Shown here piece after piece: positions 1 to 39,484 of a stretch of 39,484 nucleotides of DNA. A model generated the notes under the pieces. The model saw only the letters and a list, made by a program, of their open reading frames with translations. It made no database searches and was not told the DNA's origin. Made by a program: the position numbers and the translations under genes. Source of the stretch: a virus; the IMG/VR virus record IMGVR_UViG_3300032053_000194, positions 1 through 39,484 of that record; one strand, 5' to 3'. The stretch's first letter is position 1. Each line of letters starts with the position of its first letter.

Positions 1-2015
1 TTAGTAACCTGACCGCTTTAACTACTATTAGGATAAGAGGGAATAATACTTTATCAGGTAGTGTAGCAGCACTTACATTATTAACTTCTTTTAGGTTCGA
101 GGGTAGTAACACTATTTCAGGTAGTGTTGCAGGATTAACATCATTGACATATTTGTCTGTTAGTGGTAGTAACACATTATCAGGTAGTGTTGCAGGATTA
201 ACATCATTGACATATTTGTCTGTTAGTGGTAGTAACACTATTTCAGGTAGTGTAGCAGGACTAACATCATTGACATATTTGTCTGTTGGTGGTAGTAACA
301 CATTAACAGGCTCAGTAGCTGCTTTAACATCATTGACTGTTTTGGAGGTTAGTGATAGTAACACATTATCAGGTAGTGTTGCAGGATTAACATCATTGAC
401 ATCTTTGTCTGTTAGTGGTAGTAACACTATTTCAGGTAGTGTAGCAGGACTTACTTCATTGACTTATGTGGAAGTTTATGGCAGTAACACGTTATCAGGC
501 AGTATTGCAGCACTTACTTCATTGACTTATGTGGCAGTTATTGGCAGTAACACGTTATCAGGCAGTATTGCAGGACTAACATTACTGACTACTTTATATT
601 GTTCTGGTAGTAACACTATATCAGGTGATCTCAATGGTATTGTTTCAGACTTAACCGACTGTTATATTACTGGAACAAATCAAATGGTTGATTACACTTC
701 AGGAGCAACGTGGGGGAATACAAGGGTAACAATCAATCCGGCAGTAGGTTATGGTTATTCATCAGTTGAGATAGACAATATGTTAATAGACATGGCTGCA
801 AGTACATCATTAATAAGTAAAACAATTACTTTACAAGGTAGTAGTGCGGCAAGGACAGTTGATAGTGATGCTGCCGTGGCAACATTAACAGGTGTAGGCA
901 GGACTTGTACAGTAGTAACATCAGCAGGTTTACCATTCAGACTCACCTCAACAGGTGATGGTACAGGGGTATCAACATTATCAGTAACAGTTAGTGCAAC
1001 AACTACATTTACATTAGATGGAGCAAATGCTAATTTCTATACAGATGCAGCGGGGACATTGGGTGCAAGTAAAACATGGGCTCCAACAGCTGGGGGTACA
1101 AGGACTATATATGTCAAATGTACAAGTGGCTCATCTAATATGTGGATCAGTGCAAATACTGTCACTAAAATTAATGCATGGACATCAGGAGCTAATGCTG
1201 CTTCATTAAGCGGAGATATAAGTAAATTAACATCATTGACTTATCTGTCTATTGGTGGCAATAACACAATATCAGGCAGTATTGCAGCACTTACTTCATT
1301 GACTGTTCTGGTAATTAAAGGCAGTAACACAATATCAGGCAGTATTGCAGGTCTTACTTCATTGACTAATCTGGAAGTTTATGGCAGCAACACAATATCA
1401 GGCAGTATTGCAGCACTTACTTCATTGACTAATCTGGCAGTTGGTGGCAATAACACGTTATCAGGCAGTATTGCAGCACTTACTTCATTGACTTATCTGT
1501 ATGTTTTTGGCAATAACACGTTATCAGGCAGTATTGCAGCACTTACTTCATTGACTGTTCTGGTAGTTTATGGCAGCAACACAATATCAGGCAGTATTGC
1601 AGCACTTACTTCATTGACTAATCTGGAAGTTTATGGCAGCAACACAATATCAGGCAGTATTGCAGGTCTTACTTCATTGACTAATCTGAAAGGTACTGGC
1701 AGTAACACGTTATCAGGTGATCTTAACCCAATAGTATCAGATTTAACGGAATGCTATCTGCCTGCAAATGCTATGGTTGATTACACTTCAGGAGCAACGT
1801 GGGGGAATACAAGGGTAACAATTAATCCATCAGCAACTTATGGTTATTCATCAGCAGAGATTGACAATATGCTTATTGATATGGCGGCAAGTGTGGCTTT
1901 AATAAGTAAGACAATAACCTTACAAGGTTCATCAGCAGCACGTACAGCAGCGAGTAATGCAGCAGTAGCAACATTAACAGGGGTAGGCAGGACTTGTACA
2001 GTATTAACTAATTAA
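1..2015 (+). CDS. Leucine-rich-repeat surface/tail-fibre-like protein, 5' partial
   Basis: The reading frame is open from base 3 to the TAA at 2013-2015, so the gene begins before the window; the first in-frame TTG at 144 is not a credible start. The protein is two similar modules. Each is an array of 21-residue repeats of the form LTSLTxLxVxGSNTISGSIAA (about ten visible in the first, eight in the second), followed by a shared segment of roughly 110 residues containing DYTSGATWGNTRVTINP and an AART..S.AAVATLTGVGRTCTV ending. Between the modules lies an unrelated Thr/Ser/Gly-rich linker (about bases 940-1200). The repeat fits the leucine-rich repeat pattern LxxLxxLxVxxNxLxG. Similar endings (ART..SDAAVATL) occur in LRR proteins of Bacteroidota and their phages. 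Most likely an extracellular receptor-binding or adhesive protein, perhaps a tail fibre; the virion role is inference. No signal peptide can be judged because the N-terminus is missing. Confidence 0.8.
   Translation, partial: SNLTALTTIRIRGNNTLSGSVAALTLLTSFRFEGSNTISGSVAGLTSLTYLSVSGSNTLSGSVAGLTSLTYLSVSGSNTISGSVAGLTSLTYLSVGGSNTLTGSVAALTSLTVLEVSDSNTLSGSVAGLTSLTSLSVSGSNTISGSVAGLTSLTYVEVYGSNTLSGSIAALTSLTYVAVIGSNTLSGSIAGLTLLTTLYCSGSNTISGDLNGIVSDLTDCYITGTNQMVDYTSGATWGNTRVTINPAVGYGYSSVEIDNMLIDMAASTSLISKTITLQGSSAARTVDSDAAVATLTGVGRTCTVVTSAGLPFRLTSTGDGTGVSTLSVTVSATTTFTLDGANANFYTDAAGTLGASKTWAPTAGGTRTIYVKCTSGSSNMWISANTVTKINAWTSGANAASLSGDISKLTSLTYLSIGGNNTISGSIAALTSLTVLVIKGSNTISGSIAGLTSLTNLEVYGSNTISGSIAALTSLTNLAVGGNNTLSGSIAALTSLTYLYVFGNNTLSGSIAALTSLTVLVVYGSNTISGSIAALTSLTNLEVYGSNTISGSIAGLTSLTNLKGTGSNTLSGDLNPIVSDLTECYLPANAMVDYTSGATWGNTRVTINPSATYGYSSAEIDNMLIDMAASVALISKTITLQGSSAARTAASNAAVATLTGVGRTCTVLTN
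3..635 (+). repeat. Tandem 63-bp LRR-coding repeats, array 1
   Basis: About ten head-to-tail copies of a 63-base unit (21 codons), seen as recurring ACATCATTGAC and GGTAGTAACAC blocks exactly 63 bases apart (for example ACA at 138 and 201). Copies are nearly identical apart from a few codons inside TxLxVxG. They code for the first LRR array and could recombine to change repeat number. Confidence 0.9.
684..734 (+). repeat. Duplicated block shared with 1773-1823
   Basis: About 50 bases beginning ATGGTTGATTACACTTCAGG recur almost without change at 1773, 1089 bases downstream in the same frame. They mark the start of the conserved segment that follows each LRR array, showing that the array-plus-tail module was duplicated as a unit. 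Confidence 0.8.
1219..1730 (+). repeat. Tandem 63-bp LRR-coding repeats, array 2
   Basis: Eight copies of a 63-base unit, mostly beginning CTTACTTCATTGACT and ending with CAGGCAGTATTGCAG. They are more uniform than array 1. Differences cluster in three codons per unit, around the L-x-V-x-G strand, while the flanks are almost invariant. Confidence 0.9.
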
Positions 2016-2020
2016 TAAAA

Positions 2021-2050
2021 AACCCCGATCATCGTCGGGGTTTCTTGTTT
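2021..2050. terminator. Bidirectional Rho-independent terminator
   Basis: A perfect 8-bp stem AACCCCGA (2021-2028) / TCGGGGTT (2035-2042) with a 6-base loop. On the plus strand it is followed by a T-rich tail; on the minus strand by TTTTTTATT. It sits between the convergent LRR gene and GIY-YIG gene and can stop both. Confidence 0.88.
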
Positions 2051-2727
2051 TATTCAACCAGTTGTTTTTTATTTTCATAGAATTTTTTAAGCGTTATAAG
2101 TCTTTTTCTTTTTGTTTCTTCATTTTCGGGTATTCCTTTATTCCAAGCTGTGTGTCCTTTTTTAAATGATGTAGATGACCCACCCTTTCCCGTTTTTTTA
2201 CCTTTATTCCATGGAATGTGTCCCTTTTGAGCTTCTCGCATTCTTGCAATTGATTCTTCCGTATTTTTTCTTCCTTTATTTCCTGCTCCATTTTTATTTC
2301 CTCTCAGATCATTCAATCTATCCTCGGAATAAACATTTGTTTTACCTTTATTCCAAGGAATGTGACCTCTTTTGAAACTTTTTTCACTTTTTTTTATTCC
2401 TTCACTTATTTTTAATCTTGTTTCTTTTGAATGCGTTCCACCGCCTTCGCCTCCCGCTTTAAGATTTAATCCGTGTTCACTGTCAAAACTTTGAAACAGT
2501 TTAATATAATATATTTCTAAGTCATTAAGTTCTGTTCTATCACACTCACACAATATTTCAAATTTATGTTCATCAAATCCGTGTTTGATAAATGAATTAT
2601 AAAGATGTGTTTGAGTTTTACAATATAATTTACTATATTGTTTACGCCGCTTTAAAATATCAATAGATTTACCTATATAAATTTTATTCGATGGTGAAGT
2701 GATTTTATAAATCCCACATATTTTCAT
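2050..2727 (-). CDS. GIY-YIG homing endonuclease with NUMOD3-like repeats
   Basis: 225 residues. The N-terminal GIY-YIG nuclease domain has GIYKI at residues 5-9 and the YIG motif in IYIGKSID near residue 17, followed by the conserved HxF and E..YI..F elements. The C-terminal half is basic and has NUMOD3-like DNA-binding motifs (SKETRLKISEG) plus recurring GHIPWNKGK-type segments. Such proteins cut DNA at specific sites to spread their own gene. It starts at 2727, just after the C1A peptidase stop at 2735, so the two are probably co-transcribed. It is a clear paralogue of the GIY-YIG gene at 15126-15710. It lies against the transcription direction of most neighbours, typical of a free-standing mobile gene. 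Confidence 0.9.
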   Translation of the reverse strand: MKICGIYKITSPSNKIYIGKSIDILKRRKQYSKLYCKTQTHLYNSFIKHGFDEHKFEILCECDRTELNDLEIYYIKLFQSFDSEHGLNLKAGGEGGGTHSKETRLKISEGIKKSEKSFKRGHIPWNKGKTNVYSEDRLNDLRGNKNGAGNKGRKNTEESIARMREAQKGHIPWNKGKKTGKGGSSTSFKKGHTAWNKGIPENEETKRKRLITLKKFYENKKQLVE

Positions 2728-2734
2728 AAAAACA

Positions 2735-3538
2735 TTATTCTACTAATCTAATTGACCAATAATCTGCCGACATGTTTTGATCATTAACAAATTCATAAGG
2801 TAGATAAAAATATCCATTGATGCCCCATCTTGTTCCCCAGCTATTTCTCACAATGAGAGCTCTTTTACTGTCATCATATCCAACAGCAAGTACTGCGTGT
2901 CCACCAACAGGTTGTTCGTTTATTTTTGGTACTGGTACAATACCTGTGCTAGCGACTTCTGGCGTCATCATAGATTCAAATACGGTAAAACCGAATACAA
3001 TAGGATATCCGAGAGCAAGACATTGTTTAACATCATATAGGTTGTGTGGGCTAATTCTCAGATATTGGAGAACCTGATTATCCAAAGCCGTCTTATAACA
3101 ATCAGAAGATGGTTTGGTTTTGAATTTACATTCTTTATACGGCCATAGGGTTTCATCACAAACGCCCTTATCAACCATTGTCTTTAGGCCATCTCTGATT
3201 ACAGCCCCACTGTCCTCATTAACAGTGCCTTCCATTTCTCTCTCATTATAATATATGAATAGTCTCGATGGAACGAAGTTCTCCATTTGTTGTTTCATTT
3301 CTTCGAATTGATATGCTCCACCTAACGCTTGAGCAGTACAAGAACCAAGTTCACCCTGATCATATACAGGTGGGCATTGATCTCTTAGATCTATCATGGG
3401 TGGTAAATCCACAGGCATACTAACTTTAAATTTATAGTCCCTATGGTCGGGAAGGTCTCTCTTCCAACCGAATTTTATTCCAGGTTGTGCTTTTTTACGG
3501 ATACCAAGCCAAATTAAAATCTTGTCTAATAGTTTCAT
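2735..3538 (-). CDS. Papain-family (C1A) cysteine peptidase
   Basis: 267 residues. Catalytic elements in order: oxyanion Gln61 and nucleophile Cys67 in DQGELGSCTAQAL, His214 in GGHAVLAVGYD, and Asn232 in RNSWGTRWG. There is no signal peptide, but the N-terminus has a short hydrophobic/basic stretch and a propeptide-like WKRDLPDHRDY segment also seen before the catalytic domain in many bacterial C1A enzymes. Phage C1A peptidases could act in virion maturation, in degrading host proteins or as a virion-associated enzyme; the sequence does not decide. Transcription probably starts at the TATTTAT element 18 bases upstream of the ATG (3556-3562), the same element found before the endolysin. Confidence 0.88.
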   Translation of the reverse strand: MKLLDKILIWLGIRKKAQPGIKFGWKRDLPDHRDYKFKVSMPVDLPPMIDLRDQCPPVYDQGELGSCTAQALGGAYQFEEMKQQMENFVPSRLFIYYNEREMEGTVNEDSGAVIRDGLKTMVDKGVCDETLWPYKECKFKTKPSSDCYKTALDNQVLQYLRISPHNLYDVKQCLALGYPIVFGFTVFESMMTPEVASTGIVPVPKINEQPVGGHAVLAVGYDDSKRALIVRNSWGTRWGINGYFYLPYEFVNDQNMSADYWSIRLVE

Positions 3539-3555
3539 AGTTTCTGTGTTTTTAT

Positions 3556-3562
3556 ATAAATA
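3556..3562 (-). promoter_or_regulatory. TATTTAT-class (putative phage late) promoter
   Basis: Reading on the minus strand, TATTTAT is followed by ATAAAAAC and lies 18 bases before the ATG of the C1A peptidase. The same element at near-identical distance precedes every other minus-strand unit in the window. Confidence 0.55.
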
Positions 3563-3574
3563 TCTGAAGAATTA

Positions 3575-3606
3575 TTTGGCAGTCTCGATTTTATTTTTTA
3601 TCTTTG
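3575..3606 (+). promoter_or_regulatory. Bacteroidota-type promoter (TTTGG-N19-TATCTTTG)
   Basis: TTTGG at 3575-3579 and TATCTTTG at 3599-3606, separated by 19 bases, 20 bases before the ATG at 3626. Matches the Bacteroidota -33/-7 consensus. It diverges from the minus-strand element at 3556-3562. Confidence 0.8.
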
Positions 3607-3625
3607 TACCATATTAATCGAAGAT

Positions 3626-3868
3626 ATGGATAACGAAAGAATACATGAAGAAGCCCAAGCGGTTAAAAAACTCGGTGAAGAAATAGGGTATGGACATCTA
3701 ATGTCGCTAGCTTCAGCTCTCTGGCGTGAAAGTCTGCATGATAAGGGTTATCCAATAACTGGTGCCTTTGTTGCCTCTCTTCTCTATGACGTTAAAATGG
3801 ATGATGATGAGGATCAAAAGAGTTTTATGGATGATTTAGAGTTTTATGATAAATTAATTAGATTATGA
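3626..3868 (+). CDS. Small hypothetical protein, operon leader gene
   Basis: 80 residues, acidic at the C-terminus (DDDEDQ), mostly helical in appearance, no recognised domain. First gene after the promoter at 3575-3606. Its stop overlaps the next start (ATGA at 3865), so translation of the two is probably coupled. Confidence 0.75.
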   Translation: MDNERIHEEAQAVKKLGEEIGYGHLMSLASALWRESLHDKGYPITGAFVASLLYDVKMDDDEDQKSFMDDLEFYDKLIRL

Positions 3869-4101
3869 TACAATGGAATCCCGAATCGGTAAAACCCCCC
3901 GTTAATAAGAATGACGAATGGGATAAAGAACACGGCTTCACAGAGAAAGTACTTGTTAGGGTCGTTGATAGCTACGGGAAATTTACTGGATACACGATGG
4001 CCAAATATCGTCATTCTAATGGTCATTGGATTATTGAAGGTTATTTGGGTAATTTCACTGTTTCACATTGGTCATCATTAAACGAGCCAGAAGCGATATG
4101 A
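3865..4101 (+). CDS. DUF551-like small protein
   Basis: 78 residues. It has the layout of DUF551-type phage proteins: an N-terminal W-x-P segment (IQWNPESVKPP), a central VLVRV strand, and a C-terminal VSHWSSLNEPE resembling the VTHW-x-PLPxPP ending. Function of that family is unknown. Overlaps both neighbours by ATGA junctions. Confidence 0.7.
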   Translation: MIQWNPESVKPPVNKNDEWDKEHGFTEKVLVRVVDSYGKFTGYTMAKYRHSNGHWIIEGYLGNFTVSHWSSLNEPEAI

Positions 4102-4298
4102 TAGTAGAAATTTTAAATACCAATAAAGAACTAAAAGTCCGAAAAGGACAATGGTACGTCGCAAAGTCATATTGGATTGATCCCGATAAAGTTACTCTCA
4201 TACAGAGAATATCTAAGAAGAATTTAAGAAATATTGGAAAAGAACCAATGTGTAATCAATATAAATCAGAGGTGAAGGTGTTAAATCCGTCGTTATGA
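4098..4298 (+). CDS. Hypothetical protein, 66 aa
   Basis: I place the start at ATG 4098, which overlaps the upstream TGA (ATGA), rather than at the in-frame TTG at 4068 that lies inside the previous gene. Lys-rich, no recognised motif; it ends by overlapping the next ATG at 4295. Confidence 0.65.
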   Translation: MIVEILNTNKELKVRKGQWYVAKSYWIDPDKVTLIQRISKKNLRNIGKEPMCNQYKSEVKVLNPSL

Positions 4299-4546
4299 AA
4301 AAGAAAATCACTCCCGAAGAGTTTAAATCATTAACCAATAACGAAAAATGGGATTTGATTTTCTATAAGAAGATTAAAAACGCTTTGTGGCATTGTTCAA
4401 ATTGTGGTGAGATGGTTGATAATGGTATATCACCAACTACGATGTTTATAGGATCAAGATTTTGTGGAAGTTGTGACGATCTTTTAACAGAAAGAAGAAA
4501 TGGCGGACAGAACATGCCATGCAACTATACATTCAAATACAAATGA
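4295..4546 (+). CDS. Small zinc-ribbon protein
   Basis: 83 residues with two CxxC knuckles (HCSNCG about residue 33 and FCGSCD about residue 57), forming a likely four-Cys zinc ribbon. It could bind nucleic acid or protein. It is joined by ATGA overlaps to its neighbours. Confidence 0.7.
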   Translation: MKKKITPEEFKSLTNNEKWDLIFYKKIKNALWHCSNCGEMVDNGISPTTMFIGSRFCGSCDDLLTERRNGGQNMPCNYTFKYK

Positions 4547-5295
4547 AATTCTTAATTCAAAAAATCAACGGTCAGATAGTACATGATTTCTCATTTACAT
4601 TACTTGAGTCAATCATGTATAACAATTGGATTCATAATAATAAGGATATGGCATATCAATCCATTAATGTGTATGAGAGTGATATGAATGTTCCCATACC
4701 TTTTCTTCCAAGTCACGAAAAATTTGTACCAATTGGAAGCGTTGAATTCGTAAATCAGTTTCTTGCTCATTTTTATGGATTTGTTCTCAAGCCCACCAAT
4801 GTTCCTAAAGAACTTTTTCATTATGCTGGTAGAGAGATATTCAATGGTGATCATTTAGCGCTAGAGGGGTCTGCTGGTAAGTTCTTCGTCAAGAGTAATG
4901 ACCATATAAAAGGATACTGTGAGATTAAAGAATACGCAGACCGTGGTGATCATTTGGATATACCTGAAGGAAATTATCAATTTAGTGATGTTATTCCTAA
5001 CATTGATAGCGAATGGAGAGCCTTTGTATATCAGGGACAATTGGTTGGATTACAGAATTATAGTGGAGATTTTACAAGATTCCCTAATGTGGGTATTATT
5101 AAAGGTATGATTGATATGTATAAGTCTGCGCCGATTGCGTACTCTATCGATGTTGGAATAAGTGAGGAAAGAGGTACATTTGTAATTGAATGTGGGGCTT
5201 TCTCCTCAATGGGACTTTATGGATTTGCTGAACACAAAATATTACCATATATGTTCTATAAATGTTTTCGTGAAATTATAGAAAAATCAAAATAA
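4543..5295 (+). CDS. ATP-grasp domain protein, R2K-clade-like
   Basis: 250 residues from ATG 4543, which overlaps the upstream stop (ATGA); the TTG-like extension to 4519 is rejected. The C-terminal two thirds resemble ATP-grasp ligases of the R2K clade: FVKSND strand, SEWRAFVYQGQLVGLQNYSG, and a metal-binding FVIECGAFSSMGLYGF end. ATP-grasp enzymes join a carboxylate to an amine or thiol with ATP; R2K members are common in phages and have been proposed to modify peptides or proteins. Substrate here is unknown. Last gene of the operon that starts at 3626. Confidence 0.7.
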   Translation: MKFLIQKINGQIVHDFSFTLLESIMYNNWIHNNKDMAYQSINVYESDMNVPIPFLPSHEKFVPIGSVEFVNQFLAHFYGFVLKPTNVPKELFHYAGREIFNGDHLALEGSAGKFFVKSNDHIKGYCEIKEYADRGDHLDIPEGNYQFSDVIPNIDSEWRAFVYQGQLVGLQNYSGDFTRFPNVGIIKGMIDMYKSAPIAYSIDVGISEERGTFVIECGAFSSMGLYGFAEHKILPYMFYKCFREIIEKSK

Positions 5296-5306
5296 TTCAC
5301 AAAACT

Positions 5307-5338
5307 TTTGGCGGTTTCAAATATTTGTTTTATCTTTG
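5307..5338 (+). promoter_or_regulatory. Bacteroidota-type promoter for the DNA ligase gene
   Basis: TTTGG at 5307-5311, 19 bases, TATCTTTG at 5331-5338; ATG at 5362. The spacer carries the recurring TTTCAAATATT block. Confidence 0.8.
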
Positions 5339-5361
5339 TATGAAACATTTAAATAAATAAT

Positions 5362-7254
5362 ATGAGCACACAACACTTAGAAACCCAGTACCTGAAAGCG
5401 AAAATTGCTTATTATGAAGGTAACCCCATTATGTCCGATGCCGCTTTTGATGTTCTTGAGAAAGAACTTAAAGTCGCTGGTTCTAAAGTAGTTGAACAGG
5501 TTGGTTCAAAACGAAAAGATTTTGACTTTCCACATCCTAATCCAATGCTTTCCCTGGCAAAAATTCAGACTGAAAGTACAGAGGGTGTTACCAATTATCA
5601 GGAAGACCAATTTCAAAAATGGTTCAAGAAGGTTGATGGTATCATCTTCAAAAAATTCGGAGTTCATATTGAATATCTTTATCGTTCGCCTAAATTCGAC
5701 GGTAATGGTATTAACATCATTTATTCATATGGTGTCCTTCAGAGTGTATTAACCCGTGGAGATGGAAAATTCGGAAAAGACATTACTGACAGATTTAAAA
5801 AACATTTACCTGAAGCCATTGATTTCTCTACGGGGTTACTTGAAATTCGTTGTGAGTGTGTTATTAACCAACCATTGTTTGATAAAAAATATCTTGGTAA
5901 AAAAGAAGATGGAAAATATGCTAACGCAAGAAATTTCGTTGCGGGCGTCTTAGGAAAAGATGATTACTCTCTTGAAAAAGTGGGTGATTTAACCATTATT
6001 CCTGTTGCATTGATAAATGATGGTAAACAAGTTACTCTCGAACTTGTACCTGAAGGTATTAATGGTTTAACTCATCAGGAAAGATTAAATCCAAAAGATT
6101 ATGTTAAATGTATAAAGGAAATGGAAACTCTGAGAGAAACATTTGAAATTCCTCTTGATGGAGTTGTTTTGAGTGTACCATATGATTTCCGTGGAACTCT
6201 TGGTGAGAATGAACATGATCCTGAATGGGCTATCGCAATCAAATTTGTTCCTGATGAAGTAGTAACAAAGGTCGTTGGTCTTGAATGGAATATCAGTAAA
6301 ACAGGCGAGTTTACTCCTGTGGTTCTCTTAAATCCAGTTGAACTTGCTGGTACTATCGTTAAAAGAGCTTCAGGTTATAACGCAGGTTATATCGTCACCA
6401 ATCATATTGGGCCAAACGCCATTGTATCAATAGCCAAAGCAGGTGACATCATTCCCGAAATTCAATCAATAAGCGTTGAAAGTGATGAAACATTTTTACG
6501 TCCACACATTTGTCCCCATTGTAACTCATACCTTGATTTTGACGGAATACATTTAACATGTCCGAATGATTTGTGTCAGGGTAAAATTGCAAAGAAATTG
6601 GCTACAGCCTGTACCTCACTTGACCTCAAAAATGTCGGTGGGAAAACAATTGAGCCATTTGCAGCTGATTTTAATAATATGTGTGAAGTGATGATATGGG
6701 TTTTGATGTTCGGTGACTCCAAAGAAATCGAACAGTATGATATAAAATATCAGTCACGTTCACATGAAATATTCCTCAATGCGTTCAAAAACATTAAATC
6801 TCTCACATACGAACAGGTAATCATTTCACTCGGATTTGACAACGTTGGAAGAAAATTATCTTTACAGATTGCGAGAGAACATTGTGGCCTGGTTCCTGAT
6901 TACTCAGGTTTGGAGAGAGCTCTTGTAACAATGTTACATGAACGTGACGTTGAAGATCAGATTAAAAACGCTGTAACAGTTCTTGAAAGATTAGGTATAA
7001 CAATTGATAAACCCAAAGAAGAAATGGTAACAAAAGACACAGTTTATGTTTGCATGACTGGTAGTCCGAAGATATTCGGATTTCCCACGAAAGCCGAATT
7101 TATTACTAAATTCCCGAATCTTGTTGATGTAGAAATTTCTGATAAAAGATGCCAGTTTCTTATTACTGATTCATATTCTTCAACCAGTAGTAAAATGAAA
7201 ACTGCCGAGAAGAAAGGAATTACTATTAAAACCTATGGTGATTACGGAAGTTAA
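5362..7254 (+). CDS. ligA: NAD-dependent DNA ligase
   Basis: 630 residues, close to bacterial LigA length (about 670). In order: domain Ia (AYYEGNPIMSDAAFD, residues 17-30) for NMN binding; nucleotidyltransferase motif KFDG with the adenylated Lys111; TRGDG at 131-135; EIRCE at 161-165 (ExRGE-like); YANARNFVAG at 186-195; LDGVV at 265-269; IKF near 293-295; OB fold; four-Cys zinc finger Cys384/387/400/405; helix-hairpin-helix region; and a degenerate C-terminal BRCT domain from about residue 565. Seals DNA nicks with NAD+ during phage replication and repair. It is alone behind its own promoter; its stop overlaps the end of the convergent HNH gene by four bases. Confidence 0.95.
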   Translation: MSTQHLETQYLKAKIAYYEGNPIMSDAAFDVLEKELKVAGSKVVEQVGSKRKDFDFPHPNPMLSLAKIQTESTEGVTNYQEDQFQKWFKKVDGIIFKKFGVHIEYLYRSPKFDGNGINIIYSYGVLQSVLTRGDGKFGKDITDRFKKHLPEAIDFSTGLLEIRCECVINQPLFDKKYLGKKEDGKYANARNFVAGVLGKDDYSLEKVGDLTIIPVALINDGKQVTLELVPEGINGLTHQERLNPKDYVKCIKEMETLRETFEIPLDGVVLSVPYDFRGTLGENEHDPEWAIAIKFVPDEVVTKVVGLEWNISKTGEFTPVVLLNPVELAGTIVKRASGYNAGYIVTNHIGPNAIVSIAKAGDIIPEIQSISVESDETFLRPHICPHCNSYLDFDGIHLTCPNDLCQGKIAKKLATACTSLDLKNVGGKTIEPFAADFNNMCEVMIWVLMFGDSKEIEQYDIKYQSRSHEIFLNAFKNIKSLTYEQVIISLGFDNVGRKLSLQIAREHCGLVPDYSGLERALVTMLHERDVEDQIKNAVTVLERLGITIDKPKEEMVTKDTVYVCMTGSPKIFGFPTKAEFITKFPNLVDVEISDKRCQFLITDSYSSTSSKMKTAEKKGITIKTYGDYGS

Positions 7255-7889
7255 GGTTCATAATTAATTGAATTTCTTTTAATATCGCGATTGTAGTGAC
7301 TACACAATGGTTGAATGTTGGTGTAATGGTTTAATTTAATTACATCATCTTCGGATATTGCAGATGATAATGGCGTTATATGATCCAGATCCCAACCATA
7401 ATTTGAAGTTCCATTATATAATCCTTTATTTTCCCAGTTCATCCATATTTCAAATTGATTTTCCAAATATAATTTAAATTCTAACATGGTACAACCTAAA
7501 ATTATTTCACTTTTATATTTTTTATTGTATCCTGAATCTACCAATGAACGTCTAATTGCCGCCCTAATATTATGACTTAGTTTTCCTGTTGGAGTTAATA
7601 AATAACGTTTTTGTTTATCGGCATATTGCTTCGCAATTTTTTCTTTGTTATTTTCACGATAGTCCTTTCTTTGTTTATGTATAGTTTCTTTGTTATTTTT
7701 ATAATATTCTTTTCTTTTGTTAGCGATTAATTCTTTATTTTCTTGATAATAGCTCTTTTTATTTTCGGATATAGATTTCTTATTATCTACGTTATATTTA
7801 ATAGATTGTTTATTTAAATGAATTTTATTTTCTTCGTAATATTTTTTATTATATTCTTTATTACTCATTTTATTTTCTATTCGTTTCAT
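7251..7889 (-). CDS. HNH endonuclease with N-terminal YYxxNK repeats
   Basis: 212 residues. The N-terminal half is a string of Lys/Asn/Tyr-rich repeats (KxYYxxNKExI type), probably an extended helical DNA-binding arm. The C-terminal part is an HNH nuclease: WDLDHITPLSS followed by NIQPLCSHYNRDIKRN. It is likely a free-standing homing endonuclease between the DNA ligase and the RNA ligase operon. A second in-frame ATG at residue 8 is an alternative start. The ATG at 7889 lies inside the upstream ribbon-helix-helix gene, so the two are probably co-translated. Confidence 0.85.
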   Translation of the reverse strand: MKRIENKMSNKEYNKKYYEENKIHLNKQSIKYNVDNKKSISENKKSYYQENKELIANKRKEYYKNNKETIHKQRKDYRENNKEKIAKQYADKQKRYLLTPTGKLSHNIRAAIRRSLVDSGYNKKYKSEIILGCTMLEFKLYLENQFEIWMNWENKGLYNGTSNYGWDLDHITPLSSAISEDDVIKLNHYTNIQPLCSHYNRDIKRNSINYEP

Positions 7890-8022
7890 GTCTAATTATT
7901 ATCTCCTCAATAAATTTTGATTTATTGTTGGTCAATTTCTCTAGCTTTTTATTTACTTCTCTGGATATTGTAATGCTAAGTTTTATTTTTTTATCCAATT
8001 CAATTAGTTTAGGTCTACTCAT
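7870..8022 (-). CDS. Ribbon-helix-helix (CopG/Arc-like) DNA-binding protein, 50 aa
   Basis: A short ORF from ATG 8022 to TAA 7872-7870. The sequence reads as one basic strand (KKIKLSITIS), a helix (REVNKKLEKLTN), a turn and a second helix (KSKFIEEIIIRHE), the classic ribbon-helix-helix layout of small dimeric repressors. It overlaps the HNH start by 20 bases. A TATTTAT element lies 16 bases upstream. It may repress the unit or guide the nuclease; both are inference. Confidence 0.7.
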   Translation of the reverse strand: MSRPKLIELDKKIKLSITISREVNKKLEKLTNNKSKFIEEIIIRHETNRK

Positions 8023-8037
8023 ATGATATGTTTATAC

Positions 8038-8044
8038 ATAAATA
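8038..8044 (-). promoter_or_regulatory. TATTTAT-class (putative phage late) promoter
   Basis: Minus-strand TATTTAT followed by GTATAAAC, 16 bases before the ATG at 8022; same spacing class as the other minus-strand units. Confidence 0.5.
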
Positions 8045-8084
8045 TCGCGTACTCTTTAAAAATCCCATTTAAATACGATATTTA

Positions 8085-8116
8085 TTTGGTATTCTCAAAT
8101 ATTATTTATATCTTTG
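8085..8116 (+). promoter_or_regulatory. Bacteroidota-type promoter for the RNA ligase operon
   Basis: TTTGG 8085-8089, 19 bases, TATCTTTG 8109-8116; ATG at 8137. The spacer contains ATTCTCAAATATT, nearly identical to the spacer of the promoter at 25864. Confidence 0.82.
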
Positions 8117-8136
8117 TTCCAATATAAAAATGTAAT

Positions 8137-8427
8137 ATGGAACTCAAAGGTAAATACAAACTGACTTACACCATTGATAGAGTACCGACAGACTTAATAT
8201 TGAATGTTGAACTCAGACAATGTGAAGGTTTACATAAACCAGGCCGAAACATTTGGGAAGGTGTTGCTGTTCTTGATGGTCAACCTTACACCAAAGAAGA
8301 TCTGAGATATTGTGTCAATGCTAAAATTGCGGCTGAAAGAATTGGTCACAAGTTACGTGATGAGTTAAAAGAAAAATCAAAAAAAGACGGAACAAGCTTC
8401 CGAGTTAAAAAAGAAGAAATAATATGA
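8137..8427 (+). CDS. Hypothetical protein upstream of RNA ligase
   Basis: 96 residues, charged, with a Lys-rich C-terminus. No recognised domain. It overlaps the RNA ligase start by ATGA (8424), so it is translated with it and may be a partner. Confidence 0.75.
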   Translation: MELKGKYKLTYTIDRVPTDLILNVELRQCEGLHKPGRNIWEGVAVLDGQPYTKEDLRYCVNAKIAAERIGHKLRDELKEKSKKDGTSFRVKKEEII

Positions 8428-9464
8428 GAAAATTAGCAACAATTCAAAGAATTTTATCTCTTAGTCCAATTCCAGATGCTGACGCTATCGAAGTTGCTCA
8501 AATTTTAGGATGGAAGGTCGTGGTTAAGAAAGGAGAGTTTCATACTGGAGAATTAGTGGTTTATTGTGAAATTGATTCACTTATGCCCGAACGCGAAGAA
8601 TTTGAGTTTCTAAGAAATTCTAAATTTAGAATTAGAACGGTTAAACTTCGTGGGCAAATTTCACAAGGTATTTGTTTCCCTTTGGATATTCTACCTATTG
8701 AGATTAAATGGCATATTAAAGAACTTGAAAAATCAAGATTGACATTACATGACCAAGCAGATAGTCCTGTTGGTCTTGATGTCACAGAAGAACTTGGCAT
8801 TGAAAAATATGAAGCACCTATTCCCGCAGAACTTGCAGGCGACGCAAAAGGCGGGTTTCCTTCATTTATGATTATAACAGACGAAGATCGTATTCAAATA
8901 TTACCACACATACCGTTAGAGTATATCGGCCAAAAGTTTATTACTACCGAAAAGCTTGATGGCAGCAGTGGATCATTCTATTGGAAGAACGGTCTGTTTG
9001 GCGTTTGTGGTAGAAACTATGAATATTATGAAAGTCTTACCAATTCATTCTGGAAATTTGCGAGGCAGAATTATCTTGAAGAAAAGCTTGGAGTAATTGG
9101 TAGAAATTTAGGTTTACAAGGAGAAATTATAGGTGAAGGAATTCAGAAGAATAAATATAAACTTAAAGGTCAAACTGTCCGGTTTTTTCGGATGTTTGAT
9201 ATTGACGAATATACCTTTTTGCCATATGATGAAATGGTTAAAATTATTGCTGAATTGAAACTTGAAACGGTGCCAATTCTTGATTGGAATTATATACTAC
9301 CTGGTAATGTCGACGAAATTCTTGCATATGCTCAAGGTAAGAGCATCCTTAATCCTGAAGCAGAACGTGAAGGTATAGTATTTGTGAGATCTGAGTTAAA
9401 AAATCAAGGTAGATTAAGTTTCAAAGCGATCTCGAATGAGTTTTTAATTAAAAACAAAGAATAA
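8424..9464 (+). CDS. ATP-dependent RNA ligase, DRB0094/Rnl5 family
   Basis: 346 residues. The N-terminal ~110 residues form an OB-like domain (IPDADAIEVAQILGWKVVV, GELVVYCEIDSLMP) typical of the DRB0094 family. The nucleotidyltransferase domain has KLDG with the adenylated Lys177, GLQGEIIGEGIQKNKY (motif IIIa-like), EGIVF at 316-320 (motif IV) and SFK with Lys334 (motif V). The Deinococcus homologue seals 3'-OH/5'-phosphate breaks in RNA-containing duplexes. In a phage a likely use is repair of RNA cut by host defences, perhaps with the P-loop kinase at 17816; this pairing is inference. Confidence 0.9.
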   Translation: MRKLATIQRILSLSPIPDADAIEVAQILGWKVVVKKGEFHTGELVVYCEIDSLMPEREEFEFLRNSKFRIRTVKLRGQISQGICFPLDILPIEIKWHIKELEKSRLTLHDQADSPVGLDVTEELGIEKYEAPIPAELAGDAKGGFPSFMIITDEDRIQILPHIPLEYIGQKFITTEKLDGSSGSFYWKNGLFGVCGRNYEYYESLTNSFWKFARQNYLEEKLGVIGRNLGLQGEIIGEGIQKNKYKLKGQTVRFFRMFDIDEYTFLPYDEMVKIIAELKLETVPILDWNYILPGNVDEILAYAQGKSILNPEAEREGIVFVRSELKNQGRLSFKAISNEFLIKNKE

Positions 9465-9479
9465 AAAGCAGGAAATAAT

Positions 9480-9680
9480 ATGATCCCAAATAAAACAATT
9501 AGAATTGAAATACCAGTAACTCCAATTTTTGTTGAAGATAAGAATAATAAAAGTTTTACAGCATATTTCAAAGAATTTCCTGAAGTTATTACAGAAGGAA
9601 GGACAATGGAAAAAGCTCTACGAAATCTAAAAATGGCAATTTTTGATGTTTTTAAATATAAAAATACATTACCATTATGA
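9480..9680 (+). CDS. HicB-like small protein
   Basis: 66 residues. The middle (FTAYFKEFPEVITEGRTMEK) matches the HicB fold: a strand, a FPEV..EG turn, then a helix (ALRNLKMAIFDVF). There is no C-terminal DNA-binding domain and no HicA toxin beside it. It may be an orphan antitoxin-like or RNase-H-like protein. Confidence 0.7.
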   Translation: MIPNKTIRIEIPVTPIFVEDKNNKSFTAYFKEFPEVITEGRTMEKALRNLKMAIFDVFKYKNTLPL

Positions 9681-9901
9681 GAGTAAGAACGCTTAGAATG
9701 AAAGACGGGTTCAAAGAATTCGCTATGATAAATGATATAGGAAAATTTTACACATCCGCTACGCCACAATTGATTAATAATATGGCGACAAGAGAAACTT
9801 TAAAACTTTTTAAAGAAACTTTTTATTCTGACTCAGAAATTGATTTTGATCAGGTTGAAATTGTTGAATTTGAAATGACTGAAATAGGTGTGATTGAATA
9901 A
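9677..9901 (+). CDS. Hypothetical protein, 74 aa
   Basis: Joined to the HicB-like gene by ATGA. The C-terminus is acidic (VEIVEFEMTEIG). It does not show the HicA pattern. No recognised domain. Confidence 0.65.
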   Translation: MRVRTLRMKDGFKEFAMINDIGKFYTSATPQLINNMATRETLKLFKETFYSDSEIDFDQVEIVEFEMTEIGVIE

Positions 9902-9939
9902 ATACACGAAATTATAGCGCATATGCGAAAAATTTTATT

Positions 9940-9947
9940 TATATTTG
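9940..9947 (+). promoter_or_regulatory. Probable -7 box (TATATTTG) for the secreted-protein operon
   Basis: TATATTTG at 9940-9947 in a gene boundary, but no TTTGG 19 bases upstream, so the match is partial. Confidence 0.45.
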
Positions 9948-9951
9948 CAAA

Positions 9952-9978
9952 ATGGAATTAATATTAAAACATTACTAA
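9952..9978 (+). CDS. Eight-codon upstream ORF
   Basis: ATG at 9952, five bases after the -7 box, encodes MELILKHY and stops with TAA at 9976-9978, which overlaps the ATG of the next gene (TAATG). Its position and the stop/start overlap suggest a leader that couples or tunes translation of the secreted protein. Confidence 0.4.
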   Translation: MELILKHY

Positions 9979-10808
9979 TGAGCAAAATTACACGATGTAG
10001 AGGAGTATCCATACTTATGGCATCTCTCTTATTTATCGCGATGACCAACTCTGTTAGTGGTCAAACCAATACAAAATTCGAACTGATGTATGATGATGTT
10101 TGGGGTAGTTTATATAATCCTGAACCAGAACAATGTGACGAAACTCCAACAATTACTGCTGATGGATCTGTAATCGATACTCTTAATGCTAGTAAACAGC
10201 GTTGGGTGGCGGTTAGCCAGGATCTATTATGGAGTCCTCTACGACATCGATTATTTGTAAAAGACCCTATTAACGATCATCGATATGAAGGAAAGATAAA
10301 ATTTGGAGACACTATATGGGTTGAGAGCCCAAATCCCCGTATTAACGGTAAATGGGTTGTTCATGATCTTATGAACAAAAAATATTATAATGCAATAGAT
10401 TTTTTACAAACCACAGGTGATGGATACCTATATAATAATGATAAGCTATGGGATGGGAAGTTTAAAATCATTTCAGTTTACAAAATTAATAAGGGTGTTG
10501 AATACAATGTACCAAAAGTTAAAATTCCATTCAACATAAGTGTGGCGAATGAAGACCAACTTATAGTTAATAAAAATATTGTACAATATAATTCTGACGA
10601 TATATGGGATTGTTTACATCTGAATCATGTAAATGCACAGGAAAAATCTTGGAGATTACGATTATCACTATATAAGAAACGAATGGAAATTGAAAAATCA
10701 TATAATATGATTGATTCAATAAAAAAAGAAATTCGTAAATCCGAAGCGTTAGAAAAACTATATAAAAAAGAAATAAAAAGGTTAAATAAAAATGTTATTG
10801 TTTATTAA
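9978..10808 (+). CDS. Secreted protein with possible 3D/double-psi barrel domain
   Basis: 276 residues from ATG 9978; the longer TTG start at 9945 falls in the promoter and is rejected. An N-terminal signal peptide (basic start, hydrophobic VSILMASLLFIAM, then NSVSGQ) predicts export. The middle segment (KIKFGDTIWVES, then GKWVVHDLMNKKYYNAIDFL) resembles 3D/RlpA-like domains (GD.I.V...G.W.V.D.M....ID). These occur in cell-wall enzymes, so a role in the envelope or lysis is possible. The C-terminal 70 residues are a charged helix, likely coiled coil. Next gene follows after 12 bases. Confidence 0.65.
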   Translation: MSKITRCRGVSILMASLLFIAMTNSVSGQTNTKFELMYDDVWGSLYNPEPEQCDETPTITADGSVIDTLNASKQRWVAVSQDLLWSPLRHRLFVKDPINDHRYEGKIKFGDTIWVESPNPRINGKWVVHDLMNKKYYNAIDFLQTTGDGYLYNNDKLWDGKFKIISVYKINKGVEYNVPKVKIPFNISVANEDQLIVNKNIVQYNSDDIWDCLHLNHVNAQEKSWRLRLSLYKKRMEIEKSYNMIDSIKKEIRKSEALEKLYKKEIKRLNKNVIVY

Positions 10809-10820
10809 AAAAAGAAAAAA

Positions 10821-11999
10821 ATGAAAAAATTATTAATGTTATTTGTTCTACTTGTAGCATCAGTTACAATGTTCGGTCAGCCGATAATTCCACAAGTAGT
10901 TAATGGTCCTTCTGTATCTAAAGATCCTCCTCAAATGATAAATGGATTTTTTATGATTAAGAGCTATGATCCTACTACTATTACATCTCCCGTAAAGCAC
11001 ACAAAAAGACGTACTCAGAAGTATAATACACCGCCAGTGGCTCTAAATCGGCCTATTGGAACAAGAGATACTTTGGTTCTTTATAGTAATATCACTTTGG
11101 ATTATCCTATTATAGAATTACTTCCAGATACCACTCCAAAGTATGCCGCTCCAAATTTGGGTAAATATGTTGATACAACTACTCTAAAGTTAATTATTAT
11201 ACCTCATATGTATAAGAATCGAGGAACAACTAAAATTCTATCAGGAATAGGTTTACAAGCAATTGCATTGGGACTGGTCGCATATGCCAATACAGATATT
11301 ACATCAGTTATGGATGTCACGGAGACACATGAATTGTCATATACGTATCCAGTATATGAATTACAGAATGGTACTCCGATAATCACATCAAATACAACGA
11401 CCACAATAGACCCGCCAGTCACAACTATCGAAACAAGTACGTCAACAAATACGTCAACAACGACAACTGTGGCTGATCCTATAACTACAACTACGATTAT
11501 TCCAACTATCACAACTACAACTACAACAACAGAAACGCCATCTGATTTTATTCCTGACAAGCCTTTTGGCCACGGATGTTTTCCCTTTGGAAAACCTCAC
11601 CCTGTTCTGCCTCCTAGCGTAACTACTATTAATAATACAACTATTAATAACAATGTGACTAATACCACCACAAACGCTAATACTACAACTACAAATACGA
11701 CCACAAATACAACTACGAACACAACTACAACGGTAAACAATACAACTAATGTTGATATATCTGTAACCACTCCAAATCCAACATTGATTTCACATATGGA
11801 AACTGGTAAAATTACTTATACTGAGACACATCAACAAGTTACGGTTCATGAGAGAAACAAAACGCCTTATTATATTGCTGGTGGTGTTATGGCCGCTGCA
11901 GGTGTTGTTCTTGAAGTATTGGGTATCGTTGACCTTCATAATGCTAATGTATATGTTACCAAAAATAGCGTTGGCGTTGGGTTTAAGTTTAAGTTTTAA
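10821..11999 (+). CDS. Secreted Thr/Asn-rich protein
   Basis: 392 residues. A signal peptide (MKKLLMLFVLLVASVTMFGQ) is followed by a Pro-rich region, a hydrophobic segment (ILSGIGLQAIALGLVAYAN), and two long Thr-rich stretches (about residues 190-240 and 270-320, the second rich in NTT), then a Gly/Ala hydrophobic segment (YYIAGGVMAAAGVVLEVLG) and a strand-like end finishing in FKFKF. The paired hydrophobic segments resemble those of Bacteroidota envelope proteins. The Thr tracts use ACA, ACG, ACT and ACC mixed, so they are not simple slippage products. Function unknown; possibly a glycosylated surface protein made during infection. Confidence 0.7.
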   Translation: MKKLLMLFVLLVASVTMFGQPIIPQVVNGPSVSKDPPQMINGFFMIKSYDPTTITSPVKHTKRRTQKYNTPPVALNRPIGTRDTLVLYSNITLDYPIIELLPDTTPKYAAPNLGKYVDTTTLKLIIIPHMYKNRGTTKILSGIGLQAIALGLVAYANTDITSVMDVTETHELSYTYPVYELQNGTPIITSNTTTTIDPPVTTIETSTSTNTSTTTTVADPITTTTIIPTITTTTTTTETPSDFIPDKPFGHGCFPFGKPHPVLPPSVTTINNTTINNNVTNTTTNANTTTTNTTTNTTTNTTTTVNNTTNVDISVTTPNPTLISHMETGKITYTETHQQVTVHERNKTPYYIAGGVMAAAGVVLEVLGIVDLHNANVYVTKNSVGVGFKFKF

Positions 12000-12005
12000 T
12001 ATATT

Positions 12006-12233
12006 ATGAAGTCAGTCTCAAGGATAAATCATGCGTGCATGTATTATCCTTGTCATGATAAGGATAAACTTGAAGACTGTGTGTTCTGTTATTGTCCCAA
12101 ATATCCCTGTGAACATCCGGACTATGGGAAATATTTAGATAATGGTATATGGGACTGCAGCCAGTGCACATGGATCCACGAAAAAGATAGAGTAGATGCA
12201 ATATTTGATTTTTTAAAAGGTGAGTTTTTATAG
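12006..12233 (+). CDS. Cysteine-rich small domain protein (PF04071-like)
   Basis: 75 residues. The pattern CVFCYCPKYPCEH, then DCSQCTWIHEKD matches the 'cysteine-rich small domain' found in archaea and bacteria (CxxCYCPLYPC ... dCS.C..pH). It probably binds zinc or another metal. Role in a phage is unknown. Confidence 0.75.
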   Translation: MKSVSRINHACMYYPCHDKDKLEDCVFCYCPKYPCEHPDYGKYLDNGIWDCSQCTWIHEKDRVDAIFDFLKGEFL

Positions 12234-12255
12234 TGAATATATAAAAAATTTTAGT

Positions 12256-12263
12256 TATATTTG
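12256..12263 (+). promoter_or_regulatory. -7 box (TATATTTG) directly before the tRNA-like gene
   Basis: TATATTTG ends five bases before the first base of the acceptor stem at 12268, so transcription would begin at or next to the RNA's 5' end. No good TTTGG lies 19 bases upstream. Confidence 0.5.
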
Positions 12264-12267
12264 TGTA

Positions 12268-12393
12268 GTTTGGATGCCGAAGTGGTCAAACGGGCGAAGT
12301 TGAACAAAAATGAGCCAATCTAACCGCTATATTAGAGCGGAGACAAGGATGAGTTGATTTCGTACACCGAAGGTTCGAATCCTTCTCCAAACT
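12268..12393 (+). tRNA. tRNA-like gene with about 51 extra bases in the anticodon loop
   Basis: Perfect 7-bp acceptor stem (GTTTGGA 12268-12274 / TCCAAAC 12386-12392), D arm with 3-bp CCG/CGG stem (12277-12293) and GTGGT loop, and perfect T arm (GAAGG, TTCGAAT, CCTTC, 12369-12385). An anticodon stem forms only between CGAAG (12295-12299) and TTTCG (12358-12362). The loop then begins TTGAA (12300-12304), giving anticodon GAA (Phe), but continues for about 51 more bases before the 3' stem. The extra segment holds its own hairpin CCGCT/AGCGG (12324-12340). It is either an intron-bearing tRNA-Phe, an interrupted pseudogene, or an unusual RNA; the D arm looks more like class II tRNAs, so the identity is not certain. 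No CCA is encoded. Confidence 0.6.
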
Positions 12394-12395
12394 CA

Positions 12396-12932
12396 ATGAC
12401 AGTAAGAAAAAAGAAGGCAAGAGTAAAACCAAGATTATCGAGTAGGCCTAAATTAATTACTTTGTATGAAATGGAAATTGCCATATCTAAATTATATGGT
12501 ATAAGACAACACATAATAGTACCCAATCTATCTTGGGGATTTTTATCGCACGAGGCAGATCTTTTTATAATTAAACGATCAGGCTTTGGCGTGGAAGTGG
12601 AAATAAAGCGCAGTCTTCAAGATATGAAAGCCGATAAAAATAAAGGTCATAATCATATAGATAAACAAAACAGAATTAATGAATTTTATTATGCGTTTCC
12701 AATTGAATTATTAGAAAAATGTAAACCATTTGTGCCTGAGGGTGCAGGAATAATTACATGTCATAAATCGCATGATAATTCATATCGAACATATGCAAAA
12801 TTTAATCGAGATGCCATAAAAATAAAAAATAGTAGAAAACTTACGATAGAAGAACAACTTACCATAGCGAGATTAGGCTGCCTCCGGATAACATCGCTAA
12901 AAGAAAAAATTGTGAGGTTAATGAATAAATAA
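12396..12932 (+). CDS. PD-(D/E)XK-like nuclease, MmcB-like
   Basis: 178 residues from ATG 12396, just after the tRNA-like gene; the TTG extension to 12354 would run through the tRNA and is rejected. The core has Asp55 in HEADLFII, then VEVEIKRS with Glu69-x-Lys71, then D/K-rich KADKNKGHNHIDK and a YYAFP strand, and a later AGIITC strand. This is the order seen in MmcB-type putative repair nucleases of the PD-(D/E)XK fold. It probably acts on phage or host DNA. Confidence 0.65.
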   Translation: MTVRKKKARVKPRLSSRPKLITLYEMEIAISKLYGIRQHIIVPNLSWGFLSHEADLFIIKRSGFGVEVEIKRSLQDMKADKNKGHNHIDKQNRINEFYYAFPIELLEKCKPFVPEGAGIITCHKSHDNSYRTYAKFNRDAIKIKNSRKLTIEEQLTIARLGCLRITSLKEKIVRLMNK

Positions 12933-13139
12933 ATGAACCATACCATTGAAAAATTAAAAAACAAATTGGAATATACTGAGGGAAAAACAGTTGTTTCATT
13001 GGATGGTTATGCATTCATAGATGAAAGTGGTGGATGTATAATAATCGTCTATGGGGAAGGTCGTAGAGATGTTATGGAAAAATATTTAAATGAACCAGAA
13101 GATATTTTGAAAATCAAATATAAAATCGTATATTTGTGA
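12933..13139 (+). CDS. Hypothetical protein, 68 aa
   Basis: Begins directly after the upstream TAA. Short alternating strand/helix pattern (KTVVSLDGYAFIDESGG, CIIIVYGEG). No recognised domain. The next gene's promoter lies inside its 3' end. Confidence 0.65.
   Translation: MNHTIEKLKNKLEYTEGKTVVSLDGYAFIDESGGCIIIVYGEGRRDVMEKYLNEPEDILKIKYKIVYL
13105..13136 (+). promoter_or_regulatory. Intragenic Bacteroidota-type promoter giving a near-leaderless mRNA
   Basis: TTTTG 13105-13109, 19 bases, TATATTTG 13129-13136, inside the end of the upstream gene. The next ATG is at 13141, only five bases beyond the box, so the transcript would start at or very near the start codon. Confidence 0.5.
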
Positions 13140-13140
13140 T

Positions 13141-13347
13141 ATGAAAGATTCTAAAGAATGTAATAAATTTCAAGGATTACGATGGTGCGCAATATCATCG
13201 AAAAGAACCGTTATTTCAGTTAAATCAACGCCAGATGAGGCATATTTTGATGCTGTGAGTCAGGGTGAATGTTCGCCAATAATTGTACGAGGATATATTG
13301 TAGAAAATGAAAAAAATGACAGAAAAAGAGGAGTTACAACTATATAG
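13141..13347 (+). CDS. Small hypothetical protein, DUF5678-like layout
   Basis: 68 residues. FQGLRWCAISSKRTVISV followed by a helix (TPDEAYFDAVSQG) and a SPIIVRGYIV strand resembles DUF5678-type domains (G.W.A......v......a...A...g..p.i..v). Family assignment is tentative. Confidence 0.6.
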   Translation: MKDSKECNKFQGLRWCAISSKRTVISVKSTPDEAYFDAVSQGECSPIIVRGYIVENEKNDRKRGVTTI

Positions 13348-13525
13348 AAGGTTGTTGGTTCATTTACATACTTGTAGGTGGACAGGTCACGCTGATAAGG
13401 TTAAAGAAATTCTTGATGCGATCGGAAAATATTCATATGCCAGAACTAATTCCAATGGTGATTGGAAACAAGAAGAAGAACAGGAAATATCAACACTATT
13501 AAATCTCAAAAAATTCATAGAATAA
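13307..13525 (+). CDS. Hypothetical protein, 72 aa
   Basis: Helical, charged, no recognised domain. ATG at 13307 overlaps the upstream gene by 41 bases; the in-frame ATG at 13316 is an alternative. Its TAA overlaps the next ATG (TAATG at 13523). Confidence 0.6.
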   Translation: MKKMTEKEELQLYRRLLVHLHTCRWTGHADKVKEILDAIGKYSYARTNSNGDWKQEEEQEISTLLNLKKFIE

Positions 13526-13701
13526 TGCCGAAAAAAGATTATTGGAACGATCTAGGATCTCAATTGTGGCGAGCAGTCATTAATAAAGGCGAAATTTTTT
13601 ATCCTGAAGGACTCAGAGGTAAAGTGGAATATCATATAAAAAAGAATGGTCAAGTTATTTTAAGAAAGGTAAAAAATGCCAAGAAGAAAAAAGGTAAATG
13701 A
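13525..13701 (+). CDS. Basic hypothetical protein, 58 aa
   Basis: Start set at ATG 13525, overlapping the upstream stop; the earlier in-frame ATG at 13462 lies within the previous gene. The C-terminus is strongly basic (NAKKKKGK), suggesting nucleic-acid contact. Overlaps the helicase start by 26 bases. Confidence 0.6.
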   Translation: MPKKDYWNDLGSQLWRAVINKGEIFYPEGLRGKVEYHIKKNGQVILRKVKNAKKKKGK

Positions 13702-15124
13702 TGTTCTGCATCTCGGTGTAAATCAGCTTATGACCTTTCAGGGGAAAATTATTGACTTTAATAATGAACAAATTGAAGGATTGAACAAGATCCGTGCATG
13801 GTTAAAGAATGGTGATACTTTCTTTACTCTGGCGGGATATGCGGGTACAGGAAAAAGCTCAATAGTTAAAAAAATTCTTGATGAATATCGTGGTGATGTG
13901 GTGGTGAGTGCGCCGACCCATAAATCGGTTAGAGTTGTTGCCGATTTAACTGACAGAGAGGCAAAAACTTTGCAAAGTTTACTGGGGTTACGCCCTGACG
14001 CCGAAGCCGCGGATTTTAATCCGAATGATTTACAATTTAAGCCAATTGCAGATCCCAAAATAAATTCTTATAATTTTGTAATTTTGGACGAATGCAGTAT
14101 GGTAAATAGTGAACTTTTTCATTACATCAAGACACTAACACTAAACACACAGATAAAAATATTATTCGTTGGAGATCCAGCCCAGGTACCGCCGATTGAC
14201 CAGAAAATATCAGAAGTTTTTCATCAATCCGATATTGAAATCCATTGGTTAACAAAAGTAGAACGACAAAGCTCAGATAACCCAATAATGTTTCTTTATG
14301 ATGATTTAAGAAATAATTTAAGTTCGGTTGATGGTGGGTTCATAAGAAAAACAAATGTTAATGAAAAGGGTGAAGGGGTTATATTTACTACAAATAAAGA
14401 CGAATTCAGAAAAACGATTCTTGAAACATTTAATTCTGAAAATTCTAAGAATAATATTAATTTTGCCAAGGTTATTGCATGGAGAAATAAAACAGTAATG
14501 GCATCAAATAAAATAATTAGAACTGCATTATTTGGAAAAGATAGTGATGTGATTGAAATTAATGACAGTATAATGGGATATCGAAGTGTACGCTCATCGA
14601 ATGCTCGGTATAATATTATTGAAAATTCCGAAGATTACAAAGTCATAAACAAAATGGATTTATCTATAAATAAATATGGAATATCAGGATATCAAGTTCG
14701 ATTGAGAGAAGATCTCCCTCACGGTAAATTCAAAAATAAAGACATTTTTATCATTAATAGTAATGATAATGAAAATCTTCATAATTACGCTGAGTTACAT
14801 GATAAATTTAAGAAAACAGGTAAAGAGAGAAAAGAGATTGGATCGTGGAGCGAATATTACAGTTTCAGGAGGCAAAATATTTTAATGAAAACCATATTCA
14901 AATATAGGGATGGAACTCCAAGAAATAAACACGATATAATTGTTAAAGATATCGACTACGGTTATGCGATAACTGGGCACAAATCACAGGCTTCAACATA
15001 TGACATAGTTTTTGTACTAGAAAATGATATCAAATGTAATCCAGTCATAACCGAGCGCAACAAGATTTTTTACGTGGCCGTTTCTCGTCCATCAAAATGT
15101 GCTTATATTTTATATGAAAATTGA
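13676..15124 (+). CDS. SF1 DNA helicase, Dda/RecD2-like
   Basis: 482 residues, near the 439 of T4 Dda. Motif I GYAGTGKS (54-61), motif Ia VVSAPTHKS, motif II DECSM (138-142), motif III GDPAQVPP (166-173), a Q/R element KVERQSSDNP, and the C-terminal motifs ITGHKSQASTYD and FYVAVSRPS (motif VI region). Such helicases move 5'-3' on single strands and help start phage replication and remodel forks. Its stop is two bases from the convergent GIY-YIG gene. Confidence 0.92.
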   Translation: MPRRKKVNDVLHLGVNQLMTFQGKIIDFNNEQIEGLNKIRAWLKNGDTFFTLAGYAGTGKSSIVKKILDEYRGDVVVSAPTHKSVRVVADLTDREAKTLQSLLGLRPDAEAADFNPNDLQFKPIADPKINSYNFVILDECSMVNSELFHYIKTLTLNTQIKILFVGDPAQVPPIDQKISEVFHQSDIEIHWLTKVERQSSDNPIMFLYDDLRNNLSSVDGGFIRKTNVNEKGEGVIFTTNKDEFRKTILETFNSENSKNNINFAKVIAWRNKTVMASNKIIRTALFGKDSDVIEINDSIMGYRSVRSSNARYNIIENSEDYKVINKMDLSINKYGISGYQVRLREDLPHGKFKNKDIFIINSNDNENLHNYAELHDKFKKTGKERKEIGSWSEYYSFRRQNILMKTIFKYRDGTPRNKHDIIVKDIDYGYAITGHKSQASTYDIVFVLENDIKCNPVITERNKIFYVAVSRPSKCAYILYEN

Positions 15125-15125
15125 T

Positions 15126-15710
15126 TTATAATTTAATTGAGTACCAACCAATATATTTTCCTCTTTTTATTTTTCTGTTGAATCTATAGGTCATACTAAA
15201 GCTTTTAAAATGCATATTTAATTTTTTCAATGTTTCTCTAAAATCCCCATTAAATTTATAAATTAATTCGTTTTTTTGATTGTATATTTCATAATTTCCA
15301 GCACGACTTTTATATGTTCTTTCTCTTTTTGTTTGTTTACATTTTTCTATACTTTCAGCGCTTGGCCTAATACCTATGTGTGACTTACTTATTTTTTGTT
15401 TTGTTTCTTCCGAAATTTTATATTGGCCACCACCCTCTGTCAGATTCATACCGTATTCGGTATTAAATGTTTTATATTCTTTAATATAATGTTTTTCTAA
15501 TTCATTTAATTCCAATTCAGAACATTTATGAATAATTTCAAAATTATGATTATTCCATCCATATTTTTTTAATGAATTATATAATCTTGGTTGATCACGA
15601 CACTTCATTGATGCATATGCCCATTTTCTATTAATAAGATCTATTGATTGTCCAATATAAATCCCATCGCTTGGTGAAGTAATTTTATATATTCCGCAGA
15701 TTTTATTCAT
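15126..15710 (-). CDS. GIY-YIG homing endonuclease
   Basis: 194 residues. GIYKI near residue 6 and YIGQSID near residue 18, an HNFEI element and ELEKHYIKEYKTF with the helix Glu, then a NUMOD3-like motif (ISEETKQKISKSHIG) and a basic DNA-binding tail. The N-terminal 100 residues closely parallel the protein at 2050-2727, but the GHIPWNKGK repeats are absent. It sits directly behind the helicase gene on the opposite strand. Confidence 0.88.
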   Translation of the reverse strand: MNKICGIYKITSPSDGIYIGQSIDLINRKWAYASMKCRDQPRLYNSLKKYGWNNHNFEIIHKCSELELNELEKHYIKEYKTFNTEYGMNLTEGGGQYKISEETKQKISKSHIGIRPSAESIEKCKQTKRERTYKSRAGNYEIYNQKNELIYKFNGDFRETLKKLNMHFKSFSMTYRFNRKIKRGKYIGWYSIKL

Positions 15711-15724
15711 AATAATGTTTTATT

Positions 15725-15731
15725 ATAAATA
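15725..15731 (-). promoter_or_regulatory. TATTTAT-class (putative phage late) promoter
   Basis: Minus-strand TATTTAT followed by AATAAAAC, 15 bases before the ATG at 15710; the start context ACATTATTATG is shared with the endolysin gene. Confidence 0.55.
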
Positions 15732-15791
15732 CTTTAATATATTGATTTCTATGTGTATACAATGTATGTACAAGTTATATTTCCAAAAATA

Positions 15792-15823
15792 TTTGGATTT
15801 TACGAAAAAGTATCGTATATTTG
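15792..15823 (+). promoter_or_regulatory. Bacteroidota-type promoter
   Basis: TTTGG 15792-15796, 19 bases, TATATTTG 15816-15823; the ATG at 15831 follows after seven bases, so the 5' leader is minimal. Confidence 0.7.
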
Positions 15824-15830
15824 CTTTTAT

Positions 15831-15935
15831 ATGAAAAAATTTATTGAGATAATTAAATTCTTTTGGTTTCCGATATTATGCGTGATTTATTATATAATAT
15901 ACGCAATATTGGTGAGTAAAGGAATAATAAAATAA
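15831..15935 (+). CDS. Single-span membrane peptide, 34 aa
   Basis: Start at ATG 15831, right after the promoter; the upstream in-frame codons would include the promoter. One hydrophobic helix (FFWFPILCVIYYIIYAILV) with a basic N-terminus. Similar tiny membrane proteins are common in phages; role unknown. Confidence 0.55.
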   Translation: MKKFIEIIKFFWFPILCVIYYIIYAILVSKGIIK

Positions 15936-15940
15936 TAAAA

Positions 15941-16492
15941 ATGGAGCCAATTGAATTTTATTTCGAAAAATATCATTCCGATAAAGGAGAGAATGGATAT
16001 AGTGATGTCTATAATGATGTATTTAATCCTCGAAGAGATGATGACATTTTGTTGTTAGAAATTGGAATCGGAACACTAAATCCGACCCATTCAAATATGT
16101 TATTCTGGAAAGATAAATATCCTGAATATTTGCCAGGCGCGTCATTAAAAGCATTTCGAGATTATTTTTCAAAAGGTCTTATTTTAGGCATCGATATACA
16201 ATCTGATTGTATGATAACTGAAGAAAGAATAAAAACATATTTACTTAATTCAACTGATAAAATAACAGTTGATGAGGAATTTTTTTGTATTAATTTTGAT
16301 TTTATTATTGATGATGGCGATCACAATTACATATCACAAATTAAAACATTCGAAAATTTCTTTGGTAAGCTATGTCATGGTGGGGTTTATCTTCTTGAAG
16401 ATTTAGAATCTCCAGATGAAATATTAAAATATTTTTCCACAACAAGCTTTAATTATGAATTACGTGATGGAATGATAATTATAAGAAAATAG
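15941..16492 (+). CDS. Class I SAM-dependent methyltransferase (MycE/macrocin-type)
   Basis: 183 residues. SAM-binding motif LLEIGIGT (38-45), a GASLKAFRDYF segment, acidic ILGIDIQSD after strand 2, and FIIDDGDHNY (121-130), then FEN-F-GKL-HGGVYLLEDL. This order is that of O-methyltransferases of the MycE/demethylmacrocin type that act on sugars. Given the sugar genes downstream, a glycan target is possible, but this is inference. Confidence 0.8.
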   Translation: MEPIEFYFEKYHSDKGENGYSDVYNDVFNPRRDDDILLLEIGIGTLNPTHSNMLFWKDKYPEYLPGASLKAFRDYFSKGLILGIDIQSDCMITEERIKTYLLNSTDKITVDEEFFCINFDFIIDDGDHNYISQIKTFENFFGKLCHGGVYLLEDLESPDEILKYFSTTSFNYELRDGMIIIRK

Positions 16493-16495
16493 ACT

Positions 16496-16843
16496 ATGAT
16501 GATGAAAATTAAAAAAATAACTTGGTTTTTAAAATTTATTTTGGGTAAATCCACAATTGGAGTCACACTGGCGCCGTTTGGAATTTATATAAGGGAAGAT
16601 TATATTGATGATCTCATCACTATAAATCACGAAAAAATTCATTGGGAACAACAAATGGAAATGTTAATCATTCTCTTTTATGTGTGGTATATAATTGAAT
16701 GGTTATGGAAAACAATGATATATGGAAGTTTAGGGTATTATGCCATTTCATTTGAAAGAGAGGCATATTTTAATGACATAAATCCACAATATTTGGATAC
16801 GAGAAAAAACTATTCTTGGTTAAAACATATAACGAACAAGTAA
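16496..16843 (+). CDS. Small membrane-associated HExxH protein, putative metalloprotease
   Basis: 115 residues. NHEKIHWEQQ carries HExxH at 45-49; a hydrophobic segment follows (LIILFYVWYIIEWLW), and SFEREAY may give a third zinc ligand. The pattern is common in small uncharacterised Bacteroidota proteins. Proteolysis is predicted only from the motif. Its TAA overlaps the next ATG. Confidence 0.65.
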   Translation: MMMKIKKITWFLKFILGKSTIGVTLAPFGIYIREDYIDDLITINHEKIHWEQQMEMLIILFYVWYIIEWLWKTMIYGSLGYYAISFEREAYFNDINPQYLDTRKNYSWLKHITNK

Positions 16844-17463
16844 TGGATGTGTTAATCGGGTGCGAAGAGAGTCAAGTTGTCTGTAAAGCGTTCAGGGAGC
16901 TAGGGCACGAGGCATATAGTTGCGACAAATTGCCATGCTCAGGAGGATATCCAGGATGGCATTTTCAAGAAGACATATTTGAAGTATTAAAGAGAATGAA
17001 ATTTGACTTATGTATTTTTCATCCGCCATGTACATATCTAACTGTAACAGGGAATAAATGGATGAAGCCCGAATTCAGAGAGAGATTTCCAAATAGAATA
17101 CAGCAACGCAAAAATGCCATTGACTTTTTTATGAGGCTTGCGGCAACAGATTGTGACCGCATAGCAATTGAAAATCCTGCAGGTATTATGTCAACCATAT
17201 GGAGAAAACCCGATCAATATGTTCATCCATATTATTTCGGAGATCCACATAGTAAGAAAACAGGATTATGGTTGAAAGGATTACCAAAGTTAGTTCCAAC
17301 GAATATGGTTGAACCTGATATGTACATATATAAGGATGGTAGAAGGGACTCAATGTGGCATATGGAGAGTTTAAAACTGCCGCCAGATGAACGAGCAAGA
17401 GTAAGAAGTCAAACCTTTCCAGGGTTCGCGCAAGCGATGGCATCCCAATGGTCCGTAGATTAA
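16843..17463 (+). CDS. C5-cytosine methyltransferase-like protein
   Basis: 206 residues from ATG 16843 (TAATG overlap); the longer start at 16816 is inside the previous gene. N-terminal VLIGCEESQVVCKAFRELG is a reduced SAM-binding motif; HPPCTYL (Pro61-Pro62-Cys63) matches motif IV and AIENPAG (about 109-114) matches motif VI. Short for a full C5 methyltransferase and without a clear target-recognition domain; homologues are frequent in phages and could methylate DNA or bind nucleotides. Confidence 0.7.
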   Translation: MDVLIGCEESQVVCKAFRELGHEAYSCDKLPCSGGYPGWHFQEDIFEVLKRMKFDLCIFHPPCTYLTVTGNKWMKPEFRERFPNRIQQRKNAIDFFMRLAATDCDRIAIENPAGIMSTIWRKPDQYVHPYYFGDPHSKKTGLWLKGLPKLVPTNMVEPDMYIYKDGRRDSMWHMESLKLPPDERARVRSQTFPGFAQAMASQWSVD

Positions 17464-17473
17464 TTCGTCAATA

Positions 17474-17489
17474 ATAGATTTTTATCTAT
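17474..17489 (+). other. AT-rich hairpin between operons
   Basis: ATAGAT (17474-17479), loop TTTT, ATCTAT (17484-17489). It could be a weak terminator, but is followed by A-rich rather than T-rich sequence. Confidence 0.25.
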
Positions 17490-17494
17490 AAAAA

Positions 17495-17526
17495 TTTGGC
17501 AGATTCAGAAATTAGTATTATCTTTG
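17495..17526 (+). promoter_or_regulatory. Bacteroidota-type promoter
   Basis: TTTGG 17495-17499, 19 bases, TATCTTTG 17519-17526; ATG at 17547. Between them, ATGAGATGA at 17542 forms a two-codon ORF whose stop overlaps the real start. Confidence 0.82.
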
Positions 17527-17546
17527 TAATATAAACTGAATATGAG

Positions 17547-17819
17547 ATGAAGCAAAAGGTTGAGACGCTTAAAGTTATTTGGAAATTCATCAGACGGAAA
17601 GGATATCCTTCTACCAGGACTCCAGAGACCTATTGTGATTATATTGTGGAAAATGAAAACCACAAACATAGGCTAAAAACATACGAAAGAACCGAATTAT
17701 TTAAATTACTTCAGTCTACAAGAATATCAAAAGACGATAAATTTATGTGGACACTTTTAGTTGATGGTACATATTACGAAGATAAATTGATTTCAATAAC
17801 TAACCCAAGAAAGATATGA
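17547..17819 (+). CDS. Hypothetical protein, 90 aa
   Basis: Basic N-terminal helix (TLKVIWKFIRRKG), no recognised domain. First gene of the operon; overlaps the P-loop kinase start by ATGA (17816). Confidence 0.7.
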   Translation: MKQKVETLKVIWKFIRRKGYPSTRTPETYCDYIVENENHKHRLKTYERTELFKLLQSTRISKDDKFMWTLLVDGTYYEDKLISITNPRKI

Positions 17820-18205
17820 AAAAATCACTTATTTTGTTGAGGGGTTGTCCTGGCTCAGGCAAAAGTTTATTGGCAGATATATTACCAGGTCACACATGTA
17901 CAGCTGACGACTATCATATGGTTGATGGTAAATATGTTTGGAAGCAAGAAAACGCTCATATCGCTCATATCGAATGTCAGAAGAAATGTGAAAGATTGAT
18001 GAAGATGGGATCTGATATAATAAAAGTTGCCAATACTTCAACAACAATGAAGGAGATGCAACCATATTATGATTTGGCTGAGAAATACGGATATATGGTT
18101 TTCTCTATTGTGGTAGAAAACAGACATAATGGTGTTAATGAACACAATGTTCCAGAGGAAACTCTGAAAAAAATGGTTGATCGTTTTGATATCAAATTGA
18201 TATGA
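17816..18205 (+). CDS. P-loop kinase, polynucleotide-kinase/N4BP2L-like
   Basis: 129 residues. Walker A GCPGSGKS (10-17) after strand LILLR, then a TADDYHM segment after strand 2, VWKQENAHIAH, KVANTSTTMKEM (strand 4 region) and a VPEETLKKMVDRF end. This is the layout of short AAA-type ATPases related to T4 polynucleotide kinase and N4BP2. Likely phosphorylates a nucleic-acid 5' end, supplying substrate to a ligase. Confidence 0.8.
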   Translation: MKKSLILLRGCPGSGKSLLADILPGHTCTADDYHMVDGKYVWKQENAHIAHIECQKKCERLMKMGSDIIKVANTSTTMKEMQPYYDLAEKYGYMVFSIVVENRHNGVNEHNVPEETLKKMVDRFDIKLI

Positions 18206-18206
18206 T

Positions 18207-19106
18207 ATGGAAAAGTTTTCAACATTCTATGATTCTTTTAAATTTTTCAATTATGTTCGTGATTCTGAAAATGAATATTATTCCATCGGTGAACGAATAG
18301 GTATAATAGAAGAAAAAGTACCTACAGGAAGAATAAACACCTTTGAGCTAGAAGGATTAGTTGAAAGTCGAATTGAACTTGATAATGGCAGGAATCGGAC
18401 AATTGTAAAAAAAGAAGCAATCGATAGATTTCATCCAAATAAAATAGATAATAAAGAATTTTGGGTAGAATGTAGAAAGCATTTTCCGTTGCTATCTGTT
18501 TGTGGAGGAGAAAGTAAAACTATAGAAGATGCTAATCAACAAACACTTGAGTTTAGTAAATATTTGGGGTTATTGACATTTTTAAAAGATTATCTTATCC
18601 ATTCAAATAAAGTTTTAAGCGTGTTAGAAATTGGATATGGGTATGGTAATTTATTTTTTGATATAAAAGATATATGCCATTATTATGGAATTGATTATGT
18701 TCAACACGATTCTTTAAAACAGTATCATAATTTCATTGAAATCAAAGAAAGCGGAATCCCTGATTTTTTCTTAAATGAAAACTTGTTTGACGCCGTTTAT
18801 TGCGCTAATGTACTTCAACATTGTTCACAATTCGATAGGTTTGTTTATTTTAAACAAGCATATGAATCTTTAAAGCGTGGCGGATATTTTTTATTTACGG
18901 AGTTTGTTATGACCGAAGAAAATAAAAACAGTTCATGTTGGGGGCTTATAGATGAAAAAGGAAGAGGATACACCCAATTCTTTAATCAATTAACTGAATG
19001 CGACCACTACCCTGAATTATGTTATGTGTTATTGAGTCTCGGTTTTAAAATAGTTAAGGCATCAATGGGATATGAAAATTGTTTATCAATGATTGTTCAA
19101 AAATAA
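18207..19106 (+). CDS. Class I SAM-dependent methyltransferase
   Basis: 299 residues. An N-terminal ~130-residue region of unknown type precedes a Rossmann methyltransferase: VLEIGYGYGN (139-148), YGIDYV, FDAVYCANVLQHC, then LKRGGYFLFTEFVM. The ANVLQH element is typical of type 11 methyltransferases acting on small molecules, lipids or sugars. Substrate unknown. Confidence 0.82.
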   Translation: MEKFSTFYDSFKFFNYVRDSENEYYSIGERIGIIEEKVPTGRINTFELEGLVESRIELDNGRNRTIVKKEAIDRFHPNKIDNKEFWVECRKHFPLLSVCGGESKTIEDANQQTLEFSKYLGLLTFLKDYLIHSNKVLSVLEIGYGYGNLFFDIKDICHYYGIDYVQHDSLKQYHNFIEIKESGIPDFFLNENLFDAVYCANVLQHCSQFDRFVYFKQAYESLKRGGYFLFTEFVMTEENKNSSCWGLIDEKGRGYTQFFNQLTECDHYPELCYVLLSLGFKIVKASMGYENCLSMIVQK

Positions 19107-19110
19107 AAAT

Positions 19111-19404
19111 ATGGCAATAGGAAAATTAAATATCGGAAAATTAAATATTACTTTTGTATTTCGTCATAGATTTGAAAAATCCAAAGATGGTGATATATTA
19201 ATAACATATTGGATTGGTCATGAATTCAGAGAATGGGAGCTAGGCTTTTGGTTCAGAAGAGAGAAAATAGTAAGCAGAAAAGAAGGTAGAGATCCTCGTA
19301 AATGGAAAAATTATCTAGTTAATTCATTTACATTAGGTATCAATCTACTTATATGTAAAGCATGGGTTTCATGGAACATAAATGGATTGAATATTAAAGA
19401 ATAG
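19111..19404 (+). CDS. Hypothetical phage protein, 97 aa
   Basis: Start at ATG 19111, four bases after the previous stop; the upstream TTG at 19093 is inside that gene. Opens with a repeated GKLNIGKLNI, then WELGFWFRRE. Shares a general aromatic/basic style with the protein at 20575, but homology is not certain. Confidence 0.65.
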   Translation: MAIGKLNIGKLNITFVFRHRFEKSKDGDILITYWIGHEFREWELGFWFRREKIVSRKEGRDPRKWKNYLVNSFTLGINLLICKAWVSWNINGLNIKE

Positions 19405-19405
19405 T

Positions 19406-19945
19406 ATGGACAATTTAACGACATTAAAAAATTTAGTTCTCGCCCCATATATTATGAAGGCGATGTCTTTAATTGGGGTAAGTCGTAAAACTGGGGGAAA
19501 TCAATTTAGACACCAATTTGCGACACTCGGCATTCTATTGGATTATAAGTATTTTAATGATCCTGTCCTTCTCAAGGCGTCACTTTTGCACGATCTCATA
19601 GAAGATTATCATGATGATAATATCGATGAAATTCGTCATCTTGATAAAGATGGTAATAGTGTGGCCAGTTTAATTTTAGAAGTTACCAAAGGTGATGATG
19701 AAGAAAAAGAAATGTATCTGCAACGATTACTAGAATTTGGGTCTAAAAGAGCTAAGATTCTTAAATGTGCAGATAGAATAAGTAATCTTACTGATTTACA
19801 TTTAGACACGCATACAAGCGGTAAAATATTCGATTATTTAGTACAAACCGAGAAATATGTGTTACCTATGGCAAGAGAAGTAAATCTTGATTTCGAAAAA
19901 GAACTCATTGATTTGATAGCAAAACGAAAAAAATTGTGTGAATAA
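19406..19945 (+). CDS. HD-domain hydrolase, SpoT/MESH1-like
   Basis: 179 residues. The metal-site order matches ppGpp hydrolases of the SpoT/MESH1 family: SRKTGGNQFRHQFATLGILL (His36), SLLHDLIED (His62-Asp63, Glu66-Asp67), SLILEVTKG, and KILKCADRISNLTDL (Asp123). No synthetase, TGS or ACT domain, so it would act as a stand-alone small alarmone hydrolase. In infection it could lower (p)ppGpp or a related nucleotide and counter host starvation or defence signalling; the exact substrate is not shown. Confidence 0.75.
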   Translation: MDNLTTLKNLVLAPYIMKAMSLIGVSRKTGGNQFRHQFATLGILLDYKYFNDPVLLKASLLHDLIEDYHDDNIDEIRHLDKDGNSVASLILEVTKGDDEEKEMYLQRLLEFGSKRAKILKCADRISNLTDLHLDTHTSGKIFDYLVQTEKYVLPMAREVNLDFEKELIDLIAKRKKLCE

Positions 19946-19976
19946 TTTGTTTTATCAAAAAATAGCGTTATCTTTG
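19946..19976 (+). promoter_or_regulatory. Bacteroidota-type promoter
   Basis: TTTGT 19946-19950, 18 bases, TATCTTTG 19969-19976; ATG at 20003. Confidence 0.7.
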
Positions 19977-20002
19977 TATTATAGTAATAATTAATAAAAA
20001 CT

Positions 20003-20206
20003 ATGGAGACAATAAAAGTTTTATCACCCGTACAGGACAAGAAAATTCGTGAAGACCTTAATGGTTCGCCAATTTGGAAACAATCTTATCATGATTATGA
20101 ACTCGTGATCGCCGAAAAGAACCATGCTGAATTGTATGAGTATTCTATAAAATTTGACGGGGTTAAACCCGTACAAGTTACTGGTGTAAAGAAACTTGCA
20201 AGATGA
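20003..20206 (+). CDS. Hypothetical protein, 67 aa
   Basis: First gene after the promoter at 19946. Mixed strand/helix, no recognised domain. ATGA overlap with the next small gene. Confidence 0.65.
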   Translation: METIKVLSPVQDKKIREDLNGSPIWKQSYHDYELVIAEKNHAELYEYSIKFDGVKPVQVTGVKKLAR

Positions 20207-20382
20207 AGCCTTATGGATTAAGAAATAAGTTTCACTACAACTATACAGATTGTCATCCTAAAAAATTAGGTAAAGGATGGGCTAACTGGTGGGAAGTAGA
20301 ACTTAATTCCGTTATGAGTAAAAAAAGTATTAGACAGAAAATTAAAAGATTACTAAATGGAAGAGATTTCGACAAGTTATGA
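20203..20382 (+). CDS. Hypothetical protein, 59 aa
   Basis: ATG 20203 overlaps the upstream TGA; stop TGA 20380-20382. Contains an aromatic cluster (GKGWANWWEVELN) and a basic helix (KKSIRQKIKRLLNG). It fills what would otherwise be a 150-base gap. Confidence 0.65.
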   Translation: MKPYGLRNKFHYNYTDCHPKKLGKGWANWWEVELNSVMSKKSIRQKIKRLLNGRDFDKL

Positions 20383-20578
20383 TGATGCCACAATACGGAA
20401 ATGGGCTAAAGATATTCGTAAAATGAAAATCCGTGAACTGAATGTTATGATTAAGGATCATAAAAAATATTTTGAAGATGCTAACGAATATGGCGATTAT
20501 GAAGGGTCATATAGATCAATCGTCCAAGGCCAGATTGATAAACTAGAGGAAAAAGTTAAGGTCCTAAAAAGAAAATGA
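20357..20578 (+). CDS. Hypothetical helical protein, 73 aa
   Basis: Charged helical protein with a coiled-coil-like C-terminus (QIDKLEEKVKVLKRK). Starts inside the previous gene and overlaps the next by ATGA. Confidence 0.65.
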   Translation: MEEISTSYDDATIRKWAKDIRKMKIRELNVMIKDHKKYFEDANEYGDYEGSYRSIVQGQIDKLEEKVKVLKRK

Positions 20579-20811
20579 GGATCATTAAGCTTAATAAGTT
20601 CAATATAGGTAAGATTAATCATCATACTCTACGGGTTTTCGGATACCCTTTGTGGTCTTTTTATTATCTGAATAGATTTGGATGGTTTAGGCTATTTGGG
20701 GTTGGGCTAAAATGGAAGGATATATCAATTCATAAATTAATATTTAGTGAAAGACAGAAAATAACAAAAGCAATAACCATTGGAAAATGGAGAATTAGTT
20801 TTTTAAAATAA
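20575..20811 (+). CDS. Hypothetical phage protein, 78 aa
   Basis: Aromatic/basic protein with GKINHHTLRVFGYPLWSF and FGWFRLFGVGLKWKD. The GWFRLFG-GL-WKD style recurs in phage proteins of unknown function. Confidence 0.65.
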   Translation: MRIIKLNKFNIGKINHHTLRVFGYPLWSFYYLNRFGWFRLFGVGLKWKDISIHKLIFSERQKITKAITIGKWRISFLK

Positions 20812-20812
20812 T

Positions 20813-21031
20813 ATGAAAGTTCTCGAATTTATTTTTATTGATATTTGGCATTGGTTAGGGTCTATGTCAATTTTATATTTAACACTACATTATATAGTAA
20901 ATCTCCTCAATAATATTATGTACCATAGGACATTGAGAAAGATCGGATATCCGCCATATTCGCCTGGGGAATCAAGTCCCATAAAAGAAGAATTCAAAAA
21001 AGTTAATGAGCAAAATTCTAGTAATAGGTGA
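20813..21031 (+). CDS. Small membrane protein, 72 aa
   Basis: An N-terminal hydrophobic stretch (WLGSMSILYLTLHYIVNLL) predicts one membrane span, with a polar Pro/Ser-rich tail. Overlaps the heptose kinase start by 26 bases. Confidence 0.6.
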   Translation: MKVLEFIFIDIWHWLGSMSILYLTLHYIVNLLNNIMYHRTLRKIGYPPYSPGESSPIKEEFKKVNEQNSSNR

Positions 21032-21770
21032 TAGTTGTGAAGATGTGTTTACTTACGGTCACTGTAAAAGATTAAGTCCGGAAGCCCCAGTAGCGGTGCT
21101 AAATCCAACAGATGTTGTAATAAATGATGGAATGTCCGCCAATGTATATAACAACATTAGAGCATTAGGTGCCGAATGTGATCTTCTCACAAATAAAGAT
21201 AAACCTGTTAAAAATCGATATATTGACAAAACATCAAATCAAACATTACTTAGAGTGGATGATTTTGATGAAATTCGATATATTTTTGAAGATCACGAGA
21301 TTCTTGATAAGATACATTATATGGATTATGATGCAATTGTTATTAGTGATTATAATAAAGGTTATCTGAAAGAAGAAGATATAAGTTTTATTTCAAATCG
21401 ACATCCTCTGGTGTTTCTGGATAGTAAAAAACAATTAGGCGACTGGTGCCATAATGTTCAAGTAATAAAAATAAACGAAAAAGAATATAATACCAATTTA
21501 AAATGGTTAACAGAGAGTTTTCGTAATGATTTGGTTGTCACTTTGGGATTTCATGGGGCAATGTGGGATTATATGTTATTTCCGATTGAAGAAGAACACC
21601 CTGTGAGAGATTTAACAGGGGCTGGCGACACTTTTCTGGCCGCTTTGGTTGTGGAGTATCTAAAAACAAATAATATGAGTGATGCAATTAAATTTGCTAA
21701 TAAATGTGCGGCATGGGCTGTAACTCAAAAAGGCGTTACTGTCATTGATATATATAAAATAAAGTTATGA
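21006..21770 (+). CDS. PfkB-family heptose-7-phosphate kinase-like (HldE kinase domain)
   Basis: 254 residues; E. coli HldE kinase domain is about 318, so this is compact. Signature RLSPEAPVAVL (22-32) is specific to RfaE1-type kinases; DGMSANVYNNIRALG replaces the usual GGAANVA.N; LRVDDFDE, DAIVISDYNKGYL and the catalytic LTGAGDTFLAAL (Asp208) follow. Expected reaction: phosphorylation of D-glycero-D-manno-heptose 7-phosphate at O1. It starts a four-gene sugar operon, each gene overlapping the next by ATGA. Confidence 0.85.
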   Translation: MSKILVIGDSCEDVFTYGHCKRLSPEAPVAVLNPTDVVINDGMSANVYNNIRALGAECDLLTNKDKPVKNRYIDKTSNQTLLRVDDFDEIRYIFEDHEILDKIHYMDYDAIVISDYNKGYLKEEDISFISNRHPLVFLDSKKQLGDWCHNVQVIKINEKEYNTNLKWLTESFRNDLVVTLGFHGAMWDYMLFPIEEEHPVRDLTGAGDTFLAALVVEYLKTNNMSDAIKFANKCAAWAVTQKGVTVIDIYKIKL

Positions 21771-22132
21771 TAGCGTTTATAGAAGAAAAGATTGTTAGTA
21801 AAGGATGGGGTTATGAGGTAATTCTACACAATAAGGGAGATTATTGCGCAAAACTACTGAGGTTTCATAAGGGCGGTAAGGTAAGTTCACATTATCATTT
21901 ATTAAAGACCGAGACATGGTATGTAAGTAAAGGAACATTTGAATTAATTTATTATAATACTGACACAGCGGAAAGGCTTACTCGAATAATACCTAGGGGA
22001 ACAATAATTGAAGTTGAAAAGGGATCACCACATCAATTAATTGCATTAGAAGATAGTGAAATTTTTGAAGCTTCAACTATGCATTATGATTATGATAGTT
22101 ATAGAATAGAAAAAGGAGATAGTCAAAAATGA
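21767..22132 (+). CDS. Cupin-fold protein of the heptose operon
   Basis: 121 residues. Single cupin: GWGYEVILHNKGDYCAKLL, then HYHLLKTETWYVSKG with the metal-binding His/Glu set, and GSPHQLIAL with the second His. Cupins of this kind lie next to sugar-nucleotide genes and are often phosphosugar isomerases or epimerases. It might supply or adjust the heptose precursor; inference from context. Confidence 0.75.
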   Translation: MIAFIEEKIVSKGWGYEVILHNKGDYCAKLLRFHKGGKVSSHYHLLKTETWYVSKGTFELIYYNTDTAERLTRIIPRGTIIEVEKGSPHQLIALEDSEIFEASTMHYDYDSYRIEKGDSQK

Positions 22133-22551
22133 ATATCTGGGTAAATGGATGTTTTGACATTTTACACACTGGACACATTGATCTCTTAGAATATGCTAAA
22201 GATCTTCGGGATCCTAAAAGTAAATATTTACGATTAAATCGTCTTATTGTGGGTATAGACAGTGATAGAAGGGTCAAAGAATTAAAAGGGGGGAATAGAC
22301 CTATTAATAATGAAAGTGACAGAAAACGATTGCTAGAGGCTCTGAGTGTGGTGGATGAAGTTGTTATTTATGATACCGAAGAAGAGATGTGTGATTTTAT
22401 TTCAACATTCGAGATAGATTATATAGTAATAGGTGAAGACTATAAAAATAAAAGAGTTCTTTGTCGAGAACATTCAGCAAATGATGTTGTGTTCTTTCCA
22501 AAAAATGAATATTCTTCAACAGATATTATAGGAAAAATTAAAAAATTATGA
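22129..22551 (+). CDS. Heptose-1-phosphate nucleotidyltransferase-like (HldE C-terminal domain)
   Basis: 140 residues. NGCFDILHTGHIDLL holds the HxGH motif (13-16); VGIDSDRRVKELKGGNRPIN, R-LLEAL-VVDEVV and YIVIGEDYKNK, and a final SSTDIIGKI follow the RfaE2/HldE adenylyltransferase pattern. It would join the heptose 1-phosphate to ATP to make ADP-heptose. In E. coli this and the kinase are one protein; here they are separate. Confidence 0.85.
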   Translation: MNIWVNGCFDILHTGHIDLLEYAKDLRDPKSKYLRLNRLIVGIDSDRRVKELKGGNRPINNESDRKRLLEALSVVDEVVIYDTEEEMCDFISTFEIDYIVIGEDYKNKRVLCREHSANDVVFFPKNEYSSTDIIGKIKKL

Positions 22552-23453
22552 TAGTAGTAACAGGCGGCGAAGGGTTTATCGGAAAAAACCTTCTTGAGGA
22601 GTTAGAAAGACGAGGGAATATTGAAGTTATCTCTCTTGACACAAAAGATGAAAGTCTTAGTATGATTTATAAGTGGCTTTTATTCCAATGCGATCAAATC
22701 GATTGTGTATTTCATCTCGGAGCAATTACCGATACTACTGAAATGGATATAACAAAATTTGACGAATATAATGTTGAATCATCAATTTTTATATGGAATT
22801 TATGTACCAATTATAAAATACCTTTAATATATGCTAGTTCTGCTGCAACATATGGTGATGGTTCTGAAGGATTCGATGATGAAAAAGATATTTTTAATTT
22901 ACGCCCATTAAATCCATATGGATGGTCTAAACAGCAATTTGATCTATGGATTGAAGAACAAGAAAATCATCCGCCATTTTGGTATGGACTAAAATTTTTC
23001 AATGTATATGGTTTTGGCGAAGATCATAAAGGAAAAATGGCATCGGTTGTTTTTCACGCATATAATCAGATAAATGATACAGGAAAAATTAAACTTTTTA
23101 AATCGCATAATCCACATTTTAAAGACGGAGAACAATTAAGAGATTTTATATATGTTGATGATATTGTTGATGTTTGTATTTGGATGAATGACATAAAACC
23201 CAAATCTGGAATATATAATGTAGGTACAGGAAAAGCCCGCACATTTAACGATTTAGCCAGATCTGTATTCAAATCTATAGATGTAAAAGAGAAAATCACG
23301 TATATTGATACCCCCACTAAAATAAGAGATAAGTACCAATACTATACAGAAGCAAAAATTAATAAATTAAGAAAAGCTGGATATGTGGGTATTTTTCAGG
23401 AACTTGAAGATGGCGTCGAAAAATATATACAAAAATTATTAAAAAAAGATTAG
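22548..23453 (+). CDS. NAD(P)-dependent sugar epimerase, HldD (ADP-heptose 6-epimerase)-like
   Basis: 301 residues, close to HldD (310). Rossmann motif GGEGFIG (6-12), catalytic Ser in YASSAATYG (95-103), Tyr124 and Lys128 in NPYGWSKQ, and the HldD-like stretches FHLGAITDTTEMD, GLKFFNVYG and QLRDFIYVDDIVDV. Would convert ADP-D-glycero- to ADP-L-glycero-D-manno-heptose. Last gene of the ATGA-linked operon. Confidence 0.87.
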   Translation: MIVVTGGEGFIGKNLLEELERRGNIEVISLDTKDESLSMIYKWLLFQCDQIDCVFHLGAITDTTEMDITKFDEYNVESSIFIWNLCTNYKIPLIYASSAATYGDGSEGFDDEKDIFNLRPLNPYGWSKQQFDLWIEEQENHPPFWYGLKFFNVYGFGEDHKGKMASVVFHAYNQINDTGKIKLFKSHNPHFKDGEQLRDFIYVDDIVDVCIWMNDIKPKSGIYNVGTGKARTFNDLARSVFKSIDVKEKITYIDTPTKIRDKYQYYTEAKINKLRKAGYVGIFQELEDGVEKYIQKLLKKD

Positions 23454-23479
23454 AAGGTAATAATTTATAATTCTTTCGG

Positions 23480-23486
23480 TATTTAT
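23480..23486 (+). promoter_or_regulatory. TATTTAT-class (putative phage late) promoter, plus strand
   Basis: TATTTAT followed by AATAAAAT, 17 bases before the TTG at 23503. It is nearly the same as the element before the GIY-YIG gene at 15725 and supports the unusual start codon. Confidence 0.55.
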
Positions 23487-23502
23487 AATAAAATAAGTAC
23501 CG

Positions 23503-23817
23503 TTGAAAGACATCATTTTAAAATATATTATCGAACATTTCGGAAATAAGGGAACAAAAGAAAACAGAGTATCACATTATTCCTATTGTCTTTTTCCCGA
23601 AGAAAAATGTACTTGTAAGGATCTAGATGTAATAACATACAATACCTCTCTTATTGGGGGTGGGTACATTGATTCCTTTTCGATGATCGTTGTATTAATA
23701 TTCCTACAAAAAACATTTAAGATTAAAATTCCTGATATAGATGCAACGCCAGCTAATTTTGATACAGTAAATAAAATGGCTGAACTTGTAACTAAACTAA
23801 AAGATAGAGAAAAATGA
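23503..23817 (+). CDS. Acyl carrier protein-like
   Basis: 104 residues. The key segment GGGYIDSFSMIVVLIFLQ has the DS motif with Ser58 for the 4'-phosphopantetheine arm, followed by KTFKIKIPDIDATPANFDTVNKMAELV, a standard ACP helix II-IV pattern. A short Cys-containing insert (PEEKCTCKD) precedes it. No ATG is available: an in-frame TAA lies nine bases upstream, so TTG 23503 is the start. It overlaps the SGNH hydrolase by ATGA, suggesting acyl transfer or hydrolysis on a glycan or lipid. Confidence 0.78.
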   Translation: MKDIILKYIIEHFGNKGTKENRVSHYSYCLFPEEKCTCKDLDVITYNTSLIGGGYIDSFSMIVVLIFLQKTFKIKIPDIDATPANFDTVNKMAELVTKLKDREK

Positions 23818-24455
23818 AATTACACACCGTTGGTGATTGTCACGCAAATTTTCCATGGAGACAGATTAAACTATCAGACACAAAATTCGAAGAAATTAGT
23901 ATCAATCAAGTTAGAGGATACACCATTAATGGATTTGCTTTTGGAAAATTAAATGTTTTGGATATATCGACTTCATGGCCTGTTTTTGTTCCGTATCGTT
24001 ATGACCAGTATTTTAATATTAAAGATGGTGATGCTGTGGTATTTTGTATTGGAGAAATCGATTGCAGAATGCATCTCCCATCACCCCAATTTTCTAACAC
24101 ATGGAAGACAATAATTGACGATACTGTGCCTCTTTATTTTGAGGCTCTTAAAGCTAATGAAGAAAAATTTAATAATCTACATATGATGGTTCAGAATGTT
24201 ATTCCTCCAAAAAGAGAAAAAAATTTGGTTTTGTGGGCATACCAACATACCCCATGCTCCGATGAACTTAAAAAAAATATCAATACATATATGAATATTA
24301 AATTAAAAGAATATTGTGAAAAATATGGTTATATCTTTTTTGATATATATGATAAATATTGTGATAAAGATGGGTTTTTAAATGAGAAATATGGGGATAC
24401 ACATATTGGCGATCCAATTTATTATACTGAATTCTTAAATAATTTACATTTTTAA
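23814..24455 (+). CDS. SGNH/GDSL-like hydrolase
   Basis: 213 residues. Block I is VGDCHANF (GDCH at 7-10, where Cys or a neighbouring residue replaces the usual Ser), block III-like VVFCIGEIDCRMHL, and C-terminal DTHIGDPIYY with the Asp-x-His pair. The GEIDCR-H pattern is common in uncharacterised SGNH-like proteins in surface glycan clusters. Likely acts on an acyl group, paired with the ACP. The Ser-to-Cys change means catalysis is not assured. Confidence 0.7.
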   Translation: MKLHTVGDCHANFPWRQIKLSDTKFEEISINQVRGYTINGFAFGKLNVLDISTSWPVFVPYRYDQYFNIKDGDAVVFCIGEIDCRMHLPSPQFSNTWKTIIDDTVPLYFEALKANEEKFNNLHMMVQNVIPPKREKNLVLWAYQHTPCSDELKKNINTYMNIKLKEYCEKYGYIFFDIYDKYCDKDGFLNEKYGDTHIGDPIYYTEFLNNLHF

Positions 24456-24482
24456 AATAAATTAAAAATATATTCATTTTTA

Positions 24483-24514
24483 TTTGGCAATTACAAAAAT
24501 GTTATTTATATTTG
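24483..24514 (+). promoter_or_regulatory. Bacteroidota-type promoter
   Basis: TTTGG 24483-24487, 19 bases, TATATTTG 24507-24514; ATG at 24554. Confidence 0.8.
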
Positions 24515-24553
24515 TACTCTGAAACAATAACTAATTTCTAAAAACGGATAAAT

Positions 24554-25483
24554 ATGAAAAAGCATTCACTCGCATCAACAGGTTTAAGCCTTTCACAGGC
24601 TCAGTCAATTTCTAATCTCTGCAATCAGAGATCAATTGAAATCGGAAATGTACTTGGAGGAGTTAATAACTACAGTAAGTCTGTGAAAATTAATAATGAA
24701 ACGTTCAATACCGTTCAGGGTAAAAAACTGCCTAAAAATGTCGTTGATCTTCTTAAAGAGAAGGCCGAACTTCATGCTACGCAGGCATTTCTTATGGAGA
24801 ATATGAAGGAAAAGGATAATGTACTCAGACAATTAAAAGTTGTTCAGGCAGATATTTCTGGCGTTAAATTTCCACAAGATTATGATTATCTTGATCCAAA
24901 GGTAGTCCCACAGGTTGATGAAACTTGGGGTTGGGAACAGCTTAGTGCATTCGAATATAATGAATATCTGGAAGCAGAAGCATATGCTTCGCATATTGGT
25001 CAATTCATTCATAAAGGATCAACCCTTGACAAGTTAAGGGCAGAACTCCCAACACTTCCCGCCATTGAGTGGATGATTATTCAGGATGGCGTGAAAAGTC
25101 CTGTTGATATTAAGCCTCATCACACATCAGAAGAACTTCTTGAAGTTCACGAAGAACTTGCAGGAATTCATCGTGGGTACGAACAAAGAGTTAATTATTT
25201 CAAAGCTAAGGTCAAAAACTTAATCACAGAAGAGAACGCTCGTATTGCTAAACTCAATTCTGATGTTCAGAATGAGGCATCAAAGATTAATCTTGATCGT
25301 CAGGGCGCATATGAAACTGAGTATAAAAAGGCAACCGAAGAGGTTAAAACCATCAGAGCAGAGTTCGAAAAAGGCCGTCAGGCATCCATCAAAGAAGTTG
25401 CGGCACTGCGTATTCAAGTCGATCCACGTTTCCAAAAAGTGGTTAACATTTTCTTGAGTAAACTTCCTGAAACACAGGATTAA
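24554..25483 (+). CDS. Coiled-coil protein of unknown function, 309 aa
   Basis: Helical throughout; the N-terminus is Ser/Gln-rich (SLASTGLSLSQAQSISNLC), the middle has a DETWGWEQLSAFEYNEYLE segment, and residues 195-290 form long charged helices with coiled-coil spacing. No known domain. It stands alone behind a strong promoter and its codon choice (more CGT, CTT and GCA) differs from the AT-extreme small genes, suggesting high expression. The structured RNA region follows at once. Confidence 0.75.
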   Translation: MKKHSLASTGLSLSQAQSISNLCNQRSIEIGNVLGGVNNYSKSVKINNETFNTVQGKKLPKNVVDLLKEKAELHATQAFLMENMKEKDNVLRQLKVVQADISGVKFPQDYDYLDPKVVPQVDETWGWEQLSAFEYNEYLEAEAYASHIGQFIHKGSTLDKLRAELPTLPAIEWMIIQDGVKSPVDIKPHHTSEELLEVHEELAGIHRGYEQRVNYFKAKVKNLITEENARIAKLNSDVQNEASKINLDRQGAYETEYKKATEEVKTIRAEFEKGRQASIKEVAALRIQVDPRFQKVVNIFLSKLPETQD

Positions 25484-25490
25484 TCATATA

Positions 25491-25842
25491 CTAAGGTGAA
25501 GGATGGACAAAGTACAAACTGAGTTCATCCTTCTTTGCACTTAGTGGTAGAGTTCTTTTACATATATGAAATTAGTTATAAACTAAAGCGTTGCCGCCCC
25601 GTGCGGCTACAATCTAATGGTGAAACCGCTTCTTCTACGAAATCAGGTTTTTTGTGGGGTTTCCGAAAAACGACCACGACTGCCGTGTAAGTTACTCTAC
25701 TGAGACTTTATGAGATCAGAGAGAAAAATTATACGGAGGAAGAAAATTAGACTTGGTTCTCGCCTTTGCCCTTGTATGTAGAGGAAGGTCTTTGACATTG
25801 ATTTTGGTTTTGACTGTATCTATATCGCTTTACCGCTAAGTG
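25491..25842 (+). ncRNA. Structured non-coding RNA candidate, about 350 nt
   Basis: No ORF fills this interval, yet it is dense in pairing. Hairpin 25498-25508 / 25523-25533 (11 bp). Long-range closing stem 25538-25553 / 25827-25842 (16 bp with four G-U pairs). Inside: TTAGTT/AACTAA (25572-25586), GCCGC/GCGGC (25593-25607), GAAACC/GGTTTC (25622-25663), CACG/CGTG (25675-25687), and CTCT-CTGA/TCAG-AGAG (25695-25723). GC content is higher than around it. It has no promoter of its own that I can see, so it may be cut from the 3' end of the 24554 mRNA. It does not match RNase P, tmRNA, 6S or group I core sequences that I know. Confidence 0.6.
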
Positions 25843-25863
25843 ACTTATTTTTTCCATAAATTA

Positions 25864-25895
25864 TTTGGTAGTCTCAAATATTTATCATATCTTTG
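25864..25895 (+). promoter_or_regulatory. Bacteroidota-type promoter
   Basis: TTTGG 25864-25868, 19 bases, TATCTTTG 25888-25895; ATG at 25909. The spacer has the recurring AGTCTCAAATATT block. Confidence 0.83.
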
Positions 25896-25908
25896 TATCA
25901 ATAAAATT

Positions 25909-26223
25909 ATGATAACGAAAATTATACATATTGACACAAAAGAACCTGTAACAACAGTGCCTCTCAGGGAATATGCTGCTCATCAAATAGTCCATCTTTC
26001 ATATCTTTATAATATGAATTGCGAAACTAAGATTCAATGTATATTAAACGAATTTAAAAATTCAACTGAAGATTTAATACTGTTAGTTGTAAGATTTGTG
26101 TTACCAGAAAATCGTCCTTCTTGGATTCGGAGCAAGAAATATTGGGAACAGTATAAAGAACATAACAAAAATCGTTGGGGATTTCAAATTATAAATCCAA
26201 AATTATATGGCAACGCTAGTTAA
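25909..26223 (+). CDS. Hypothetical protein, 104 aa
   Basis: ATG 25909 lies 13 bases after the -7 box; the upstream TTG-type start at 25840 is within the RNA region. The N-terminus forms strands (KIIHIDTKEPVTTVPL) and the C-terminus is basic and aromatic. No recognised domain. Overlaps the next gene by 17 bases. Confidence 0.7.
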   Translation: MITKIIHIDTKEPVTTVPLREYAAHQIVHLSYLYNMNCETKIQCILNEFKNSTEDLILLVVRFVLPENRPSWIRSKKYWEQYKEHNKNRWGFQIINPKLYGNAS

Positions 26224-26482
26224 AATACACCCTGACGGGTGTGAAGAATTAAAAGATGGTGGAGCAAGAGTCGATGCTATCGCTTGGAATGAGGATGGTA
26301 CATATAAAGAAATTGCTGGGCACGAGCCGATTGTTGGGTGTTCATTGATGGTTGGAAGTGTGACGGCTCGTTCTTATTCCAATCAAGATTATTGGTTAAC
26401 AACGCCCGTAACAAAAATCGTAAAAAAAACAAAAAAATATATCATATTCGAAACGGAAAATTCAACTTATAAATTATTATAA
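26207..26482 (+). CDS. Conserved-looking phage hypothetical protein, 91 aa
   Basis: Mostly beta in appearance; a central VGCSLMVGSVTARSYSNQDY and a strand-rich basic C-terminus (KIVKKTKKYIIFETENS). Function unknown. Its stop abuts the next ATG (TAATG). Confidence 0.7.
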   Translation: MATLVKIHPDGCEELKDGGARVDAIAWNEDGTYKEIAGHEPIVGCSLMVGSVTARSYSNQDYWLTTPVTKIVKKTKKYIIFETENSTYKLL

Positions 26483-26772
26483 TGGCAATAAGTAGAGACA
26501 AACATAAATTATTTATCACAATTGATAACATAGCCCCCGCAGATGCCCTCGCATTAATGAAGATGTTTAAACATATGGAACATCTTGGAAAAATGGGATC
26601 GTCAAGATTCTGTTCTTTTTATGCCGATGGTGATGGAGCATTCCATCCCATAGTGAGTTTTGTTTATCCAATAGATCTCCCTGAAGTTCCAGAGGTTGAT
26701 GGTGTTCTTGAAGATGGGTCATTTAAGATCGATAGTGACGCAATTGCTTGGAGAATATATCACGATGAATAA
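26482..26772 (+). CDS. Hypothetical phage protein, 96 aa
   Basis: Pattern: strand KLFITIDNI, helix ADALALMKMFKHMEHLG, then SSRFCSFYADGDGAFHP and an acidic end. Resembles other phage proteins of unknown role. Overlaps the next gene. Confidence 0.7.
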   Translation: MAISRDKHKLFITIDNIAPADALALMKMFKHMEHLGKMGSSRFCSFYADGDGAFHPIVSFVYPIDLPEVPEVDGVLEDGSFKIDSDAIAWRIYHDE

Positions 26773-27235
26773 ACTTGTCAAAGATCATATGATAGACGCA
26801 ATAATAACACTCGAAACAGCTAAACTTCTTAAAGAAAAGAAATTTCATATTTGGGTAACAGGTTCGTATACTGAATATCTTAAAACGCAGAAAGATCTGG
26901 AATATCCTGAAGGTGGCGGACCATTTGGATGGGAAAAAGGCGAAATTAATTTTGACTCGCGTAATTATTTTTGTAATGATCATAATAGTGATTATTCAAA
27001 TAAGAAATATAAAATGTACGCAGCTCCAACTCTGTCTTTCGTGCAAACATGGTTAAGAGAAGAACACAATATATTGGTCTTCGCTAATTATCGACAGTTT
27101 GCTATTGAAGAATGTGATGGGTGGTATTGGCATATAGGAAAATCTGTTAATCAATATAATAGTGATCAATATGTATCTTACGAAACTGCTCTGGAAGCGG
27201 GATTACAAGAAGGATTAAGACAAATAAAAATATGA
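26765..27235 (+). CDS. Hypothetical phage protein, 156 aa
   Basis: Start set at ATG 26765, overlapping the upstream stop by eight bases, rather than the in-frame start at 26696 inside that gene. Contains AAPTLSFVQTWLREEHNI and a C-terminal YETALEAGLQEGLRQI, a combination seen in many phage proteins of unknown function. Possibly cytosolic. Confidence 0.7.
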   Translation: MNKLVKDHMIDAIITLETAKLLKEKKFHIWVTGSYTEYLKTQKDLEYPEGGGPFGWEKGEINFDSRNYFCNDHNSDYSNKKYKMYAAPTLSFVQTWLREEHNILVFANYRQFAIEECDGWYWHIGKSVNQYNSDQYVSYETALEAGLQEGLRQIKI

Positions 27236-27588
27236 TGACGCCAGCAGAATTTTTAAAATTTCAATACGGAATAGACCTTTGGGATAAGATGAATGATAAA
27301 GCGTTAATTCATCCTGCATTTTTAAATATGGTCATGGAGGAATATGTTAAGCATGTTCTTCTGAGTAAAATCACAGAAGTAAGTAATAAAAATCCCGATG
27401 ACGCAATTCGTGAATATCGATTAAAACTATTAGAAGAAATTAAAATTGGATTTGATATCTGTAGTGATATGAGTACTAGTTGTCTTGGATATCGTAACTT
27501 ATGTGATAGGATAAGACGGGAAATAGAAAATAAACCAATCGATAAATCAATCTCCCCTATAAAACCATATACAGATATCAATGAGTAA
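27232..27588 (+). CDS. Hypothetical protein, 118 aa
   Basis: ATGA overlap with the previous gene. Helical; begins TPAEFLKFQYGIDLWDKM. No recognised domain. Confidence 0.65.
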   Translation: MMTPAEFLKFQYGIDLWDKMNDKALIHPAFLNMVMEEYVKHVLLSKITEVSNKNPDDAIREYRLKLLEEIKIGFDICSDMSTSCLGYRNLCDRIRREIENKPIDKSISPIKPYTDINE

Positions 27589-27754
27589 AACATATGAATA
27601 CTATCGTGACGACCTGAAAAGACAAGAACAGGAACGAGAAGAACAAGAAAGATGGGACTTCGAGCAGCAGTACGAAGAAGAGAAATGGTATTATGAACAA
27701 ATGGAATTATTAAAAGAAGATAACAGTATTTCCGAAATTCCTGAAGAGGAATAA
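27581..27754 (+). CDS. Glu/Gln-rich helical protein, 57 aa
   Basis: ATG 27581 overlaps the end of the previous gene; stop TAA 27752-27754. Composition is strongly charged (QEQEREEQERWDFEQQYEEE), predicted single long helix or coiled coil. Confidence 0.6.
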   Translation: MSKTYEYYRDDLKRQEQEREEQERWDFEQQYEEEKWYYEQMELLKEDNSISEIPEEE

Positions 27755-27857
27755 ATATCACACAAAAAATAAAATTGAATAAATTAGCATAATTTATATT
27801 TTCGGAATAATTATAGGTAGGTGTATCCCACTTATATAAAAGAATATAAATTATGGA

Positions 27858-28916
27858 ATGGAAAAAATATTATTCATCTTAAAAGAAAGGCCATATTATA
27901 CTAATAATACGAATATTAAATCATATGGCCTAATAAATTCCTCAAAACATTTATCAATGTATTTAGAGGATTTAGGCTATCATGTTAATGTTGTTACTGT
28001 TGTTGACGCCAACGGCATAGATAAAGTGCTGTTTGAGTATAAACCCGATATGGCAATACTTGAGGCATTGTGGGTCCCATCGGCTAAATTGAAAGAGTTA
28101 ATAGAGTTACCACGATATAAAAAAATGGAATGGGTCGTTAGAATTCATAGCGATGTTGGATTTTTAAGTGCGGAAACGATGTCATTGGCGATGATTAATG
28201 AGTACATTGCATTGCACAAAAAGAATTTAACAATCGCACCCAATCATATGTCATTTACCGAATATCTATCTAATGCATTAAAATATGAGTTGGTATATCT
28301 TCCAAATATAATTCATGAAACAGGTTATGAAAGATGGGAAGGCCACGATCATCATGAAAATCATATAATAAATGTCGGATGTTTTGGGGCATTAAGATTG
28401 TTGAAAAATCAACCGTTTCAAGCACTATGTGCTATTAAAGCGGCCGATGATCTTGAGAAGAAATTACATTTTCATATTACTGCTGATGTTCATAAAGATG
28501 TCACATTAAATCCAGTTGTAAAAAATCTAGAAGAATTATTTAAAAATAGTCCGCATAAATTAATAAAACACGATTGGAAAGAGAATGATGATTTTAATGA
28601 GCTAGTCGAAAAAATGGATATAGGATTACAATTATCGTATACCGAAAGCTTCAATATTGTAACAGCAGATTTTATTAATTGTAACATTCCAATAATAGTT
28701 GGAGAAGCCATCTGGTGGATGCCCGATATATTAAAAACATCAACCATTGAATATGATAGGGTCGTTAAAAAGATAATATCAGTTTACAAAAATAAAGATT
28801 CGAATTTCTTGAGGCTATTGATGAAGAGATCTTTGTCAAGGTACAATAAAGATTCTAAAAAAGTTTGGGATTATTTTCTTGAAGAGAAATTTGATGATCA
28901 TTATCATCGACCATAA
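27858..28916 (+). CDS. GT-B glycosyltransferase (GT4-like)
   Basis: 352 residues. N-terminal Rossmann half with KEILF-type start and LEDLGYHVNVVTVVD; second half begins with INVGCFGALRLLKNQP and ends with the nucleotide-sugar site region LQLSYTESFNIVTADFINCNIPIIVG, where Glu in TES matches the usual ExxxxxxE area. Transfers a sugar from a nucleotide donor, perhaps ADP-heptose made by the 21006-23453 operon; the link is inference. No clear promoter directly upstream. Confidence 0.8.
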   Translation: MEKILFILKERPYYTNNTNIKSYGLINSSKHLSMYLEDLGYHVNVVTVVDANGIDKVLFEYKPDMAILEALWVPSAKLKELIELPRYKKMEWVVRIHSDVGFLSAETMSLAMINEYIALHKKNLTIAPNHMSFTEYLSNALKYELVYLPNIIHETGYERWEGHDHHENHIINVGCFGALRLLKNQPFQALCAIKAADDLEKKLHFHITADVHKDVTLNPVVKNLEELFKNSPHKLIKHDWKENDDFNELVEKMDIGLQLSYTESFNIVTADFINCNIPIIVGEAIWWMPDILKTSTIEYDRVVKKIISVYKNKDSNFLRLLMKRSLSRYNKDSKKVWDYFLEEKFDDHYHRP

Positions 28917-28919
28917 GAT

Positions 28920-29183
28920 ATGCCAATAAAAGATCCAAAATGGTATGATAACTATACAAAGTACATCAAAGATGTAATTTACATCATTGGTATTCTTGTA
29001 TCTTTATATGGGTGGATAACCACAAAAAGTAAAAATGAGGCTGTTTTAGAAACCACAATAAAATATAACACCGAAACTGTTAAGAAATTGGAAATATTTG
29101 TTGATAAACAAATTGAGTTAAACTCTAAGCAAGCTGAACTCGATGGTCAGTATTCACAATTTATAAACTCGCATAAAGAATAA
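28920..29183 (+). CDS. Single-span membrane protein with coiled-coil tail
   Basis: 87 residues: one hydrophobic segment (VIYIIGILVSLYGWI, about 19-33) followed by a polar helix (TETVKKLEIFVDKQIELNSK). Layout resembles inner-membrane spanin or holin-like phage proteins, but no specific motif confirms this. A secreted small protein follows two bases later. Confidence 0.6.
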   Translation: MPIKDPKWYDNYTKYIKDVIYIIGILVSLYGWITTKSKNEAVLETTIKYNTETVKKLEIFVDKQIELNSKQAELDGQYSQFINSHKE

Positions 29184-29184
29184 C

Positions 29185-29487
29185 ATGAAAAAATTATTAT
29201 TAATCGTTACTATATTGTGTATTTTATCTGTTGCCGCCTCATATGGACAATCTAAAAAGGCACCCCCACAATTAAACAAGCCATTTGTGGACACATTAAA
29301 GAAACCAATGACAGATGAGGAAAAAAAATATCGGGAATATTTACAATGGCAACAAAAGACGAATCAAGTATCAAGATCCTCACAAAATGATAAAAATTTG
29401 GAGACCATGGATAAACAAGCCACCACTCTCGATTCTCTCATAATTCAACAACCAGCAAAAAAACCGTCAGCCCCAAAGAAGAAATAA
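29185..29487 (+). CDS. Secreted small protein, 100 aa
   Basis: Signal peptide MKKLLLIVTILCILSVAASYGQ, then a Lys/Gln/Pro-rich polar body ending PAKKPSAPKKK. No lipobox Cys at the cleavage site. With the membrane protein before it and the endolysin 1.7 kb downstream, a lysis role is possible but unproven. Confidence 0.6.
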   Translation: MKKLLLIVTILCILSVAASYGQSKKAPPQLNKPFVDTLKKPMTDEEKKYREYLQWQQKTNQVSRSSQNDKNLETMDKQATTLDSLIIQQPAKKPSAPKKK

Positions 29488-29511
29488 TTATAAAAAATCA
29501 TAAGAAATGAG

Positions 29512-29518
29512 TATTTAT
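29512..29518 (+). promoter_or_regulatory. Possible TATTTAT element
   Basis: AGTATTTATA matches the TATTTAT class, but the next ATG with an ORF is 39 bases away (29557), outside the usual 15-18, and the downstream ATAAAA is missing. Confidence 0.25.
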
Positions 29519-29556
29519 AGGCACAATTAATAAGGAATGTAAATACCATTTAGATA

Positions 29557-29754
29557 ATGAAGTGTATGATAACATTGATTTACATTATGTACATTATGAT
29601 ATACATATATTCAGCTCATATGACTTCAGTTGATCCGGAAAATACTCTATGGGGATATATTTGTACATTTATTTTTGGGGTTTTATCCGTTTGGTCTATC
29701 AATCTATTCACAAAATATTCATTAGAAAAAGAAAAAAATCCTGAAGAATCGTAG
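29557..29754 (+). CDS. Two-span membrane protein, 65 aa
   Basis: Two hydrophobic segments (TLIYIMYIMIYIYSAHM and YICTFIFGVLSVWSINLF) joined by a short polar loop, and a charged C-terminus. The topology fits small phage holins; identity not shown. Confidence 0.6.
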   Translation: MKCMITLIYIMYIMIYIYSAHMTSVDPENTLWGYICTFIFGVLSVWSINLFTKYSLEKEKNPEES

Positions 29755-29782
29755 GCCAATTCAAAAATTATGTTTATCTTTG
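29751..29782 (+). promoter_or_regulatory. Bacteroidota-type promoter, weak -33
   Basis: TATCTTTG 29775-29782 with GTAGG instead of TTTGG exactly 19 bases upstream (29751-29755). The spacer keeps AATTCAAAAAT. ATG at 29807. Confidence 0.65.
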
Positions 29783-29806
29783 TTGCGTTAAATACCTAAG
29801 AGTAAT

Positions 29807-29947
29807 ATGAATGAACTATTAGTAATATATAAATACGATAATGAAGCAGTACTTGTTTGTGACCCGTGGGGTGAAACGGCGTACTTAACTAAAGAAGAAT
29901 ATGAGGTTTATCTTAAAAATCGAAAAAAGTTAAAACAAAATGAATAA
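29807..29947 (+). CDS. Hypothetical protein, 46 aa
   Basis: ATG 29807, 24 bases after the -7 box; TAA 29945-29947. Reads ELLVIYKYDNEAVLVCDP and ends in a basic helix. Overlaps the next start by eight bases. Confidence 0.6.
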   Translation: MNELLVIYKYDNEAVLVCDPWGETAYLTKEEYEVYLKNRKKLKQNE

Positions 29948-30152
29948 CGGTCATATTTTAGGATTCGCATCACTTATGATGGGCGCTGTTAAAATGAACC
30001 AGAGTAAATGGAAACAGGACATTCTTGATGAATGGGGGAAGTCCAAGAATTACCCAAGGAAGAAGAAAAAGAAAGTAAGAAAACATTTACAATTGGATTG
30101 GAATTTGGCTTGCTGGAATCCGATTGAAGAAATGATGAATCATAAATTTTAA
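29940..30152 (+). CDS. Basic hypothetical protein, 70 aa
   Basis: Contains a Lys/Arg cluster (NYPRKKKKKVRKHLQ) suggesting nucleic-acid binding, then DWNLACWNPIEEMM. No recognised domain. Confidence 0.6.
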   Translation: MNNGHILGFASLMMGAVKMNQSKWKQDILDEWGKSKNYPRKKKKKVRKHLQLDWNLACWNPIEEMMNHKF

Positions 30153-30156
30153 TTAT

Positions 30157-30399
30157 ATGGAAGAAAAATTCACAATTGAAGAATTCAGGAACTACATCAA
30201 ATCTCAAGATAGCCTTGGTGATGTTATGTATAATCTCAAAGCTGAGAATGTTATAAAAGCAAATTTACAGAAACAAGATGATCTCCTTGGCGAAGATTGT
30301 ACTTATTTTGATTGTGCTCAAGGTAGAAACCTTTGCACATGCGAGACATCTCGTTTTATTAGTTGTGATGGACCTTGCGAATATTTTGAACCAATGTAA
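30157..30399 (+). CDS. Cys-rich protein, 80 aa
   Basis: An N-terminal helix (FTIEEFRNYIKSQD), then six Cys in the C-terminal third (CTYFDC, LCTC, CDGPC), likely a metal-binding knuckle. Function unknown. Confidence 0.65.
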   Translation: MEEKFTIEEFRNYIKSQDSLGDVMYNLKAENVIKANLQKQDDLLGEDCTYFDCAQGRNLCTCETSRFISCDGPCEYFEPM

Positions 30400-30401
30400 T
30401 T

Positions 30402-30752
30402 ATGAATCCAATTATACAAGAAATATTAGAAAGAGGGATTAAAGTTACAATTGCATTTAATCAAGAAATCCAGCAAAACGAATATATAATTGACGGGTTC
30501 TATAAGAGTGGTACTATCACTCTCAGCGAGGATGATGATGGAATACTTGTTGCCGAAGCCAGATATGACGAGAGAACCCGTATTGATAGTTTTCTTGATT
30601 TAGTTTGTTTAAATAATGCATGGTGGTTATCATCAAGACATAAATTTGAAGGATGGGAACAACCCGATCCACAATGGCTACCATTTTTACTTGAAAAAGG
30701 TTTGATAAGAGAAGAAAGAAAAGTAATTTATATATCAACAATTAAAGGATAA
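30402..30752 (+). CDS. Hypothetical phage protein, 116 aa
   Basis: Mixed alpha/beta with TITLSEDDDGILVAEARYDE, then LVCLNNAWWLSSR and GWEQPDPQWLPFLLEKGLI. Similar proteins occur in phages; no function known. Confidence 0.65.
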   Translation: MNPIIQEILERGIKVTIAFNQEIQQNEYIIDGFYKSGTITLSEDDDGILVAEARYDERTRIDSFLDLVCLNNAWWLSSRHKFEGWEQPDPQWLPFLLEKGLIREERKVIYISTIKG

Positions 30753-30756
30753 TAAA

Positions 30757-31200
30757 ATGAAAGCAACATTTGTAGACACAGATAAAGTTTTATTCACAAC
30801 ATCGCCATCGCAATGGGTGAACGTTATATGGGGAATAATTGGAATAGCAGGATGCTGGCTATTTTTACCAATATTCATATTCATATGTCGAATGATAGTA
30901 ATTGGTAATATTCAATATCGATTTGGTGAAAAAACAATTGTTGAAAAACGAGGAGTATTCTCGCATACAATAAGAGAAATGCATTATTTCAGAATTAAGT
31001 CTATACGAATGGAACAACCATTCTTTATGCGAATGGTTGGACTTTCAAACATTTATATGGTTTCGTCTGAGCCATTTGTACCCACAATAAAACTTTGGGC
31101 AGTGACGGATGGCGAGAATTATACCAAATATATCAAAAATCGTTTATATTTCTGGAGAGAAAAATTAGGCGTTAAAGAGACAGATTTTCACAATTTTTAG
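30757..31200 (+). CDS. Membrane protein with bacterial PH (bPH2/DUF304-like) domain
   Basis: 147 residues. Two adjacent hydrophobic segments (VIWGIIGIAGCWLFLPIFIFICR) precede a bPH2-like domain: YRFGEKTIVEKRGVFSHTIRE, then FRIKSIRMEQPFFMRMVGLSNIYMVSS. This 'unusual' YdbT/bPH2 arrangement is common in bacterial membrane proteins but not in phages. It may act on the host envelope. Converges on the GH25 gene with a four-base overlap. Confidence 0.75.
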   Translation: MKATFVDTDKVLFTTSPSQWVNVIWGIIGIAGCWLFLPIFIFICRMIVIGNIQYRFGEKTIVEKRGVFSHTIREMHYFRIKSIRMEQPFFMRMVGLSNIYMVSSEPFVPTIKLWAVTDGENYTKYIKNRLYFWREKLGVKETDFHNF

Positions 31201-31877
31201 AACAAATCAAAATATTCTTTTTTCATAATGTTCAGGTCAATGTCACCATTATATCCATTGACCTGCCCTTTTTCAGTAAATTGCCATATCTGCCATTCAG
31301 TCCATCCAATTGGAATTACAGGTAAACTAACTTCCGGATTCTTTATATATGCCGCAACCCATAATGGATATGATCCAAATATTGGAGATGAATTGGTGTC
31401 CAAGAAACTCTTATATGAATAAAGAATTATAGGTATATTACGTTCTTTTAATTTATCTATAAAGGTCTGAATGAATCTATTCATATGATCTACCTTGTTA
31501 TCCCAAATATTGGTAGTTGAATATGCCTCAATATCCAAAATAAAAGGTAATTGAACTTTAGGTAGATATCCGAGATGGCCTATGACATTTTGTACTTCTT
31601 CATTTGCATCATCTTCAGGTATCTCGACATTGCCTGGTCTTGCAAAATGATAATACCCAATTTTAATACCATTTTTTTGAGCATCAAGAACTCTTCCTTT
31701 TAAATTATAAAGATTATCTTCATGACCTGTTGTTCCTTCGGTGATTTTCACGAAAGCAAAATCAATTCCTGATGTCTTGGCCATGCTCCAAGTAATATCT
31801 TTTTGATATTTTGAACAATCCAATCCAAGAACGCAATTCAAATCTTCTAATCGTTTTTTTGATATTGTTGTTACCAT
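31197..31877 (-). CDS. GH25 lysozyme (muramidase) endolysin
   Basis: 226 residues. Glycoside hydrolase family 25: GLDCSKYQKDITW with Asp20, FAFVKITEGTT, KIGYYHFARP, PFILDIEAY with the catalytic Asp115/Glu117 pair, WVAAYI, WQIWQFTEKGQVNGYNGDIDLN. Cuts the MurNAc-GlcNAc bond in peptidoglycan. No signal peptide, so release would need a holin or a spanin-like partner. Driven by a TATTTAT element 17 bases upstream, a reason for calling this promoter class late. Confidence 0.92.
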   Translation of the reverse strand: MVTTISKKRLEDLNCVLGLDCSKYQKDITWSMAKTSGIDFAFVKITEGTTGHEDNLYNLKGRVLDAQKNGIKIGYYHFARPGNVEIPEDDANEEVQNVIGHLGYLPKVQLPFILDIEAYSTTNIWDNKVDHMNRFIQTFIDKLKERNIPIILYSYKSFLDTNSSPIFGSYPLWVAAYIKNPEVSLPVIPIGWTEWQIWQFTEKGQVNGYNGDIDLNIMKKEYFDLF

Positions 31878-31893
31878 AATAATGTGTATATCA

Positions 31894-31900
31894 ATAAATA
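31894..31900 (-). promoter_or_regulatory. TATTTAT-class (putative phage late) promoter for the endolysin
   Basis: Minus-strand TATTTAT followed by TGATATAC, 17 bases before the ATG at 31877, whose context is ACATTATTATG. Confidence 0.55.
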
Positions 31901-31904
31901 TTTC

Positions 31905-32924
31905 TTAAAATAATTCACCTCTGGTTTCTTTCAGAACTTTAATTAGTTCTTTATTTATTTCCATATAATCATCACGAGTTTTTCCTGATTTTATGACAAC
32001 TTCAACTCCATTGATAAACGCTCCTAAGTCTCTTGGGCAAAAATATCTATCTGCATTATGAATATTTACAAGATGATATTCTTTACCAAAATTTAACACT
32101 TGCATTTGAAAGACATCGGCAAGTACGGTATGCATAACATTATCAATAAGAACATATCCTGGCCCTCCAATAGCTTGTCTGAGATAATGATGAGTGAGCA
32201 TCATATGGGCAATTTCATCCCAAATTTCAAAATATTTTAATATTCTAGAGGTGTCGGCAAAATGATAATATCTAAATCCACATTCTGTTTGTGTGGTCAC
32301 TAGATGGAAGCAATAAAGATGATTATATTCTGGGTGTAATCGTTCTATTTCATATCTAAGAATATCTGCAGCAATAATTGAAACATTAAAATAATGAGCG
32401 CCTCCCTCATCCATTTTTCTTGTTTCTAAATCAAGTCCTCTTACTGAATTAACCGGAGTATTAAATTGTTCCCAAAATTCTTCTTCCGATAGTGTACCAT
32501 TAACTATTTTATCATATCTAATATCAACATCTCCATCACTATGTAAGAATCTATTATAACCTAGTTCGGCTATCCTCGGAAATACAAATCTATGTACGGC
32601 ATATGAAAACTTCTTCGATTGTTCTTTAGCGTTGAAAAATTCTTCTCCGTATTTTTGTTCATCATATCTCTCTTGACATAGGTATTCAAGTTCTTTGGAC
32701 CAAGATGAATACTTTTCTCTCTCGGCGTGAAGATCAATAATATCAATTATTTTGTCTGTTTTGTCTCGAAGTTCATAGAAGTCACTTGGAACATCTGTTA
32801 AGATAATGTAAGGTAAGATATGCGGATATCCAGTATCTATTGCTTTTTGTATTGTTGATTTCACTCTATTACGATAAGTGGGCCCAAGGCCCCATATTGA
32901 TACAAGTACTTTAGGAATTTCCAT
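31905..32924 (-). CDS. GT-A-fold glycosyltransferase-like protein
   Basis: 339 residues when started at ATG 32924; the longer start at 32942 would begin inside the TATTTAT element and lacks the usual spacing. N-terminal KVLVSIWGLGPTYRNRV and PYIILTDVPSDF strands, then a FSYAVHRFVFPRIAELGYNRF helix and LHSDGDVDIRY, which can serve as the DxD metal site, and NVSIIAADILRYE further on. The order resembles GT6/GT8-type glycosyltransferases acting with a nucleotide sugar. Acceptor unknown; could decorate the host surface, a virion protein or DNA. Confidence 0.65.
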   Translation of the reverse strand: MEIPKVLVSIWGLGPTYRNRVKSTIQKAIDTGYPHILPYIILTDVPSDFYELRDKTDKIIDIIDLHAEREKYSSWSKELEYLCQERYDEQKYGEEFFNAKEQSKKFSYAVHRFVFPRIAELGYNRFLHSDGDVDIRYDKIVNGTLSEEEFWEQFNTPVNSVRGLDLETRKMDEGGAHYFNVSIIAADILRYEIERLHPEYNHLYCFHLVTTQTECGFRYYHFADTSRILKYFEIWDEIAHMMLTHHYLRQAIGGPGYVLIDNVMHTVLADVFQMQVLNFGKEYHLVNIHNADRYFCPRDLGAFINGVEVVIKSGKTRDDYMEINKELIKVLKETRGELF

Positions 32925-32940
32925 AATAATATTGTTTATC

Positions 32941-32947
32941 ATAAATA
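32941..32947 (-). promoter_or_regulatory. TATTTAT-class (putative phage late) promoter
   Basis: Minus-strand TATTTAT followed by GATAAAC, 17 bases before the preferred ATG at 32924. This spacing decides the start choice for the glycosyltransferase. Confidence 0.55.
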
Positions 32948-32970
32948 TAGAAAATTTATTTTTAAAAATA

Positions 32971-33002
32971 TTTGGTAATCTTAAAAATATTTCCTATCTT
33001 TA
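32971..33002 (+). promoter_or_regulatory. Bacteroidota-type promoter
   Basis: TTTGG 32971-32975, 19 bases, TATCTTTA 32995-33002; ATG at 33021. Divergent from the minus-strand element at 32941. Confidence 0.75.
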
Positions 33003-33020
33003 CATTATAATTTATAAACA

Positions 33021-33380
33021 ATGGATAATATAAAAGAAAATACTATTGCTGAATATATTGAAAGATATAGAAATACCGAATCAATGACCTCTTATAGAAT
33101 GGCAAAATCTATTTTGAAAATGATATCTAATGATATTAAAATATCCGATTACGAAAAAGCGTTTGATAGAGTTGAAGATCTCCCATATTATTATTTAGGA
33201 CAAGAAGTAAAAACTCCTTATGGAAGAGGTATTATTATCGGTTTGAAAATGCCATCAAATGGGTTATATCTTAGCCCCAAGCAATCAATGTGCCACGTAT
33301 GGTATAGTACAGAGAAAAGTAGCCCATGGGTTCAATTCGAATTTACATTAGATCAGATAGAAAAATTTCAAAATGAATAA
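33021..33380 (+). CDS. Hypothetical protein, 119 aa
   Basis: N-terminal helical half, then LGQEVKTPYGRGIIIGLKM, an SH3/KOW-like GRG-I turn, and CHVWYSTEKSSPWVQFEF. Possibly a small beta-barrel domain. First gene of a long operon running to about 37560. Confidence 0.65.
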   Translation: MDNIKENTIAEYIERYRNTESMTSYRMAKSILKMISNDIKISDYEKAFDRVEDLPYYYLGQEVKTPYGRGIIIGLKMPSNGLYLSPKQSMCHVWYSTEKSSPWVQFEFTLDQIEKFQNE

Positions 33381-33891
33381 AAAAGAATTTACAAAGATTG
33401 TTCAATTATCAACAGAAGATGTTTGGTATGGCCGACGTTCGATAGATCCAGTTAAAGAACAAACAGAATTAATAGTGGAGACACTATGGCCATTATATGC
33501 TAGTAAGGAAGATCCATTACAGAGAATTCAAAACTTACAAGATGATGTAAAAAAATGGAGTGATGGGACTTTCGGAATGTATAGAACCGCAACGCCTATG
33601 GCTTATCATCTTAAAAAAGAAATTGATGAGTTAATAATCGCTCTAGAAGAATTATATCAAGGAACATATTCTAATAATACTCAAAATGGTATTGATTTAC
33701 TGATGTCCAAATATAAAAGAATTCGATTTGAACTAGCTGATTGCCTGATGCTTTTAATAGATTGTGCGTCTCATGCTCAAATAAATATGGATTCGTTAAT
33801 CAGTGCGACGGAAGAAAAACTTGAGATTAACAAAAACAGAAAATGGGGAACTCCCGACGAAAATGGGGTCGTTGAACACATAATAGAATAA
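33373..33891 (+). CDS. MazG-like/DUF550-type nucleotide pyrophosphohydrolase
   Basis: 172 residues. The all-alpha core has KKEIDELIIALEELY (the ExxE metal helix), FELADCLMLLIDCASHA (second ExxD) and KLEINKNRKWGTPDENGVVEH, the ending typical of DUF550 dATP/dGTP pyrophosphohydrolase-like proteins. Would hydrolyse dNTPs to dNMP and pyrophosphate and so shape the nucleotide pool. No PurZ-like partner is in view. Confidence 0.8.
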   Translation: MNKKEFTKIVQLSTEDVWYGRRSIDPVKEQTELIVETLWPLYASKEDPLQRIQNLQDDVKKWSDGTFGMYRTATPMAYHLKKEIDELIIALEELYQGTYSNNTQNGIDLLMSKYKRIRFELADCLMLLIDCASHAQINMDSLISATEEKLEINKNRKWGTPDENGVVEHIIE

Positions 33892-33894
33892 ATT

Positions 33895-34467
33895 ATGAAA
33901 GGTAAAAGAACAGGAATAGAATTTGAGAATCATGAACTTCTCACTGCCAAACAGGATGGCCTATTAATTTACGAATTAAAAAAACCTGATACATTACAAG
34001 GTAGAATCAGATTCGTTAACATTGAAGGGGCAATGGCCGTCATAGGGGACTATGGACATTGGATGTTTTGTAGAGAGTTCTGGCCATCGGCTGATAGTCA
34101 TGTTGACGATTACTACTGGATCGAAAAATTAGAAATATACTCAACTCAAAAAGGACGAGAATATGATTCTGATGCAACTTTCAAAGAATTAGAAAGAGGA
34201 ATCAATGGCGGTCTTGAAGAATATGGATACGAGGGAGATGATCTTGAGGTTATGAAAAAATATTATAAGAATTGTGAAATGTATTCGGACACCGAATGGG
34301 AATATGTTGCTTTTGCCCACGGAGATGATAAACCACATTTTATAGAACACGATCAAATTCCATTTGAGCAAAGAATAAAACAATGGCTTCTGATTGTTTT
34401 TGATGGTTTTGATGAAATATGTAGAAGAATGAAAAATAACGAAATAATAATACCTATTGAAAAATGA
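33895..34467 (+). CDS. Hypothetical phage protein, 190 aa
   Basis: Contains GRIRFVNIEGAMAVIGDYGH and ATFKELERGINGGLEEYGYEG, then KQWLLIVFDGFDEICRRM. Similar proteins recur in Bacteroidota phages without a known function. Overlaps the next gene by ATGA. Confidence 0.7.
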   Translation: MKGKRTGIEFENHELLTAKQDGLLIYELKKPDTLQGRIRFVNIEGAMAVIGDYGHWMFCREFWPSADSHVDDYYWIEKLEIYSTQKGREYDSDATFKELERGINGGLEEYGYEGDDLEVMKKYYKNCEMYSDTEWEYVAFAHGDDKPHFIEHDQIPFEQRIKQWLLIVFDGFDEICRRMKNNEIIIPIEK

Positions 34468-34796
34468 AACAAAATTTTTGTCACGAGTTTAAAGGATTCG
34501 GGAGAGTTCCATCTGAATGCTCTGTTACAATTATTTCCACAGATTTAGAGCATGCAATTTATTTTCAAGATCTTAATAAAGGAACTTCAGTAACAAATGC
34601 ATCTGAACAATTATCATCAGAAATTGTTAATATGCTCAAGTTAGATCCAGAAGATTGTAGATTCTTTGAAACATATGATTGTGAATCATTTGATGAAATA
34701 ACATATACATGGAGAAAATCTCGTGAAAAATTAATAGCAGAAAGTCCAGAATGGAAGCCTGCTGATCATTATTTTATTCAACTATTTTCCACATAA
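34464..34796 (+). CDS. Hypothetical protein, 110 aa
   Basis: Has YFQDLNKGTSVTNASEQL and a C-terminal FDEITYTWRKSREKLIAESP-type segment resembling phage proteins with a TSVTNASE motif. No function known. Confidence 0.65.
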   Translation: MKQNFCHEFKGFGRVPSECSVTIISTDLEHAIYFQDLNKGTSVTNASEQLSSEIVNMLKLDPEDCRFFETYDCESFDEITYTWRKSREKLIAESPEWKPADHYFIQLFST

Positions 34797-34806
34797 TATT
34801 AAAAAT

Positions 34807-35085
34807 ATGAAGAGAGTAATTTGGAAATACCCAATAGAAATAACCGATGATCAATCAATTGATATGCCATCTTATGCCGAAATATTATCGGTTCAAATAC
34901 AAAATGGCGTTCCTTGTATATGGGCATTGGTTGATCCAGATGGCGAAAAAGAGACAAGAAAATTTGAAATATTTGGAACAGGAAATCCGATTATGGTTGA
35001 TATAGGTGTTGAAAGAACATTTATTGGATCTTTCTTTTCTCACGATAATAAACTTGTTTGGCATTTATTTGAACGCATTAATTGA
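34807..35085 (+). CDS. DUF7352-like protein
   Basis: 92 residues. VIWKYPIEITDDQSIDMPSYAEILSVQ, then CIWALVDPDGE, IFGTGNPI and a final LVWHLFE; this order is shared by a widespread small phage family of unknown function. The next gene begins one base after its stop. Confidence 0.7.
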   Translation: MKRVIWKYPIEITDDQSIDMPSYAEILSVQIQNGVPCIWALVDPDGEKETRKFEIFGTGNPIMVDIGVERTFIGSFFSHDNKLVWHLFERIN

Positions 35086-35349
35086 ATGATTTGTGACTTA
35101 TGTAAAAGAGAATGCCCATTAACCTTTCATCATCTTATTCCCGTGTGTTTGCATACAAATAAATGGTTTAAAAAAAATTTCACAAGGGAACAGATGAACG
35201 AGGGAATTAATATATGTAAGGATGATTGTCATAAGCAAATACACATATTAATAACAGAAAAAGAACTTGGTAGAAAATACAACATATTACAAAAATTATT
35301 GAATCATAAGGAAGTTAAAAAATACATCAAATGGGTAAAAGAAAGGTAG
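35086..35349 (+). CDS. Small HNH nuclease-like protein
   Basis: 87 residues. CDLCKREC (Cys3, Cys6), TFHHLIPV (His15-His16 of the HNH core), then HTNKWFKKNFTREQM and ICKDDCHKQIH with the third histidine and zinc Cys. This compact HNH form is widespread in bacteria and phages. Unlike the other endonuclease genes it is on the coding strand within an operon, so it may be a resident enzyme rather than a mobile one. Confidence 0.82.
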   Translation: MICDLCKRECPLTFHHLIPVCLHTNKWFKKNFTREQMNEGINICKDDCHKQIHILITEKELGRKYNILQKLLNHKEVKKYIKWVKER

Positions 35350-35537
35350 AAAAAGTAGAAAAACTTAAACGATTGCTTGAAATTGTTGAATTAAATGAGA
35401 CAGGTTATGCTGGCATATTACCAAATGGAAATATTGTCGATAGACGAAAATTTCCCACAGCTATTCCAATACAAGAAAACAAAATGTTTAGAGTTGCTAA
35501 ACCAAAGCCATTAGAAGATGAGAACGTTACGATGTAA
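35331..35537 (+). CDS. Hypothetical protein, 68 aa
   Basis: Basic N-terminus (KRKVEKVEKLKRLLEIV), then GYAGILPNGNIVDRRKFPTA and IPIQENKMF. Overlaps both neighbours by about 20 bases. No recognised domain. Confidence 0.6.
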   Translation: MGKRKVEKVEKLKRLLEIVELNETGYAGILPNGNIVDRRKFPTAIPIQENKMFRVAKPKPLEDENVTM

Positions 35538-36177
35538 ATGTGGAGAACGAACAGCGTGGACAACCGATAATTTTCAGGATTGTCAAGGTTGCCCCAAATG
35601 TAACACCACATATGCGGGTCATCCTGACGGGCATAAAGAACTACAACCTCATATATGGGGAATAAAATATAATGAGAACACAGGTAAACCATATAAGAGG
35701 TGCACCAAGTGTTATGAGATCGATAAAGAGTCATATAAATCAGCAAGTAAAGTCTCTGATGATATAATATTTGAGATTCCGCCAGATGACAAAATAACGG
35801 ATAATGGTGAATTAGTTGATGTCCCAAAGATTGATGAAGTTTCAATTCCTAAAAATCTTGAAGAAGCAATTAATTTGTTAACAACCAATGAAAATAAAGA
35901 ATTTGTCAAAGATAAAACCGAAAAAGAATTTCTGTCATATCTCCATCATGGTTTTGGTACAGGATTAAGAAACGGATGGGGTTTATGGACTGGATCAATT
36001 CTTGCAAAATGGTTTAATGAAAAAGGAGTATATCACGCTGATGATATGAGTAGTATTATACTTACATCAATCTATCGTGTTTTTAATAATAAAGAAATAG
36101 ATCTTGAAGGACAAATCAAATATTATCGTGATTATTGGGAAGAAACTAATCCAGATGTAAATAAAGGTATAATGTAA
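35518..36177 (+). CDS. Zinc-ribbon protein with DUF6794-like domain
   Basis: 219 residues. The N-terminus has Cys knuckles (CKCGE, CQGCPKCN, then CTKC), likely a zinc ribbon. Residues 105-215 match DUF6794: PKNLEEAINLL, FLSYLHHGFGTGLRNGWGLW, KGVYHADDMSSIILTSIYR and a YYRDYWEE end. This joins a nucleic-acid or metal-binding ribbon to a domain of unknown function. Its stop overlaps the next ATG. Confidence 0.7.
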   Translation: MRTLRCKCGERTAWTTDNFQDCQGCPKCNTTYAGHPDGHKELQPHIWGIKYNENTGKPYKRCTKCYEIDKESYKSASKVSDDIIFEIPPDDKITDNGELVDVPKIDEVSIPKNLEEAINLLTTNENKEFVKDKTEKEFLSYLHHGFGTGLRNGWGLWTGSILAKWFNEKGVYHADDMSSIILTSIYRVFNNKEIDLEGQIKYYRDYWEETNPDVNKGIM

Positions 36178-36308
36178 TGGAATCAAAAAAAGTTAAAAAG
36201 AAAGATATAAAAACATCTGAGCCAGATTTTAAATGTGGAGGTAAAGATATGACGTATAAACGTTTAATGGAGAGAGCAAAAGAATTACAGGAAAAAAGAA
36301 AACAATGA
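36177..36308 (+). CDS. Basic peptide, 43 aa
   Basis: ATG 36177 (TAATG overlap), TGA 36306-36308. Lys-rich (ESKKVKKKDIKTSEP, RLMERAKELQEKRKQ). Confidence 0.6.
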   Translation: MESKKVKKKDIKTSEPDFKCGGKDMTYKRLMERAKELQEKRKQ

Positions 36309-36312
36309 AAAT

Positions 36313-36630
36313 ATGAAAACATTAGAATATCAATACGATCCCAAGACAACAGTATATTATGTTGCACGACTATCATTTGACGGCAGGAATCCATATTCGC
36401 CTTTTACCGTATATGAAGGATGGATTGGAGAGGTACGAATAACCATTGATTCATGTGATGGCGTAGTTCGTACTAGATACTATGTCATTTCTCTTATGAG
36501 AGGTGAAAGTAGATTATTTATGGAAGGTGATTTAGACCTATGTGAAACTCAAAAAGATGCTCAGGAAAGAGCATGCTTCTTGAACCAAATTGAAGAGATT
36601 GATAGAAAATGTACAGACCTAATAAGATGA
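36313..36630 (+). CDS. Hypothetical protein, 105 aa
   Basis: Beta-rich, with VYYVARLSFDGRNPYS and WIGEVRITIDSCDG, then a helix with Cys. No recognised domain. ATGA overlap with the next gene. Confidence 0.65.
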   Translation: MKTLEYQYDPKTTVYYVARLSFDGRNPYSPFTVYEGWIGEVRITIDSCDGVVRTRYYVISLMRGESRLFMEGDLDLCETQKDAQERACFLNQIEEIDRKCTDLIR

Positions 36631-36890
36631 AAAAATCGGATCCAAATCAGGAAGCTCTCAATCTCAAGAAAGAAATTGAGAAATTGGATAAAAAAATAAT
36701 GACTTTAGAATTCGCAAGAGCTGGAAGTATAGAGAGATTAGGACTTATTTGTATTCATAATGAAACTGAAAAGAAATATGAATATTTTGGAGGAGGATAT
36801 CTCGATAGATGTAAATATGTAAACAAAATTGTTTGTAAAGTTTGTGGAAAAGTACTTATAGAAGATGTTAAAATTGGATCATTTGAATGA
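36627..36890 (+). CDS. Coiled-coil/zinc-knuckle protein, 87 aa
   Basis: Start at ATG 36627 by ATGA overlap; ATG 36609 is an alternative inside the previous gene. N-terminal coiled coil (ALNLKKEIEKLDKKIMTLE), then Cys-containing CIHNETEKKY and VCKVCGKVL, forming a possible zinc site. Confidence 0.6.
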   Translation: MKKSDPNQEALNLKKEIEKLDKKIMTLEFARAGSIERLGLICIHNETEKKYEYFGGGYLDRCKYVNKIVCKVCGKVLIEDVKIGSFE

Positions 36891-36942
36891 TATGAACAAA
36901 CGATTATATAATAAATCAAAAAAATAAATACAATTAATTAAT

Positions 36943-37275
36943 ATGGAAGCAAATACAGTAATTTTAGGGCTCCCTGAGTACAATGCTCTAAGGGACTTCA
37001 AAGCAGAAATCGAGAAGGGAAACACGTATCGTTGTTTTGATTATTACAACAGTGTTGGGTGGGGACAATCATCTTGCCCTTCTATATCATTGTATATTTC
37101 CCCCGATGAGGCTGTGAAAGAAATAGCAATGAAAAATGATTCTCTTATTAAACAAATCACAGATCTCAATGAAGAAATTAATGGTCTGAAAAATCCATCT
37201 ACAAGCAAAGAAATAAACATTAAAGATATTAAAAAAATGTCTGTATGGGAATTTCTTAAATGGAGAAAGAGATGA
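36943..37275 (+). CDS. Hypothetical protein, 110 aa
   Basis: N-terminal region of mixed structure, then a coiled coil (DSLIKQITDLNEEINGLKN) and a basic tail ending FLKWRKR. ATGA overlap with the next gene. Confidence 0.65.
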   Translation: MEANTVILGLPEYNALRDFKAEIEKGNTYRCFDYYNSVGWGQSSCPSISLYISPDEAVKEIAMKNDSLIKQITDLNEEINGLKNPSTSKEINIKDIKKMSVWEFLKWRKR

Positions 37276-37553
37276 GGACATCAGTTAAAACTACCGTTAT
37301 TAAACGCAGAAGAAGAAAATTCGAATGGGGACTTGTTCTTGCTTATGTCATCTTTCCATTTTGGAAGCTTGGTCAAGGAGTGGTTTGGTTATATAATAAC
37401 ATTTTCTTTGAAGATATCCGTACAGGTGATAATGGAATACTTGGTCCAGGTTACTATGTTTACTATACTACGAAGTTCTCTTGGGGAAAACTATCATTTA
37501 TTTTAATGGTAATTGTTCTTATTCTCGTTGGAATTTTATATTTTTACCATTAA
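37272..37553 (+). CDS. Two-span membrane protein, 93 aa
   Basis: Start at ATG 37272, overlapping the upstream TGA; ATG 37260 would extend into the previous gene. A basic stretch (KRRRRK) is followed by two hydrophobic segments (about 18-45 and 76-92). Confidence 0.6.
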   Translation: MRTSVKTTVIKRRRRKFEWGLVLAYVIFPFWKLGQGVVWLYNNIFFEDIRTGDNGILGPGYYVYYTTKFSWGKLSFILMVIVLILVGILYFYH

Positions 37554-37610
37554 GAAGTAACTATTGCGATATAGCATATTTTTCTATTCCTTGGAGAAAT
37601 ATTTACTATA

Positions 37611-37742
37611 ATGAACACACCGAAAAAAGATATCATCAAATCGAAAGAAATCGAAAAGCAAAATAACGCCCTTCAAGAATGTTGGGAGATACGTAAATTG
37701 GTTTACGAAAAGAAAAAAAATTCTAAAATTATTCCTAAATAA
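37611..37742 (+). CDS. Basic peptide, 43 aa
   Basis: ATG 37611, TAA 37740-37742. Lys/Glu-rich helix (KKDIIKSKEIEKQNNALQE) and a Lys-rich end. No recognised domain. Confidence 0.55.
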   Translation: MNTPKKDIIKSKEIEKQNNALQECWEIRKLVYEKKKNSKIIPK

Positions 37743-37774
37743 TTTGGATAATTCAAAAATCGCTTCTATCTTTG
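37743..37774 (+). promoter_or_regulatory. Bacteroidota-type promoter, leaderless
   Basis: TTTGG 37743-37747, 19 bases, TATCTTTG 37767-37774, with ATG at 37779 only five bases beyond. The -33 box starts on the base after the upstream stop codon. Confidence 0.75.
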
Positions 37775-37778
37775 TGAT

Positions 37779-37943
37779 ATGGCATACAAGAATAAGAAAA
37801 AAAATAAAATACATCAAGCTGAAGTTCGAAAGAAAAATAGTTCGAAGAAACATCAGAGGGAGTATATGAGAAATCATAAAGATGATAAACCTTTAACCCA
37901 ACAGGATCTTGAAATAATAATGAAACAACAAGGATTAGTATAG
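37779..37943 (+). CDS. Very basic peptide, 54 aa
   Basis: ATG 37779 to TAG 37941-37943. The first 35 residues are almost all Lys, Arg, His, Asn or Gln, suggesting nucleic-acid binding; the C-terminus has TQQDLEIIMKQQG. Its TAG shares its last base with the next GTG start. Confidence 0.65.
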   Translation: MAYKNKKKNKIHQAEVRKKNSSKKHQREYMRNHKDDKPLTQQDLEIIMKQQGLV

Positions 37944-38704
37944 TGATCAAAATATTCGGTATATTATTTTTATTATTTCTATCATTTAATCCTCAAAAGG
38001 ATCCCAATTATAATAAGAACAGAAAGCCTTCCGCATATGGAATAAATACCTATGTCAAAGATAATCAATCTAGTATAATAAAAGAGTATGAATATCTAAT
38101 TGACTCATTATATGATGTTTATATATATACCGAAAATATCAGTGAAACAAGTGATGATGGTGAACTGGGACAATTCTATATTCCAGATTATATAGTTATA
38201 ACAAATGAAGAAAAATATATTGCATACGAATTTAAAGAATTATCAAAATTCAAACAGAAAACCATTCCATATAATGAACGAACCGTTAAGGCCGTTATAT
38301 TCCATGAATTAACTCATGTGTACTTCAATCAGATTTTAATCACAATGAAAAATAATAATCAATATACATCACCTGAATATGGAATATTAAGAATGTTTCC
38401 AAATCCCGCCACTCAATTTGGGTCGACATTCATTGAAGAAGGAATATGTGAGTATGTGATATATTATCTTAATGAAAGTAATCCTCTTAAAGATATATCA
38501 GTGCCGGCAAATGAAACAGATCTGCTGGCTACTGAAAATAAGATAAATAATTTATACTATTATTCCGTAATCTTTTTGAAAGATTTTTTAAATAAGTATG
38601 GAGTTCACAAAGGAATTGAAATATTGATCGGTAATAAACCACCGTCATATGAAGAAATACTTGATCCAAAACAGTTTTTTAATAGACTGATTTACTCAAA
38701 TTGA
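37943..38704 (+). CDS. Secreted zinc metallopeptidase (HExxH)
   Basis: 253 residues from GTG 37943. A signal peptide (IKIFGILFLLFLSF) precedes a body with IFHELTHVYFN (HExxH at 121-125) and FIEEGICEY (about 164-171), the downstream Glu that completes a gluzincin-type zinc site. Likely exported to the periplasm or surface, where it could cut host proteins. Translated with the basic peptide before it, so it shares the leaderless promoter at 37743. Confidence 0.7.
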   Translation: MIKIFGILFLLFLSFNPQKDPNYNKNRKPSAYGINTYVKDNQSSIIKEYEYLIDSLYDVYIYTENISETSDDGELGQFYIPDYIVITNEEKYIAYEFKELSKFKQKTIPYNERTVKAVIFHELTHVYFNQILITMKNNNQYTSPEYGILRMFPNPATQFGSTFIEEGICEYVIYYLNESNPLKDISVPANETDLLATENKINNLYYYSVIFLKDFLNKYGVHKGIEILIGNKPPSYEEILDPKQFFNRLIYSN

Positions 38705-38710
38705 AAATAA

Positions 38711-38739
38711 TTTCTCAAATATAGAGAAATTCCATTTCT
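38711..38739 (+). other. Two mutually exclusive small hairpins after the metallopeptidase
   Basis: TTTCTC/GAGAAA (38711-38729) and AGAAAT/ATTTCT (38725-38739) share bases and cannot form together. They may be a weak terminator, followed by a T-rich stretch. Confidence 0.3.
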
Positions 38740-38839
38740 TATTAATTTTAACTGATTAAATATGTGCGTTTTATGAAATGGTATAATATTTGAAACATAT
38801 AGGTCATAAAATAAAAATAATAATTTAAAAAAAATTAAC

Positions 38840-39484
38840 ATGAAAACAAAAGTATCTAAAGTATCCACATTAGTTGGTGTTATTGTTGCGATCGTATTAA
38901 GCGTTACATTTTATTTCGTTTATAAGAATCAAGAAGTTAAACAAAATGCCGTGGTGGAAGCCCAAAAGTATGTATTTACTAAACTTATAACTGACAAAGA
39001 TTCTGTAATGAAAGATTGGGTATTAACTTTCAATCAAATTGAAACTGATCTTCAGACGATAAAAGAAAAAGAGAAGCTGATCACAATAAAATCCTCAGAT
39101 GTGGAGATTACAAAGGGAAAGAGAGAACAAATCCTTAGTGACATTAAAGATATTAACTCACTTTTAGATCAAAACAAAAAGAAAATTGCCGTACTAAATG
39201 AAAAATTGAAAAAATCTGGATTAGAAATTACAGGATTCAAAACTAGAATAACCGACCTTGAATCTTTAATGAAAGAAAGAGAAGCCGATATTTTAGCGTT
39301 AAAGACAGTTATTAATGAGAAAGATGTTAAAATTAATCAACTTAATACGAATGTGGCTGATATGAAAGTTACAATTACATTGAAAAATGACACAATTGTT
39401 AATCAGACCAATAAATTAAATACAGGTCATATCACATCTGGAACATATAAAGATCTTAATGTAAAAGGTCTTATGTCAAAAGAA
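38840..39484 (+). CDS. Membrane-anchored coiled-coil protein, 3' partial
   Basis: ATG 38840; open to the last base (215 codons). N-terminal membrane segment (LVGVIVAIVLSVTFYFVY) then a long coiled coil with regular ILxxIKDI, LDQNKKKI, ITDLESLMKERE spacing. No recognised domain. The gene continues beyond the window. A weak TATAATATTTG sequence near 38783-38792 could be its promoter. Confidence 0.75.
   Translation, partial: MKTKVSKVSTLVGVIVAIVLSVTFYFVYKNQEVKQNAVVEAQKYVFTKLITDKDSVMKDWVLTFNQIETDLQTIKEKEKLITIKSSDVEITKGKREQILSDIKDINSLLDQNKKKIAVLNEKLKKSGLEITGFKTRITDLESLMKEREADILALKTVINEKDVKINQLNTNVADMKVTITLKNDTIVNQTNKLNTGHITSGTYKDLNVKGLMSKE

Follow-up and report, generated by a model that had tools for sequence, protein, structure and literature searches.

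Introduction

Large structured RNAs are rare, and those that have been studied well proved to be unusual, among them ribozymes, RNA cages and ribonucleoproteins. OLE is a large structured RNA of bacteria with dedicated protein partners. On a smaller scale, the TRAP protein binds regularly spaced triplets, and 3′ UTR-derived bacterial small RNAs lie at the 3′ ends of coding transcripts, from which they may be released by processing. GOLLD and ROOL are large structured RNAs of phages that are often located by tRNA islands and whose function is unknown (PMC12286853); the protein partners of OLE are cited in the same paper.

Here we describe an RNA of ~355 nt encoded in 39,484 nt of viral DNA (IMG/VR record IMGVR_UViG_3300032053_000194; hereafter the window), immediately downstream of the gene for a 309-aa protein, p309. 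Its status as a conserved new family without a match to known ones is strongly supported. The initial annotation of this DNA had proposed a large structured RNA that switches between two exclusive folds. The new structured RNA is borne out and the switch is not supported, and both the partner gene p309 and two arrays with a 6-nt period had been overlooked.

Results

The interval from 25484 to 25909 contains no plausible gene, and the longest open reading frame that fits within it encodes 51 aa from a TTG start, which bears out the gene-free stretch of about 420 bases reported at first. The RNA region folds with an energy of -113.2 kcal/mol, as compared to -88.0 +/- 5.2 kcal/mol in dinucleotide shuffles (z = -4.85), and 0 of 100 shuffles fold as well. 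The region was also said to be more GC-rich than its surroundings. At 39.4% GC it does exceed the window (32.4%; 96th percentile). The preceding gene, however, already has 38.8% GC, so a clearly higher AT content is confined to the flanking spacers and the downstream DNA. The elements described below are listed in Table 1.

Table 1. Features of the p309-RNA locus in window coordinates.
Feature	Position	Strand	Evidence and remarks
Bacteroidota-type promoter (TTTG-N-TAnnTTTG) ahead of p309	24483..24514	+	Pattern match
p309, 309 aa, upstream neighbour of the RNA	24554..25483	+	RNA follows in 94/96 distinct homologues
P0, 5′ strand	25493..25495	+	Partner 25844-25846; covariation at 25494-25845, E below null resolution; 97% of cells paired
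H1, 5′ hairpin with conserved tip of GC-ACAA-GC type	25498..25533	+	7 covarying pairs, including tip pair 25512-25519; probability >0.97
P1, 5′ strand (stem of the initial annotation)	25538..25553	+	Covariation at 25541, 25542, 25545
P2, window hairpin in variable region	25570..25624	+	Homologues vary in sequence and length; alignments, window fold
Conserved ACCGC ahead of P3; final base is the first of P3	25625..25629	+	Alignment
P3, 5′ strand, pyrimidine-rich	25629..25638	+	Partner 25778-25787; 4 covarying pairs; two-sided changes in 10/10
P4, hairpin	25652..25679	+	Alignment, window fold; missing in L082
P5 with inner hairpin, conserved UUA/UAA core	25682..25741	+	3 covarying pairs; 87-95% of cells paired in two main segments
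Array 1, purine at 25750, 25756, 25762, 25768, 25774, U-rich between	25750..25774	+	98-100% purine in 61 sequences
P3, 3′ strand, purine-rich, separates the two arrays	25778..25787	+	Covariation, pair counts
Array 2, purine at 25788, 25794, 25800, 25806, 25812, 25818, conserved CUAU end	25788..25823	+	98-100% purine in 61 sequences
P1, 3′ strand	25827..25842	+	Covariation, window fold, pair counts
U-rich end of RNA, with P0 3′ strand (25844-25846)	25844..25853	+	Sequence, covariation; 3′ end approximate
Bacteroidota-type promoter of the next gene, after the RNA	25864..25895	+	Pattern match

Covariation was analyzed in 61 non-redundant sequences aligned with MAFFT E-INS-i. All column pairs were ranked by an APC-corrected G statistic using our own re-implementation of the R-scape idea, and a null without a fold was provided by 60 alignments evolved along a FastTree tree with the observed substitutions. 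Apart from the window, all sequences derive from other uncultured records and include some near-copies; duplicates were removed before distinct counts were taken. Twenty column pairs were recovered at E < 0.5. Eighteen of these sort into five mutually compatible helices, P0, H1, P1, P3 and P5, a positive outcome of the covariation check that the initial annotation had proposed; the remaining two pairs join columns 4 apart and form no helix. A second MAFFT alignment (46 sequences), evaluated by pair counting, had 84% of cells paired and two-sided changes in 37 of 44 pairs; two-sided changes occupied 380 cells, as compared to 133 in shuffles, and every slid control was far lower. When the window sequence was folded without constraints, nearly all pairs of H1, P1, P3 and P5 had probabilities >0.8, and low values were obtained for P0 (0.16) and for the P5 pair 25692-25727 (0.07).

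The 16-bp closing stem recognized at the outset, P1, is present as 16 contiguous pairs, 3 of them G·U. Its conserved part consists of the outer 8 pairs, in which 90% of cells are paired and two-sided changes occur at 8 of 8 positions; covarying pairs span 25541-25839 to 25545-25835, pair probability is >0.99 where examined (25539-25545), and the inner 8 pairs (25546-25553/25827-25834) are without support in the family alignment. Several of the inner helices noted originally are also present, with P0, H1, P3 and P5 backed by covariation in addition to the closing stem. The covarying pairs span 25630-25786 to 25637-25779 in P3 and 25684-25735 to 25688-25731 in P5. H1, previously cast as a competing 5′ hairpin, is conserved as a helix in its own right, compatible with P1, and the 5′ AAGGU covaries instead with ACUUU at the 3′ end, forming P0, which closes the ends of the RNA; position pair 25494-25845 is A-U, U-A, G-C or G-U in 61 of 61 sequences. 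P4 has a long form, a GUGG/CCAC hairpin found in window-like sequences, and a short form, a hairpin of sequence UGAG-AUAGAA-CUC(A) that has a nearly invariant loop and is found in 35 of 61 homologues. In a natural deletion, L082, both P4 and P5 are gone and everything else, including the arrays, is kept. P4 and P5 therefore appear to be dispensable, leaving a core composed of P0, H1, P1, P3 and the arrays.

The most conserved stretches of the RNA are not its helices but the two arrays, which together have 11 purine positions with a spacing of 6 nt. Base five of the hexamer is U in 93-100% of the 61 sequences, up to 25816, and the period-6 purine contrast is 0.80, as compared to a maximum of 0.61 in 20,000 column permutations. 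No covarying pair touching the arrays was found among all column pairs of the 61 sequences. An origin of the pattern in coding sequence was rejected, as only 22 of 61 sequences keep the frame open and the distance from one array to the other varies by 12-14 nt. Such arrays could, in our view, be the surface to which a ring-shaped or repeated protein binds.

Searches with the covariance models of all 4227 Rfam families gave no match at the RNA, in the window or in homologues, and permissive thresholds produced weak matches only, all under the gathering score. This fits the initial impression of a large structured RNA outside the known classes, formed by eye for RNase P, tmRNA, 6S and group I cores, for none of which, nor for any known riboswitch, was there a covariance-model match at the RNA. 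Gathering thresholds of the GOLLD (RF02032), ROOL and OLE models were not reached at the RNA, and the same search recovered a true GOLLD in L017. Group I and tRNA models do score elsewhere in the same loci. A TPP riboswitch, considered for a CUGAGA..GAUAAU likeness, was discarded since Rfam makes no TPP call. Literature searches found no description of the RNA.

Relatives of p309 were drawn from IMG/VR (92 in one search and 193 in another, with 80 kept of each), giving a sample that spans relatives at ~44% identity or above, and the RNA was located in their DNA by nhmmer. It was found downstream of p309 and on the same strand in 94 of 96 distinct genes (worst E-value 1.1e-17); at the other two the contig ends there, so that 94 of 94 testable genes have the RNA. 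Conversely, exact-pattern scans with two different RNA motifs retrieved loci having p309 upstream, the exceptions being L113 and L177, where the fetched DNA ends before the p309 position. Two further scans yielded no matches and a single locus, respectively. Pattern matches at L105, L106, L112 and L117 were rejected as family members; they have neither p309 nor the RNA and probably arose by chance. Besides p309, no neighbour family exceeds 17 of 73 loci, and because the other neighbours are not conserved, p309 and the RNA constitute a conserved unit in a shuffled neighbourhood. Their linkage suggests a joint machine or control circuit. The RNA occurs once per genome in the records searched, including one of 365 kb. 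Among 84,980 bacterial and archaeal species genomes there were two relatives, both from metagenome bins; 50,697 GenBank phage records and 72,556 plasmids yielded none.

Sequence identity of p309 is 46-62% across 44 homologues, with conserved residues clustering in the second long helix (HHT...HEELA..HR.YEQRVNYFKAKVKN). Searches of Pfam, PHROGs and PDB with the p309 sequence gave no convincing relative. The AlphaFold2 model is confident (pLDDT 87, pTM 0.79) and consists of a helix, a beta hairpin and a long helix, present twice in tandem in that order, which suggests an internal duplication in the modeled protein. A fold search of PDB returned no usable structural match; among viral models the one close structural relative is A0A6J5N6M1 (TM 0.94), an uncharacterised protein of an uncultured phage. 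The model has no recognisable RNA-binding fold, and since p309 is mildly acidic (mean pI 6.1), RNA binding by it is not obvious.

In the window the p309 stop codon lies ten bases before the first helix of the RNA, and across the family the final stop codon of the p309 operon is in nearly all cases no more than ~15 nt from the start of the RNA, even when same-strand genes have been inserted. The offset from p309 is unusual in ten loci. Nine of these have gaps of 126-1467 nt, and the tenth, L262, is a slightly early call. Same-strand open reading frames fill seven of the nine gaps, most of which begin a few bases past the p309 stop and extend as far as the RNA; the gaps of L027 and L261 are mainly non-coding. 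In each of these two, the stretch inserted after p309 and ahead of the RNA is GC-rich, contains inverted repeats and has no obvious coding character (L261 3424-3565; L027 3915-4041). The pattern TTTG-N-TAnnTTTG is a promoter of the Bacteroidota type. The window contains 12 such sites, as compared to 3.4 expected, a number that 0 of 100 shuffles reach; none of the 12 separates p309 from the RNA. Strict matches are few in homologues (upstream in 6 of 115, downstream in 3 of 115, and 1 inside the gene end). Intrinsic terminators just past the RNA are ~5 times commoner than in control stretches (15 of 91 versus 18 of 567). The same-strand inserts, the flanking promoters of the window and the enrichment of terminators indicate that transcription from p309 most likely runs on into the RNA, which would form the 3′ end of the message; this placement is read from sequence.

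Carrier records reach 373 kb, and a terminase is present in 7 of 10 large ones. The carriers are large tailed phages, uncultured, that probably infect Bacteroidota, this host being suggested by the richness of the window in promoter sites of the corresponding type. In many homologues the RNA lies in a tRNA island. The 364,702-bp record G005 (loci L212-L214) has a near-complete tRNA set of >45 genes, one of which, called as tRNA-Pyl, has a CTA anticodon and may be a suppressor. The tRNA island of L017 includes a GOLLD RNA at 5534-5948 (306 bits), ~1.3 kb downstream of the new RNA, and L017 also has a group I intron at 4280-4467, downstream of p309 and the new RNA. Hatchet ribozymes scoring 79-83 bits, well over the Rfam cut-off, lie ~2 kb or less upstream of p309 in five loci (L056 1059-1195; L054 1023-1160; L077 1734-1871; L052 2487-2623; L046 1208-1374). 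Elsewhere in the window, 2050-2727 on the minus strand encodes a GIY-YIG endonuclease that carries a NUMOD3 motif and probably acts in homing, and 21767-23453 holds a metabolic-looking row of cysteine dioxygenase-like, heptose/nucleotidyl transferase-like and nucleotide-sugar epimerase-like genes.

Discussion

We tentatively favor, ahead of all other readings although at somewhat less than even chances, a two-part phage module in which p309 and the RNA would act together as a ribonucleoprotein, with the arrays docking a repeated protein. The two components would be co-transcribed, with the RNA forming the 3′ end of the transcript. P0, P1 and P3 would keep the two arrays open and thereby offer about eleven equally spaced docking sites to a repeated or multimeric protein, which may be p309 itself, another phage factor or a host factor, in a manner resembling TRAP on its spaced triplets. 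This module is favored because the linkage holds in 94 of 94 testable genes, unlike that of every other neighbour family, and because scans for RNA patterns lead back to p309. Further reasons are the 18 covarying pairs, with which the second alignment agrees, the survival of the periodic, non-coding arrays in L082, and the gap-filling same-strand reading frames that end at the RNA, with terminators enriched after it. Counting against it are the mild acidity of p309 and its lack of a recognisable RNA-binding fold; in addition, linkage by itself equally fits a purely cis-acting 3′ UTR. A bolder formulation, which we regard as doubtful, is that of a new phage ribonucleoprotein class: an RNA scaffold that would show about eleven hexamer sites to a p309 multimer, made from one transcript with it, retained in a large group of jumbo phages and serving a function unlike that of any known phage RNA.

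Ranked second, and in our judgment rather unlikely, is a 3′ UTR of the p309 mRNA that acts in cis, through which p309 or a host factor would set stability, translation or location of the message, with no role in trans. Such an element would be expected to begin close to the end of the coding sequence, as the RNA does in nearly all loci (~15 nt or less from the final stop of the p309 operon, even where same-strand genes have been inserted), and to have a promoter ahead of p309 with none before the RNA, as in the window. However, an RNA of this size, with such a complex conserved core, would be an unusual stability element, and in ten loci the RNA is 126-1467 nt off, mostly behind other genes.

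An RNA-only assembly acting in trans, a homo-oligomer or cage like GOLLD or ROOL to which p309 is merely linked, comes third and seems improbable. It would share with those RNAs a setting in phage genomes, often in tRNA islands (PMC12286853), and in L017 a GOLLD RNA is close to the new one, but perfect linkage to one protein gene argues against it, as do a length half that of GOLLD and ROOL and the absence of a match to any Rfam model.

There is little to recommend a transcription-control RNA, either an antiterminator or a polymerase-binding RNA, that acts on downstream genes. Those genes often share its strand, and the AGAACUCA hairpin of many homologues recalls a NusA site, which we count in favor of transcription control as a lead only; the downstream genes are nonetheless variable rather than conserved, terminators come after the RNA at 15 of 91 loci, and the window has a new promoter beyond it. 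Still harder to sustain is a DNA element, such as an origin, packaging or recombination site, that merely resembles an RNA. Its single copy per genome in the searched records would suit one, but the helices contain 327 G·U pairs as opposed to 43 A·C mismatches, an excess that fits an RNA on this strand. In the 365-kb record the RNA lies away from the GC-skew extremum, and a replication origin was rejected for want of GC-skew support there. Least probable, and already disfavored, is the two-state switch of the initial annotation. CACTTAG can pair with both 25491-25498 and 25836-25842 in the window and, by centroid fold, in its close relative L002, but only the latter pairing is conserved: of 46 homologues, 34 have complete P1 pairing of this strand and 6 the complete alternative. 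Covariation links the 5′ strand instead to the 3′ end.

The RNA has strong comparative support, yet neither Rfam nor any of the GenBank phage genomes searched contains it. Its obligate protein partner, p309, provides a direct experimental handle that GOLLD and ROOL do not have, and the 6-nt-periodic arrays are an unusual and testable candidate signature of protein binding.

Like GOLLD and ROOL, the new RNA is large, structured, carried by phages and often near tRNA islands; it differs in its length of ~355 nt, as opposed to ~660 to over 800 nt, in its tie to one protein gene, and in its 6-nt-periodic arrays. The tie to a protein gene recalls OLE by analogy rather than membership, as the two are unrelated by Rfam search, the new RNA is phage-borne and p309 belongs to no known family. 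With TRAP sites of the trp leader it shares, again by analogy and not by membership, a run of about 11 regularly spaced short motifs without pairing, found in the arrays at 11 positions. In contrast to the GAG/UAG triplets and short spacers of TRAP sites, the arrays combine purine and U at 6-nt spacing and are embedded in a large fold, and there is no TRAP-like protein. Finally, the new RNA would share with 3′ UTR-derived small RNAs a 3′-terminal place in a coding transcript, but it is much larger and more structured than these and has been kept with one gene across a large group of phages.
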